From NCBI GenBank assembly GCA_022925895.1, contig JAKSYS010000066.1, positions 82,716 to 146,715 of the forward strand: a DNA stretch of 64,000 nucleotides, written 5' to 3'. The notes beneath the pieces are model-generated. The model did no database searches. It was not told the DNA's origin and worked only from the letters and a program-made list of their open reading frames with translations. The stretch comes from Fragilaria crotonensis. Taxonomy: Eukaryota > Bacillariophyta > Fragilariophyceae > Fragilariales > Fragilariaceae. Made by a program: the position numbers and the translations under genes. Below are positions 1 to 64,000 of the stretch, in pieces. Numbering within the stretch: the stretch's first letter is position 1; each line of letters opens with the position of its first letter.

Positions 1-300
1 CATCCAGATTATCGACGAAATGGCATCGCCACGATACTGATCCAGACCTGTGAAGCATTGGTGCACAGCGGAAGAGTCCGGGTGTCGGCTGCAACAACGT
101 CGGTAGAGGACAACAGCTCTTCATCGAAGGCAGACCACCCTACAGGTAGTCTGAAGAGAGAAATGTTCATTCGCGTTGAACGAGAGAATGCAGCAGCTAT
201 CCAAATGTATGAAAAGTTCGACTATCACGCTATATCGCATTCCGTATTTGGAGTGGAAGACACGACTGTATTGTTGCACAAAGACTTTCCTCATGCTTGA
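1..300 (+). CDS. GNAT-family N-acetyltransferase, C-terminal part (cut by window edge)
   Basis: The frame is open from base 1 to a TGA at 298-300, so the start lies outside the window; 99 residues are visible. It begins HPDYRRNGIATIL, which matches motif A of GNAT acetyltransferases (R/Q-x-x-G-x-G/A, the acetyl-CoA pyrophosphate-binding loop; here R-R-N-G-I-A). A later stretch, RVERENAAAIQMYEKFDY, matches motif B, in which an N-x-x-A-x-x-x-Y-x-x-x-G/F-F segment ends the fold. Such enzymes transfer acetyl from acetyl-CoA to an amine; the substrate cannot be read from this fragment. The roughly 30 residues between the two motifs are Ser/Thr-rich and may be a loop insertion. Family assignment is fairly sure, specificity unknown. 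Confidence 0.75.
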   Translation, partial: HPDYRRNGIATILIQTCEALVHSGRVRVSAATTSVEDNSSSSKADHPTGSLKREMFIRVERENAAAIQMYEKFDYHAISHSVFGVEDTTVLLHKDFPHA

Positions 301-380
301 GTGAACGGTATCTTCCACGACCTGGACTTCGCTATTCTACAACCTGCCTACTCAGCACACCCTTGACACTAATCCACTTC

Positions 381-1492
381 CTACACCTTTGAACGTCTGT
401 TTGGAAACGCCGCAAACTCCTGAATCGCCTGTCCCACTTGCACTGGATCTTCCCACGGCAGCACATTGCAACAATTAGGCAATTGCGCCCATGTACAGTC
501 CTGCATGGCGTCCACATACCCTTGTCGATCCCGTTTGTCTTCACGACCAGATAAAATCAATGTCGGTTGAGTCAACGTGGTGAGTTCCTCGTCAAACGAT
601 CGATGCTGGCAGAAACCAGCATTGAAGGCAGCAACAGGATTTCTTACTAGTGCTGCTGGTTTTCCTTCAGCCGATTGGGTACCCGCCATGGCTTGTTGTA
701 CCCATTCATCATCGCAAGGATTCGCGAATAAAAGGCATTGCTAAAGAATCGAACTGCCCATTGCTGTTCGAGAATCCAGAACGCAGGATTGGCTGTTAGA
801 GGATCCGTGAGGAAACGAAAGTTGCGTTCCAATCCGGACTCGGGCACAGCCGTGGTCATTTCTTGGTAGGTTGGCGGTGAACAAAGGACGAGATTTGTCA
901 CAATGTTGGGGTGTCGTGCGGCCAGCAAGACACCGACTGGTGCTAGTCCACCTTGCGCAACAACTATGCATTTTCCTGATGTTGGCAATAAGGGTTCAAT
1001 CCCCTGAACCCATCCCAATGGAAATGAAAGAGGCTGCAGTGATGGATCCCAGGCATCACCGCCATTGGATATACCACATCCAATTAAATCAGGAGCAATA
1101 ATATCGAACGATTGATCATCGTCATTCTGCCATGTGTCTATGAGTTTCCTCCAAAACCAAGAATTTATACCTATGCCAACCGGATGAATGAGGATGACTG
1201 TTGCTTTCGTTGTTGGCTCCCGTTTTTGTAGTGATAGTATTGAGGACTTCCAACCTTTATCGGTCTTATTTCTTCGATTCGGTAACACCTTGTGACGATA
1301 CGTCAGATTCCAATCACGGAACGAATAGGATTCGATCTTCGTTTGATCTTCCTCAACGCTTAATGAAGTTTTCGCATTGACGTGCGATTGGAATCTCTGC
1401 TCGCGAAGACTACGCCGAGTGTGGAAAGGGGTAAAGCCATTCCCGTGCAGGACTAGGAGAGCCAATAGCAGTGGCACCATTAGTTGCTCCAT
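381..1492 (-). CDS. alpha/beta-hydrolase fold protein, probably plastid-targeted; one frame break
   Basis: The gene starts at 1492 with a hydrophobic leader ending LHGNGFTPF. Phe directly after a small residue at the predicted cleavage site is the hallmark of diatom plastid leaders. The mature part has the oxyanion-loop motif VILIHPVGIG and an elbow-like stretch IVVAQGGLAPVG, where the usual G-x-S-x-G nucleophile is not present. The C-terminal part (381-689, LILSGREDKRDRQGY) carries the Asp-bearing strand typical of the fold but lies in another frame. The two frames join near 735, where a T-run (TTTT on the coding strand) appears one base short; restoring one base makes the frames continuous. 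No GT-AG intron of plausible length explains the change. It could be a sequencing indel or a recent null mutation. Catalytic activity is doubtful without the Ser; related plant and cyanobacterial proteins are poorly characterised. Confidence 0.65.
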
Positions 1493-2046
1493 TTATACGC
1501 CTATCACAGCTTGTTTTGGATCGCAGAACTCAAGTTCTTCGCAAAATGAGATACATCAAACATCAACGATGACAGGCGGGTGTGAGAGTGAATGAGATCT
1601 TTCAGGAACACTGCGGGTCGCGTTACAGTCGACTGCGTACTGGAGCATGAATATCATTTAACTGATACTGGCGTACTGTACTATACTAAAAAAGGATCTA
1701 TTCCTGTTCAAAGCAGTACTATGTACTCCGAGTGCTGCGGTAGTGGTACTCCAGTATTTTGGAACTTGATTATCTGATTGTGGCTTTTTGTGGAGATTCC
1801 ACTGTACTGAAGTACTAGTACTCGATCACTGTGAACATCGCACATCAGCACATCAACGAAGATCTTCAACTTGTATCACCCCCCGATCGAATTCATCCTT
1901 TCGCCTCTGTATGCCGTACAGCATATTCCTCCAGATCCTCGGGCAGCCACACACAACACCCGTCACTCCTCGTATCCTACAGGCTATTGCCGATTCGCCA
2001 ACTCTGCGATCCCTGCTTCCCCGTCACCGCAAGAACAAAAACAGCA
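1493..2046. other. intergenic region between divergent genes
   Basis: This spacer separates the hydrolase (minus) from the small plastid protein (plus), so it probably holds both promoters. It contains clustered GTACT/AGTACT words around 1,660-1,830, the same intergenic word bias seen elsewhere in the window. No gene or recognisable regulatory site was found. Confidence 0.5.
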
Positions 2047-2346
2047 ATGTTGAAGCTCCTTGTACTGCTTACGACTCTTTCCTTGGGCTCCGCTTTTGTG
2101 ATTGCTCCCTTGGCATCGTCCGTCATCTTTCAACAACATGAACAACTATTACTGCCTTCGTCGTCTTCGTTCCACATGGCCGTCTCCACTGTGGATCCAA
2201 CGGCATTTCTAAGTGATTTGTTGGGATCCTTTATCAATTCACCTGCCATTTTGGCCATTCCCATAGGAGCTGCCCTCTTGGTCGCCTTCTTGATTGCATT
2301 TCTCATTCAAGCGTATGCCAGTCCCCAAGTTGACGATGATGAATAA
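2047..2346 (+). CDS. small plastid-targeted membrane protein (99 aa), function unknown
   Basis: An upstream in-frame extension to 1831 is unlikely to be coding; the ATG at 2047 directly precedes a clear signal peptide. The leader LTTLSLGSAFVIAPLASS contains the G-S-A-F motif of diatom plastid preproteins, with cleavage predicted before Phe. After a Ser-rich transit segment, the mature protein of about 45 residues starts near VDPTAFLSDLLGSFINSP. It has one strongly hydrophobic helix (residues ~70-90) and ends in the acidic tail QVDDDE. The architecture resembles small single-helix thylakoid subunits of photosystems or cytochrome complexes, but I do not recognise a named family. It is apparently single-exon and has a short 5' leader. 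Confidence 0.7.
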   Translation: MLKLLVLLTTLSLGSAFVIAPLASSVIFQQHEQLLLPSSSSFHMAVSTVDPTAFLSDLLGSFINSPAILAIPIGAALLVAFLIAFLIQAYASPQVDDDE

Positions 2347-2633
2347 CGCTCTCATATGCGCATGAATGAAATGCCGGGATGATATGAACAGGGAAAATCC
2401 CAGAAGATGAGTAGTTAATGAGGAACGTTCGGATCTCTGTTGATGGTTTATTGATGATGGATATTGGATGAGAGTACCATCTGTTCGAGATACGCCAAGC
2501 GAGGAATACCCCCTGCAAGGATTCAGAGTAAAATTCAAATAGCAAAACGTTTGACGATCAAAGTTCACTCAGGCAATGTCTATTATCTACCCACAATCGT
2601 TTGTATCTTCCTTTCTTCTTCTAGCATTTTATC

Positions 2634-4165
2634 TTACAATTTCGTCCCACAGGACCAGCAATACGTTGCATCGACCCAGTGCATGGTGGAACCGCAATTA
2701 GCGCACGGCGTCACAGCATCGATCAAGCCTCGTTGTGGTGATGCAGGATTCAAGGTTGGTGTTTGTCGGGACAATGTTGTCGTCGTCGTTGTTGTTGTCG
2801 TTTCGGCACCCTTTTCTAGTCTTTCCAATTTTTCCATTTCGATACGTTGCAAATCCGATTCCAACACGGCTTCAAATAACGCAGCAGCTTGGCCTGGAAT
2901 GATGGCAACACCGGCGAGAATCGAACCACATACGACGAGTTTTCCACCAGTTGTCACTGGGGTGATGTCACTATTTTGGAAATCACAAGGACCACATGAG
3001 AAATCAACACGCATGTCATGGAACACACACAAAACGAAGCAAACTCTCTAGAGACTCACCCAAATCCAACTGTCGTGATGGTCGTCAATCCAAAGTACAG
3101 GGCTGTAAAGTAATCCGGCAGGGCCGGATTAACTTCATGTTCCGTCGTATAAATCAAGCCTGCTGCCACACTCAGCAGGGTCGAGAGGGAAAGAATGACA
3201 CGCGCCAATTGCAACTTGTACGGTTGCACGTCTGTTGGGTTCGTCACGCCAAGCGCTCGTTGAAAGTTGGCAAAGGTTTCCATCGAACTCAGCACGCGCT
3301 GCAGCCGCAAGATGCGCAACAAACGCAATGTAATCAATCCACCTTGACTGGTCAGCCACGATAAGGATGGTAGCAGCATGTGTTCCCGATTTAATATCTG
3401 CAAAAACAGAGGCAAGACCACGACAAATATATCGACAAGTACGAAGGGTTTTGCAAAGTATTTGATGCCCTTTTCCGCATTGGCATACCATCGCAGTCCA
3501 AAAATGACGCAAAAAATATACGCCACAACATCTCCAGCAGTTCCAACAATGTGAAATATGTAGGGCGTCAAGTTGTCAAGCGTATCGATCGCCACGAAGA
3601 GGGTCGAAAAGACCACTAAGAGCGCCTCCACCAATTCGACTACGGGCTGTGCGAGAAAGTCTATAATCGACAAGGCTCCGGGAAGCTTTGGCTTTGGTGG
3701 TTTGGAAGCAACGGAGTTCTTGGGATAGCTTTGTCCATTTGTGCCGTTGTCTGGGTCGGTTATAGTCTCCTTACCATTGGCGTTGACAACGCAGTCAATT
3801 TCTGGAGCACCGATTGTTGTGAGAGGGCTGCTCAATTTGTCAGAATGTTCGTCACCGGCAAGTTGAATCTTGATTCTCAGAAATTTATGGGGTTGTTGGG
3901 GACAAATCATTGATTCCGAGGATGGTGACGTTCGGCGTCGTTTTTGTTGGAGTGCTCGACCAGGAATCAAAGGGATGAACCCGTGGCATGATTCTGTCGG
4001 GAACAAGAAAAAGATAATGCCTATAAATGCGACATTCGAATTCAATCTCTTGCTTGCAGTCAACCGACGTCTGCTATCCTTGAAACGCTGTTCTTTGATC
4101 GGTGCACCATGAGCTAAATCAATGACAGCCTCTACGGCAACCTTGATGCCTCCATCGATGATCAT
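2634..4165 (-). CDS. voltage-gated-type K+ channel with C-terminal zinc ribbon, two exons
   Basis: Exon 1 runs 4165-3060 and exon 2 runs 2970-2634. The 89-bp intron (3059-2971) starts GTGAGT and ends TAG, and it splits the selectivity filter so that splicing yields TTVGFG-D, the K+-channel signature. The product is 480 aa. It has a long N-terminal region, then 6TM topology: S4 near residues 277-292 (LITLRLLRILRLQRVL, Arg every third position), the pore helix and filter TTITTVGFGD at 361-370, then S6. After S6 comes an amphipathic helix, a Thr run encoded by a trinucleotide repeat, and CANCG...CWSCG at the C terminus, a four-Cys zinc ribbon. The N-terminal hydrophobic stretch followed by CHGFIPLIPG (residues ~44-68) looks like a plastid leader preceded by about 40 extra residues, so the start is uncertain. 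It likely conducts K+ across a plastid or other inner membrane; the location is inferred. Confidence 0.8.
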
Positions 4166-4564
4166 CGCTGATCATACGATTTTTGTTACCTAAGACTGAA
4201 GTGATTATTACGTCAGCACCTAATGACACATACAATCAAGATGGCCGGTTGGAGCAGTTCGTTGTACTGTACTCCAGTACGCAGCATACGCATTATTCGT
4301 ACGTGTTCGTCGTATGCACACATTCTACCGGTAGTCAGTACTCATAATACAGCGAGGTTTGACGCGGACACCGCGACACCAAACGGTATTCATACGAATG
4401 TATCATATGGCTGCCATACTATTAAACACATATGCACAGTAGCTGGAACCAGGATCACTCACACAGCTCAATATATGAATAGTGTGAGAGAGTTCAATGT
4501 GCTTTACTCGGAACTCGGAGTACCTCGAAGCTACCGTCGTAAGCCGGCCAAGGAAGGAAAAGCG
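4166..4564. other. intergenic region
   Basis: About 400 bp between two genes on the minus strand, upstream of the channel and downstream of the glycosyltransferase. It contains GTAC-rich words (for example around 4,262-4,340) but no recognisable gene. Confidence 0.4.
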
Positions 4565-7260
4565 CTACCGTTCATCCCCTCCGCCATTATCAATATCTTC
4601 CCTTGCCTCGCTCAAAGCCTTGTTACCTTCCCGAATAGCTGTGTACGCTTTCGTCAAGGGGATGAAGAGAAGCTCATCGGCGTCCGCTTTGCCCACTTTG
4701 TCAACGAACCAGTCTACCCATGGAGTCAAGGTCCCGTGATCATCCCCCATAGGCTCGAACTCGTCGGAAACATTCTTGTATGTATGGACTGCATCCGGAT
4801 CCATTGAATGCTTCTCGACATAGGTTTCCAGCGAACCGATCTTGAAAAAATGAAACCGAATCAGGGATGAAATGTAATCTGTAGCTTCCAACCTTCCGTT
4901 CCAGCCGCACATTGGGAGATTATGTATGCTGTCAATCTTCTTCATATGAACTGGAAGCGAAGCGTCCACCATGACCTTGACCCAAGTCCCCTTCTTGACA
5001 CCAAACTCTCGTTGTCGCATCGTCAAAAGTGGGGCACCCTCGTCAGTTCCGAACTCTCGAGGGCCAATTTCAAGACCAGGCATTCGGACGCACTTCGTCA
5101 GCTTCTCGCCGTGCAAAAAGTCAGCAATCGTAACCTTCTCGGAGAGTACCGGCAATCGATCTCGAATCGGAGACGTTTCGGTTCTTGCCTGAATGATGTC
5201 GTCCTTCGTCCGAACGTCGGGCTCTTTAGAATCAAACTTCACAGGGTTTTCTTGGGGCCCTTTGTAATTAAACACTACAAAGTCGGAGGGATGCAACACG
5301 ACCGTCCATTTTGGATCTTTCTGCTTGCGGTGCTGCGCGAGGCACTTGCCCTGAAACATGAGTTCGCGCCGCACCTCGGCTTGATGCAAGTACTCGTCCG
5401 AGGTCTTGTTCATGTACCAATCTGCCAACTTATCGCCACCTTCTCGAGGGTTGCGCTTCCAACCCTGCAGAGGATGAGCATCTTTCCCCCACTCGTCGTC
5501 CGACCAAACTGTCACTTTCATGCGTGAGGACCAACGATTTGCTGTCTCACGCAGAGCGGCCGCTTGTTTTGATTCCGAAGAAATACCGACAACGAGGGAC
5601 CCCAACGGCAGGACCGTGTAGTGGTAGGCGATCCATTCGATAAGCCTGATATTCCCATCTCGAATGAAGAGGCACGCAGCCATCTGAGCTGTCGTTCTGG
5701 TATAGTTATACTTGATCACTTCTTTCTTATCGTGGCTGTGGTCAAGCGGGTCATCTCCCTGCAGTCTCTCCAGTACTTCCTTGGCACCGGCATACCCGTC
5801 GTGGTGCTGATAGGAATGATACGATTCTTCCATGGGCCGAAGGAGAAGCTCTCTGGCCTTTGTCTCCCCCATTTTCCTTATGAACCAATGAATCCAACCA
5901 CGAATATCATCATTCTCATTGACTGGAACAATGTTGCGCTCTGCGTAGAAACGCCAAATACTGGATCCTCGATAATCCCCGCTTCGTTCCAGATACGTTT
6001 CAATCGTACCTGAACGGTAATGATGGATCCGAAATAGCGACGATATATAATCGGTCCCGCTGCCCGAGAATTTCACTTTGGTCGTCCTTCCACACATGCG
6101 TCGTGACGGAGTATGAACATTTACGACACCTTTGAAATTAAACCACTCTGCTGATTTTGCTTGACTCAAGTCCAACATGGCCTTGGAAAATAAGGGATCC
6201 ATGGGTCCCACCTTTCGTTGTCTCAGCGTAATGAGAGTGGTCGGATCGACATGTTCCGGCATGCCGGCTTTTACTAAGAGCGGATTGGATTCGTAACTAG
6301 AAAAGCGCAAATGGGGAAATCGGAGACATTTCGGTCTCCGCGGCAGGACACCAGCTGTCTCCCAGGCGTGCTCCTTAATAAGTTCAACTTTTTCTTGCTT
6401 TTGCTTGTTTTGTTGCGACCATTCCCCTTTGCTCTCGTTGGCGCCGTTGCTCAAAGAAGACGTGTAATTTTGCAAAAAGTCTGCCACAGTCACTTCTTCT
6501 TGCCAGGTTGGAAGCTGATCTCGAATGGGGACGATGCGATTTCTCGCCCGATCCAAGTCTTGAGCAGAAATGATTTTCGTGACCGCATCGTACCTGGACG
6601 CATTTTCTTCCGACGGATGTCGATAATTGAACAATAAAAATTCATCGGAGTCGATCAATATAGTCCAGGACCGAATCCCTCTGTTGTATAGACCTTGCAA
6701 ACAACTGGAAAAGAAGAAATTCTGTCGTCGTTTGTGGGCTTGCGCTCGATACGTGTCGCCGGACTTATCTAGAAACCAGGCACGATATCCTCCTCTCGGA
6801 CCAAAGACTTGTCGCCCCCAACCCTCGTCTGGTCTTAATGTTAACCATGTATCATTTATGTATGCTTGAATGTTGATAAATGGCCTCCACGAATCGAGAA
6901 TCTCAAGACGCGATGCTCCTTGTGAGAATGAGGGTCAACGGCCACAACCAAATCCCCAGAGGCAACACTGTGTAGTGGTATGCAATCCATTCCATCAATC
7001 GCAGCGTATCATCCATGATGAAGAGGCATGCCGCCATGGTTGTGTTGGTTTTCTTGTATCGACTTTGAACAGGCGCACGTGGTTGAGGGTTGCTACGAGC
7101 CGTACGGACTTTTCCATTAGTTTTCGTGTCCATGAAGGTCCGAAAATGAACCAAGGGATGGCAATTCGACAACTTTCAAACTCAAAAACATCTGTATTGA
7201 GAAGAAGAAGCCACATATCGAAACAAGAAGTGCGTAAAGACTTAATCGTTGCTTCGCCAT
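4565..7260 (-). CDS. type II membrane protein with two GT92-like glycosyltransferase domains; 5' part frame-broken
   Basis: The ATG at 7260 opens a signal anchor (YALLVSICGFFFSIQMFLSL), suggesting a Golgi type II protein. Two homologous GT92 (DUF23)-like domains follow. Each starts with MAACLFI-D--(I/L)RL-EWIAYHYTVLPLG, and in domain 1 this leads to WTILIDSDEFLLFNY, the D-x-D type metal/sugar-nucleotide motif. Domain 2 has WTVVLHPSDFVVFNY at the same place, so the first acidic residues are lost. Each domain ends with TDYISSL-R-H followed by a helical tail. From about 6,880 down to 4565 the frame is open. Upstream of it the reading frame changes at least three times (near 7,120, 6,955 and 6,920), one at a G-run, which may be sequencing error or decay. 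The probable role is surface polysaccharide or glycoprotein synthesis; donor and acceptor are unknown. Confidence 0.65.
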
Positions 7261-7626
7261 GGTCGCATCGTCAAAGTGCAAGCTCGGTCCATCATGGAAA
7301 AGAGCGCTTGGCATTCAAATTGGACGAAGTGCGCCACCATCAGTCATTGTATGGCATACCTGGAACTACCTGTAGTACAGTACACGGTACTGTACGTGCA
7401 GGAAAACGGCCCTCGCAGTACTGCATATGGCTGGATTCACGAACAGGATTCGCGAGGTAGAGCTCTACGTACTAGTACCACGATTTTTTTAATGCGTGCG
7501 CATCGAAAATAGATTTATGCGTCGAATCACTTGCTTCTCAACCCCATTGACCTTGACAGTCCATACCTTCACCAATTCTTGATATTCCGTGGAGCTTCTT
7601 GAAGATATTTCATCTCCTTGTTCATC
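7261..7626. other. intergenic region before the DDE transposon copy 1
   Basis: This stretch holds a GTAC-rich patch (about 7,365-7,475, with palindromic ACAGTAC/GTACTGT words) and then AT-rich sequence leading into the transposon. Its 5' terminus could not be placed: I saw no terminal inverted repeat. Confidence 0.35.
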
Positions 7627-10600
7627 ATGAGTGAAAACACGCTGAAGCTCCACAGAAATCAGATCAGGTATCAGTTCGTTAGAAGTAGTTTCAACGCTGT
7701 TTTGCAAGATTCACGACTTCATGAAGTTTGGTGGCAAGCGGACACATTGCTGGATGAAATCAATACAAGGTGCCAGCTTCAAGATGATTTGAAGGTGAAA
7801 AAGTCAGAGCTTCTACGTGTTGTGGGAAAGGAGTACCATGAGAAGTCCATTGAGGGTAACATCTTTGTCGGTGGTGGCGGCGAACAACTGAAGCTTTTTC
7901 GACACGACTTCAAAGCAAGGGAAGACGGAAAGCAACAGAAGTACAATTTCTTTCAGGTTTCTGTAAAGGATGTCCCCAATCCTACCCGACCGCATCAATT
8001 CAGTAGCTTGGAAAGAGCAAAATGCCTCACACCCGCTGCCTCCAAGGACTCGTCAACATGTTGACTTCACCACATCATCCTCCTCGCAATTTTTTCGGCT
8101 GTTCCTGGACCTGTGAATACTAAGAAGCGTAAGCTTGCTTCTGACCAAGCAAACGAAACTCAGATAGAGGAAACAACCCTACTAGTTCCTTGTTGATCCT
8201 CACCGCTCAAGAACCGTCGCTGCAATTATCCTCGTATTGGGAATCTGGCGATTCCAGAAAGCTCTTCGCACCAAAGTTGTATTATGGCACTGATTGCGAT
8301 GTTCGGAAAGCTGTCATGGATCGAATTGAAAAATTGGAGATGGTTAACAGTATTGCTGCAGATTGGAGGACACTTGTAGATGGTGGCGATCAAGAGGATT
8401 TGTGTTCAGAACACGACATCTTTATGATCAGGCATCGGAGCATGTACCTTGCATGTGCCTTGCGAAAATTTGTCGACGAGGCGAGCAAAACATCGAGGTG
8501 GACATGGCAGCAATGTATCGAGTACTCAATTGGATTGATGAATGATGTCGGAGTTGAAAGCTACTCCCATTGGCGACCACTGGCAAGGTGGCACAGACGA
8601 CTGGCCTACAGCCCGAAAGGCACCTTTATCAAATCACCTGTACCCAAAAATTGCTTGCCACCGTTCTTTATCGAGAATCCAGACGCAATGGATGCTTTCA
8701 GGAAACATGGAGTAAGCATTCTGAAAGAACTGTCGGTGGAAAGAATGCACACGTACGTGCTTGAAACATTGATTCCAACGATGATGGCAAGAGTTGAGCG
8801 AGGCATCGAGGAGACTTCTGACAATTCGCAAGAAAATGACCTTGTTACACCGCCAGTGCTGGAGCTATCGCAAGAGACGAAGAGCTTCCTTCAAAGTTAC
8901 CGTTTATCTAAGATATCCATTGCCACAGTTGTTCGATGGATGCATGCCACGGGTTTCAGATACAAAAACCGCAGCAAGCATTATTTTGTTGATGGACACG
9001 AGAAGGCGGAAACACTTGCTTATCGGCCTGTCTTCACAAAGCGATACATCGCTCATGAAGTTCAAGCTCATCGGTGGGTTCAGCTTAGTCTTGTAGCTTC
9101 TAAAATTCTAGAGGCACAAGATTCGGTTGCAAAACTGTGGCTATCATTACGTAGATCCTATCAGTAATGTTGAGATGGTGGAATATCACGTTGACGCCAT
9201 TTCGAGTGAAGCAGTGGCGGATATAGTAGGGACGGCGTTCTTTGGAGCACACTTAAGCATACGACGGGACACAAGCAAGCCAATAGTCATCTTTGTCGGG
9301 CAGGACGAGGCCATCTTTAAGCAGTTCTCGTTTCTTTCAAAGATGTGGACAGGTCCCAAAGGCGAGCGTCCTCTCCTCCCCAAGGATGAAGGAGCGGGGG
9401 TGATGATATCATCATTTATCTGCAGGGAATATGGTTTGATCCAAGAATTAGATCAAAACACACTAGACTCGGTGAACGAGATACGGCAAGGAACGAGATA
9501 TGCCGATGAAGAAGCAGCAATGGAAGTCTTAGGCTCTTCCCTTAAGCCCCTTCTATTAGCTGGCAAGTCGCCATTCCTAACATACTTCGACTACGGGGAA
9601 AACAAAGAGGGCTACTGGGATTATAATCACATGGTGCTACAGTTCGAAGATGTCGTTGATTGTCTAAAGGTTATGCATCCACAGGTCCATTTTGTATTTC
9701 TATTCGATCATTCATCAGGACACGCAAAGCAGCGCCCCGATGGTCTCAATGCAGCTAAAATGAATAGATCATTTGGTGGAAAATGCCCAGTCATGCACCC
9801 GACTGTCATTGAAAGGGAATCCGGCTTCCTCGGTCCATATGCACGTATCCTGGAGCCCGGCCAAACTCAGCGATTGACATTTACCGAAGTTGATGTTGGA
9901 CCTTTCTGGATGATACCAAACGAACGCATTCTCAGTCGCCTTGATCAAGTCGATGGCGATCCGTCAAATGTCTCAAGAAACAAATCCGAATTAATCCTCG
10001 AACTACGTCGTCAAGGCATTAACACCAAAGGAAAGAACAAAAAAAGAACTGATCGCTATTTGTATCGACAAAAATATCCCGATCAATCGCGAAGTTCCTA
10101 AAATAAAGGAAGGTTGGGTGGGAAAGGCAAAGGGTTTGCTTCAGGTGTTGTGGGAGCGAGGATATATTGATATGAACAAGCTGTCAAGCTATACACTTAC
10201 CGGCAGGAAGGATGAGCTCGGAAACGTGGACTTGAGCTTGAGTTTGCGCCATCTAATGGCGATGTGTTCTGATTTCTTGAACGAAGAAAGCATGATGGAG
10301 CATGTCGGAGCAAAATTGGCGTGGAAGTCATGCTAACCCCAAGTGTCATGCCGAAATAGCAGGTGAAGGCGTTGAGTACATGTGGGCATGCAGCAAAGGT
10401 GCATACCGCAATCTCACCTTAAAAGAAAAGAAAGGGAAGGAAAATTTCATGGCAGGCGTTAGATATTCTTTGTCGGAGAAAGTCCTTTCAATTGAACGCA
10501 TTCGAAAATTTGCGAAACGAGCTCGTCAATATCTTCTTGCTTACCACGCCATTGATAGCGGGCAAGTCAGTGCTGAAATACAGCAAGACTGTGCAAAGTA

Positions 10601-10694
10601 TGGTCCTGTTGCATTGGAGAAACTGCTTCGGGAGTTCAAAACACATCGATGTGTAATGGACTTCGATTTCAAGTTTGTGATGAATCCAGATTAG
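7627..10694 (+). mobile_element. decayed DDE-transposase element, copy 1 of an unassigned family
   Basis: Fragments in several frames (7627-8064, 8190-9167, 9127-10101, 10118-10336, 10302-10694) make up one transposase-like protein. A DNA-binding-like part has ATVVRWMHATGFRY...YFVDGHEKAET. The catalytic core has VIFVGQDEAIFKQF (first Asp) and HFVFLFDHSSGHAKQ (second Asp). The conserved GKAKGLLQVLWERGYID and PKCHAEIAGEGVEYMW (candidate Glu) follow. The same motifs in the same order occur in the element at 31.5-34.7 kb. Similar proteins are known as unclassified DDE transposases in fungi and oomycetes; I do not assign a superfamily. Frame changes near 9,125, 10,050 (an A7 run) and 10,320 disrupt it. 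No terminal repeats or target duplication were seen, so the element borders are only those of the coding remains. Confidence 0.65.
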
Positions 10695-10950
10695 AAACCT
10701 CGATCCATTTGCGTTTGCGTAGACTTAGTATACTTTCTACGTCTGAACAAAAACATTGAATACTACGACCTACGTGGGGCTACCTCGTGTACCCAGAATA
10801 TGCATCCAGCCATACAGTATTATGAACACTCCTGTCACATTCCAGAGCTCAAGTGAAATTCGACAAAAATGCACAGAGGGAAAACGGTAGAGCAGAAGCT
10901 CACAATATCAATTCAGACATCACAAAACACTCCTACAATCGAACGACAGA

Positions 10951-11465
10951 ATGTCTGACACTAAATTTCTGACGCCATCCGAAATCAACACCGCCCCCGT
11001 GGGTCTTCACGTCAGAAATCGTCCTTGACATTACCATCGACGAATGCTGGAGCATTGTCACAGATGACCGGGCGTGGGAGCACTGGCATCCTGAAGTTAC
11101 CGACATTCGAAACGCAAGGGAACCCGCCGGTGGCGTCGGGAATTCTAGGACAGTAGTGTTTCGACCGCGCATTGGTGGTCCCAACCCCGCTGCATGAAGA
11201 GTTCGATGTATGGGAGCCCGATGATGACAAAGTCAAGCGCTACCAGTTCTGGTTTACTGGAGGTCGGGAGGAGTTTAAGGTGGAAGCAATTTCATCCTCC
11301 AGGTCTAAATTTACGCGCACTGTGGCTCTTGCCCCAAGCTTCTTTACTCGATTCGCTGTCGGATGGCTCGTGTACCCGGAACTTCAGCGTCTTTTCACAG
11401 TTCAATGCCCTAAACGGCTGACGGAGGCTATCGCGACGAAGCTTCTGCCCATCAATACGAAGTAA
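10951..11465 (+). pseudogene. SRPBCC-like protein, degenerate copy A
   Basis: This is a broken relative of the intact genes at 16878-17441 and 47142-47699. It starts at the same Met with TPSEINTAP. A one-base shift near 11,000 moves the frame, after which ITIDECWSIVTDDRAWEHWHPEV is readable. Relative to the intact copies it has lost the segment around HWFFMALLAG and later LAAASRPVFLTYK. The end is conserved: GWLVYPELQRLFTVQCPKRLTEAI. Two internal deletions plus the frame shift make this a genuine pseudogene rather than a sequencing artefact. Confidence 0.8.
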
Positions 11466-13752
11466 TGAAGATCATAAGTCTAACTAGAAGCATATCTGTT
11501 GAAGCGCAAAGCCCAATGAAAAGTGACAAAGGGGTAGTGACATTCTCAAGAGGTGAGTTGATCAAACTCAGAAATATGGCGTGAAGGAAAAATCTGATGC
11601 ACAAATACCCGGGGCACGCATCAGAAAGTCGACCAGTATGTCAAACTTTGATTCAATCCCTCGGTGCACGAAACCAAACAAGTTCAGACCTTTTGATTAA
11701 TTCATTCAAAGGTTATGGAGCTCTTAGCGACTGTCATGTCGCCCAAGAATTGCTCCTAAGAAAGCAGGGGGGTGACCATGAGGAAGCAGGGAACAAGTTG
11801 ACAGCTGACAACAGACAAACTGATGCTCACAGCCAATAACAAGTACTGCAGTATGATTTGATAATGCTGGAGAGAGGCCACCTAGAATGCACCAGCTGGT
11901 TAAATCACTGTCCTGTAGTTACCGTAAAGTAGGTTGAAAAAATAGTACCAGGTGTGATGGTAGATAGCCCTCTCCTCCTCACTTGCTGTTTCTTGGTATT
12001 GTGTGCGTAGTTGAATTCTTTCCAACTGAATGACAAGTCATCATTCAATCAGTGATGAAAGCAATTAAGGCTCTCCAATTAAATGTTGAAGACTTCCTCA
12101 GTTGATTCCACACAACAAACCCTAATCCTCCTCTTTCCTGTAGGTGATGCCCAACAAATGCAGTCTCTGATTTCTCAGCATGCATCATGGATGCCTCCCT
12201 GGTGGGTCTCTCAAAGTGACCCTTCATCCCAGGAAGTCTTCATGGGCTTCCAGTCTTAGTCATCTTGATGATGGCAGTCCCGCCATCATCATATATGCCA
12301 TCAGCAGAACATAAACTAGTAGATCATCCATCATGTCTAGTAGTGTAGTGCATGACACCATCATTGGTACAATAGTACTGCCTCAGTATCTCAACAGTAG
12401 CATTGTAGCTCGTCTGAACACCAGCTGGCAAAGAAATGATAGTGGCCTAAGGGCAAAATTAATGTTAGCAATGAAGACCCTTATAAGAAAGTGTCAGTTG
12501 AATGGGGTAGAGAAAGGCACAGGCAAGAAAATTAGGGGTTAGTGGTCATTTCATCCACCTTGGCAGATGAATTGAAGCACACCAAGGCAGTCATATTTTT
12601 TCCAGGATCTGGTTTAGGAGGAGAGAAACCCAGAGTACTACCTGGGATATACACTGCGATCAAAGTGTTGTATGACAGGAAATATGAAATTGGGACAAAG
12701 AATGCAAACAAATGCTGCACATCAATGATCTCTTTGTATTCCATCCTTTCAAACTGACAACTGACTCTGGACTTCCCGTGTTTTTTCCTCATGCACATTC
12801 ATTGCACAAAAAATTGTGCCACTTTTGCTGGCAAGCAGGACATGCTATGTCACAATGACCCTGGAAAAGCCGTTTCCCCAATGTTGAACACTACCAGTAC
12901 ATGTTCATGACAAACAACTGATGGAGTTGGGGAGATGCTCCATGACTGGAACAGATTGATTTCATATCACATTGTTCATGACACATCAACAAGTTCTTGT
13001 TGTTCGATACCATCATTCCCTTGCCAAGCTTCTACTGATCTTGGTACTACTGTTGAAAGAATGAAGTCATGCGCACCTGGTTCTTATGTAATCGTTGAAT
13101 TCACGGAACCAGCCAAATACAATGATCAATTCTGTTGCTGCATTGGGAAATACTCCCAGCACTTGCAGCAGCGGTCACTTCCCACACTGGACATAGCATG
13201 TATTTGGGTTGGAGGCAAGTATTCAAGCTTCTTGTAGATTATGCTCCATGAGTCTGCAAATTGGGAGTCGTGACTACAGTGGTGGAGCGAAGCTGTATCA
13301 GAACATGCCGGTCTGGTTTGACCCCCCAACAGAAATCTGAAAAACAGCTCTGCTGATTGATAAGAACTGAATGGGCAAATTCTGCATTGGATTGGCATAC
13401 ATCTAAGACAAGGTCTTCATCAATGGGTCCACCCGATTTCAACAGTCAGAATGAATCAACATGACTGCCATGATCACTATAATTGCATACATTCTTCTGT
13501 CAGACATGGCGACCATAATTGCATACATTCTACATTGAGCATTTTGCTTTGGAGTGTTTTGAAGGCTTCTGTTCAGGCTGGGTAGTATTAAAAGTGTGAA
13601 TTTGTTGCTGAATACCAGGGCATGCAATAGCACAGTGGATAGTGGAACCTCGCTTTCAGCATGATGTGTCACAGCCGAACCAATTCACCTCGTATGTACA
13701 ATCTATACTACGGCCAGCGCAAGGTTGCTCGAAAGCACGAAACCTTCGCGTT
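11466..13752. other. long region without a recognisable gene
   Basis: About 2.3 kb with only short open frames on both strands and no known motif. Codon-like stretches around 12,540-13,240 on the plus strand (for example PGIYTAIKVLYDRKYEI and, later, CAPGSYVIVEFTEPAKYND) are interrupted by stops and frame changes. They may be the remains of an old mobile element, but I could not identify it. Simple repeats are few except the 27-bp duplication at 13,469-13,531. Confidence 0.4.
13469..13531. repeat. 27-bp imperfect tandem duplication
   Basis: Two copies of a unit ending ATAATTGCATACATTCT occur 36 bp apart (13,469-13,495 and 13,505-13,531) and differ at a few bases near the start. No function can be inferred. 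Confidence 0.6.
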
Positions 13753-13865
13753 TTGCGAAGATGTTTTGAGCCACTAGTAGACACTAGTAGACCACGCGGC
13801 ACGGATATAGCGCTATATCCGGGCCGCTTGGTCTACCGGTAGAGTGGCTCAGAACATCTTCGCAC
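13753..13865. repeat. large imperfect palindrome (foldback), arms about 55 bp
   Basis: The left arm from TTGCGAAGATG to GGATATAGC is followed directly by its near-complement GCTATATCC...CATCTTCGCA, with the centre at 13,811/13,812. The left arm carries about 5 extra bases because a TAGTAGACAC-like unit is partly duplicated; apart from that only a few positions mismatch. Single-stranded DNA or RNA from here would form a long hairpin. It could be a MITE, a foldback element, or a small-RNA hairpin precursor. Confidence 0.75.
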
Positions 13866-14030
13866 AGAGCGTATGCATACGTGCCTTGCTGGAAGGTCCG
13901 GCAATACGGGCGAAGTCCTGAATAAAGGAAGTATGCGCGCCCGCCGGGAGGGAAACAAGTTCCGATCGATGTCTGGCTGGCGCAAAATTGGATGTGCCGG
14001 CGTGGTGGTGACACGGCTGACGTCTGCAAG

Positions 14031-14346
14031 AAAATTTGCTTACAGCGAAAAAAAAATTGCTTACGGAATGAAATTGCTTACGGATTTGCTTACCATAAGC
14101 AAATCTATTGTAAGCAAATTTGCTTACAAAATTTGCTTACTGGGAGATTAAATTTGCTTACGGGGACTGTCTTTTCTACGTAAAAACATACCAATTTTCA
14201 AACACCTAAACAAAATTTACTTACAACAAGAAGAATTTGCTTACGAAAATCAAATTTGCTTACAGAAAAATTTGCTTACAAAATTTGCTTACCGGCATAA
14301 TTTGCTTACTGATTTTGCTTACTGTCAAGAAAAATTTGCTTACGAT
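14031..14346. repeat. cluster of about 15 copies of the word ATTTGCTTAC
   Basis: The decamer ATTTGCTTAC or a close variant recurs about 15 times in 316 bp, nearly all in the same orientation. Spacing is irregular, 10 to about 60 bp. Two copies in inverse orientation form a perfect 18-bp palindrome, GTAAGCAAATTTGCTTAC, near 14,111-14,128. The spacers are unrelated to each other. The irregular spacing and short word argue against a satellite or CRISPR array and suggest a protein-binding array or the subterminal repeats of a mobile element. Confidence 0.8.
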
Positions 14347-14580
14347 GCAGCAACCTTGCCGGCTCGGATGGATCATTACCATTACTAAAATTCTCGCATC
14401 ATGCAAATCGGAGCAAGGCTGGCGCGCAAACTCAACTGCCCCTAACGGTACGGTTGGCACGTGCATGGGCCGGACCTTCCTGATGGCACTCACGCATCCA
14501 CACCTCTCTATGTACGGCGATTACTCGTACCTAATTACCACTTTGATAGAGATGTGAATCGTCTCTTGTGATCACAGTGA

Positions 14581-14629
14581 CTCAGCACTCAGCACTCAGC
14601 ACTCAGCACTCAGCACTCAGCACTCAACA
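14581..14629. repeat. 7-bp microsatellite (CTCAGCA) x6 plus a variant
   Basis: Six exact tandem copies of CTCAGCA are followed by CTCAACA. The repeat lies about 250 bp upstream of FAS1 copy 1 and is likely length-polymorphic. Confidence 0.9.
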
Positions 14630-14881
14630 GTCAACCCCCTCATTACAGCTCATTGGTCGGGCACGCTGAACTACACTTAGTCTTATGTAGTGAGAAGCTT
14701 TGGCGACATTCTTGCCACGATCATTCTTACTTGGAGTACTCGTACTTGTGGTCATTGATGCACATCGTTTTTGCACGATTCGAACGCAGATACATGGCGA
14801 GATGGCGAGTGGCGAGACGACATATAATTGCCAAAAAATTATTCGTTTCCTGTCTTCCTGGTAGCGATTGACTTTAGCATC

Positions 14882-15912
14882 ATGTTCAAGATCCTCCTCT
14901 TGTCGCTTGCACTCGTTGAGATTGCCGCCTCTGGGATTGATGTCCTCCCGCTTTCAGCAGTGCCCGATGACATCGACGACTCTGACGCCTCTCTCAGTTC
15001 TCGACAGCTCAACACTCTTCCAACCATAGCGAAGCTTCTCGACGATAACAGTTCGTTTGATACCCTTTCTGCAGCCCTCAAGGCAGCAGGTCTCGATGCT
15101 ACTCTTAGAGGTGCTGGTCCCTTCACTGTGTTTGCGCCAACTGACAAGGTTCGTCTTGTTCGCGAATTGCTGTCATTTTCTATAGCGTGATCGAGGTCGA
15201 GTTCTAACGTTGCATCGGCATCGTTTCCACTAGGCTTTCGCCAAGCTCGGGAATGCCAACATCCAGGCTCTTCTCGAAGATCCTGAAACTCTTTCTGACA
15301 TTCTCTTGTACCACGTCATCAGTGGCAAGGTCCTCAGACGCCACCTTCGAAATGACATTGTAAAGGCCGCCAATTTAGATAACCTACGCATCGGAGTTCA
15401 CAGCAACGGCAGGGTTGTCATCAATGTTAACACTAACGTGACGAGGTTCAATGTGCTGGCCAGCAATGGTCGTTCACGTCATTGACCAGGTGTTGACTCC
15501 TCCGATGGATTTGGTGGGCACCATCTTTAGCGACAGGCGCTTCACCACCCTTGCGGCCGCCATTGAAGCTGCTGGATTGACGTCGACTCTTCTCAATTTG
15601 AGCAAAGAATTTACTATTTTCGCTCCCACCAACAAAGCCTTCGACGCTCTGGGAAAGGACACTGTGAGTGCCCTTCTCAAACGTCCGAAGGCGCTCAAAT
15701 CTATTCTCTTGTATCACACCGTCAGCGGATCAGTCCTGAAGAGCGACCTCAAAAACAGCGGAAGTGTGAAGACTTTGCAGGGGTCGAATGTTCACTATAC
15801 ATTCAACGGCACAAGGCTCATTATCAATGATTCGAGGGTGATTGAAGCGAACATTCTTGCGGCAAATGGTATTGTTCATGCGATCGATAAGATGCTGACT
15901 ATTCCACAGTAA
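14882..15912 (+). pseudogene. secreted FAS1 (fasciclin) two-domain protein, copy 1, frame-broken
   Basis: Exon 1 is 14882-15148 and exon 2 starts at 15234; the 85-bp intron begins GTTCGT and ends CTAG (phase 0). The signal peptide is [18 protein letters not shown]. Domain 1 has [17 protein letters not shown] across the splice and [11 protein letters not shown]; domain 2 has [15 protein letters not shown] and [11 protein letters not shown]. These are the H1 and YH motifs of fasciclin repeats used in extracellular adhesion. Near 15,468 the sequence lacks two bases relative to copy 2 (at the GVVHVID motif), which puts the second domain out of frame. The downstream frame then stays open to 15912, so the break is recent or is an assembly error. 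Copy 2 at 18582-19611 is the intact paralogue with the same intron position and length. Confidence 0.8.
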
Positions 15913-16877
15913 AAACTAACGCTAGTACTTTGGTGGATTCACGAGGCTGCATATCATATCATTGACGTCAATTCGCATTCCTCGCATTGAGAACGAAGGG
16001 ACGCTGCATTGAAAGTGCAGTTGATTGGCCGCCATGCTTCATCTAGGATGAGCTGCGCACACGCTTCATTTTTTGTCACACCTCAAGGGTCAGCCAGATT
16101 GTGCCCACGGCAGTTCAGCATCTTTTAATCTAAAATCGCTATGCCAGAGGAACTCCACTGGGATTATGGCACATTTGCCACTTGCAAGCAGCGTAATGTA
16201 ATCATCAAGGAACTAATAGAAATAATCTAATCAACCGATGATCTTGTCAATCACTAGACTCGGTCTCTGACATCAAAGTGCTCAGGTGTCCCAGATTCGC
16301 AAATCGAGCATGGCGATGACAGGTATTAATGCAAGAACTGCAGCGGTACATTCGTGCTGGGTTGCTACCTTGAATCTTGCATGCAGAAAACTCAATTGTG
16401 TCGGTGGGTACACCTTTTCGCAAGCAGATCACGCGCCTGCCTTCGTATTAAATTGATGATGCTTGTACGCCCCTGCATGATAAAAAGGCTTGAGAGGCAT
16501 GAAGCATGAAGTATTGAGTCCCGTGTCAGAATTTGTTGAGCTGAATGAACATGTGAAATGCACTACCGGTACCGGTAGCTTGCATACACTGTCATAGGCT
16601 CAGGCTGCCATCATCCTAAAAACGGCCTATGAGCAACTCGTCGCTGACAGCTGTATTCATACATATGATACAATCTTCATGAAATGCTGCACACGCGTTT
16701 ACGTCATACATGTAGACATGTACTCGGTATGAATTGACTTCATATTTGTCGCATCCAGCATGCCTTGTAAAAAAATGCATCAATGCATAGGCACCTACAA
16801 GTACCAGTACCAGTACTGCACGTTGCCTGACCCATAACATTCGTTCTCACAATTTAACTCTACAACAGCAAAACCAA
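15913..16877. other. intergenic region
   Basis: This is nearly 1 kb between FAS1 copy 1 and SRPBCC copy B. It has no convincing gene, only short GGTACCGGTAC-like and TACCAGTACCAGTACTG runs (16,563-16,575 and 16,798-16,817) close to the start of copy B. Confidence 0.4.
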
Positions 16878-17441
16878 ATGTTTGAATATAAGTTTTTGCC
16901 ATCATCTGAAATCAACACCGCCCCTTGGGTATTCACGTCCGAACTGGAACTTGACATCAGCATCGATAAGTGTTGGTCCATCATTACCGATGATCGCGCT
17001 TGGCAGCACTGGCATCCCGAAGTTATCAACATTCAAAACGTCAAGGAACCAGCAGGAGGCGCTGGAAACTCGCGAACTATTGTGTTTCGCCACTGGTTCT
17101 TCATGGCTTTGCTGGCTGGGCCAACTACCATTCGCGAAGAATTCGATTTGTGGGAGGACCAAGACGACACGGTGAAGAAGTATCAATTCTGGCTCGCTGC
17201 TGCTTCTCGCCCCGTCTTCCTCACCTACAAGGGAGGTCGCGAGGAATTCAAGGTCGAATCGATCTCAGCGACCAGGTGCAAGTTTACCCGTGTCGTGGCG
17301 CTTCAGCCAGCCTTCTTGACTCGGTATGCGCTTGGATGGTTGGTCTGCCCTGTGCTCAGGCGTCTGTTCACGGTTCAATGCCCCCAACGTCTGACAGAGG
17401 CCATCGCGAGGAAGGTTCTGCCCATCAACAATGAAGAATGA
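16878..17441 (+). CDS. SRPBCC/START-like ligand-binding fold protein, copy B (187 aa)
   Basis: An intact single-exon gene encoding 187 residues without a signal peptide. Near residues 30-50 it has ISIDKCWSIITDDRAWQHWHPEV. This matches the N-terminal helix-strand pattern of SRPBCC proteins (polyketide cyclase/dehydrase and Bet v 1-like), in which a Trp-containing segment follows the first strand and leads to a hydrophobic ligand cavity. Later strands include EEFDLWEDQDDTVKKYQFWL, GGREEFKVESISATRCKFTR and a C-terminal helix with FTVQCPQRLTEAIARKVLP. It is about 90% identical to copy C at 47142-47699; copy A at 10951 is its pseudogene. The ligand is unknown. Downstream lies a relic of the cupin/DUF952 gene that also follows copy C. 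Confidence 0.75.
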   Translation: MFEYKFLPSSEINTAPWVFTSELELDISIDKCWSIITDDRAWQHWHPEVINIQNVKEPAGGAGNSRTIVFRHWFFMALLAGPTTIREEFDLWEDQDDTVKKYQFWLAAASRPVFLTYKGGREEFKVESISATRCKFTRVVALQPAFLTRYALGWLVCPVLRRLFTVQCPQRLTEAIARKVLPINNEE

Positions 17442-17739
17442 AAATTACGAAAGCCGACGGATGACGGGTGAGTCGCATCGCGCATATGTCAGTTTGTAGT
17501 TGTAATGTTGTAATGCAATAGTGATGCTAGAGTGTAAGCAACAACTCCGGCACTCCAGTAATTGAAGTACTCTACAACAGTCCACTGGTCTATGGAGAAC
17601 AAACACCAACTCCAGTACTCCGAGTACTACGAGTAGTCTGATAGTCCAACATTATACGTAGACGACGATGGAGTACCCCAAACCATTTGCCTGTGGCGTC
17701 ATATCAACGACATAAATCAAGATAGCTTTGACATTTTCT

Positions 17740-17930
17740 GGCATCCCCACGAATCGAAGGAATCCGATGTCACAATTATGTCGACATGTTTGCCTTCTTA
17801 AAAGATCGTTTTAAGAGTCCAACGACTCCCAGCAGGCAAGGGTTTACTCCACGCAAATCCAATCACCGTCAATGCCAGTGTTTGCCGTTGTGACGAGGTG
17901 ACGAGGCACTGGCTTCGCCTGATAACATGG
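17740..17930 (-). pseudogene. relic of the cupin-DUF952 gene (3' part)
   Basis: The sequence here is similar to 47,905-48,080, which encodes the C-terminal DUF952 half of the intact gene on the minus strand. Shared blocks include CGAAGGAATCCGATGTC and TTTACTCCACGCA-ATCCAATCACC. The relic has many substitutions, several indels and no open frame. It lies the same way round relative to SRPBCC copy B as the intact gene lies to copy C, showing that a two-gene block was duplicated. Confidence 0.7.
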
Positions 17931-18581
17931 TTGCCTTTCCGCCCGCCGCAGCTTCGTACCATCGTCGCTTCCTGCCACCGTTTTTGATGCTCGTGGAGTC
18001 CTTGTGAGCAACCCTTTTTGATGTACGGCAGACGGCCGACTAGTTTGCGGATGCAAGGTGACGACTGACGTCAAAGGGTCGACATGTGCGTATGATGGAT
18101 CGGCAAGGTATATCCAGGTCATGACATACACATGTATGTACCACGTACCACATATGTAAGTCTGGAAGGGGTTGGATATTCGAAAAATTTAGAGAGCCCC
18201 TCTACCCGTCATTTACCGGATCATGCAAGGGAAAGCTGGATTTTCCAAGATCCCGGCGATCGGTCTCATTATTCTTGTTGGCTTGTGATCCGTCTGACTC
18301 ACCGGTTCACTGTCCGCAGCTCAGAGAGATCTTTCAAGTATACTCACTACACTACCTCTATCTGATAATAGAAATACTTTCAAACGAATCTTTGACATGC
18401 TGGCGACGATCATTCCTGAAGGTTCCAAGGGAAACATTTGACACGATCACCCACGATCCCCTTGTGAAGGAGTGCCACCCACCCCGCTTTCACGATTACG
18501 TGGCGACGCCAAGATTCGCTCTCTGTTTATTCATGGACACCAACATTATCTCATTTTTCTTAGCCGTTTGCCTTCCTCATC
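17931..18581. other. intergenic region upstream of FAS1 copy 2
   Basis: About 650 bp with no gene recognised. The start may contain further degraded cupin/DUF952 sequence. The last 200 bp presumably hold the FAS1 promoter. Confidence 0.35.
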
Positions 18582-19611
18582 ATGTTCAAGATTCTTCTTT
18601 TGTCGCTCGCAGCTGTCAGCATTGCCGCATCTAGGGTTGATGTCCTTCCGCTTTCGGCGTTGCCTGATGACATCAACGATGCCGACGCCTCTCTCAGTTC
18701 TCGGCAGCTCAACACTCTTCCAACCATTGCCAAACTTGTTGATGATAACAGTTCGTTTGATACCCTCGCTGCGGCACTCAAGGCAACTGGCCTCGATGCC
18801 ACTCTGAGAGGTACTGGTCCCTTCACCGTATTGGCACCAACTGACAAGGTTCGTTTTGTTCCTGAATTATTGTATCTCTTTATTGCGTGATCGAGGTCGA
18901 TTTCTAACGTTGTATCGGCATCGTTTCCGCTAGGCCTTCGCCAAACTCGGGGATGCCACTATCCAGGCCCTTCTCAAAGATCCTGACACTCTTTCTGATA
19001 TTCTCTTGTACCACGTCATCAGCGGCAAGGTCCTCAGAAGCCACCTTCGAAATGATGTCGTGAAGGCCGCCAATGGAGACAATCTTCGCGTCGGTGTTTT
19101 CAAAAGCGGCAGGGTTGTCATCAATGTTAGAACCAACGTGACAAAGTTCGATGTGCAGGCAAGCAATGGAGTAGTTCACGTCATTGATCAGGTGTTGACT
19201 CCTCCGAAGGATTTGGTGGGTACCATCTTGAGCGACAAGCGCTTTACCACTCTTGCGGCCGCGGTCAAAGCCGCTGGCTTGACTTCGACGCTTAAAGCTG
19301 CGAGCAAAGAATTCACTATTTTCGCCCCTACCAACAAAGCCTTCGAGGCTCTCGGGCAAGCCACCGTGAATAGCCTTCTCAAAAATCCGAGTGCTCTCAA
19401 ATCTATTCTCTTGTATCACACCGTCAGTGGATCAGTCCTGAAGAGCGACCTCAAAAACAGCGGTAGGGTGAAGACTGTGCAGGGGTCGAATGTTCACTAT
19501 TCGAATAGTGGTCAAACTCTCGTCATCAATGATTCCAAGGTGACCGAAGCCAACATTCTTGCTGCCAATGGTGTCATTCATGCGATCAATAAGGTTCTGA
19601 GTATTCCTTAG
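18582..19611 (+). CDS. secreted FAS1 (fasciclin) two-domain protein, copy 2, intact (314 aa)
   Basis: Exon 1 is 18582-18848 and exon 2 is 18934-19611. The 85-bp intron (GTTCGT...GCTAG, phase 0) is clearly homologous to that of copy 1. The protein starts with the signal peptide [17 protein letters not shown], then a Ser/Asp-rich linker. Two fasciclin domains follow: the first with [15 protein letters not shown] and [15 protein letters not shown], the second with [15 protein letters not shown] and [15 protein letters not shown]. Each ends with the VVHVIDQVL or VIHAINKVL strand that closes the fold. There is no GPI or transmembrane segment at the C terminus, so the product is probably secreted and may act in cell-surface or extracellular-matrix adhesion, as FAS1 proteins do elsewhere. 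About 85% identical to copy 1. Confidence 0.9.
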
Positions 19612-20091
19612 TAAACCATACTTAGTGGTTCGGCTTCATGAGGCTGCATGTGTTACGCTGATTTTCCTTTTCTTGTACCACTACGGTGCACACGCGTAAC
19701 TATCAATTAGTAGTAAACTCATTTTGAAGGACAACAGTCAATAGCGCTGAATTCTGAACTTCCCACGCTCGGTCGTGAGTTTCTGAGTAGTACTGGTGCG
19801 TTGGAAAGCTGCATTACGAGCGCAGTTCAATGGTAACCTTTTTTTCCATCCTCGTTGATTTGAAAGGCCCCTCGAACTCTTTATTTCAAATGCATCTCAA
19901 GGAAACGTCTGCCCGCGAGGGAGGGACCAGCATCGTCGTCGTAATGCAGATAACCAATGATAAATTCATCAACTATCGAAAAGAGTTCGAAGTAAAATAT
20001 AACTGATGCAGCCATGATCAGATCAATCGCCACATCGACACTTCTTACAGTAGATCCAATCTCTGGTGATGACTTATTAGAATGGGGAAAT
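19612..20091. other. intergenic region
   Basis: Nothing recognisable between FAS1 copy 2 and the subterminal repeat array of the Mutator-like element. Confidence 0.35.
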
Positions 20092-20271
20092 TACAAAATC
20101 ATCCATAAGTTTTCCCTTTTTTTCAAAATCATACAATGACTTACAATATCATTTTGTCGTTTTTTACTATATCATCCATTTAAAAATGTCGCTTTTAAAA
20201 TCATACACAACATTTGTATTATATTACAATATCATCCATTTTGTTTGCGCTTTTGCACTAAATCATCCTTA
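20092..20271. repeat. subterminal repeat array, seven AATCATCCAT-like units
   Basis: Seven copies of (A/T)ATCAT(C/A)CA or close variants occur every 20-31 bp in AT-rich DNA, all in one orientation. They lie about 550 bp before the Mutator-like transposase gene. Arrays like this are typical transposase-binding subterminal repeats of DNA transposons. No matching array was found at the 3' side, where Copia sequence begins near 24.4 kb. Confidence 0.6.
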
Positions 20272-20824
20272 TCAAATCTCAGCGCCTGCCATCTTTGTCT
20301 TCCACAGCACTTGTCGTACTCCGTGGTGTACAACGCACCGACATGAACGTGAGGCGTCGCTTAGCCATGAAGTAATTCACTATCATTTTTGAATTACTGG
20401 TGTCAAACCTTCATCATGCCATTGGCAATGTTAGGTATATTGTATTGTCGGTTTTGACAGTGGTCATAGTTTCAGCAAGGCTGGTTTGGATCCTCAATGC
20501 CTCATCATTGGAAGCATCATTGTGTGTCTTGATTTTTCGTTGAAAATCAGGCGCACTCAATTCCAGTGCTGCACGTACATTGTCATACACAGTACATGTG
20601 GTCTGTCGTGATTTATAGGAACCTGCGCGCATGTCATTCCAGTGCTGCATGTAGATTGTCCTACAATCCTTGCTTAGTATGTATTTCACAAGAGAAGACA
20701 AACACAACATTGACATCATTGCACTCATCTTTCTTGGTATTGATTTTCTCTCCCCCCAGCGCTGTTAGAGAAGGCACTTGCTATTGCTCCTTCTACTACT
20801 AACATCTGGTTTCGTTACAAAACG

Positions 20825-23800
20825 ATGTCAACTCAGACATCATCTCGTCGGAATTGTCGCACCGGTTTTCCAGGTGATCCTCGTTATGCAGCCATGAGAC
20901 TGACAGCTACTGCAGCTGAGTTTGCATGCCTTTTGGGAGAGGAATTTTTGAGTACAGCTGTTCTTGATTGTATTTTGCAGTCCACAGCACTACCACAGGA
21001 TGTCGTCGCATCTAAAGGAAAAATTCCACCAATGATTGGGAGCCTCGGTTGTGAGACCTGGATATTGTCATACAATGCCACTGCCTCTCTGACTCGTGAA
21101 GACGTTGCCACTCAATCAGAGTGGAAGCAGCATCAATATGTTCTCACTAAGCACCGAAATATGCTTGCCCATATCATTGATGTAAAGGCTACTCCTGATC
21201 TCCCACAAAGACTAATCATTCCAATGGTGTCACCACCGAATCTACCGGGGCACTTCTTTGTCGCATGCTTTGACTTCTCGGTGCATCATCCCGAATTTTT
21301 TGTGGACATCTCATTCTACGACTCCCTCGTACGTGCAAAGAAGCGCATCCATCAAGCTAGCACTGCCGCGGCGTTGGTGAAGACGGTCAATTTGTTTTTC
21401 AACAAGTTTATTCTGCACGAAAAGAAGTATCTGTCGTTACAACAATCGGATACTGAGGTGCTTAAACGAGTGCATTACAAGGACTGTCCATCACAGAAAA
21501 ATGGGCACGATTGTGGAATCTTTGCTGTCGCAACCGTTTTGCATCTTGCGGAACACATTCCATTGACTTCGACATCATTTTCGCAAACTCATGTCACGAA
21601 AGCTAGGTTAGAGCTGGCAAAGACGTTATGTTCCGATACTGCGCATATGACAAGTGCAGTCTTCAGAGACCACTTCCCCTTGCTTTGTGGCCGTAGCATT
21701 GTAGATGCTGCGGGTGTGGAGGTCATAAATAACCGTCATGTGGATGGCTCTTCGAAACCAACGGCTTCTCAACTTCGCAGTACTAGGTCCACGAATCCAA
21801 TCTTGTCGGAGGATGGGATTGGATTATCAAGCTCGACGGCCATTGATCTGTGTTGGCAGGAAGACATTGCGCCGTTCCCAAACGGAAAGAAAGCTTTGCA
21901 GGCTGTGGGAAAGAAAAGAGACCATAATGAAATTAGTTTGACGAGTGTGCCCACTCGTCAAGACAACGCGAATAACAACGACAAAGGCACCACAAGAAGG
22001 ACAACACGGCGGAATAATACGAAGATGGCGACTTCAGGATCTACGAAGGAACATGATGATGCTGATGCCGCGTCTGTAAAGAACGGTGCTGATGATGATG
22101 CTTGCAACAGCAAACAGATGATGGTGGACACGACATTGTACCGCATCATGCACAAAGCGAAAATTGACTGTTTCAAGGATTTGGATGATGCGTTTCCTAT
22201 CATTGAAAAATACGAAACCATGACGCGGAATCGGCTACGAATCCAGCAATCTGTTGTGGATAAATTTCGTGTTTATCGCTGTACTTCTCACGTTGCATGT
22301 CCTTTCCTGGTGCGATTCTCCAGACGACACTCTGATGGCAAATTTGTTCTCTCGCAAATGAATCCGAAGCACAGCAAAGCGCTTCGTCCAAATTGTGCTG
22401 TGGACGGCAGGCAGCTCAAGAAACGTCGTCAAGGAAAACTTCAAGATGTGGTGACGAGAGTACTGCAAACGAAAGAGGGACTCCCAGTGCCGAAGGATGT
22501 CATGAAAACGGCAAGCAATAAGGAGTACAATGAGGATCTTCTGTACATGGTTGCTTGGCGTGCAATCAACGAAAGTGCGCTCGGCAAAAGGAAGGCTGGC
22601 GTGATGAACTTCCAATTGATAATTCCATACTTGGATGAATTGAAGAAGTGCAATCCTTTGTCCCTTATTGGTTATACAAGAGGCACTCCTGATTGCGACA
22701 TCGTTGATCTTCATTTCTTCCCTTCAATTGCAAACGATGTACTGAAGACCGTACGCCCAGTGATCTCCCTTGATGCTGCTCACCTTCGGAGTGAGTATAA
22801 GGGGATGCTTTACATTGCATCGGTTTTGTCGGGTGGTAACGACATATATCCAATCGGCTTCATGATTGCCAGTGGGAACGAGGATAAGAAGACATGGACG
22901 AAAATGCTCAGACTATTGAAAAAAGCATGCCCAATCATATGCAAACAAGGCTTTCGCGCAGTCAATCAAAGGAACAAAGTTGTGGATGTGCGTCCTCGGC
23001 CCCGGAGTCAATTTCTATTCATTTCGGATCGAGACAAGGGCCTTAAGCCCGCCCTGAAAGAAGTGTTCCCAGATAACATTGAAATGAGTTGTGCAAAGCA
23101 CATCGAAGCAAATGTCACTACAAAGTTTGGAAGGCAGTGTGGGAAACTCATAATGGCGATGGCAAAAACGTACTCTGTGCGTTATTACGACATGCTTCTT
23201 GAGCAGATACGTACAATGAAGGCGAGCGCAGCGTCATATATTGACGACATAAAGAAGAAAAACACTGTGGTCTAATTCGCAATGGACTGAGGCAAATGAG
23301 TGCTTGCCCCCTCGGTTTGGTATTGTCACATCAAATACTGCTGAGTCGGTGAACAGTATGTTCAATGCTGCACGGGATTTGCCATGGATGGATGCGGTCG
23401 AAAAGATCATTGATGTGATGATAAGACGAATTTGTGCGTGTCGGAAAAAGTATGAACGGAATGAGGATGCTTTCAAAATCCTACCTAATACTGGACGTAT
23501 CATGAACGCTCGGTGGGAAGCGACCGCTTCCATTTCCGTCATGGAGTTAGAGGCTGGAAGTGGTGTTTACACAACGAGCACGTGCGATTACGACGGTGGG
23601 GTCGAGGATGAGGAAGACGAAGATGAAAGGAGACGAAAAATTCAGTCGCGAAAGGATAGACTTCCTTCACAACACAGCAGCACTCACATTGTCAAACCTG
23701 CGCACATGTGGTGCTCGTGTGGTGTCTGGCAGGACACGTTATTGCCTTGCCGACATGCGTGTGCAGTGTATCGTAAGTCGAAGTCCGCGGACAAGAATTA

Positions 23801-24239
23801 CATTCTTGCAAACCTCATCGATGAATACTACACCTTTGGTTGTGTGCAAACAACATTCACAAAAAACATATACCCGGTAAGCTTAGATACAGTGGCATAC
23901 GACGGTGAAACAAAACCACCCCTTGGAAGCAAGCGCTCTTCCGGTCGGCCAAGAACAAAACGCATAAGGCGACGAAGTGTGTACGCAGCGTCTGAGGATT
24001 CGCCGATTACATGTTCAAACTGTGGTCAAGCAGGACACAATAAGAGAACTTGTTCTGCCAAAGCAAAAGTTAAGCCAACGGTGGGTATCGAACAATCCGA
24101 TACCCTTATTGAAGAGGCAACGGATGTATTGCTGCGCCTCCAAGAAGAAAAAGAAAATGAAGAGGAGGACAATGAAGAAACAAAGGATGAACAACGTACG
24201 ACAGAAGACAATACTGAGGAATCATTGCCCGTGCCCTAA
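20825..24239 (+). mobile_element. Mutator-like (MULE) transposase fused to a Ulp1-type protease
   Basis: The first open frame, 20825-23275 (816 aa), begins with a C48/Ulp1 peptidase domain: PGHFFVACFDF (His), FVDISFYDSL (Asp) and CPSQKNGHDCGIFA (Gln and Cys) complete the catalytic set. After a basic, Asp-rich linker comes a MULE transposase: SLDAAHLRSEYKGMLY (first Asp), FLFISDRDKGLKPAL (second Asp) and, in the next frame, VTSNTAESVNSMFNAAR (Glu). The second frame, to 24239, continues with a SWIM zinc finger (CSCGVWQDTLLPCRHAC), then a CCHC knuckle (CSNCGQAGHNKRTC) and an acidic tail. The two frames meet near 23,262 at an A-rich run (AAGAAGAAAAACAC), where one base too many breaks an otherwise intact protein. 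Ulp1-MULE fusions are known from plants; the protease may remove SUMO or related modifiers. Terminal inverted repeats were not identified. Confidence 0.85.
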
Positions 24240-24439
24240 CCAACTGCTACTAATGTAAGGATACTACTATGTAGTAATGGAATGTAGCTATGCATCGTCG
24301 ACAACAATCTTCAATTGTTTAGTATGTGATAGTAGTACTATGATGGTCATATGAGTAGTGAGTTGCTGGGATCGAAGTACAACAGGCAATACTGAGTTAG
24401 TAGCTACTACTAAGTATATCAAGGATACTAGCGGTGCTC

Positions 24440-27400
24440 CTAGCACCAACCGCACCATGAGACGCATCCGAACGAACCCATCGGTGACGCACCTGCGATC
24501 AACAACAATGGCAACGAGGACGACGATGAAGAGAATGAAGGCTCGGAGATCCTTGGTTACCAACAGAACTCCCTTCGTGCCACTTCTGCAGACGACGAAC
24601 TGGACTTCGAGGCTTGTTTCGACATCCCCACGATTAATTCCATCGTCGTGACAGTCGCTGACACCACGCCTGCTCTCCCGCCATCAGAAACGGTCCTACT
24701 CGACGATGCTTCGGATCCCATCCTACTGCGTCGGTTAGCGGAAACGTATGACAGCGCTCGCCACCTCTCATTCGCCCACGCCGACAACGGGTCCATGGCT
24801 TGCACTGCCAACGATCGCCATCTGTTATTTGCCTACCGCCCGCTTCATCGAACCAATGTGCGTCTCTTTGATGCTGGTCATCATGCACATCATCCAGTTG
24901 GCGTCGGTTTCTTGTGTGTGCCTGTGGACAATCGTGGAAATGCCGGCGGACCGACGTCCGTTTTCATTCGGACATAATACACTCCCACAATCCCGGGCAT
25001 CATCATTTCGCATGCGGCGATATCCAAGCAACTTGGCACCGATGGCTACCACATGTCCAGTTTCACTGAAGGCGTTGGGCACATCCATTTCCCGAACAAG
25101 ATTCGTCGATCGCAAGACATCTACATCATCTTGCAACCGACGGCGAACCGTGGAGGGCTGACGTTCACCGAGGCCCTGATCGCTCCGACCCCTGAGGCCC
25201 ATCTGGCGCCTCTTCCGTCCAATCAAGTCATCCGCAAGCTCTGTACTGAGCATGCTCTCGTCACCGCCGCTGCAATCCTCGACCCCGTCGACGGCATGAC
25301 CTGTGAAGCATGTCACTCTCCGCCTGCCGACACTTCAGCAAGACGCTACATTTATGGAAATGGAATGGCAGCTGTCAATCAGTTTGATCCACCAACGCCC
25401 ACCAGCGTCATCACAACTGACGACTCACCAAACCTCATCGTTCAACGTCCTGAGCTCCTCGATGCCATGGATCCCTTTCCAGAGTTCTCCCCGGCCTCCA
25501 ACGAAGTGTATACCATTCGTTCGTTGAGCCGATCGGCGTTAAGAATGTTGTGGCATCAACGTCTCGGACATATCAACTTTCGTCGGTTGTCAGAGATGCA
25601 TCGTTTCGTAAAAGGCATGCCTCAGTTCACAGTCCCAACCGAGATTGAAGGATGCCCGATTTGCCTTGCACCAAAGCTCCGAAAAGCTCCTTCGGGGACA
25701 GGGACGACGATGCGGGCAACGACATGCAACCAAGGCCTGTCAATTGATTTCGGCTTCATGGTGCAGAAAAGCCGCAACTCAATTCGACATAACACTCTCG
25801 TCGGCCTCAACGGTGAGACCTGCTATGTCCTATTGACCGATCACTACAGCGGTCGGATCTTTGGTCGCGCATTTGCCACCAAGGCTCCACCCGTCGATTG
25901 GATCAACAGCTGGCTTGCCAGCAACGCTCCACAATGCCCGGACAAGTATGTCCGAATGGATGGAGGTGGCGAACTCGGGAAGTGTCGAGACATTCACCGC
26001 ACCTTCGCAAACTTCGGATATGTTGTGGAACTCACGGGTCCGGACTCTTCGCACCAAAATGGACCAGGAGAAAGACCGCACCAAACCATTGGTGACGCCC
26101 TTCGCACCATGCTTTCTGGAGCGAATCTGCAACCAAACTTCTGGCCGTATGCGTTCTACCACTACATTCGCTTGTACAACTTCGTCCCCCACGGCGATCG
26201 ACCTTCAAGCCCGTACGAGATGTGTGGTGCCCGCTTCCAAACCTTGCGAAGCTTCGAACTTTTGGGTGTCGTATCCACGTTCGCCCAACGACTGCTCGAT
26301 ATGGTCGTGTCGTCCCAAACTCACGGCGTCTCGGTATTTTTCTTGGGTACTCGCGCTCCCTGAAGGTCATGTATTACTTTGACCTTGGCAGCTCGACCGT
26401 CAAGACCGCCACCCATGCGCGATTCGATGAGGGAATGAACGATCTTGACGAACCACCCCCCAATGTCAAGCTCTTGCGCAATTTGGCCGACGGCGGCGTT
26501 GTCAATCCTGATCGTCTGGACCTACCCCCTTTCGATTTGGATGTCTCCGATGATCCATTCAACCGGCTCGATGAACTGTCCCCTCCCATCACTTGTGAAC
26601 ATCCCAGCCTTGGCTTCGAGATCAAAGAATGTCACATTCGGAAACGCGGTTTTGTCTCTGGCATCATATCCAACACCACTGCATCCTGCATCCGGAACGT
26701 TCGTCGGAAATATATCGGCGCCTTCGTCGTTTCAATCAATGATGTCGCTGTTTTCACCGCAGCGTCCATCCTGGAAGCACTCCAAGCTGCCGCCACATCC
26801 GAAGGACAATCCTTCAAGATAGTTTTTGCACCGGATCGATACATTCCTGTCGTCGATCGTCATCTCGACCAACCGCTTCATCTTTCCGTGGATCAGTTGC
26901 GCACTGTCTCGACAATCCTGTCCATGTCCTCATCCCCGCGACCGGAGCCGTTCGACAACAGTCTCGTTTTCCCCGGCGAATCTGGTGAGCTCGACGATGA
27001 TCATGTCCAGCTTTTGCTTCGATCTCTGAACACAACAAGCCATGGGACACCTGCAGAGCAGAGCTTGGGAAGTTTCACTCGGCGTAAACTTCGGCGCCTT
27101 CCAAATTGGAAGGAATGGCAGGACGCTGAATTCAAACAACTTGACTCGATGGCAAAGCAAGAGATGTATGGAGCCCCTGTTGTTGCTCCGAAAGACGCAA
27201 TCGTCCTTCGCCAGCATTGGAATTATGCTATCAAAGGGGACGGCACCCGAAAGGCACGAAATTGCTGCGATGGCTCTCCTCGTGCAGCCCCGCAGCTAAA
27301 GTTGGCTAACACCTACACTAGCTGCATCGAACAACCTTGCATGCGTCTTTTCTTTGCTTTATGTGCACACGAGGGATATATCAGTTTGAAAGTGGATGCG

Positions 27401-28794
27401 ACCAATGCTTATGCAAACTCACCGCCTCCAAACCAACCAACGTTTGTGATCATCGACGATCAATACGCCGACTGGCATCTTGCTCGCCATGGTACATCCA
27501 TTCCTCAAAATATGGTGCTCCCTGTTCAGCACGCTCTCCAAGGACATCCAGAATCAGGTGCTCTCTGGGAAAAGTTTGTCAATACTGTCATCGCTCGTCA
27601 TGGCTTTACTTCAACGACTCACGAACGCAGCTTGTATCAAGGAATATACAATGGGCATCGAATGCTTATCTGTCGTCAGGTTGACGATTTGGCTATCGGA
27701 TGTGTCAATGTCAACGCTGTTAAAGACCTCGTTCGTGTGATATGTTCCAAAGATGGTATCGACCTCCGCGACGAGGGTATTTTGGAGTCCTTCAACGGTG
27801 TTGACATCGAGCAACGCGACCGCTACATCAAGATAACTTGCGAGTCGTACATCGATAAACCACTACTTGCGCACTATGGATGGTCTTCCTCTGGCTCACG
27901 CGAGACCGACGAGAAACCTATCGAGCCTCTTGCCGCCTCCACAACGCACACAGCAGATGTTTGACGATTACATCACTGCGCCTCGTGACGGAACACCCGA
28001 ATATTGTGATCTCGAAACGGCTGCTGGTTTTTCGTATCGAAGTGTCTTGGGCGCGTTAATTTACGCCTATGTGGTTGCTCGTCCGGACATCGGATACGCG
28101 GTTACAACACTTGCACGGTTCTCCGATCATCCTGCGAAAGTGCACTACGACGCGTCGTGTCGCCCGGTACTTACGCATGACGAAAATTGGGGTTGCTCTA
28201 TTGGCGAAACACGTTTCTGGCAACACTTCCGCATGGCGACTTCAGATTCTCACTCCTGATCCTACTCTCCTGACTTCCCGCAACCGCATTCCTCGATCGA
28301 ACTTGCTGGGTACGTCGACGCCGCGCATGCAACGGACCTTGTCACGCGCCGGTCAATTACTGGGCTTGTTTTTATGTTCTGTGGAGGTCCCCTGGCCTAC
28401 AAGTCCCAAGATTCAGTCCACGGTTTCAACAAGCTCCACCGAAGCCGAATTCCTTGCCGCTGTCCACGCTGCCAAGATTGCCAAGTACCTCCGATCGATT
28501 CTCTCGGAGCTCGGATATCCTCAACCAGGTCCGACCACGCTTTTTGAAGACAACGCTGCTGCGATCCTCATGGTCAACGCCAGTCGTCCCACACCGCGTG
28601 CTCGTCACATCGATATTCAACACTTTGCCCTTCAAGAGTGGAAAGCCGCAAACGAGATTGTCCTGTCACATATTCCTGGCGTCGTCAATTCCGCCGATTC
28701 CTTGACCAAGTCGCTCGGTTCCATGCTCCACCACCGCCACGTTCGTCGTCTCATGGGTCATTACGGTGCTCCTTGGTCGCCCCCGGCTCCCTAA
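24440..28794 (+). mobile_element. Ty1/Copia-type retrotransposon, 5'-truncated and frame-broken
   Basis: The order protease-integrase-RT-RNase H is that of Copia. The protease remnant has ADNGSMACTANDRHLLF; the next part, after an in-frame TAA at 24975, carries the integrase. Integrase has zinc residues WHQRLGHIN...CPICL and the triad LSIDFGF, VRMDGGGELG and GPGERPHQTIGD. A PDZ-like segment lies at about 26,608-26,832. RT follows with KVDATNAYANSP and LICRQVDDLAIG, then RNase H with STVSTSSTEAEFLAAVHAAK and FEDNAAAILM. Frames change near 26,300, 27,880 and at least twice in 28,130-28,420. No gag and no 5' LTR were found, so the 5' end is missing. It lies immediately downstream of the Mutator-like gene and in the same orientation. 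Confidence 0.85.
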
Positions 28795-28850
28795 TGTTCT
28801 TCTCTCTCAAGATGCACTTCTGTTGCTCATTGCATGCCTCGGCTTACAAT

Positions 28851-28999
28851 GGGGGGGGAGTGTGTCAGTGCATATCTCCTTCAATCTTTGATACTGTGCT
28901 ATTGTTCAACTGCGCACAGTCTACCATCTATGGTCGTGTCTTGTATGATGTGCCACTCCAACTAGTTTAGTTTAAGCCGGTGTACTTCATCGGCACACA
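28851..28999 (+). repeat. polypurine tract and putative Copia 3' LTR
   Basis: GGGGGGGGAG at 28,851-28,860 directly follows the Copia RNase H gene and is a standard polypurine tract. The sequence after it begins TGTGTCAGTG; an inverted end CACACA occurs at 28,994-28,999, giving a possible LTR of 139 bp. With no 5' LTR to compare, the right end is a guess. Confidence 0.45.
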
Positions 29000-29272
29000 A
29001 CTCCTAACTTAGCTTAAAACTATTACCTCCACTGCATTCTTGCCGGTCTACGATCGTAAGGGTGAAGAGGTACAGTTATTGCTTCGTCCACGCCAACGAC
29101 ACACGACACCACCATCACCGACATCGACCCCTTTACGACGGGCACCTCTCGACATCGCCACGCTCTTGTTCATTGTGTTGTCGTGTTCCCTCTCTTCTGT
29201 TCCCGTCGGTTCTGCACTAACCCGACTCCCAAGCGGGTCAAGGTTTGTGGATCTGCCGTACTAGAGAGGGTC

Positions 29273-30879
29273 TCACACCTCCACGTCATCCTGTGTGACA
29301 CACACAGGGACGGGGGCTGGGAGATCGGGATAGGGCTCGAAAGCCCCATCATCGGCGCCCACGGAAGTCGGGTCGCGGAGGGCTGGGTGCTTCGCCTGGA
29401 GCACCTGCCACACGGGACGGCCGGACTTCGAGCAGAGGTCGTCGGGCTGGCGGACGCCACCGCCGGATCGGCTGGTGAGGGTCCGCACGGCGGAACGAAG
29501 TCTGCCGGAGAGGACGCGTGCGTTGAAGCAACGAGCTTGCGCCTCTGCGTCGGGTGGACGGGAGGAGGGTTGTCGAGAAAGGACTTCCCCCTCAGCGTCA
29601 TCGACCAAGGCCTTGAAGTGGCCTTGGTCCCACAAGTCCATTCGTTGCGCGAGGCGCGAACAAATGTCCTTGGCCCGACGAACCCCTTGTGTCGTCTGCA
29701 ACACTGTTGCGACGAACACCAGGGGGCGTTCCGAGTTCCAGCGGCGTTCGCGTATGCCCCGGAACTCGGAGGTGAGGATGGCAAGGAAGCGCCTCCCCAC
29801 TCTACCAGCGGGGGCCTGGTAGCGGGTGGTGGCGATCTGTGCCATCCTCCTCCATCGGCGCTGCCACAGCGCGTCATCGGAGAAGCCGCCCTGGAGATGC
29901 GTCCCAGCGTTGTCGTGGACGTGATCTCCGAAGGCGGCATCCAGTAGGCGATCCGCCGCGGTTACGAAGTAGCCGGGCAGATCGGCTCCCTCGTCCGGCG
30001 TTATCGTCGGTCCGGGAGTCGCCTCTGGATCTTCCCGCGCAGGGGCGTTGGCCCTATTGGCCGCTGCCTCTGTCACGGGGGGACAAGCAGGAATCGGGTC
30101 TTCGCCAGCGTTGGCGGCCGTCTCTGTTTCCGTCGGGGCGGGCAGGGAGGGGTCGTCATTGTCGTCGTCGGGCGGCGGAGTGCGGGCCCAATCCAGTGGC
30201 TCCGGGGTCATGCCGACGTCGCCGTCGACGTCATTCGTCGTTGCGGTGTGGTGTCGGGATGTCGGGGAAAGCGCTGGCTGGGGGGGTCTCGGTCGCGGTC
30301 GGAACGGCAGCTGGTGGGGCGGATTCGATTGCTGGGGTGGGCTCTGTGGGCGCAGGTGCGCTGGGACTGGTGAAGAAGCATCGTAGCGTCGTGGTGGTGT
30401 TCGGCGGTGGCAGCGGCGCTCGCTTGTTCTGGCAGTGGTTGAAGCAAGCGCACGAAGTGCAGCGCTTGCTCGCCACTCGACAGGGACAAGCCTGTGAGCG
30501 AGCTGTCGGCCGTGCCAGGGCACAGGGCGACGATCTCGAGCAGTCGCAACAGCGCTGAAGGACTTGTCGCTGTCGACGCAGCGGTGGTTCATGAGTTGAA
30601 CCATCCTCTGCATCAACGTGCGAGTCATCGTTCGTCGGCTGTGGGCGGACAGAGGACGGACGCTCGCGCGTTGTACCGTGTGGTACGAGCGCGCTACGCG
30701 TCGCGGAGTTTTGAATTTCCTGGCGCGCGGTTGGCATCACGAGGCGGCGATGATCGACACCGTCGATCACCGCCGTTACAGCTCTGTTCGCTGTCGTTCC
30801 TCGGCGGTTGCTCGTTCCCGCACCATTCACACTCATGACACTGCACAACAAAGTTCTTGTCGGCTTGACTTGACAACAA
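29273..30879 (-). mobile_element. GC-rich fragment of a retroelement ORF (Cys-rich and pre-RT region, RT itself missing)
   Basis: On the minus strand a Cys-rich segment (CACFNHCQNK, preceded by CDCSRSSPCA and ACPCRVASKRC) is followed by a Pro-rich linker. About 250 residues then end with SGRLRSAVRTLTSRSGGGV and GRPVWQVLQAKHP. This order is one I associate with polyproteins of reverse-transcriptase elements in algae and some animals, where the RT would follow; here the frame stops at 29273. At least one frame change (near 30,270) separates the Cys-rich half from the rest. GC content is clearly higher than in the flanking DNA. Long open frames on the opposite strand are a by-product of that composition. 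Element type (non-LTR or tyrosine-recombinase) is not resolved. Confidence 0.45.
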
Positions 30880-31546
30880 CCTCAGTGTGGTGTGTGTGTG
30901 TGTTACGGAGTATGACCACTCTGGGGTACTGTTGTACTGTTACGTGGATTACATGTAGAATCGACAGTAATTTTTGTTGAAACGACAATGTCTTACCTTA
31001 CTGTAGTACTGTACTGTACGTATTCAAAGTTACTGGATGGAATAGTCATCGAATTCTTTGTAAACAGCTTGCATCACAATGCTACTGTATAAAACATACC
31101 GTGCGATGAACTGCAATACTGGGGAATGAGCACAACAATGGGGGGTACTGTGTACTGTACGTCATGTAGTAGCTTACGTTGGTACAAGGGTACTGCATAC
31201 TGTAGAACAAAAAATTCCTTCAGAGTATGACCAGTTCGGGGTTTGGGGTACAAGTACTGCGCGTCCTCTATCATGTGTATCCTGTGGCATGTATCATACC
31301 CTACAGCTGGTTTTCTGTTCTAAAATCCGGGCGCACGTCCCAGTATTAATTCTACGCTAGACCGATTTCACTGCCAATATGACGTCACGAGGGCGGGACT
31401 TTGTCGTGTTGGAAGCAAGGCTTCCACAATGAGATTTTCAAGCCGTCGTTTGCAACATTTCCATTCTAATCTATAGATTTACCTCCTGCAGTCACCTTCC
31501 TATGTAACTCAGTGAACCTACTGTTGGTGATAAATCTATAGATACA
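30880..31546. other. intergenic region
   Basis: This stretch is rich in GTACTGTAC-type words (30,990-31,030 and 31,140-31,260). A palindromic AATCTATAGATTT occurs at about 31,469-31,481 and AAATCTATAGATA about 50 bp later, just before the DDE element's ATG. No gene is seen. Confidence 0.4.
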
Positions 31547-34500
31547 ATGGTTGACAAAGGTAAATATGCTATTTTGACTGATGCCGTCATGCTACTTCGA
31601 ACAGACATCACGTATGGTCCGAGATTGTCAAATTGCTGGCTTCCTGCATCAACTTGGGCTGAAGCTTTAGGGAGATTTGATGTCAATGCGTCCCTTGGCG
31701 TCATTGATGTAAGAAGGTTCAATACAGGGATGTCCAAGTCGGCTTCTTTCGGAGAATTGATGCACCGATTTGATGGATCAAACACAACAGGAGTGTTCAG
31801 AGTCACATACAAGAACACATTCTATTACTACTTCACAGAGAAATCAAGGCAGATACGGTACCCATGTCCACTTAACAGTGCATGGAACGAAAAAGTAATG
31901 GAAGCAGCCGCAAATGTGCTAGTCATTCCAAGCACAAGATCAAGACCCGCTCTCGACACAATGATAACTACACCTGTCAACACGGAGGCTACAACGGGAG
32001 GAAGGATCGGAGACATTGTTGAGCAATCACCGAGCAAACGAGCAAGGATAGGAGATACTGGTGCGGCCGCTGTAATGATTGCTGCTGATGCTTCTAGCTC
32101 AAGTTACTGGCCATGTAGCCCAGAGGCATACCGAGTGTTCAAACCACCAAAGAAACATGGGACAACGAATTGCGAGGATGGGAATGATACTGATTTCGAT
32201 TCTGAAACTCCAATGGAAGCACTTCAGAGAAGGATTGTACTGCTTCAAAGCGTTCATGAGGAAGAAAATAATTGGAGGAATGTTGTGCAAGGTAGAGATA
32301 TCGACAACGTGTGTACCAAAGCTGAGATATGCGCTGTCAGGCAAAGGGCGACGTTTCTTTGTTATGCGTACCGATTGGCTCTTGCAAAAATGAATGAATG
32401 GACGTGGCAAGACTGTTGCACTGAATCTTGTAAGGTATTGAACACTGTTGGTATGACGCAAGCAACCTTCTATAAAACCATCGCAAATTGGAACATTGTG
32501 TTCCGTAATTTTGAATGCTTCCCAAACCCAAACTTGTCTGTTCAGTGTGGAAACGACCTCTTCCTCGAGTTCTCGAAGTGTTTCCATGCGCAAAGGAGCA
32601 GATTGTTGCATTTGGCGTCGAGAACTTGTCACATCTTTCAATTGAAGCAGTCTATCAATTCGTTCATTCGTCTGTAATCCCAAGGCTGGCTGCGTTGTGG
32701 AAACGTGAATCGGTAGTAGACGAAGATACTGCAGAAACGTCAACATTGAGTACAAGTACTACAGCCATTAATCCTACTAGCAATCCTGTCGATGTCGATC
32801 AAGATGAGGATGATATTGCGCTATTCCTTCGCGCACATAGACTTAAAAACATGAGCTTCACAACAGCATGGCGCTGGATGCGATTACTCGGATTCAAGTA
32901 TGATACGAGAAGGAAGAGCTTCTACGTCGATGGCCATGAACGTGAAGATGTTGTCGCACATCGAAATGCATTCTGCAAGAACTACCTTACCGTGCTTGAG
33001 CCACGTTGTCGGCGTTGGATTCAGCTTCCACTCAGTGAAGCTGCTACGATCAAGACCTTAGACACAGATTTCGGACATCATTACTATGATATTATATCTG
33101 ATGAGACTCGGGTTGAGTTTCACGTTGACTATTGGAAGAATTGCATATCAAGAATCAAAAGGGAGAAGAGGCAGCGCGAGATGTTGAAGCAAAAACAAGC
33201 ATACGAGTGTCATCATCAGTCAGGCCCTTGATGATTATTGGTCAAGATGAGTCTGTCTTCGCGCAGTATCTACTGTCCTCCAAACAATGGGTTGGGCCAA
33301 AGGACAAGTGCCACTTCTGCCCAAGTCGGAGGGCGATGGGTATATGCTTTCTGCGTTCGTGTCACGCGAATTCGGCTTTGGCAGGCAGATGACAGAGGAT
33401 GAGTTACAAAGAGTGAATATGGCAAGGCAAACAGCAGCTCTCGGCGGTGGAAATTACCTCGATACAACAGCTGCGATGGAAATCTTGGGAACAACGAGGA
33501 AGCCGATTTTGTTGGAATCCCCCTTCGTAAAATACTTGTTCATCGGAATCAATAATCAGGGTTATTGGAATTCATACCACATGAGTCTTCAGCTTGAGGA
33601 TGTGGTTGATTGCCTACGAATCCTATATCCAAGCTTCGATTTTGTATTTTTGTTCGATCATTCTCAGGGACACGCTCGCAAACGTGATGGTGCACTCAGT
33701 GCGATCAACATGCAAAAGAACTTTGGAGGATCAAAACAGCAGATGAGAGACACAGTCATAATGTCACAAGAGGGTTATCTGGGCACACACTCACCAACCC
33801 TGGGCATCGGAGACACACAGTCAATGGTATTCAATACTGACGACTGTGGCCCATGGTATTGACACCAGAGCAACGTGACTTACAACGTCATGATCGAATA
33901 ATGGGGAAAAGAAGCAAGCCAATTGAAAAACAAAGACCCTTCTTGAAGAGCTCAACGAAAAGGGTGTGACGCTCCAACAAAAACGCGGGTACACTAAAGC
34001 CGAACTTCAGGAATTGGCAAGAAACAATTCAATCGAAACTCACAAAGAAGTCGACAAAATCCTATCTGGATGGGAAGGAAAATCTAAAGGCATGCTACAA
34101 GTTCTGTGGGAAAGAGGACTGATTGATCCAAGTGAGTTAGATAAATACACTGTCGACGGAAAGAAAGACACAATTTCAGGGAAGATTGACTTACGGTATT
34201 CCCTACGCCATCTCATCGCAGAGTGTGCTGATTTCAAGGATGAGGAAACGGCACTTCAGTACCTTGGATCTCAGCTGGGCATCACGGTACTTCTAACACC
34301 AAAGTTCCATGCCGAATTAGCAGGGAAGGCATTGAATTTTGCTGGGGTCACGCAAAGGCTTTCTACCGACGGGTTCCTGTATCTCAAAAGAGGGGACGAG
34401 AGAATTTCAAACAACTTGTGAGAGATTCAACGTGTTCAATCAAGGAGTTGACCAAAGAAAGGATGGGAAAGTTTGCTTCGAGCACGCGCATATATTTGTA

Positions 34501-34724
34501 CTTACCATCATCTTTTTGAGAGTCAGCAGAGAATGAGGCAGCAAGGTCGTACCCACAACTTCATCGCCACAAGTATAACAGAAGATCAAGGACTTCTGTA
34601 CTCCGAAATCCAACGCCTGATGAAATTGTTCAAGTCTCACAGGTGTGCATTGGACTTCGATCGTGGCTTCGTCAACAGTGCACTCAAAGAAGCAAAGACA
34701 AGAAACGAGGAGGACGAGGTGTGA
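31547..34724 (+). mobile_element. decayed DDE-transposase element, copy 2 of the same family
   Basis: Reading frames at 31547-32677, 32515-33231, 33287-33862, 33966-34421 and 34473-34724 form one protein homologous to copy 1. They show TTAWRWMRLLGFKY and FYVDGHEREDVVAHR, a strongly conserved block before the core. The core has IIGQDESVFAQYLLSSKQW (first Asp), FDFVFLFDHSQGHARK (second Asp), GKSKGMLQVLWERGLIDPSE and PKFHAELAGKALNF (candidate acidic residue). The N-terminal ~370 residues are much better preserved than in copy 1 and have no known domain. Four or more frame changes make it non-coding as given. Copy 1 and copy 2 are divergent, so they are separate old insertions. No terminal repeats were identified. 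Confidence 0.65.
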
Positions 34725-35120
34725 TCATCATGTCGACAGAGATGGATTTTTATGGTCGCAGGAGACAGCTGCTACTAAAACTTGATAAAGGATATGGAAA
34801 TAATATGCGTGCATGGTACGAATTGTACACAACCTACGTTCGGACGCTTCAACGAAAAACCAGCTGTACCAGGTACTCCGATCAGTTGTGAGGAACCCAC
34901 TACATAGTACATTTTGAGAAACGTGTTGTTACGTGGTTACAGTTGTTCTTACTGTTTTCTCGAATCGCCTTCAATCATAGGAGCGATCCTACTCTCTCTA
35001 CGACTAGAGTAGAATTCCTCTCCGAACACGAAGAGCGCAATTTTGCCATGGCGATACGTTCCAAACTTGTTGCCGCTTTGCTTTAAGTTCGGGAATGCCC
35101 CCCTTGCTCGCCGTCCTACC

Positions 35121-36305
35121 ATGACGCTTGCTCTGAAGATGATTATAGCTCTTTTAAGTGGATTCCTTGTCCTAAGTCTGTGGAGTAATAATTCTCCCTT
35201 GTTTCTTGCATTATCATACGAGTCCAGCACATCGAAGACATCCACTCTAAGCAGATCCCATTATGAACCTGTTGTTGGAGAATCTGTTCGCCATGACCGC
35301 TTTTCTTTGTCATTGGAGCGAACTCTTACAGAACGGGGTTTAAATCTCATAACACCTAAGTCCGGCTGTCACCTAGCAGCATGGGTTTTTCAAGGCGGTG
35401 GGTCAAACGTAGAACGGGACATTGACTGCCGTCTCACCCAGGGAGACTTCCTCGATTTTGGGAGGTCATGCCAGTCAAGAGCTAGATCCCGAAACAGCAC
35501 GGCTAATTCAACCCTACGACACAGTCTATGTGAATGTCAAAGGGCTCACCACGTTTGTTAAACCATCCTTCCAAACATCACCACATCCATCGTCTTGCTC
35601 GTGGGTCAATTTCAACGTGTTATAAAGTTCATTCCTGCAAAAACTGAACTGGCATTGTTGAATGCCTCATGCATTGTCAAAGTCTTCGCTCATAATCGCG
35701 GTCATCACTTTCATCACTCGCACCATCCCAAACTTGCTTCTTGGCCCTACGGCGTAAATCCTATGCCATGGAGACTTAAAATCTATGTGGAAGCCTTTTA
35801 CAGGCACCAGCACGACACCCCAGACAGCAAAACATATGGCATCATGCAAGGATATCTAAGCAACACGAATGCCAAACGATCGAACGTTCCTTCGGGTCCA
35901 AAACTTCAGTACACCGAGTATTGTGAAGAAATTGCAAGCCACCAATTCATCCTCTCTCCTGATGGGGACCGACCCGAATGCTATCGAACGTATGAGGCCA
36001 TTGGTATGGGGACTGTACCAATCACAGAGTTGTCGGCGTCCCTCTATCGTCACCTGCAACCCGCACCAGTTTTGTACGAAACGTATGATTGGAATCTTAC
36101 CGAGACACAGGCCATGGAACGGTTGGGGGTAGCACATTTTCCAACCGTGAACAGGATGTTGGTTTTGGAAGAGTATTGGTTGGACTATGTTCAGCGTGAG
36201 ATGGGTGGAAGGGAACTGCGATGGTTTGACCGCATATCGATGCGAAAAGCAACACTCAACGACTTCAAGCTTCTCACTGAGGAGACAGATCGGTTATCGA
36301 GTTGA
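35121..36305 (+). pseudogene. exostosin-like (GT47-type) glycosyltransferase, frame-broken
   Basis: The ATG at 35121 opens a type II signal anchor (MIIALLSGFLVLSLW). The readable C-terminal part has FILSPDGDRPECYRTYEAIGMGTVPITE, matching the exostosin motif in which an Arg/Glu-containing helix follows a 'SP-G' loop and a 'G-(V/I)-P' strand. Near 35,465 one base too many (GGGAGG) shifts the frame; a second shift near 35,570 restores it, and the segment between reads TARLIQPYDTVYVNVKGL. Whether these are mutations or sequencing errors cannot be told from one sequence. If functional, it would be a Golgi enzyme acting on surface polysaccharides. Confidence 0.6.
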
Positions 36306-36624
36306 TGTGATGAGAGGCATGGGTGATTGAGTCAACAGAATCAGATTGTGCAAGTCCCGATCAAGTATTCTCGTCATGTGCATATCCGATCAACATATAT
36401 TTTGTTCTGCACTGTCAGGATTGTGCGACGCAACCTGACTAATCACCGGATAAGTTTCTCATTGTTTCGCCGAATTCAGCAAGAATGAAATGCAAGGCCG
36501 ATCGTTCAGACAAGTGCATCACAACTGCTGTCTCGGGACTATTTTCTCAGTTGGTGAGTGATGGAGCCTTGCTGACCTCTCTTGGATGGCTTTGTGCGCC
36601 TCGTGAAACATAAGTTCGCAACCG

Positions 36625-37068
36625 TCACTGGTCAACGAGACTGGACCGTTTGATATAATCATCGACGATGGTTCCCATATCAATTGGCATCAAATCAAAA
36701 CTCTGGAGAACCTGATTTCAAAAGTGAATCCTGGAGGTTTTTACGTTGTTGAAGACATTCATAGTTCATGCGTGAGTTGGCAGGCCAACGTTGGGACACA
36801 GGAAAGGGGAGAGTTTGTCGGCGGTACGAGTGGGTGCATGCAGACAAGGGATGGTAATGAAACAATTTTTGCAAAGGTAGTTGAGTGGCAAAAGGGTTTG
36901 ATTATGAAGCGGGAGCCCTTTCCTGGAGTCAATCACATTGATTTCCACAAGGAGGCTGTTCTCTTTGGCAAGATTACGCTTTCTAGAAGGAGATTTGGCC
37001 CCTCTCAGCGTCATTTTGCTGCCAGGATTTTGCAATCTGTCAGCCAGTTACACAAATTGAAGGCGTAG
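36625..37068 (+). pseudogene. C-terminal fragment of a SAM-dependent methyltransferase gene
   Basis: The frame reads GPFDIIIDDGSHINWHQ, NPGGFYVVEDIHSSC and FAKVVEWQKGLIMKREPFPGV. It is nearly the same as the C-terminal third of the intact gene at 49409-50401 (minus strand) and then continues about 30 residues past its end. The N-terminal half, including the SAM-binding G-loop, is missing, and no start or upstream exon is seen. It is a truncated, inverted duplicate about 12.5 kb from its parent. Confidence 0.75.
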
Positions 37069-37509
37069 CAACATATTTGCACTTCGCACTTTGTGTGTCC
37101 CTTGGCGAAGCATCATCAGCCATCACTGTGTCTGTCTTGCATAGCGAAGGAGTACGTACAATTATCTGTGTCCGCGCATGCTTAAACGTACGTTTATGTG
37201 TGCCCTCAAAAAGAGTTTGTGACCAACCCTGTTTGCACACGTCGAATGCGCGGCGACGCGATGATCAGTTCTCTGCGTGTACATGCACCTCCACGATACA
37301 TCGCGCATGGCACATGACAGTCTAATTGTTTGCGAGTTTCCTTCAACATCATTCAACATGTTCACGTTTCTTTCACACAATGTGATCGAATAATGTTCTT
37401 GTCAACAACTAGCTGTGACCCAATGTGGTCCCAGATGATAGCAAGATTATAGTTAGTTAATCATGTGATCACATCCACCATCAGGTTTCACCGATGTCGT
37501 CCGTCCCGT
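37069..37509. other. intergenic region left of the Gypsy element
   Basis: No gene is recognised. The last four bases, CCGT (37,506-37,509), are the left copy of the target-site duplication of the retrotransposon. Confidence 0.5.
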
Positions 37510-37686
37510 TGTAACGTGAGACGATATGTAGATAACTGTCCGTCACCCGTGGGTCGATGACGTAGCCTCCCTAGGCACTGAATCGCTCCCAACCTCACAA
37601 CAATCATCCAGTGACGATTGGAGCTAGCCGACCATGTCCGACGATCTACGACGGGCCTACCTTTTAGGGGAGTCCCACTCGTTATA
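37510..37686 (+). repeat. 5' LTR (177 bp)
   Basis: Identical to the 3' LTR. It contains the gag ATG at 37,634, so the last 53 bp of the LTR encode the first 17-18 residues of Gag. The sequence directly after it starts TGGAAACCTGCCC, in the position and with the TGG start of a tRNA primer-binding site; this would lie inside the gag coding sequence. The tRNA was not identified. Confidence 0.9.
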
Positions 37687-39445
37687 TGGAAACCTGCCCG
37701 GCACCGAACACGCATCCCCTGCGGCAAACGCGACAACGTACGCGTTCGCAGCCATGCCAAGACCGTTTGAAAACCGAAATGACCAGTGGCAGACCAGCCA
37801 TGCCGGCGGAAGACCTGCCTACGCGACGGCCCGGCCGCTGAAACCGGACGGCACATTGAACCTCCAAGAGAAGACATGGAGCGGGGCAACATACGTCCTC
37901 GCACCGTGCCCCAAAACCACGGACCCCCAAGACGTGAAGTCTATGGTCCTCGAACATGCCATAGAATCAATCCGAACTGGCAATGGGAAATGGAAAAACA
38001 AGACCGACTGCCTAGTGAACCACTTCAACCAGGTACTCATTCTAACCCAAGCCACACTCCACATTGAAGACTTCAACATGTTCGAAAGTGCATTATTCGA
38101 CTATACGTTCCTAAGCGTACAGTCGGCGACGCACACCAGAGTCGCAATCCCACAGCCGGGAGCGAATCAAGCGGTATTCCGCAGAGATGCGCGATACGTA
38201 GCCGCAGAGATGACGATCAACCCACGACAAAGATACTCAGCTATAGGGCAGCAAGGAAACAACCTACTCCCCGATGTCGACACCAAGACTGTCGTATTTC
38301 GGCTACCACAAGGCCCCAATGCGAGTCTACATGATGCGATTACAATCGAGAACATCCGAGATGTCAGGCAACTGATCAATATTTGCAGAATTCTAAGCGG
38401 AACCGCACAAGTTGGAACAGTCGAACGTGACCAATTCACGCAAGAGAAGTTCAACCAGTGGCTTGAAGAAGCCAAGCAACACACAAAATACGAGATCGTC
38501 GCACGGCTCATGCGACCAGCATTTGTGGGCGAAGGTATCATCGAAACACCCGTCAACAGACTCGTACAATGTCAACAGAAAGGAACGAACGAGAAAGGAC
38601 AAGCCACCGCCTACACGATTGCGGAACACTATGCCAAGTTCACAGCAATCGTACAGCAGTTTAATGCAGAAGCACCGTTCCCGGTCAACCTACCGACCAC
38701 GTTCTTCAATTCACTTACAGCACACATGCAAGACAAGCTAATTAGGCGACAATACCGACACCCTCCACCAAGCTCCAACCAAGAGCAACTGACACAACTC
38801 CAGAGACTGCGGGATTTAGCAGCCGAAGAAGAGAAGGACATCGAAACCCAAATCCAGCTCATCAAGAATACACTCACCCCAACACGAGGACCACCACCGT
38901 ATGCCACCAGCAATAGGGGGTATCATCAACAACACCAGAAACCGATGGCGCGCACATTCATGGCGTACGGCGACAGTCAATACGGCGACGATGAGGATAG
39001 AACCAAGGGATACCATGACCACGGAAACAATCACAACGGAGGAGGCGCACACAACCGACCATCTCAGTATGGAGAAGTACCGGATGAAGACGCACTCATG
39101 GAGCAATTCCGGCTCCTCGAACACTGGACAGAAGGCGAAGGGAACAGTATCAGTTGTTTTCTAAGTCCAGCAGAAAGCGCGTTACGCAATGCAAGCGGAA
39201 CCGAACGACCCATCGAATGTTGGGGATGCACGGGACACGGAACCCACCACACCAACCGATTCCACAGCTTCCGCGACTGTCCAAACAGATACGACCCGGA
39301 GGTCCGCAGTTTAGCGTTCCGCCGCATGAAACAAATGCGCGAGGAATGGGAAGAACGCAAACGCGACCAACCCAAGAATGGCACCGGAACGCGCAAACGA
39401 GACGCACAGGCACTCCTCACAAAGGCGGAAGCAATGCGCGATTGA
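37634..39445 (+). CDS. gag: Gag of the Gypsy element (603 aa)
   Basis: An open frame from the LTR-internal ATG to a TGA at 39,443. The first ~500 residues have no recognisable domain; the middle is helical, as in capsid proteins, and residues ~420-510 are Gln-, Asn- and His-rich. Near residue 529 a Cys/His cluster (CWGCTGHGTHH...HSFRDCPN) is a probable zinc knuckle for nucleic-acid binding. The C-terminal tail is rich in Arg, Lys and Glu. The frame continues past the TGA directly into the protease region, so a Gag-Pro fusion by readthrough is possible. Confidence 0.8.
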   Translation: MSDDLRRAYLLGESHSLYGNLPGTEHASPAANATTYAFAAMPRPFENRNDQWQTSHAGGRPAYATARPLKPDGTLNLQEKTWSGATYVLAPCPKTTDPQDVKSMVLEHAIESIRTGNGKWKNKTDCLVNHFNQVLILTQATLHIEDFNMFESALFDYTFLSVQSATHTRVAIPQPGANQAVFRRDARYVAAEMTINPRQRYSAIGQQGNNLLPDVDTKTVVFRLPQGPNASLHDAITIENIRDVRQLINICRILSGTAQVGTVERDQFTQEKFNQWLEEAKQHTKYEIVARLMRPAFVGEGIIETPVNRLVQCQQKGTNEKGQATAYTIAEHYAKFTAIVQQFNAEAPFPVNLPTTFFNSLTAHMQDKLIRRQYRHPPPSSNQEQLTQLQRLRDLAAEEEKDIETQIQLIKNTLTPTRGPPPYATSNRGYHQQHQKPMARTFMAYGDSQYGDDEDRTKGYHDHGNNHNGGGAHNRPSQYGEVPDEDALMEQFRLLEHWTEGEGNSISCFLSPAESALRNASGTERPIECWGCTGHGTHHTNRFHSFRDCPNRYDPEVRSLAFRRMKQMREEWEERKRDQPKNGTGTRKRDAQALLTKAEAMRD

Positions 39446-40285
39446 CAACACCTCGGATTTAATTCCAGAACCGAAGCAGAGAACGCGGCAGATGCGGTGG
39501 CGTTGATGGCAACGGACATGTCAGCGAGGCATCGAAAGAACATGATCCGCGAATGGAATCGCAAGGTAAGCAACGCGAACGAACCAACCGGAGACGACGA
39601 AGGAACAGACACGACGGCAACAAGCTATTACGGACCGGCGACCAGGAGCAGAAACAACCAGACGTTCCATTTCATCGCACGAGTCTTCCAGGCGACGCCG
39701 ATGAAGTTACTACCACTCGAGATATCGCCAACGTTGCCACACTGCAACTTCCCAATCGGACCCACCCACGGAAAAGGAAAATTGAAAATAGCGGTTGACT
39801 CCTGCGCCGGGGTAAACATCGGACATTTAGAGTTCCACAAGGCCATGGCTGACACATTCCCAGAATTGGTCGCATCATTCAAGACCATGCAAGACTACGG
39901 TGAACAGGATGTCACCATCGGGGGAGTGGAAGTATCGGCGACAACTCTGAAGCTGACTCACATCATCGAGTACAAAACCCCATTCCGTTATAACGGAACC
40001 GCATGTAACCTGACGTTTGGACTCAGCGCGAGCGCAGCGGCAACAGCCATCGTGTCCATCAACTTTCTACGCAAGACAAAAGCGCTGTGGAGCTATGATG
40101 ACGCAGAGCCCAATATCCACCTCACGATCTGGCAAACGACACTCGGAATCCAGTATGAACCACCTACGAGGAGAAAGGCACCTACTCCACAGGACAGATT
40201 CAGAGCGGAGACGACCGCCGTGTACACAACGACAGCCAAGAGAGCAACCGTCGTTGAGGAAAGCGGAAACAGTGCGGATGAATGA
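39446..40285 (+). CDS. protease region, same frame as gag, between two UGA codons
   Basis: The frame is open between the TGA at 39,443-39,445 and the TGA at 40,283-40,285. A convincing ATG start is absent at its beginning. The segment KLKIAVDSCAGVNIGHLEF is in the place and context of the retropepsin active site (D-T/S-G-A); here a Cys separates Ser and Ala-Gly. A hydrophobic strand with TAIVSINFLRKTKALWSYDD fits the second conserved retropepsin region before the C-terminal helix. Function as the polyprotein protease is inferred from position and motif. Confidence 0.6.
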   Translation, partial: QHLGFNSRTEAENAADAVALMATDMSARHRKNMIREWNRKVSNANEPTGDDEGTDTTATSYYGPATRSRNNQTFHFIARVFQATPMKLLPLEISPTLPHCNFPIGPTHGKGKLKIAVDSCAGVNIGHLEFHKAMADTFPELVASFKTMQDYGEQDVTIGGVEVSATTLKLTHIIEYKTPFRYNGTACNLTFGLSASAAATAIVSINFLRKTKALWSYDDAEPNIHLTIWQTTLGIQYEPPTRRKAPTPQDRFRAETTAVYTTTAKRATVVEESGNSADE

Positions 40286-43200
40286 CAGCGGCAAGGCGAC
40301 CCAGCAAAGCCGAAGAACAACCTGGGAGCATGGGAGGAGGCATACGACGTCAGTGACACAGGAACAATCGCAGACAGCATAAACAACAACGCGGGAGTCA
40401 CATACCGGATGGACACCGCGACGAACAAACTTTACATTAGGGTTTTAGCAGCATCCTCTGCCACGAGAGAAGAATTAGAATCAGCGAAACAGCGAATGGA
40501 CGATGGAAGCAAACCAGTGATAACAGAAAAAAGACCTTATAGGCCAAAACCAACTTCACAATACGAAGAACCCGCCTACCTACCGGATGACGATGACACA
40601 TTAGAAGTGTTGTACCGAAATGGAGGGACAGCGGTATCCAAAATGAAGGAGGAAGTAAGCGAACGCAACCCAGAGTCCATCATCAAATACGACGAGAAAC
40701 TGCATGCGGAAACACTGAAAAAATCACTGCAATGGGACGAGTGCCCAGAGGAACTGCGACCACCCATACTTGAACTGGTCAAGAAGTACTGGGACGTATT
40801 CGCGCAGGAGGGACTAAAACATCACATCAGAGGATTTGTATGCCACATCGACACAGGCAACGCCCAGCCAGTATGCTGCAACATACCACGCTACGGACCA
40901 CACGAGGCAAGAGTCATCACACAACTCGCACGAGGATTAGAGGAAAACGGTCTCATAGAGGAAGCGCGAAGTCCATTGGGAGCACAAGTGGTACTTGCGG
41001 CGAAACCCAATCAAGATCACGTACACTGGCTGGTCCGCATACATATGGAGACTGACGGTATCATATCGGAAACTGAACGCAGTCACGCGGCCATTCATCT
41101 ACCCCTCACGCAGATGCGACGACGCCGCGAGGGACATAGGAAGATCGAAACACTTCATTACCATGGACTTCGAAAGTGGGTTCTGGCAAGTACTATTACA
41201 CGAGAAGTCGCGAGACAAAACGGCGTTCTTTGTGCCAAATGGACAGAAACGCTGGACAGTCATGCCGATGGGATGCCTCAACGCACACGGCACATTCTGC
41301 TGCCTGGTAGACACCTTGAAACGCCAATGGAACAAGAAAGCGACAGAACTTGGGATTCGAGACGACATCGAAGTGACACTCAAAGGCGAGAGACCGTGGA
41401 CCGACGCGGAAGTCATAGTGGACGACATCATGCTACATTCAGAACATACCGCACCGCTCATAAAATACTTCGAAATAGTACTCCAAATATTGCAGAGACA
41501 CCAAGTTACCGTCAAACTCAAGAAATGTCGATTCTTCCCAAAGAGCGCCGAATTTGTTGGCATGGACGTCGAAGCCGATGGCAATCGACCAGCTCGATCG
41601 AAAATGCAAGCCCTGGAAGACCTCAAGAACCAAGCTCCAAATACCGTAACCGACCTACGACAACTAATCGGGTTGATCGGCTTCTATCAAGATTGGATCG
41701 CGAACTATGAACTCAGAATTGGACGATGGCGACAACATATTAAGAAGTTAAAAGGCACCAAGCCGACGGAGAGTGAGATCACACTGGCGTCGGAATGGCA
41801 ACAGGAAGACAACCAACTGCTAAACGAGCTACTCGACGAACTGATCACGAGACCAACGCTCGCAAGACCAGATTACACACGACGGTTCTACCTTAAAACC
41901 GACTGGTGCAGACTTGGGATGGCAGCAGTATTGCTACAAGCGGACCCGAACGACCACAACGCCGCGTTACACGAGACACAAGAAACCAGCGAGCTCAAAC
42001 CGTGCAAGTTTGACAAACACATGCACAACCTGAGACTACGTCCGATCGCATTCAGCTCACGCAAATGCACAGAAAGTGAAAGCGCCATGCATTCGTACAC
42101 GGGTGAGGCAGCAACAGGTGTGTGGGCAATCGAGAAATATAAGAGACACCTCTTCGGCAAAGAGTTTACTTGGATGACAGACTGCAACGGCTTACGACAG
42201 TTCTTTGACGGCGAGGATGTCCCGACACACATGCACCAACGCATGCGACAACGACTGCTGCGATTCCACTTCACAATCGTACACAGACCAGCACGATTCA
42301 TGGTGGAGTGCGATGTACTCACAAGATACAACACCATCACCAGCAAATGGCGACCAGAGACACCACCCATAAGCAAAACCAATCAGAACCAAATCGCCAT
42401 CGCAATTGCCACCACAAACCAGCCACCTGAGGCAACGGAAGATGGCAACCAACCGAAGACACTCCTGGCGGCGAAGAGCGACAACACACGCAACATTTGG
42501 ACATACAACGCCGGAGCAACGAACATCGAGACAGCAGCAGCGGAAGCGGGCATCACAACACACATCCGAAGCATCGAAGAAAGACCAACGTGGCGCACAC
42601 ATCCATTCGACAGACACCGCACCGACCCAAAACTCCTCACAATCGAACAGCTTGAGACAATAATTGAACCGACCGAGCGAGTCGACTGGATAATCGCGCA
42701 CGATGGATGCGAAACGGACGCCAGCGCAGAGATCGAAAGACAGTTCGCACGGCTCACACATCTGATCAACATCGGAGAGCGACACAACGTCAAGGCAATC
42801 GCTATCTTCACACACCCTACCACGCGAATACACGACGACGACAGCAATGAAGAAACATCGGCCATCGACATGCGCATGCAGCAACTGGAGGGGAACAAGT
42901 GGAACACACTGCGGGCAACAGTCCAATCAAACCGATACGGAGCGGCGATCGCCACAACATTCACGATGATCATCGCGACCAAGGATATCAACACACTGCG
43001 AGCCTTTCACCTACAAGGCAGCGACGCGACTCCACTCAGCGACATAGTCAACAACGCAGCGGAGCAACACGAACCCAACGTATCATCGTCAGAGATTAGA
43101 GCAATGCAGCGCCCACCCCAAGCAAGAAATGTCAACGAACCGCAAATTGCTGCACTCATCCAACGCACGGGACAAGAAGACAACACAAGAGACTGGATCA

Positions 43201-46064
43201 CGGCCTGGACACCGTGTTACAGCACCGACCACCCGGGACCAGACCTACACGACACATCCACGCAATGGTACGAAAGTCCGTTTGCGATAGAAACGACGAG
43301 CCACGACCACACAAGCACAGTCAGAGGAATACGACACCACGAACTCGTCGACATAATTGGATACGACGAGGATACAAGGTATCGGATGCTACAACTCCCG
43401 CCAGAAATGGCGGTGGCGCAAATGAGGGCAACACCGCTGAAACAACTCATGACCACAGTGATCATTGGAATACAGAGCGCAGAGAACAAGACAGGCGCAA
43501 GCGAAAACACAACGGAAATCCCGGCCACATCCGACGACGACGGCATCGACGACGACCTGAGACGTGCACTCACGGTCATGCTAGCACATGAGTTTCAACA
43601 GACAACGGCAATCCCATTACCAACGACAGCACAATGGCAAGACGCGACAGCGAACGATTGGGACCTCAACAGACTCGTCCACGCCATCAGAGAGGGACGC
43701 CAACTCCAACGCGAAGAGATCGAGAACGCAACGCTTTATAAACTATGGTCGCAACAAAAGTTAGAGGAGGAAAATGGCATCTTGTTTCACACTGGAAAAG
43801 GCGAAAATCGAAGGCACTTACGTACAAGGATTCCACCACCAAAACTGCGACAAGCCATCTTCTCCGCACTCCACGTCGCACCAATGGCAGGCCACACAGG
43901 GTACCAAAAGACGTTCTGGAAGATCGCGGCGAGATACTATTGGCCGAACATGGCAACCGACATCAAACAACTCACTCTCGGATGCGGACACTGCAATGCG
44001 GCAAACATCACCAGTCACGAAGCACAGCAACAACTCGCAACATTCCAGGCAGACGAGCCATTCGACGTCATCACACTGGACGTATGGCACCCAGGACGAG
44101 CAGCGACTGTAAAAAAAGGCAACGGCACACACGTGGTAACCTGCATCGACACCATGACAGGATTTGCGGCGGCCACATTTGTGAATGCGTTAGATTCCGA
44201 GACAATGACAAGAGCGGCATTCACATCGTTTTTCATCAATCACGGCTTACCAAGACTAGTCATTATTGATTCAGGCAGTGAATTTGCAGGCGCAATGCAA
44301 ACACTCTGCCAAAATATCGGGCTACCAAACTACACGGTCAGCAAAGGGAACCACAAAGCCATTATATGCGAGAGATTTCATCGATACTTAAACAAAGTCC
44401 AACGAATCCACGCCGCCGACTGTGAAACATTCCAAGACTTCATGTTCGGTACCATTTTTGCAGTGTATGCCTGGAACTCAGCCCCAGTAGACGGGACGAA
44501 TATCGTACGATCATACGCAGCAATAGGGAGAGAGTTTCCGTTCCCAATTGACTTTGAGCACGAGCCCATAGTACCGAGGGATCACGAAGCGCAAGGGCAA
44601 CAAACAATCGAACACGTGGACAGTGCATTCCCACTATGGCGGCAACAACAAGAAGTCCTCAAGGTACTAATCAACGACAGACGAGACCATCATCGGAACC
44701 TAAAAAACGAAGGACGCAACATGAAATCGTTTGCACCAGGCGACCTGGTCGTCATTAAAAAACAAGTCCAAACCACACAGGAGAATGGCCCGGCAAAAGC
44801 CAGAATGCACGCGAGAGGACCATATCGGATACTCGAACAGATCAAACCAGGCACATACCGCGTCCAGAAACTGCCAGGTATAAGAGGAGCAGGACGGAGA
44901 GGACGGATCACAAAAGAATCTGCAGCCCGGCTCACAAGAATCCCATCCACTTTGGTCATTCACAAGCCAACCACGGGCATCGACACGAGACTGGCAACGT
45001 ATCGACACGCCATTGTCGACAACCCACTCGAAAACATTTTGGGACTACATGAACCAGGACGATACAGACAAGCAGAACCAGAACAGCCATTTGCATACGA
45101 CAAAATTGAGGACATGTGGCAAGAAGATATTGACAACATGCCACACGAAAATTCGGAGAGCAACTCGGACAGCGACGACGACGACGACAGCAGCGGTGAT
45201 GACGGCGACGACAACAACGACAGCCCGCCAACAACATCAACCCCACAGATGACACACCAAACGCCCCCTCCACCACCAGAGAACAACGACGACCCTGACG
45301 GCGACAGACAACGGCAAGATGGCATAGCGGAAAGTACCACACCAAACGCCGCCGAAGACATCCCCGATACCGGAAACGGAGACGCACTGGGTACAAAGAG
45401 AAAAGCAAACATTACCACAACCAATAACAAACGCAAGAAAACAGCACCGGACAGACCGCAACGCACATCAACACGCACGACAAACAAACCAGCTCGATTC
45501 AGAGATGAAGCGACAAGAGCAACAGATACCGATCAGCAACAACGCATGAAAGCACACAAACTATACAAAGCAACTCGGAAGTCACGAGACAAACTGTTCT
45601 TTATCAGACATACAATCGATACAACCAGCATACAGCGATGGTACGTCGTGCAGGTCAAATTACAAGACGACGATACGGAGACCACACGAGACGAAGGAAA
45701 ATATAAGGTCTGGTTCTACATCCGCGAGCATGCAAACAGCAAAGAGCGTCAACTACGCAACTGCCGGTACTGGCCGGAAATTCACAAGATACGTCCGAAC
45801 GGTACATTGGGCGAAATAGTGCCAATACGCCCGGGCAAAGTGACAGCAATACTCGACGACCAACCAGGAAAATACAGAGTCTACGAACAAACGATCAATT
45901 TATGCGAATTCGCACTCGTCGGGCCTTTCGACTTCGCTCACCCGAGACACTATCAAAACGAAGGCAATCGCATCGCGTTCGAAGAATGGGAAGAGCTAAA
46001 ATCAGCCGCGAAACATCACGATTTAGACGTCAGCGACATCGAAGAAATCATACCACTACGATAA
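40286..46064 (+). CDS. pol: Pol: RT, RNase H, MTase-like insert, integrase and C-terminal domain; one frameshift
   Basis: The frame of gag and protease continues to about 41,030, where CTGG is tandemly duplicated (41,026-41,033) and reading moves to the frame that stays open to 46,064. RT shows LTVSYRKLNAVTRPF, FITMDFESGFWQVLL, MPMGCLNAHG and VIVDDIMLHS (catalytic Asp pair). RNase H has FYLKTDWCRLGMAAVLLQ and FAWMTD-type strands up to about 42,350. From about 42,490 to 43,490 lies an insert resembling a degenerate cytosine-5 methyltransferase. Integrase follows, with the zinc residues HVAPMAGH...CGHCN and the triad ITLDVWHPG, VIIDSGSEFAG and KAIICERFHRYL. After an SH3-like segment (FAPGDLVVIKK, GPYRILEQIKPG) comes an acidic linker and a final ~160-residue domain of unknown type ending ALVGPFDFAHP. 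At over 1,850 residues it is long for a Gypsy pol. Confidence 0.85.
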
Positions 46065-46700
46065 ACCACAACAACATCAAACGAAACACGAGAAATACCA
46101 CAGAATAAGCACGGAACAAAACACAGTAAGCATGAAAAAACATTCGAACATAGTAACGTACTCAATTTCCCGTACCTCTCCCACCACAGCGGCCAACTTT
46201 GGAGCCCGTGGACAGGTCTCGCGGAAATAAGTGCGGCCGCGCTGAGTCCGCGGGAGTTGTTGTGACATTTCGCTGCAGAATTGACGTGCACAGACGACGA
46301 ACCGAATCTAACTGGAACCTGGGAAGCGACACGGCGGCTGGCAATGACCCCATAACCAGTCTAGCCCCAATGTACCCAAATGCCCAACCGACCAACGAGC
46401 AGAAAGTCGGGCCACAAAGAAACTCAGCCGGGTCAGCCGATGCCGACCCGGGGGGCGAGACCTTTGTTGGCGGCATCACTGGTAGTGACATGGGTGACCG
46501 TGGAACGGCCAGCGGTGAGTTTTCGCTCCCGGCGCGGCCCAGGGAAAGGAAACGACAACGAACGTAAGAGTCACGAAAAGGATGCGAGAACGACACGGAA
46601 CTGAATTTCGAAGTTTAGGAGCACCATGACTAGACCTGGAAATGGGCTGAAAAGTCCCCCCAACTAGAAACAGGCCTCCGACGACAACGAGAAGAGGGGA
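46065..46700 (+). other. Gypsy 3' untranslated region with polypurine tract
   Basis: A 636-bp region between the pol stop and the 3' LTR. It is more GC-rich than pol from about 46,190 and has overlapping open frames on both strands (46,199-46,567 plus, 122 aa; 46,162-46,596 minus, 144 aa) without recognisable motifs. An accessory product is possible but unsupported. The polypurine tract is 46,689-46,700. Confidence 0.5.
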
Positions 46701-46877
46701 TGTAACGTGAGACGATATGTAGATAACTGTCCGTCACCCGTGGGTCGATGACGTAGCCTCCCTAGGCACTGAATCGCTCCCAACCTCACAACAATCATCC
46801 AGTGACGATTGGAGCTAGCCGACCATGTCCGACGATCTACGACGGGCCTACCTTTTAGGGGAGTCCCACTCGTTATA
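46701..46877 (+). repeat. 3' LTR (177 bp)
   Basis: A direct repeat of the 5' LTR, followed by the target duplication CCGT. Its internal ATG (46,825) opens a short frame that runs 14 codons past the LTR into the flank and stops. It is not in frame with a downstream gene product. Confidence 0.9.
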
Positions 46878-47141
46878 CCGTCCTCACGTCATTACACTTC
46901 GAGATCTCCCCGTCCCTTGGTAGAAATTGTTGAGCCAGCAACCCTAACGCAAACGCTCAACGCTTCAGGGCACCATTTTTTGATAAAAACTGCATTCTGC
47001 CTTCGGAGCAGTACGATCTACCGTAGAGTACTTGTACCAGGCGTATACTACAGTAAAAATCGCCTGACCATGACACTTCGTTCGCACAATTTCACGCGAC
47101 TACAGTATATGAATATGCATATATCTGAAAAGAAGTCCAAA

Positions 47142-47699
47142 ATGTTTGAATACAAGTTTTTGCCGTCATCTGAAATCAACACCGCCCCTTGGGTATTCAC
47201 GTCCGAACTGGAACTGGACATTAGCATCGACGAGTGTTGGTCGATCATTACTGACGATCGTGCATGGCAGCACTGGCATCCACAAGTTACCAACATTCAA
47301 AACGACAAGGAGCCGGCGGGAGGCGCTGGAAACTCTCGAACCATAGTGTTTCGTCACTGGTTCTTCATGGCGTTGCTGGCAGGACCAATTGCCATTCGCG
47401 AAGAATTCGATGTGTGGGAGGACCAAGATGATGCGGTGAAGAAATATCAATTCTGGCTCGCTGCTGCTTCTCGTCCCGTCTTCCTCACCTACAAGGGAGG
47501 TCGCGAGGAATTCAAAGTCGAATCGATCTCAGCCACCATGTGCAAGTTTACCCGTGTTGTGGCGCTTCAACCAGCCTTCTTACCTCGGTATGCGCTTGGA
47601 TGGTTGGTCTGCCCTGTGCTCCGGCGTCTTTTCACGGTCCAATGCCCCCAACGTCTGACGGAGGCTATTGCGAAGAACCTTCTTCCCATCATCAAGTAA
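47142..47699 (+). CDS. SRPBCC/START-like ligand-binding fold protein, copy C (185 aa)
   Basis: Close paralogue of copy B, with the same N-terminal SSEINTAPWVFTSELELDI and the domain core ISIDECWSIITDDRAWQHWHP, and no frame break. The open frame extends upstream to 46,809 into the Gypsy 3' LTR. The true start is taken as the ATG at 47,142 because copies A and B begin at the equivalent Met and similarity stops above it. The retrotransposon inserted 264 bp upstream, so its LTR may now contribute to the promoter. No signal peptide; a cytosolic lipid- or small-molecule-binding role is inferred from the fold only. It converges on the cupin-DUF952 gene with about 90 bp between stops. Confidence 0.75.
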   Translation: MFEYKFLPSSEINTAPWVFTSELELDISIDECWSIITDDRAWQHWHPQVTNIQNDKEPAGGAGNSRTIVFRHWFFMALLAGPIAIREEFDVWEDQDDAVKKYQFWLAAASRPVFLTYKGGREEFKVESISATMCKFTRVVALQPAFLPRYALGWLVCPVLRRLFTVQCPQRLTEAIAKNLLPIIK

Positions 47700-47790
47700 T
47701 TGTGAATTGCCAGGGACAATACGCAAGTCGTGTTCGCATCATAATAATTGTCCACAGGATTTATAGAGAACGACGATCTACTTGATTATA

Positions 47791-48747
47791 TTATTCAGAC
47801 AATCCGGCAATGCCGACAAAGGTACCATCCTCCAGGCGCGTCATATGAAAGATGTTCGTCACGATACCTTCGACATGTGCTGGAAGACCTCCATAGATGT
47901 GCGGGCAGACCCACGTTTCGAAGGAATCCGATGTCGCAATTGTACCTACTGGTTTGGCTTCTTCAAAGATTGTTTGAATGCCCAATGACTCCAACGCCGA
48001 ACGGCTTAACTCCACGCAGATCCAATCACCCTCAGTCGCAGTGTAAAAGTGATTTGCCGTCGTGACGAGACGTTGAGGGACTGCTGTTGCATGAGTGAAC
48101 ATGCCATCGTCCTTGAACGTGGGAGGAAAGTAAGCCTTTCCGGTGGAAGCGGCTTCGTCCCAAAGTGTCTTCTGACACATGTGATAGATTTTTTCAACGT
48201 CACCGTACTTCGACACATCCACAAGGACTGTTCCTGCTGTCGGTTCCTTTGTTTGATGGAGTTCCTTCAGTTTCGCCGACACGTCAGAAACACCGTCTTC
48301 TTCGCGAATGCAGCGTTCCGGTGAAAAGGCTGGACGACAAACGGGGATGTACTCCGTGTCTGCCACTGGAAAGACGGGTCGGAATCGTTCACCTCGATCA
48401 ATAAACGCAGTTTCTCCAGCGCTGACGGTGATGACTTCGCCACTGGGACTGTGCAAATCAATCTTGCCCTTCAATACACAAATCCACTCTTCGTAGTCTA
48501 GAGTCAACCATGGTTCGGATGCTGGTTCACTGACCTGCACGTGGGCAATGGAGACGGAGTCGTCGTTGGAGCCGACATTTCCAACGAATTCGTCAATCGT
48601 AAGTCCATCGTGTTCGACGACTCGAACAGCTTTTCCGAGGATCTTCGGCATTGCAAAGGCTTGTGTTGAATGGAGGAAGCGACGTTGCAATGATTGTGAT
48701 ACTGATGGCAGCAATCGGCGTCCTGGACTCGTCAGCAGAAGGTACAT
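47791..48747 (-). CDS. cupin plus DUF952 two-domain protein, probably mitochondrial (318 aa)
   Basis: Residues 1-32 are basic and Ser/Arg-rich (GRRLLPSVSQSLQRRFLHS) with no acidic residue, as in mitochondrial presequences. Residues ~60-145 form a cupin barrel: DYEEWICVLKGKIDLHSPSG and ITVSAGETAFIDRGERFRPVF, similar to small EutQ-like cupins. Residues ~187-300 match DUF952: KIYHMCQKTLWDEAASTGKA, then GMFTHATAVPQRLVTTANHF and CPHIYGGLPAHVEGIV, where the His and the PHIYG motif are the family signature. DUF952 proteins are usually stand-alone, so the fusion to a cupin is notable. Function unknown. A degraded copy of its 3' end lies at 17,740-17,930. Confidence 0.8.
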   Translation of the reverse strand: MYLLLTSPGRRLLPSVSQSLQRRFLHSTQAFAMPKILGKAVRVVEHDGLTIDEFVGNVGSNDDSVSIAHVQVSEPASEPWLTLDYEEWICVLKGKIDLHSPSGEVITVSAGETAFIDRGERFRPVFPVADTEYIPVCRPAFSPERCIREEDGVSDVSAKLKELHQTKEPTAGTVLVDVSKYGDVEKIYHMCQKTLWDEAASTGKAYFPPTFKDDGMFTHATAVPQRLVTTANHFYTATEGDWICVELSRSALESLGIQTIFEEAKPVGTIATSDSFETWVCPHIYGGLPAHVEGIVTNIFHMTRLEDGTFVGIAGLSE

Positions 48748-49408
48748 CTATGTATGCTTACACATATCTGACAGGACAACCCAAACGCCAAACGACCAGG
48801 AACGTGCAATATCCAAAAGATCGGTCAGAGGATATCGGTCATTATAGACATTGAACTGATCATCTGTGAGTCAGAAGTGGTGCGCTCTCGCGCCACAAAT
48901 TGCGAGTGAGTGCTACCATTACCAGTGATGTGAGGAATTGGTACTCCAGTAATCAATTCAGTACTGTCTCGATTCTGACGTACCTTCACGCCTTTACGGT
49001 CTCCTATCTAGAGAGTAGCAGTAGAGCTACTAGTAGGTCGTGTATACTTGTACTGTAGCACTGTATGATAGTAGAGCTATGTACACTCGTACAGTAGCAC
49101 TATTTATCGGCTGTGGTACTTGTACGACTAGTTCTAACGGTCGCTTACAACTTAGTAGTTCACCACCACCAATGACCACAAAAGCAGTATTGTACTCGGA
49201 GTGGCCTACATATGCTTCGACACCCCTGTCTATATGCAGGGAGACTGGTCGTACAGCAGGTCCTCGTGCACCTCGGCCAGAGGACATGAAATGAAACGAT
49301 GATGATGTGCATTCAGTTTGTGCAACATGCTCGCTCACCATCGACCTGGATAGAGTCTGACCAAAAGATGGCAAAAGACGGGAGTGGCTCCTTCAAGCAT
49401 GCAGATGG
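48748..49408. other. intergenic region
   Basis: About 660 bp. It begins with the 5' region of the cupin gene and contains dense GTACT/AGTAG words at about 48,940-49,140. No gene is recognised. Confidence 0.4.
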
Positions 49409-50401
49409 CTAACTCTTTTCCAAGACCACGGCCTCCTTGTGGAAATCGATGCGACTGACACCAGGAAAGGGTTCCCGTTTTAGAATTAATCCCTTCTGCC
49501 ACTCAACTAACTTCGCAAAAATTGTAGGACCGCCTTCGTCAGTCGTCATGCAGTCTTTGGTTCCGCCGGTTGGTACTCCCCTCTCTTGTGTCCCAATGTT
49601 GGCTTCCCAACTCAAGCACGAACTATGAATGTCCTCGACAACGTAAAAACCTCCAGGATTTACACTTGAGATCAGGTACTCCAGGGTAAAAATTTGATGC
49701 CAATTGATATGGGAGCCATCGTCAATAATAACATCAAACGGCCCTGCCTCCTCGACCACGTGCGCCAAATCCTGCGGCGACGATGCATCGCCGGTATGTA
49801 CCGTCGCCACATTGGGGTGTTCAGCGTCCCATTCTTTCGCGCAATCTTCGTCGTATTCTAAAACATGCAATTCCATCACTCGCTCGGATCCAAACAAGTA
49901 TCGCCACGCCAAGGGCGACCCTCCGGGCGTTTTGCGGATCATGCCTCCACCAGGAGCACAACCCAAACCAATCTCCAATATCTTAATAGGTTTCATTTCC
50001 TGCGGCTGAACGCCATTCGATGCTTCGATGACGCCGGCGCAGTATCGTTTCCGTACCATGCTGGCCATGTAAGGATAATACATGGTATGATAGCCGTGGT
50101 CTTTGCCATTGGCCTTGTCAGTTAATCCTCTCGAACCTTTGTTTATTTCGAATGCCATAGTATCTGGACCACCATTTACCCAATTTGGCAAGATGCAGCC
50201 AGTCATCTCGTCGCGAACTTGAGGTACCATTGCATTGGGGAGACCTCCCGATAGGTAGTGAGGATCAAAACTGTAGGACTCCAACACTTGGTCTCGATGG
50301 TGGTACGAACCCCCGACTTGATGCATGCTCACGTACATCATCATGTTGACGACAAACTGGATAGTAACAACGATCAGGAATAGCTTGGTGGTAGTCTTCA
50401 T
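49409..50401 (-). CDS. membrane-anchored SAM-dependent methyltransferase (330 aa)
   Basis: The start at 50,401 (ATG) is preferred over a GTG one codon upstream. A signal anchor (LFLIVVTIQFVVNMMMYV) suggests a type II membrane protein of the secretory pathway. The class I methyltransferase core has IKILEIGLGCAPGGG (SAM-binding loop), LHVLEYDEDC (acidic residue at the end of strand 2), VIIDDGSHINWHQ and NPGGFYVVEDIHSSC. The last two are typical of the family that includes macrocin/demethylmacrocin O-methyltransferases and sugar O-methyltransferases. The Golgi-like topology makes methylation of a glycan plausible; this is inference. A truncated copy lies at 36,625-37,068. Confidence 0.8.
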   Translation of the reverse strand: MKTTTKLFLIVVTIQFVVNMMMYVSMHQVGGSYHHRDQVLESYSFDPHYLSGGLPNAMVPQVRDEMTGCILPNWVNGGPDTMAFEINKGSRGLTDKANGKDHGYHTMYYPYMASMVRKRYCAGVIEASNGVQPQEMKPIKILEIGLGCAPGGGMIRKTPGGSPLAWRYLFGSERVMELHVLEYDEDCAKEWDAEHPNVATVHTGDASSPQDLAHVVEEAGPFDVIIDDGSHINWHQIFTLEYLISSVNPGGFYVVEDIHSSCLSWEANIGTQERGVPTGGTKDCMTTDEGGPTIFAKLVEWQKGLILKREPFPGVSRIDFHKEAVVLEKS

Positions 50402-50940
50402 CACTGCTCGTTATTGTGTTGTGCGTTGTCCTTGGTGTATGGTGTGTTTCTAACGAAGAAGAAAGCGAATTTTAATGATCGATAATCATCTTGACCAAAT
50501 AATGTGCGAATGCACGGCTCGTCCAAGTTTGCGAATGCTATGGGCGGGAAGGAAGTGAAGTCATCCCACATCCCAGTGCTCTGTATGCTCGTAACCCAGG
50601 CGACTACTGTACCGGTATATGCATAGCACTGGCTAGTAGCTACTTGTACTCGCGAGGAGCTGGTAGTACTCGCGAGGAGCTGGTAGTACTCTCGTACCAA
50701 AAATGGTATGCTTCTGTACTCTGTTCCTTGTACTGTACAACTTCGAGTGCGCCTAAAATCCCTCCGGCGTATATATATGTATCCATATATGATGATGGTT
50801 GACATTTGCGCGAAACGCGCATGCAAGTCGACGGACAACCAGTTACAGAAGTCACTCTGTGAACTGCGAATAAACAACGCCGAGACTGCTTCCCTTCCTC
50901 AAACTCATTCGGCCGACACATTCGGATCCATCGACTTGAA
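50402..50940. promoter_or_regulatory. shared divergent promoter region
   Basis: This 539-bp spacer lies between the methyltransferase (minus) and the NSUN-type gene (plus), so it should contain both promoters. At 50,647-50,690 the unit GTACTCGCGAGGAGCTGGTA occurs twice in tandem, followed by a partial third start; GCGAG and GAGCTG words within it could be binding sites. No TATA-like box is convincing. Confidence 0.4.
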
Positions 50941-52548
50941 ATGGCGACAACAGCAACGACGACAAAGAAACGAAAGTCCAACAATCCTCTTTCCGACGCG
51001 CGCAAGTCGCAAAGTTTCTATGAAACTCTGTGGAAGAAGAAATCTGGGTTGGGTTTCTCACTGTTCGTACAGTACTATGGTCAGCAACCGTCAGGGGTTG
51101 TCGTGAGCTTTGAAAACAATAGCAAAAGCAGCAGCCGATCAAACACAGTAACTTCAACATCATCAACGACAAAAACAGTAAACCAGGGGATGTCAAGAGC
51201 AGCCAAGCGTAGACGGAAAAAGAGCGGATGTTCTGATACTGCATTAACAGTTGCTTCTCATGCAGTGGAAAAACCGAATCCGTCGGCAAATACTACAAGC
51301 GGACCGAATCGCTCTCGGTTACTTGCACAGCTTGACCGGAGTCCAGAATATGCGCATTTGGAACCGTTCTTGACTGCTCTATCCAAGCCGTTGCCTCTAA
51401 CTTTCCGACTTCGAAACCTCGACCATGCACCGCATTTCAAACCCGATCAGGCCGCTCTTGAGAAGCAATTGGCGGAGGTGACTGACTTGATACTGCCGGT
51501 TTCGTTCAACTCGACTATTTACCAAGCGCGAGATGCAAGTCTGCACAAAAGTTCCCTATCTCGTAATTCGCCGCAGTTGAAAGAGATCTTACTGCGCGGG
51601 TCATCGCAAGGCTTACTAGCCCGTCAAGAGTTGGGCAGTATGCTTCCCATTGTTGGATTACACTGCGGAAGGCACTTGCGCGCAAATCATCGCGTTTTGG
51701 ATGTCTGCGCTTCGCCCGGCAGCAAAACGCTGCAAGCTTTGGAAATCGTGGGTCCCAAGGGTCGCGTCGTAGCCAATGATATACATCCAAAGCGATTGGA
51801 CACATTGAAAGAAGCCGTGCAACGATCCGGTATGGAACATTTGGATCGTCTAGTTTACACCAGTCACGATGCCTCAGCGTATCCAATCCCCAAAACGATT
51901 GCTCCTCACATTGTGGTTGCCGACGTTCCATGTTCCGGTGATGGGACGATCCGCAAGGACCAGACCGTCTTGCCCTCCTGGTCGCCGTCCACCGCACGAG
52001 CACTGCACGAGTTGCAAGTTCGAATCTTGATCCGAGCCTTGCAATTAGTTCGGGTGGGGGGCATCGTATCCTACAGCACGTGCTCGTTGAATCCCATTGA
52101 AAACGAAGCAGTAGTGCAGGCGGCACTGGGCAAGGTAAATACGAGTCAAGGAAAATCGGCACTGCCGTCATCATCATCATCATCCTCATTGCCACCTGTG
52201 GAACTCATAGAATGGCCAGAACTCGAGGGACTCACGCTACGACCAGGTATCTGGGATTGGAAAGTTTTGGATTGTCCGAGCGGAATTACTGCAGAAGAAA
52301 AAAGTGTTCAAGATAATGACCAAGTTGACGACGATGTGGTGACTTGGGTGGAATATTCTACCTATGAAGAGGCATTGGCTGACAAGATGCCACACTGTTA
52401 TCCAACGTTGTGGCCGAACAAGGAAGCTGGGATCTCGCATTTACCATTGAATCTTCATCGCTGTCGACGGCTATGGCCACAGGACCAAGATACTGGAGGG
52501 TTCTTTGTGGCTCTCCTTCGGAAGAATGTTGACTTTACCATGAGATGA
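50941..52548 (+). CDS. NOL1/NOP2/Sun-family RNA cytosine-5 methyltransferase (535 aa)
   Basis: A single-exon gene. The basic, Ser-rich N terminus (residues 1-110, with SRAAKRRRKKSG) is a likely nuclear or nucleolar signal. The methyltransferase core has VLDVCASPGSKT at ~252-263 (SAM loop), VVANDIHPKRL, VVADVPCSGDGTIRK with Cys ~331 (motif IV) and YSTCSLNPIENEAVV with Cys ~381 (motif VI). In this family the motif VI Cys attacks the base and the motif IV Cys releases the product. The C terminus RRLWPQDQDTGGFFVALLRK is also characteristic. The arrangement is closest to NSUN2/Trm4-type tRNA methyltransferases, which make 5-methylcytosine in tRNA; the precise subfamily is not certain. Confidence 0.9.
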   Translation: MATTATTTKKRKSNNPLSDARKSQSFYETLWKKKSGLGFSLFVQYYGQQPSGVVVSFENNSKSSSRSNTVTSTSSTTKTVNQGMSRAAKRRRKKSGCSDTALTVASHAVEKPNPSANTTSGPNRSRLLAQLDRSPEYAHLEPFLTALSKPLPLTFRLRNLDHAPHFKPDQAALEKQLAEVTDLILPVSFNSTIYQARDASLHKSSLSRNSPQLKEILLRGSSQGLLARQELGSMLPIVGLHCGRHLRANHRVLDVCASPGSKTLQALEIVGPKGRVVANDIHPKRLDTLKEAVQRSGMEHLDRLVYTSHDASAYPIPKTIAPHIVVADVPCSGDGTIRKDQTVLPSWSPSTARALHELQVRILIRALQLVRVGGIVSYSTCSLNPIENEAVVQAALGKVNTSQGKSALPSSSSSSSLPPVELIEWPELEGLTLRPGIWDWKVLDCPSGITAEEKSVQDNDQVDDDVVTWVEYSTYEEALADKMPHCYPTLWPNKEAGISHLPLNLHRCRRLWPQDQDTGGFFVALLRKNVDFTMR

Positions 52549-53419
52549 AACGCGGATAGATGGCTTGAGGGAGGGCAAGAGTGGACAGCATAGTTTTCGA
52601 ACGACGAGCTTGGTTGGACAATTTCGCGCTTACCCCAGAATTCAGCAAATATCCAGCGATGGTCTCGCAGACAACATATGTATCTTGAGCAATGTGGTCG
52701 AAGACTGTTGAGGTTGCGGCGTCCATCGACGAGTTGCATTAATCATGCTTTCATGCTACATATGGTAGAATCTGGAGTACCAGGTACTATACTCTATACT
52801 ATACTCCATCATGAAGGCCAGAAGGCTCGCATCATTTTTCTGTACAATGTACAGTACTGTACTTGATACTCAACTACTGGAGTATCGGTCACAGGTTGAC
52901 CAGTATCGAGTACTTGTACTACTGTACTACTACTACCTGGTGATCGAGTACAGGAGTAGTATACTACCAGTTACCAGCTACAGTACATACGATTTACTAT
53001 CCGCATTTGAGAATTTCATGGTACTATACAGTAGAGCGTAGCTGTAGCACGGTAGGGATTTCAGTGGGGTTGGGTGTCCTTACACTACGCAGATGTATGC
53101 TAAACAGATAGCAAACATACTCCAGAGTTCCGACGTTTGAATTTCACGATTTATGATCGGAGCAAGATTTAAAAGTGTACATACTATGGTCATACCATCA
53201 GATTTTAAAAAAGGGAACTGAAACATAACGTGTCATTGGGATCACGTTTGAAGGCGAATCCTCTACTATAAGCGTACATACCTGCTGGTTGATGACTTCC
53301 TTTCAGAAAATGTTAAATAACCTCGGAGCATGAATGTACCAGCATTCAGAGGCATCTCAAGTCTCAAGGTGCTAGTACAATAGGTGGCTGACCCCAGTCC
53401 AATTCCATTCATCTTCAAC
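52549..53419. other. intergenic region with strongly biased GTAC-type sequence
   Basis: About 870 bp. From 52,780 to 53,040 the DNA is almost entirely built from GTACT, AGTAC, TACTA and related words, including runs such as ACTACTGTACTACTACTACC. No gene. The rest is AT-rich and contains the promoter of the lyase fusion gene. Confidence 0.5.
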
Positions 53420-56065
53420 ATGGAGCTGTCTCTTCGCTCTTCGGCCTTTGCCGTCGCGCTGTGTTTAGTTCTGATTGCGAATTTTCGTATGATAATAACA
53501 GCTGACAGGGCAAGCAGGGAGTACTCCCTCTGGTTTCAGGAGCTGTCGCTCGAAGAACCGATGACATTTATGAATATGAATAGCATGGACGATGAAGTTG
53601 CGGCTGCAGTTCCCCGAAGTAAGGTGCGGATTACAGAAAATGTGTTTTTTCTACTCCGAACAGGGAATGCTGCGGATCAGAGATGGAGCACAGAGGATGC
53701 TGACACGTTGGTGTCGAACGACGAAGACCCTGATGAATATGACGACGACCAGCATCAGAAGGTAAACGTCGTTCCAAAACGCAGAGTTAATATTGAAGTT
53801 GACGAGCGATTCCGCCGTATAAGAATCATCCTCTTGAGATCCATCGGAAATCCCTTGCCTCCTCGACATAATCAAGAACAAGCATACGATAATCTCAAGT
53901 TCACATTGGAAAATGAACCTGACTTTCCTGATTTAGTGAAGTTTTGGGTATTGAATCGATTGATCGATAAATCGCTCGAAGAACGATTGCAATCGCTCAT
54001 AACGTCCTACGGGTATGAGTGCATTGTCATTCCCTTCAATTTGACAGAATATGCCTCAGTGCAGTATCGCTTTGACTACTACGATCCTGGGGGAGATGTC
54101 GTGCATTCTCCTACCTTTGTAAAGCGCAAGATGACAAACAAGCTATACAACGATATAGAAGATGCAGTCAATCAAGACAAGAGTATTTTTGTCACAAACC
54201 AAAATGCTGCACGGAACATTATGATTGACTTCGGGCAAACCTTTTCTCGAGACATCGATTGGATTATGCCTTGGGACGGAAATTGTTTTTTGAACGTTAA
54301 TGGCTATGAAGCAATCTACCGACAACTGCAGGCTATCCCTCCGAGTCATAGATATGCCATCACGTACATGAATCGCGCCATATCAAACGAGGACGTTTTA
54401 CAAGATTCGTACCGACCGAATGCGACCGAAGAGCCCCAGATTCTTTTCCGCAGGACTGCACGTGGACGGTTCCATCCCTTGTTGCGGTACGGACGAATGA
54501 ACAAATCGGAGCTCCTCCAGCGCCTCAAAATTCCAGGTGTCTGGGATACATGGGCGCCCTTGTTGGATTGGGAAGTCCAACGCCTTGGCCCTTTTCTTCA
54601 GCCCGTTCCAGATCTCCAGAATATCACCAAGGATGGACCCGTCCGATCGACGGGCTATGTCACTCGACTCTCATCTGGAAAACCAGATCTGGAGGCGGAC
54701 GGCGCATCTCGCCACGCCGCGCGATTTGAGTCCATGAAAGCGCTTCTCGGGCAACTCGATACGAGGGTTGCGATCGAGCTGTATGGTTTCAGGCCAGGAC
54801 AGTTGGTGTTTTACCATGAAGAAGCATTGGAGCGTGATCGGCAGCTCTTTTTGGATGAAGATGTCCTTGCTAGTGGAGTTGTAGAGGATCTTCGTCAGCT
54901 GGCTCTGGCGGCTGTGACATTTGGGCCCTGGTCAGTTACTGATAAACCTGACGATTTACTGGCTGCATCAGGCGACAAGCATGACTTTATTGACTTGGCG
55001 CCCTATGTCTGGTCGCCAAATCCCGACGAGGTTGAGAATCCTCTTCTTGAAGGGCAACGTCGCGACGGAGAAGCGTTTCCACCGACACTGTTAAACATTT
55101 CCGGGAGTGAGCATTACGATGGGATTCGTATCCAAGAGATGCAACGCAATACTACCATTTTGGGACTCGCTTACTTTATGACTGGTGAGGCACAGTTTGC
55201 CGAAGCAGCTGCTCGCAACATTCGTTGTTGGTTTTTGGATCACGAGACACGCATGAACCCGAACATGATGTACGGGCACGTCGTTCCTAGTGCCAATGGC
55301 AATCAGATCGATTCATCGGGGATAATGGGGATGAAAGACGTGTACTTTATCCTTGATGCGATCCGCATCATCGAAAGAGATGGGTTTCTTACCGAGGCCG
55401 AGCAGTCTGACCTCCGTGCCTGGTTTTCAGATTACTTAAAGTGGCTTGAAACGAGCCCCATTGGAATGCTTGCTTATTCAAGCCGCAATCATGTTGGGAT
55501 ATACTTTGACGTCCAGGCCATTGCAATCGCTGCATACCTCAATGACATAGCCAAGATGATTTGGTATTCCGAAAGATCGACATCGCGACTGCGCAAACAA
55601 GTTGCGGATGATGGTAGCATGCCTTTGGAACTACATCAATCATATTGCGACACCTATCAACTTGCGCTCCAAGGATGGTCCATTTTATCGCGCATTGCGG
55701 AGCCAGTGCACCGAAACCGATGGACTGTTACGACGAACGAGACAGAATCGACGCTGCCTCTACTGTGTAAGGCTGCAGAGTATTCAATTCCATTTTATGG
55801 TAGAAGCGCTGATCGCAAAGGTGTTGCGGATAGTAAAGAAGACGGTACTCGATGGTGGCCCCTGCTGCAAGATTCCAGGTATTACTGCCAGATGCTTCAC
55901 CCGGATAAAAGACCATGGCCGATTCCGTGGTTCCAAAAAGGTGCTCCGAGACCACCTAGGAGCTCGTACGAGATGCCTGGTGTCTATCACACAGACTATG
56001 CGATTGCTCCATTCTGGAATCTCGGCCTGGTACACGGGAACATCACCTGGGTGAGCATACCTTGA
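53420..56065 (+). CDS. glycosyltransferase-like domain fused to an alginate-lyase-type domain (881 aa)
   Basis: The first ATG (53,420) opens a signal anchor (FAVALCLVLIANFRMII). Residues ~150-400 contain ITSYGYECIVIPFNL, KSIFVTNQNAARNIMIDFG and DIDWIMPWDGNCFLNV, which resemble a GT-A glycosyltransferase core with an acidic motif before a hydrophobic strand. Residues ~540-870 match the alginate-lyase fold (PF05426, alpha-toroid). They include YDGIRIQEMQRNTTILGLAYF, SSRNHVGIYFDVQAIAIAAY (Asn-His catalytic pair region) and DDGSMPLELHQSYCDTYQLAL (Tyr/Glu region). In this fold the Asn, His and Tyr/Arg residues carry out beta-elimination. Such lyases normally act on alginate or related uronate polymers; a diatom substrate is unknown. 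A GT-lyase fusion suggests one protein that makes or recognises, and trims, a matrix polysaccharide; this is inference. Confidence 0.75.
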   Translation: MELSLRSSAFAVALCLVLIANFRMIITADRASREYSLWFQELSLEEPMTFMNMNSMDDEVAAAVPRSKVRITENVFFLLRTGNAADQRWSTEDADTLVSNDEDPDEYDDDQHQKVNVVPKRRVNIEVDERFRRIRIILLRSIGNPLPPRHNQEQAYDNLKFTLENEPDFPDLVKFWVLNRLIDKSLEERLQSLITSYGYECIVIPFNLTEYASVQYRFDYYDPGGDVVHSPTFVKRKMTNKLYNDIEDAVNQDKSIFVTNQNAARNIMIDFGQTFSRDIDWIMPWDGNCFLNVNGYEAIYRQLQAIPPSHRYAITYMNRAISNEDVLQDSYRPNATEEPQILFRRTARGRFHPLLRYGRMNKSELLQRLKIPGVWDTWAPLLDWEVQRLGPFLQPVPDLQNITKDGPVRSTGYVTRLSSGKPDLEADGASRHAARFESMKALLGQLDTRVAIELYGFRPGQLVFYHEEALERDRQLFLDEDVLASGVVEDLRQLALAAVTFGPWSVTDKPDDLLAASGDKHDFIDLAPYVWSPNPDEVENPLLEGQRRDGEAFPPTLLNISGSEHYDGIRIQEMQRNTTILGLAYFMTGEAQFAEAAARNIRCWFLDHETRMNPNMMYGHVVPSANGNQIDSSGIMGMKDVYFILDAIRIIERDGFLTEAEQSDLRAWFSDYLKWLETSPIGMLAYSSRNHVGIYFDVQAIAIAAYLNDIAKMIWYSERSTSRLRKQVADDGSMPLELHQSYCDTYQLALQGWSILSRIAEPVHRNRWTVTTNETESTLPLLCKAAEYSIPFYGRSADRKGVADSKEDGTRWWPLLQDSRYYCQMLHPDKRPWPIPWFQKGAPRPPRSSYEMPGVYHTDYAIAPFWNLGLVHGNITWVSIP

Positions 56066-56635
56066 TCGAAGCAATGTGATCAACCCAACACAGTTTGTCA
56101 AGGCAGACGATGCGACTCTAAAGATAATGAAGCAAGTAAGTTAATACAAATCCTTCGCTACAGCTCGCCAAGAGGTTAATACTTTGGCCTTGAACGTGGA
56201 GCTTGGCGGAAGCTAGGTCACCCTCACACATGTTCTGCCCCTTGTTATTCATGTGATTTTCCAGCTTGAATGCAACAGTACCCTGCTTGACTATGATTCA
56301 CAGATCGTCAACTGTGCTGTACGGTGCGTGTCCGATGTTTAATCCAGTAGATTCTACATTTGCCTCACTCGTACCTGTAGTGGCGTACTACTCTTCGGGG
56401 TATTCCAGTATCTAGTAGTAGTCCGGTACTCTACTAGAGTAGAATATTGTCCGTTGAGCGTTGTGCGAAGTGGCAAGGGTGCGGTAATATTTGGATCGAC
56501 ATCAGGAGATGGGATAATCTGGAACCCCTCGTACGACACCGTGCGACTCCATTAGCCTTGTTCTCCCACCTGTACGATCTCCCTTTCTCATCCAGGTCTC
56601 CGAACTGTGTGCTTAGTGCGTCACTGCTGCTCGAC
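56066..56635. other. intergenic region
   Basis: No gene is recognised. GTACTAC/AGTAGT words occur at 56,383-56,445, upstream of the cyclase gene. Confidence 0.4.
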
Positions 56636-57675
56636 ATGGCCGGAAGACGGAAACGAATATCCGCCGTTGCGGCCACGTTGAAGGAGGAGAACTGCAACAG
56701 CGACAACGCTTCAACGAAGACGTCCCGAGCGACACCCAGCGTAGTGTTATCAAGTAGCAAGGCGTCCACTATCGGTTGGACATGGAACGCATGGTCCATG
56801 CTGGCATTTGTTTTTGTCGGGGCACTACTAGCCATATCGTATCCATGGAGTTCCCTCCTCCTGCGACAGAGCAGAGTAATCCCGTGATCGACGAATCCTT
56901 GCCGTCTCCAACCTCTATTTTCGTCGTACCTCTTCGAATCCACCCGCAGTTTGAGGTTCTCGAAGTGCTACCTCACGACCCCAAGGCCTTTACTCAGGGC
57001 TTGACGTATGATGGGAAAACAAACACGTTGTGGGAAGGGACCGGCAATTACGGCGAATCCGAACTTCGTCACGTTGATCCTGCCTCGGGAAAGGTCTTGG
57101 CCTCCAAATCACTGCATCCCAAAATGTTTGGCGAGGGAATCTCCTACTTTGAAACAAAAGACGGGGAGCGCCGCTTGATTCAATTCACTTGGAAGGAAAA
57201 GAAGGGATGGATTTACCATGCCGATACGTTAGAGGTAGTTTCGGAATTCACGTACGAAACTTCCACTGGTGACGGATGGGGCGTCACGTACAATCCCAAA
57301 CAACACGAATTTCTGGTAACGGATGGGTCAGCCTTTTTACATTTTTGGGATGCCGATACACTGCAGGAAACCAAACGAATTGAGGTCAAGTACGCCCAAC
57401 CAAATGGAGCAGTCGTTCCAGTTCCGCATCTCAACGAAGTGGAATATCTTAATGATGGCACCATTCTCAGTAACGTGTGGTACCAGGACATTATAATCAA
57501 GATCAATATTGAAACGGGCATGATAGATCATGTGTATGATCTTCGCCCATTGTATGTGGATCGGTCCAGTGGAGTGGATTGTTTCAATGGTATCGCGGTA
57601 ACAGACAAGCCCAATGAACTTTGGGTGACCGGCAAGTGGTGGCCTCACATGTATCGAATCCGACTTCTGCACTAG
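56636..57675 (+). CDS. glutaminyl-peptide cyclotransferase, plant/bacterial beta-propeller type, membrane-anchored
   Basis: I propose two exons: 56636-56875 and 56950-57675, 321 aa. The intron is 74 bp (GTAATC...CGCAG), phase 0, and it joins the anchor frame to the enzyme frame exactly; without it the two frames do not match. Exon 1 encodes a basic N terminus and one transmembrane helix (AWSMLAFVFVGALLAISYPW), giving a type II Golgi-like protein. Exon 2 matches the PF05096 glutamine cyclotransferase family: DPKAFTQGLTYDGKTNTLWEGTGNYGES, LTYNPK-type blades, NEVEYLNDGTILSNVWYQD and NGIAVTDKPNELWVTGKWWP. These enzymes convert N-terminal Gln to pyroglutamate on secreted peptides. The alternative start at 56,776 would give a frame without the anchor. 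Confidence 0.85.
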
Positions 57676-57908
57676 GATTGAAATGTTCATCTGTCTGTTG
57701 GCATAGATTGTGGTGTTGGCGTGTAAGGTTAAAGGTCTTCAGATCTGAAGAAGTACCCTCATCTTGGTCAAGATAACGATTCCACCTCGACGGTAGACTT
57801 GGATGGTGTAGCTTGAACGACCACACATTTCATAGAAGTTGCTAGAAAGCCTTACAATACGCCATTCAGCCATGTCGTAGCGCATCTCTTTGTTAGCTTA
57901 AGAATGAT

Positions 57909-58903
57909 TTAGTTCACGACTGCGGCATTCGCAGCCTTGGTCCATAGCGAGTCTAGTGTCGCTTGTAGCGTAGGAGAAGCATCGAGTACCTTGTCCACAT
58001 TTACAAAGTCAACAACACACTTATCGCCGACAACATCATACACCCAGTCCACGTATACATCCAAATCGGCTGGTTCTAAGCCCCGAATGTAGCCAAAGAC
58101 ATCGTCCCTCAACTTCTGACTGAATCCGTTCCCGCTTGTGGGCAAAAGCGAGTTGATGGGTCGGTCCAACAAACTCGCCACGAGTTTCACGTTTGCCTTG
58201 GCAAATGCCTTGGTATTGCTGGGTGACAAGACAAAGGCAATACCCTGATTGACTGCAATCTTGGTGTAGGTTCCAAGAAATTGTTGAACCAACGGGCCTA
58301 ACGAACGATCCAAGGACTTTTTGTTTCGATTACAATTTGATTCCGAATCGCACCAAGAATTGGAAGGTTGCCAATAATGTTCCCAAAGACATCCACCCGT
58401 TGGAGAAATTCGAAAATCGCATCGTAGAGGACCTTGGCGAAAAGCATATTGACGGCATCACTGCCCAAAAAGGTCTTGACGGCATCAGGATCATACCCAT
58501 TGATGGATTCAATGGAATTGAGGAGGCGCTCTGTCGTCTTGGGTCCGAGGATGGCCCGGACAGTTCTATCTTCTTTCTGCCATACTTTCTCAAGGGAATC
58601 CCAATTCTTGGAAAGGATTTCTTGGCTGTCATCAAGGAGAGCATCGTTCGAGAGTAGCTCTCGGATAATAGAGATAGCATCTTGTTTGGGAAGGAGTGAT
58701 TCTAAATTTTCGTTCTTGAAATAGTCAATGACGGGACGACTTGATGCGCCTAGTGCCAATTTTGACGAGCCGTCTGTCATGGGCGTCTCGCAGCATTGAT
58801 GGGGTCTTCGGTGTCTGCATGAAGGAGCGAAGGCAACCGATGAAGGTAGCTGGACCAGTACGAATAGCCCTAGCACAAGTAAACAGGCACTTAACATTGT
58901 CAT
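57909..58903 (-). CDS. plastid-targeted protein of unknown function; one frame break
   Basis: The ATG at 58,903 (or 58,897) opens a signal peptide with LPSSVAFAPSCRHRR, a textbook diatom plastid leader with FAP after the cleavage site. An upstream extension to 58,999 is possible but would place about 32 basic residues before the signal. The mature part is mostly helical (LESLLPKQDAISIIRELLSND; SLEKVWQKEDRTVRAILG), with no recognised domain. Near 58,320 the frame changes at an A5 run (ACAAAAAGTCC); with six A the sequence continues into 57909-58313 (LDRSLGPLVQQFLGTYTKIAV...). The homopolymer position makes a sequencing indel likely. The C-terminal half has DLDVYVDWVYDVVGDKCVVDFV. A stromal or thylakoid-associated location is inferred from the leader. 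Confidence 0.65.
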
Positions 58904-59656
58904 TCTAGCTTTGTGTTGGATTGTGCGACAGCCGATGGGATCCTGTCGGCGCATCAGAATCGGTGTCAGATGGAATGTTTCTCGTGGAGGGCGTTGCATA
59001 TCTTTTCAAGTCCGAGTTTTTATCTGACGTTTCTTTCATTTTTTTCAAGTGCACATAGCACTTGGATACGTCGTACCACTCGATCCTGTAGGAACAGCAG
59101 TAGCGCACCTGGTATGTACAAGTACGCCCAGCAGTAGAATCCAAAACTAACAACACGGTCTTTAAATACGGTACACCGAGTACAGTATATAGTCTGGATG
59201 GGCAAATAGCCTGGATTCCAAAATAATGTGGTCCGGACTAATAATATGTTTGAAACTTATTTTTGCCAAAAGGGCATCAGGAAAATTCGGATTGTTTCAT
59301 GTGGCTTCTGCATCACTGACAATACCAATCGTAGATGTGTTTCCTGATGCCCCTGGTATCCGTGCGCCAATATTCGCAAATTGGCCTATCAAGACTAATT
59401 CATGTTTGGGGTCAAAAAATGGCATGTTGCACAATAGTCTGGACTCTGGACCAGACGATATACTGTACTCTGTGTAGCTCTCAAGTTGAAGGTTGAATGC
59501 AATGGGCCCTTTCGCCGTGTAGCACACGATGACTCTATTATTAGTTATGCTTTGCATTTTGTTGATTGAGCTGTTTTGGTTAGACCTCCAAGCCGAGTCA
59601 TCCAACACACCCATGCCCAAAAAGCACCTTCAAGCAAGCGAACCACGAAGGTCACA
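58904..59656. other. intergenic region
   Basis: About 750 bp between the plastid protein gene and the 3' end of the large SYLF gene, both on the minus strand. Short frames on both strands show no motif. Nothing else is seen. Confidence 0.4.
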
Positions 59657-62600
59657 TCATGACCTAAACGTCCCACTTTGTGTTGCCGAGGGTGTCCGAG
59701 GACTTGCAATGCTCGATTGTTTCTTCTTTTTCTTCCTTAAATCTTTTGGTCGCTCATGCGATGATTCTTCCTTGTCTTCATCTTCTTCTCGAGGGGACGG
59801 CATCAACGACAATCGAATCTTGGGTAGCGGCTTAACTTCAATCGTCTTTGGTTTGACACTGCTGTTTGTGCTGGGCATCTCGTCGGCTGGAAAACCAGTA
59901 TCAATGTCCTTCTTGATGCTGCTCGATCTGCTGCCGCTTCCTTCTGTCCCCGGTGGTGGTGTTCGACCAATGACCGGTGTCGATGGACGCATGCGCTCCT
60001 TCCGCATCATCTCGTCAAGCGATACCAAACCAGATTGATAACCATTCCGTGGAGGTGTGGAGGGATCCAATCGCGACGACGACGGCGTGCGAGGAGAGGT
60101 GCTGGGGAATGCAGAGAAGGAAACATCCTTGGAACCCGATGGGGATGATGACTTTGATGATGATCTACCTTTCCGAATCTCCGAATTAGGTAAACTGTTG
60201 ACCACGGTCAGGAATCCAGCCATTAGGCCGTTACCTTCCACCCCGTAACGACTGCTGATCTCGTTCAAAACCAAGTTGAATGCTTTGTTGACAGCAGCTT
60301 GGTTTGACATGTTCTTGACAACAGGTCTGACCTCTCCCAAAACAGTTGCTTCGCAAAAGTTGTCCTTTGATGCGTAGAGCACAATCCTCACCTTAACTGA
60401 GAACCCTCGCCGAGGGTTTCTTTCGCTAATGGTAAAAGCCAGTGTCTCGGAATCATCAGCATCAATAATCTGAGTTTCCGATAGGCGCGTCATTGTGCCG
60501 TTGCGTGGACGATCAAAGGTAGTGGTTCGGTGGGCACCCATCATGGAACCACTGGCAATAAGTTGGTGCTCCGAATCGTGGCGTTCCAACTCACGGGGTG
60601 TGGCGGGTGGAAAAGTCCAGTCCGTCTTTGAAAAATTCGAATCACCTCGATCTCGTTCCCACTTAGTGATCACCGGCGATGTAGAGTCGAGGAGCAAAAC
60701 ACGGCACAACGGCAGTGGCAGTGGGAGCTGAACATGCGAAGCAATTTCGCGAACAATCAATTGCCCATGTACGAATTTGGGGACACCGTTCGGGTCCAAA
60801 GAGATCCCGTCGAGTGAGGCCGAGGCGCCTGCAGCTTGATTTCGCAAGTAATCACGCCCGGGCACTTGTCCCCAGCTGGGGCGACCTTCCGGTACTTGAT
60901 GACGAGGGCTAAGCTTCAACGCGCTTGCGGCTTCATCGTCAACCTCGACTTCCGAACTGGAGTATCCCGTGGGCTCACTGCCACTGCTCCGTTTCTTCCT
61001 CCGGTTCTGTCCACTTTTGTTGACCGGCACCATTGGAGCATCCTTGAAACCTCTTGCTGCAGTGGGTGACATCGCCAAGTCTCCCGCCTTGCCTCCAAGT
61101 GCCGTGATGGGCAATCCACCCCGAACACCCAGTCGTGAGGTCTCCTGTTCCAACAGTAACTTCAACCCGCACACCAAAAGTTCGGCTTCGCGAAAGTTGT
61201 TTGCCAAGAACAACAGTGACGTCCCAGATACTTCTTGGATGGAAATGACTCGCAAGTGTTCTGTTTGATCATCAGAGCTAAATTGAACAGGAATGTGCGG
61301 TTCTTGGGAAAGAACGGTGACGTCCGAAAGGGCTACGGAGTGCTTGTTCGACAACTGAACATTTCCAGTACGAATGTGTCCCATTGAGCTTTCTCTTTCG
61401 ATCAATCCAGAGTCCAATGTTAATTCTTCAGAAGCTACTGTTCCCAAGTCACCGACAGACATGTCGGAGGGCTGGTCTCGTTTTGCCTTTTGAGTACTGC
61501 TCTTGTTGGAGACTAGTGCACCTTCATTATCGCTGAGCTTCGACACAAATCCCAATCGCAGTGCCCCGACCTCAGGAAGCATAAGCCAGAGAGTGCGCCT
61601 TTCTTTCCCACTTTTACCTGATCTCAGTTCCGAGTTTGGCAATAATCTCTGCACCGACACCCCACCATACATAAACTTCTTGAATTGGGTTTCAAACATA
61701 GCGCATTCCTCGGCTTCATCCTTTGACAGGTCATTAAGAAAACTGAACGGGTTGCTATTTTTGCCTCCTCTGGACAACGTCGATCGGTCGTAGTACCACG
61801 AGTTGGGAGAATCTCGTCGCAACACCTCAGGAGGTCGTGGAAGGCACGACATTTCATGCGTGAACTCCACCGAATGCAGACTGGCGTACAAATCTTCAGC
61901 TTCCGGTGGAGTCGCCACCTTGCCAGATAAAATGTCGTTCGCTGTAACTTCTCTCCCAGTCGCAAACTTGTACGCCCTTGCGTTTATATCATCCCGAGTG
62001 AAGATTCTCGATCCCTCTAACGACACACCAATGTACAATCCTTGGCTCTTTGCATACGCCACGATGGGTGCGATACCCAAACTACTGTTCTGTCGGTTTT
62101 TCGAATCACTTTCATCATCATCGTATTCATCCTCCTTGTATCGTTTAAGATCTGCTAACGCAGCAGCACCGCCGCCACAGCCATGACCAACACTGGCCGC
62201 GCCGTAGGCCTCACGACCCATTCCCGCAATGGCGGCTCCAATATTCCCGCCAACAGTAAAGGACGTGCCTCTCCGAAAATGATCCAACGATTCTTGTGTT
62301 TGCAGTATGAATATATACTCCGCAACTTCCAATCCGAATTGAACACCCAACCCGAGTCCCCAAGTGCCAATCGCACTGGGTGCCGACCACGTTCCATCGG
62401 GCAACCGCGCAATAACAATGCCAGACCCACCATGGACACTTACGCCCAACACAACCTTGGAAGCTCGGACAAAGGCCAATCCCACAGCCTTTTGAATCAT
62501 ACCCCGCAGTGTCGCCGCTTCAACGTCTTCCGCTCGGTCTGATGGGAGCGTTTCGGCGGCCATGCGTGATCTCAAGTGCGCCAATTTTGCTGCGCGCGTG

Positions 62601-63529
62601 CGTTCGTAGTCGTCCAGGGGAATGGCATTTTCTTGTTGCTGTGCCGAGTTTGATTTCCGAGGGAGGGAAGACGTATTTTTTGGTGGCAGTATGGAGCCAT
62701 TTCCCAACAGCCAATCAGTCCCATCATGCACTAGTTCTTCCCAGGTATCGGGCAGGGGCATGTCCATGTCCGATGTCGGGGCTAGTCGTCGAATCAAACT
62801 GCTGGAAAAATCGCATTCGTCATCGAGTCTAAAATTCCATAAAGTATTGGGACGTTGCCGTGTCCGTCGAAAGACAAAGACAACAGGTTTCGGTGTCTTT
62901 GTTGAAAAGGGCGATAACGGTTTTCGATCAATGTCGTCCATAAGCACTGACGAACCAGTTCCGCACGTTGAGGTAGTGAGATTGATAATTTTTGGAATTG
63001 GCTTGCTGTTGATGTTGTGGTGACTGTAATGGCGCTTTCCTGTCTTGTTGGATGTTGCTGGCGATACGAAAGCAGATTGCGAATGCGGTTCCATGCCATC
63101 TCGCAACATTCGTTTCAAATCATCATAGCTAATTCTCATGCCCTTGGCTTCACATTCCATTGCATATTCTTGTAAATATCGCTTTGCTGCGGTTGTTGAT
63201 GTAGCGGATACGGATGACTCTCCATTAACGCTTGCAGCATCATTGTCCATAACATCAACCTGTTCGTACACAGCTGCAAACTGCACAGCATCTCTAGGTA
63301 AAACTCCCGCTTTCGCCGCTTCACTGTCAGGATCTACAGTTCGGACATGTGCCCGACCATTAATTTCAATAAACGTCATGCCCAGGACGAGGCGTTTGGT
63401 GTTTGGATCCGGTCGTAACACAAACGGAATCCTAGCTGATTTGCCGGCATCTTCGCCCAATATGAAGGCACTGTAGGCATCCGAAATGGCGTTGCTCCCA
63501 TCCTGTTTCAAGCGAGCGAGAATTGACAT
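59657..63529 (-). CDS. PDZ-SYLF-PH-lipid-transfer-like multidomain protein (1,290 aa)
   Basis: A single uninterrupted frame from the ATG at 63,529. Residues ~35-95 form a PDZ-like unit (LVLGMTFIEINGRAHVRTV...AAKAGVLPRDAV). Residues ~340-545 are a SYLF domain: IQKAVGLAFVRASKVVLGVS, GIVIARLPDGTWSAPSAIGT, SFTVGGNIGAAIAG and YIGVSLEGSRIFTRDDINAR. This is the lipid-binding fold of yeast Ysc84 and SH3YL1. Residues ~615-790 look like a PH domain (RRTLWLMLPEV; LRVISIQEVSGTSLLFLANN). Residues ~930-1140 resemble a VASt/START-like lipid-transfer domain (FVHGQLIVREIASHV; SVKVRIVLYASKDNFCEATV). Ser/Pro-rich and basic linkers separate them, and the C terminus is Lys-rich. It probably acts at membranes in phosphoinositide signalling or lipid transport. 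The SYLF and PDZ calls are firm, the last two less so. Confidence 0.8.
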   Translation of the reverse strand: MSILARLKQDGSNAISDAYSAFILGEDAGKSARIPFVLRPDPNTKRLVLGMTFIEINGRAHVRTVDPDSEAAKAGVLPRDAVQFAAVYEQVDVMDNDAASVNGESSVSATSTTAAKRYLQEYAMECEAKGMRISYDDLKRMLRDGMEPHSQSAFVSPATSNKTGKRHYSHHNINSKPIPKIINLTTSTCGTGSSVLMDDIDRKPLSPFSTKTPKPVVFVFRRTRQRPNTLWNFRLDDECDFSSSLIRRLAPTSDMDMPLPDTWEELVHDGTDWLLGNGSILPPKNTSSLPRKSNSAQQQENAIPLDDYERTRAAKLAHLRSRMAAETLPSDRAEDVEAATLRGMIQKAVGLAFVRASKVVLGVSVHGGSGIVIARLPDGTWSAPSAIGTWGLGLGVQFGLEVAEYIFILQTQESLDHFRRGTSFTVGGNIGAAIAGMGREAYGAASVGHGCGGGAAALADLKRYKEDEYDDDESDSKNRQNSSLGIAPIVAYAKSQGLYIGVSLEGSRIFTRDDINARAYKFATGREVTANDILSGKVATPPEAEDLYASLHSVEFTHEMSCLPRPPEVLRRDSPNSWYYDRSTLSRGGKNSNPFSFLNDLSKDEAEECAMFETQFKKFMYGGVSVQRLLPNSELRSGKSGKERRTLWLMLPEVGALRLGFVSKLSDNEGALVSNKSSTQKAKRDQPSDMSVGDLGTVASEELTLDSGLIERESSMGHIRTGNVQLSNKHSVALSDVTVLSQEPHIPVQFSSDDQTEHLRVISIQEVSGTSLLFLANNFREAELLVCGLKLLLEQETSRLGVRGGLPITALGGKAGDLAMSPTAARGFKDAPMVPVNKSGQNRRKKRSSGSEPTGYSSSEVEVDDEAASALKLSPRHQVPEGRPSWGQVPGRDYLRNQAAGASASLDGISLDPNGVPKFVHGQLIVREIASHVQLPLPLPLCRVLLLDSTSPVITKWERDRGDSNFSKTDWTFPPATPRELERHDSEHQLIASGSMMGAHRTTTFDRPRNGTMTRLSETQIIDADDSETLAFTISERNPRRGFSVKVRIVLYASKDNFCEATVLGEVRPVVKNMSNQAAVNKAFNLVLNEISSRYGVEGNGLMAGFLTVVNSLPNSEIRKGRSSSKSSSPSGSKDVSFSAFPSTSPRTPSSSRLDPSTPPRNGYQSGLVSLDEMMRKERMRPSTPVIGRTPPPGTEGSGSRSSSIKKDIDTGFPADEMPSTNSSVKPKTIEVKPLPKIRLSLMPSPREEDEDKEESSHERPKDLRKKKKKQSSIASPRTPSATQSGTFRS

Positions 63530-64000
63530 GATGCTTTATAGCTTTTCGACGTTATTGTTTTTAGAATGGATGAATACGGTATGGAGGGATTGGGAGGCCA
63601 GGCGAAACGAGGAAATTAGCACTCGTATTGTGCGGATCGTTTGTTGCAGCGACGCCGCTGATGGTTGGTAATGTGACGAAGGGTTGGCGCGCATGCCTAA
63701 CGGGAATGGAGCATTGGCGAAGGTGTTAGTACATGTGATGGCGCCTTCCAAACAATAAATTGTTACTATTGCCCAACGGAAAGATAAATGTATACGTATC
63801 TATAGAGCATCACCAAGTCGCCGCATCTTTCCATCTCACACGTCACCGTCCGAACATCCAAAATCGGCAGACAAACACGACTCACTATCCGAAAATCGGA
63901 GTAGAGGAAATGCGACGTACAAATTGAACGAGTCCTTGTACTACCGTTAGGTACGTGAACTGTCACCGTACTACAAGTATGTATACCATATCGGTTGTTA
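63530..64000. promoter_or_regulatory. 5' region of the SYLF gene
   Basis: The upstream sequence of the large gene on the minus strand, up to the window edge. It is AT-rich near 63,750-63,800 and ends with GTAC-rich words. No further gene is seen. Confidence 0.35.

Follow-up and report, generated by a model that had tools for sequence, protein, structure and literature searches.

The window, a stretch of 64,000 nucleotides of Fragilaria crotonensis DNA, contains a Gypsy-type retrotransposon which carries, between the RNase H and the integrase of its Pol, a domain that is almost certainly a relative of the cytosine-5 methyltransferases (C5-MTases) and is predicted from its alignment to be dead as a methyltransferase. 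The element shares this domain with a large family of relatives. The explanation favored here, with its probability put at roughly 0.6, is that the domain was captured, lost its catalytic residues and was fixed in Pol in a non-catalytic role; a scaffold is the most likely form of that role, but a less certain part of the explanation. The element possesses the Ty3/Gypsy order of reverse transcriptase (RT), RNase H and integrase between its LTRs. Its features are as follows.

37506-37509 and 46878-46881: target site copies of 4 nt, CCGT, flanking the 5' and 3' LTR
37510..37686, + strand: 5' LTR, 177 nt, TG...TA, identical (100%) to the 3' LTR
37628..39445, + strand: gag frame with TGA end, assigned as gag by position, no Pfam match
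39446..40285, + strand: protease-region frame, gag frame kept, TGA end, protease inferred from position only, no Pfam match
40286..41040, + strand: beginning of pol, sharing the gag frame
41046..41567, + strand: reverse transcriptase, PF00078, Pfam E 7.7e-22
41796..42266, + strand: RNase H, PF17919 and PF17917, Pfam E 1.5e-17 and 6.1e-14
42483..43502, + strand: C5-MTase-like domain without catalytic residues (pseudo-methyltransferase)
43833..44006, + strand: integrase zinc-binding domain, PF17921, Pfam E 3.5e-16, followed by the integrase core
45550..46064, + strand: conserved Pol C-terminal region after an acidic linker, no Pfam match over the cut-off
46701..46877, + strand: 3' LTR

The first ATG of the gag frame is at 37634, within the 5' LTR. 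Comparison with relatives revealed a change of frame near 41,030, inside the RT of the window copy. The open frame at 40959-46064 (+ strand) covers most of the RT, the RNase H, the inserted block and the integrase without a stop. Pfam sets the RNase H at residues 280-436 of pol and the integrase zinc finger at 959-1016. The nearest proteins outside the clade matched the Pfam models for RT, RNase H and integrase that the element itself matches, with 26-30% identity among the matches listed. The RT tree of the clade was midpoint-rooted and no root is claimed.

The inserted block is situated at 42369-43619, between the Pfam RNase H and the integrase zinc finger. It gave no Pfam match better than E 0.12, and no match by sequence to the PDB either as a single sequence or as a 13-sequence profile. 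The C5-MTase family PF00145 was absent for the window domain and also among the nine Pfam families listed for 18 relatives. An earlier note on this DNA had proposed a C5-MTase-like layout for the block, and the proposal was borne out by profile alignment and by structure matches. The profile-profile alignment with C5-MTases is colinear over 287 columns (P 1.3e-7), with the motifs in C5-MTase order. The best P among 100 column-shuffled control profiles was 0.097, so the match is not due to chance. One subgroup of 21 was not significant alone in the profile comparison (P 0.036), and in two other subgroups the alignment with C5-MTases does not begin until about motif IV or VI.

The best 50 PDB matches in each of four Foldseek listings all belong to the C5-MTase family, and no other fold was found among them. 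These listings represent two models built from different sequences, the window domain and a relative, P0051. Both models show the two lobes of the class I methyltransferase fold and, packed against them, the segment of motifs IX-X; the whole fold is visible in the better one, P0051. The window model is modest (mean pLDDT 63.5, pTM 0.63, residues 188-282 below 50) and its listed Foldseek matches have low TM-scores, 0.29-0.45 when normalised by the query. Among the matches listed for the P0051 model, the best structures are M.HhaI and M.MpeI and not DNMT3. The sequence of the domain is strongly divergent while its fold is kept. The motifs of the window domain were located as follows.

42495..42524, + strand: motif I remnant IWTYNAGATN, with the G at nt 42513 on the first G of FxGxG in the profile alignment
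42684..42710, + strand: motif IV strand DWIIAHDGC, with C584 (nt 42708) aligned to the column of the catalytic Cys
42795..42821, + strand: motif VI strand AIAIFTHPT, with the F at nt 42807 in place of the ENV Glu
42930..42974, + strand: motif VIII hairpin NRYGAAIATTFTMII, with YGAAIATTF on motif VIII and QxRxR absent
42975..43322, + strand: variable TRD-like region, mostly of low confidence in the window model
43323..43370, + strand: motif IX RGIRHHELVDIIGYDE, conserved across the clade
43419..43484, + strand: motif X region, helical

The peptides named earlier for these motifs fell where they had been placed: motif I aligns with NAGATN, the catalytic Cys with C584, motif VIII with YGAAIATTF, motif IX with RGIRHHELVDIIGYDE and motif X with the sequence just after it. 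For motif II, the suggested acidic residue was recovered approximately, as it lies beside a gap in the profile alignment, within about two positions.

Residue conservation was analyzed in 88 aligned clade members. In motif I the first, second and third Gly of FxGxG are found in 34, 2 and 0 members respectively, and the first two together in 2. The PCQ of motif IV is replaced by DGC in the window copy. The earlier note was right that this copy retains the Cys, but the Cys is no sign of remaining chemistry: it is found in only 4/88 members, each closely related to the window copy, and Pro-Cys in none. At motif VI the Glu of ENV is absent from all 88 and Phe is found in 43, while in motif VIII no member has the Gln of QxRxR, the Arg columns are filled in 8/88 and 16/88, and both Arg occur together in 0/88. 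Conservation across relatives, which had been asked of motifs IV and VI, was found instead in motif IX. Its pattern R..L...E.....G was detected in 92 of 110 regions, with Glu in 77/88 and Gly in 84/88. Six residues, W119, G203 and P303 along with R331, E337 and G343 of motif IX (aligned-block numbering), are kept at 88-99% over 89 members. Decay confined to the window copy was rejected, as the loss of catalytic residues is clade-wide; this loss strengthens the earlier suggestion that the domain is inactive or repurposed.

The domain is present in all 99 clade members which possess both anchors and in which it could thus be sought. P0048, with a spacing of 41 in a lax recount and an integrase anchor of -0.7 bits (none in the earlier count), was counted as anchor-less. 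The domain has evolved at several times the rate of RT, RNase H and integrase, and the selection estimate for it is rough, with synonymous sites nearly saturated. In the proteins examined it is a fixed part of Pol under purifying selection, apparently retained for a purpose other than methylation.

Searches for members with intact motifs found none in the own genome or in three homology searches. In the own genome, PF00145 gave 15 matches, including C5-MTase genes that pass the Pfam cut-off; nine of the 15 loci, read in up to three longest frames each, showed no Gypsy Pol. None of the matches listed in the three homology searches (120 of 136 in the last) had PF00145 in the precomputed Pfam column, and no relative of the domain was confirmed in viral contigs. 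Among 50 integrase places in F. crotonensis, ten loci were read; nine represent one Gypsy family, in which the stretch from RNase H to integrase is short by eye, and one (L034) is a clade member. Some of the other 40 places coincide with copies already known.

An intermediate that still has its motifs did not come to light, which leaves capture followed by decay an inference. An ancestor of the Gypsy clade may have captured, between RNase H and integrase, a complete C5-MTase domain of M.HhaI type. The alignment shows that the residues which bind the cofactor, attack as nucleophile and activate the base are lost clade-wide; activity would have gone with them, leaving the domain a non-catalytic fixed part of Pol. 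Its leading, still tentative, role is that of a scaffold which would join the RT-RNase H half to the integrase in the Pol complex and offer a surface to partners. The core and the TRD-like part are acidic, hinting at protein contacts rather than DNA gripping.

It is also conceivable, by analogy and at rather low probability, that the domain acts as a non-catalytic partner or decoy of host C5-MTases, like DNMT3L or DRM3, and alters the silencing of the element. Mutated C5-MTases which aid active ones are described for DRM3, with Dnmt3L as the mammalian analogue (PMC2965745). The host genome carries C5-MTase genes, and the domain is acidic, non-catalytic and fast-evolving, as in conflict; however, with M.HhaI and M.MpeI as the best listed structures, nothing points to inheritance of a DNMT3-type interface. 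In its widest form, an unlikely one, a large algal Gypsy clade would have made a captured C5-MTase an obligatory dead Pol domain which interferes with or redirects host methylation, a counterpart of DNMT3L/DRM3. A passive spacer which needs only to fold is about equally improbable. High divergence with the fold kept is in its favor, and retroviral RT contains a degenerate RNase H connection domain, but the six residues kept at 88-99% are more than a spacer seems to need. Slightly less probable again is a DNA- or chromatin-binding module guiding integration, as the chromodomains of chromoviruses do. The domain adjoins the integrase and keeps the motif IX segment and TRD-like lobe, but it is net negative in 86/88 members, whereas 73% of a set of 83 C5-MTases are positive. 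A C5-MTase still active by way of unusual catalytic residues, for which the Cys of the window copy could speak, was rejected on the residue counts above and is very improbable from the alignment. Least probable is another fold, a second RNase H (aRNH), which some plant and oomycete Gypsy elements are known to have (PMC5348765), or another Rossmann fold, as weak A3 Pfam matches might suggest (DUF364, E 9e-5, in 1/18; Peripla_BP_2 in 2/18, best E 0.0066): C5-MTases, with their motifs in order, are what both models and the profile comparison indicate, and the single-member A3 matches were taken as noise. A second RNase H fold did not figure among the matches listed for the window and P0051 models, though absence from these listings carries no weight.

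The element and its domain were compared with known systems. The domain shares with M.HhaI and PF00145 the two-lobe fold, the motif order I-X and the motif IX residues, but it is acidic, lacks PCQ, ENV, QxRxR and FxGxG, and lies below Pfam detection. Active-looking C5-MTases in retrotransposons are described from a charophyte and from dinoflagellates (PMC5890265). In the charophyte Klebsormidium nitens, the LTR Gypsy element KnitGypsy-Dnmt3 (de Mendoza 2018, PMC5890265) likewise has a C5-MTase domain within its Pol polyprotein, and purifying selection acts on it; that domain is of Dnmt3 type with key residues conserved, in contrast to the diatom element, whose catalytic motifs are all lost and whose best structural matches are M.HhaI. 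SymbioLINE-Dnmt and SymbioDIRS-Dnmt3 of Symbiodinium also bear C5-MTases, but are LINE and DIRS elements with key residues conserved (PMC5890265). DNMT3L and DRM3 are catalytically dead too, but are host genes which support methylation and not transposon domains (PMC2965745). The GyDi elements of Thalassiosira are diatom Ty3/Gypsy elements described as typical PR-RT-RH-IN, and the word "methyltransferase" is absent from the main text of their description (PMC2806351). In Chronos, Archon and Tat the Gypsy Pol has likewise captured an additional domain, but there the fold is RNase H (PMC5348765). The novelty claimed in the earlier note for a diatom Gypsy element with a C5-MTase is therefore narrowed: capture in Gypsy Pol is known from Klebsormidium (PMC5890265), and the dead, clade-wide version appears new.

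Capture of the fold, loss of its chemistry and presence of the domain in 99/99 anchored members suggest a non-catalytic use of the methyltransferase fold in a retroelement. The domain may shed light on how such elements deal with methylation by the host or assemble their Pol complexes. Pfam-based surveys overlook domains of this kind, and domain capture by Gypsy elements may be undercounted.

The window Pol was found by Pfam to carry RT, RNase H and an integrase zinc finger in the order expected for Gypsy, while a stretch of about 520 residues separating RNase H from integrase was left without assignment. A block resembling cytosine-5 methyltransferases (C5-MTases) is situated here, at 42483-43502 on the plus strand. 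PDB sequence searches with the window sequence and with a 13-sequence profile each found no match. The domain was aligned from 89 relatives (of the 90 proteins then in the set, P0012 was left out as it has no RNase H anchor), and 88 of these, each with more than 200 residues inside the domain, formed the profile. Compared by hhalign with a reference profile of 83 C5-MTases (80 from viral contigs and three host genes), it aligned over 287 columns with probability 94, P 1.3e-7 and the motifs in register. The best P among 100 column-shuffled profiles was 0.097, and the reversed, RNase H and integrase zinc profiles gave 0.17, 0.38 and 0.14. Six subgroups, together comprising 97 of the 113 clade proteins, were also compared separately with C5-MTases. 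Subgroups 1, 2, 3, 5 and 6 gave P of 7.3e-5, 1.4e-3, 1e-5, 6.1e-5 and 1.7e-4, and subgroup 4 by itself was not significant (P 0.036); in subgroups 3 and 5 the alignment begins only around motif IV or VI. All 15 subgroup pairs were homologous across the RNase H-to-integrase stretch (P <=3e-12), a comparison which takes in the linkers beside the domain. The retrotransposon with a C5-MTase-like domain between RNase H and integrase, proposed in the earlier note, is real.

Catalysis appears to have been lost from the domain clade-wide. The nucleophile cysteine occurs in only 4 of the 88 sequences (P0001, P0002, P0003 and P0008, all near the window copy) and Pro-Cys in none. In the ENV column of motif VI, glutamic acid is absent and phenylalanine is found in 43/88. 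The QxRxR columns of motif VIII show no glutamine, arginine in 8/88 and 16/88 and never both arginines at once, while the glycine columns of motif I (FxGxG) retain 34/88, 2/88 and 0/88. Motif IX is retained (glutamic acid 77/88, glycine 84/88). A plain pattern search of 110 of the 113 clade regions (P0012, P0048 and P0071 have no usable region) found PCQ, ENV, QxRxR and FxGxG in 1, 4, 10 and 2, all at or under the shuffle means of 1.9, 8.3, 10.5 and 2.4, whereas motif IX was found in 92, when shuffles gave 4 on average and 12 at most.

Homology searches starting from the window RT-RNase H region and from that of P0039, another clade member, distinguished a bounded clade (P0001-P0113), beyond which Gypsy-type polyproteins showed 26-30% identity among the matches listed (120 of 136 in the second search). 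Sequences of the clade originate from metagenomes and genomes, with one (P0087) taken from MMETSP transcripts. Both flanking anchors were significant in 99 of the 113, with an RNase H-integrase spacing of 430-614 residues in all 99. Outside the clade, 18 of 19 proteins have both anchors, with 61-173 residues between them in 17 and 310 in P0119.

In pN/pS comparisons of the window copy with related copies of its own genome, the domain gave 0.31 (core alone 0.36; later part, against another copy, 0.27), the following linker 0.26, the Pol C-terminal region 0.20, RNase H 0.10, integrase 0.07 and RT 0.05, of which only the direction is safe because synonymous sites are near saturation. This direction suggests that the domain is constrained, less so than the Pol enzymes. 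Its median net charge is -4.1 per 100 residues (negative in 86/88), compared with +1.4 in the 83 C5-MTases and +1.0 in RNase H of the same clade. The value is -4.4 for the core and -4.8 for the TRD-like part, and the motif IX-X part is neutral; this acidity argues against DNA being gripped in the usual way.

The element has gag, protease-region and long pol frames, in this order, between its LTRs.

37510-37686 and 46701-46877: identical LTRs, 177 nt each
39443-39445: in-frame TGA between gag and protease region, context TGA-CAA
40283-40285: in-frame TGA between protease region and pol, context TGA-CAG
45550-46064: conserved Pol C-terminal region downstream of an acidic linker, 73% identity of the window copy to the one on contig 153
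36629-36984 and 49403-49758: paralogous stretches in inverted orientation, one on either side of the insertion (84% and 74%)

The LTR termini are TG...TA and CCGT is repeated on both flanks; the identity of the two LTRs suggests recent insertion. In this copy pol changes frame within RT near 41,030 and is open thence through integrase. In a related full-length copy, on contig 153, gag and protease region form a single frame ending in TGA before pol. A Pfam search of the Pol C-terminal region gave nothing over cut-off. The left paralogous stretch presumably codes for a SAM-dependent methyltransferase, judging by its motif.

The genome holding the window comprises 62.1 Mb in 881 contigs; a published assembly of F. 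crotonensis is described as having 879 nuclear contigs that total 61.85 Mb (PMC9476933). The LTR matched 17 places and the domain 17 stretches across seven contigs. Contigs 88 and 153 each hold a full-length copy (L143 and L144); the two share 99.7% identity across 9.3 kb, which suggests that the element moved or was duplicated recently. A decayed pair on contigs 310 and 391 is 99.7% alike across 8.4 kb, and a lone LTR-like copy (C678:18588-18764, 99% identity to the window LTR) is possibly a solo LTR.

C5-MTases are reported in LINE and DIRS elements of Symbiodinium and a Gypsy element of Klebsormidium, where the key residues are conserved (PMC5890265). According to a review that nowhere uses the word diatom, Ty3/Gypsy and DIRS elements of several groups, stramenopiles among them, carry DNA methylase domains (PMC6338049). 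Diatom Gypsy elements are described in another report as typical PR-RT-RH-IN (PMC2806351). Among the top matches of a literature search, whose coverage leaves out most subscription journals and all bioRxiv preprints, none described a Gypsy Pol with a catalytically dead C5-MTase.

Fold, homology, motif loss, fixed place and constraint are established. The history inferred for the domain is that an active C5-MTase was captured ahead of clade diversification, then lost its chemistry and came to serve Pol in protein interactions. A more exciting possibility than a scaffold is that the domain might act as a regulator or decoy of host C5-MTases. Several such genes above the PF00145 cut-off occur in the host genome, at loci L018-L025; we take them to include Dnmt2-like and bacterial-type ones. 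Precedents for such a role, such as DRM3, are also described (PMC2965745). The role we favour is a putative scaffold joining the RT-RNase H half to integrase. The scope exceeds that of the earlier note: the domain is a clade-wide pseudo-methyltransferase and not the feature of a single odd element.
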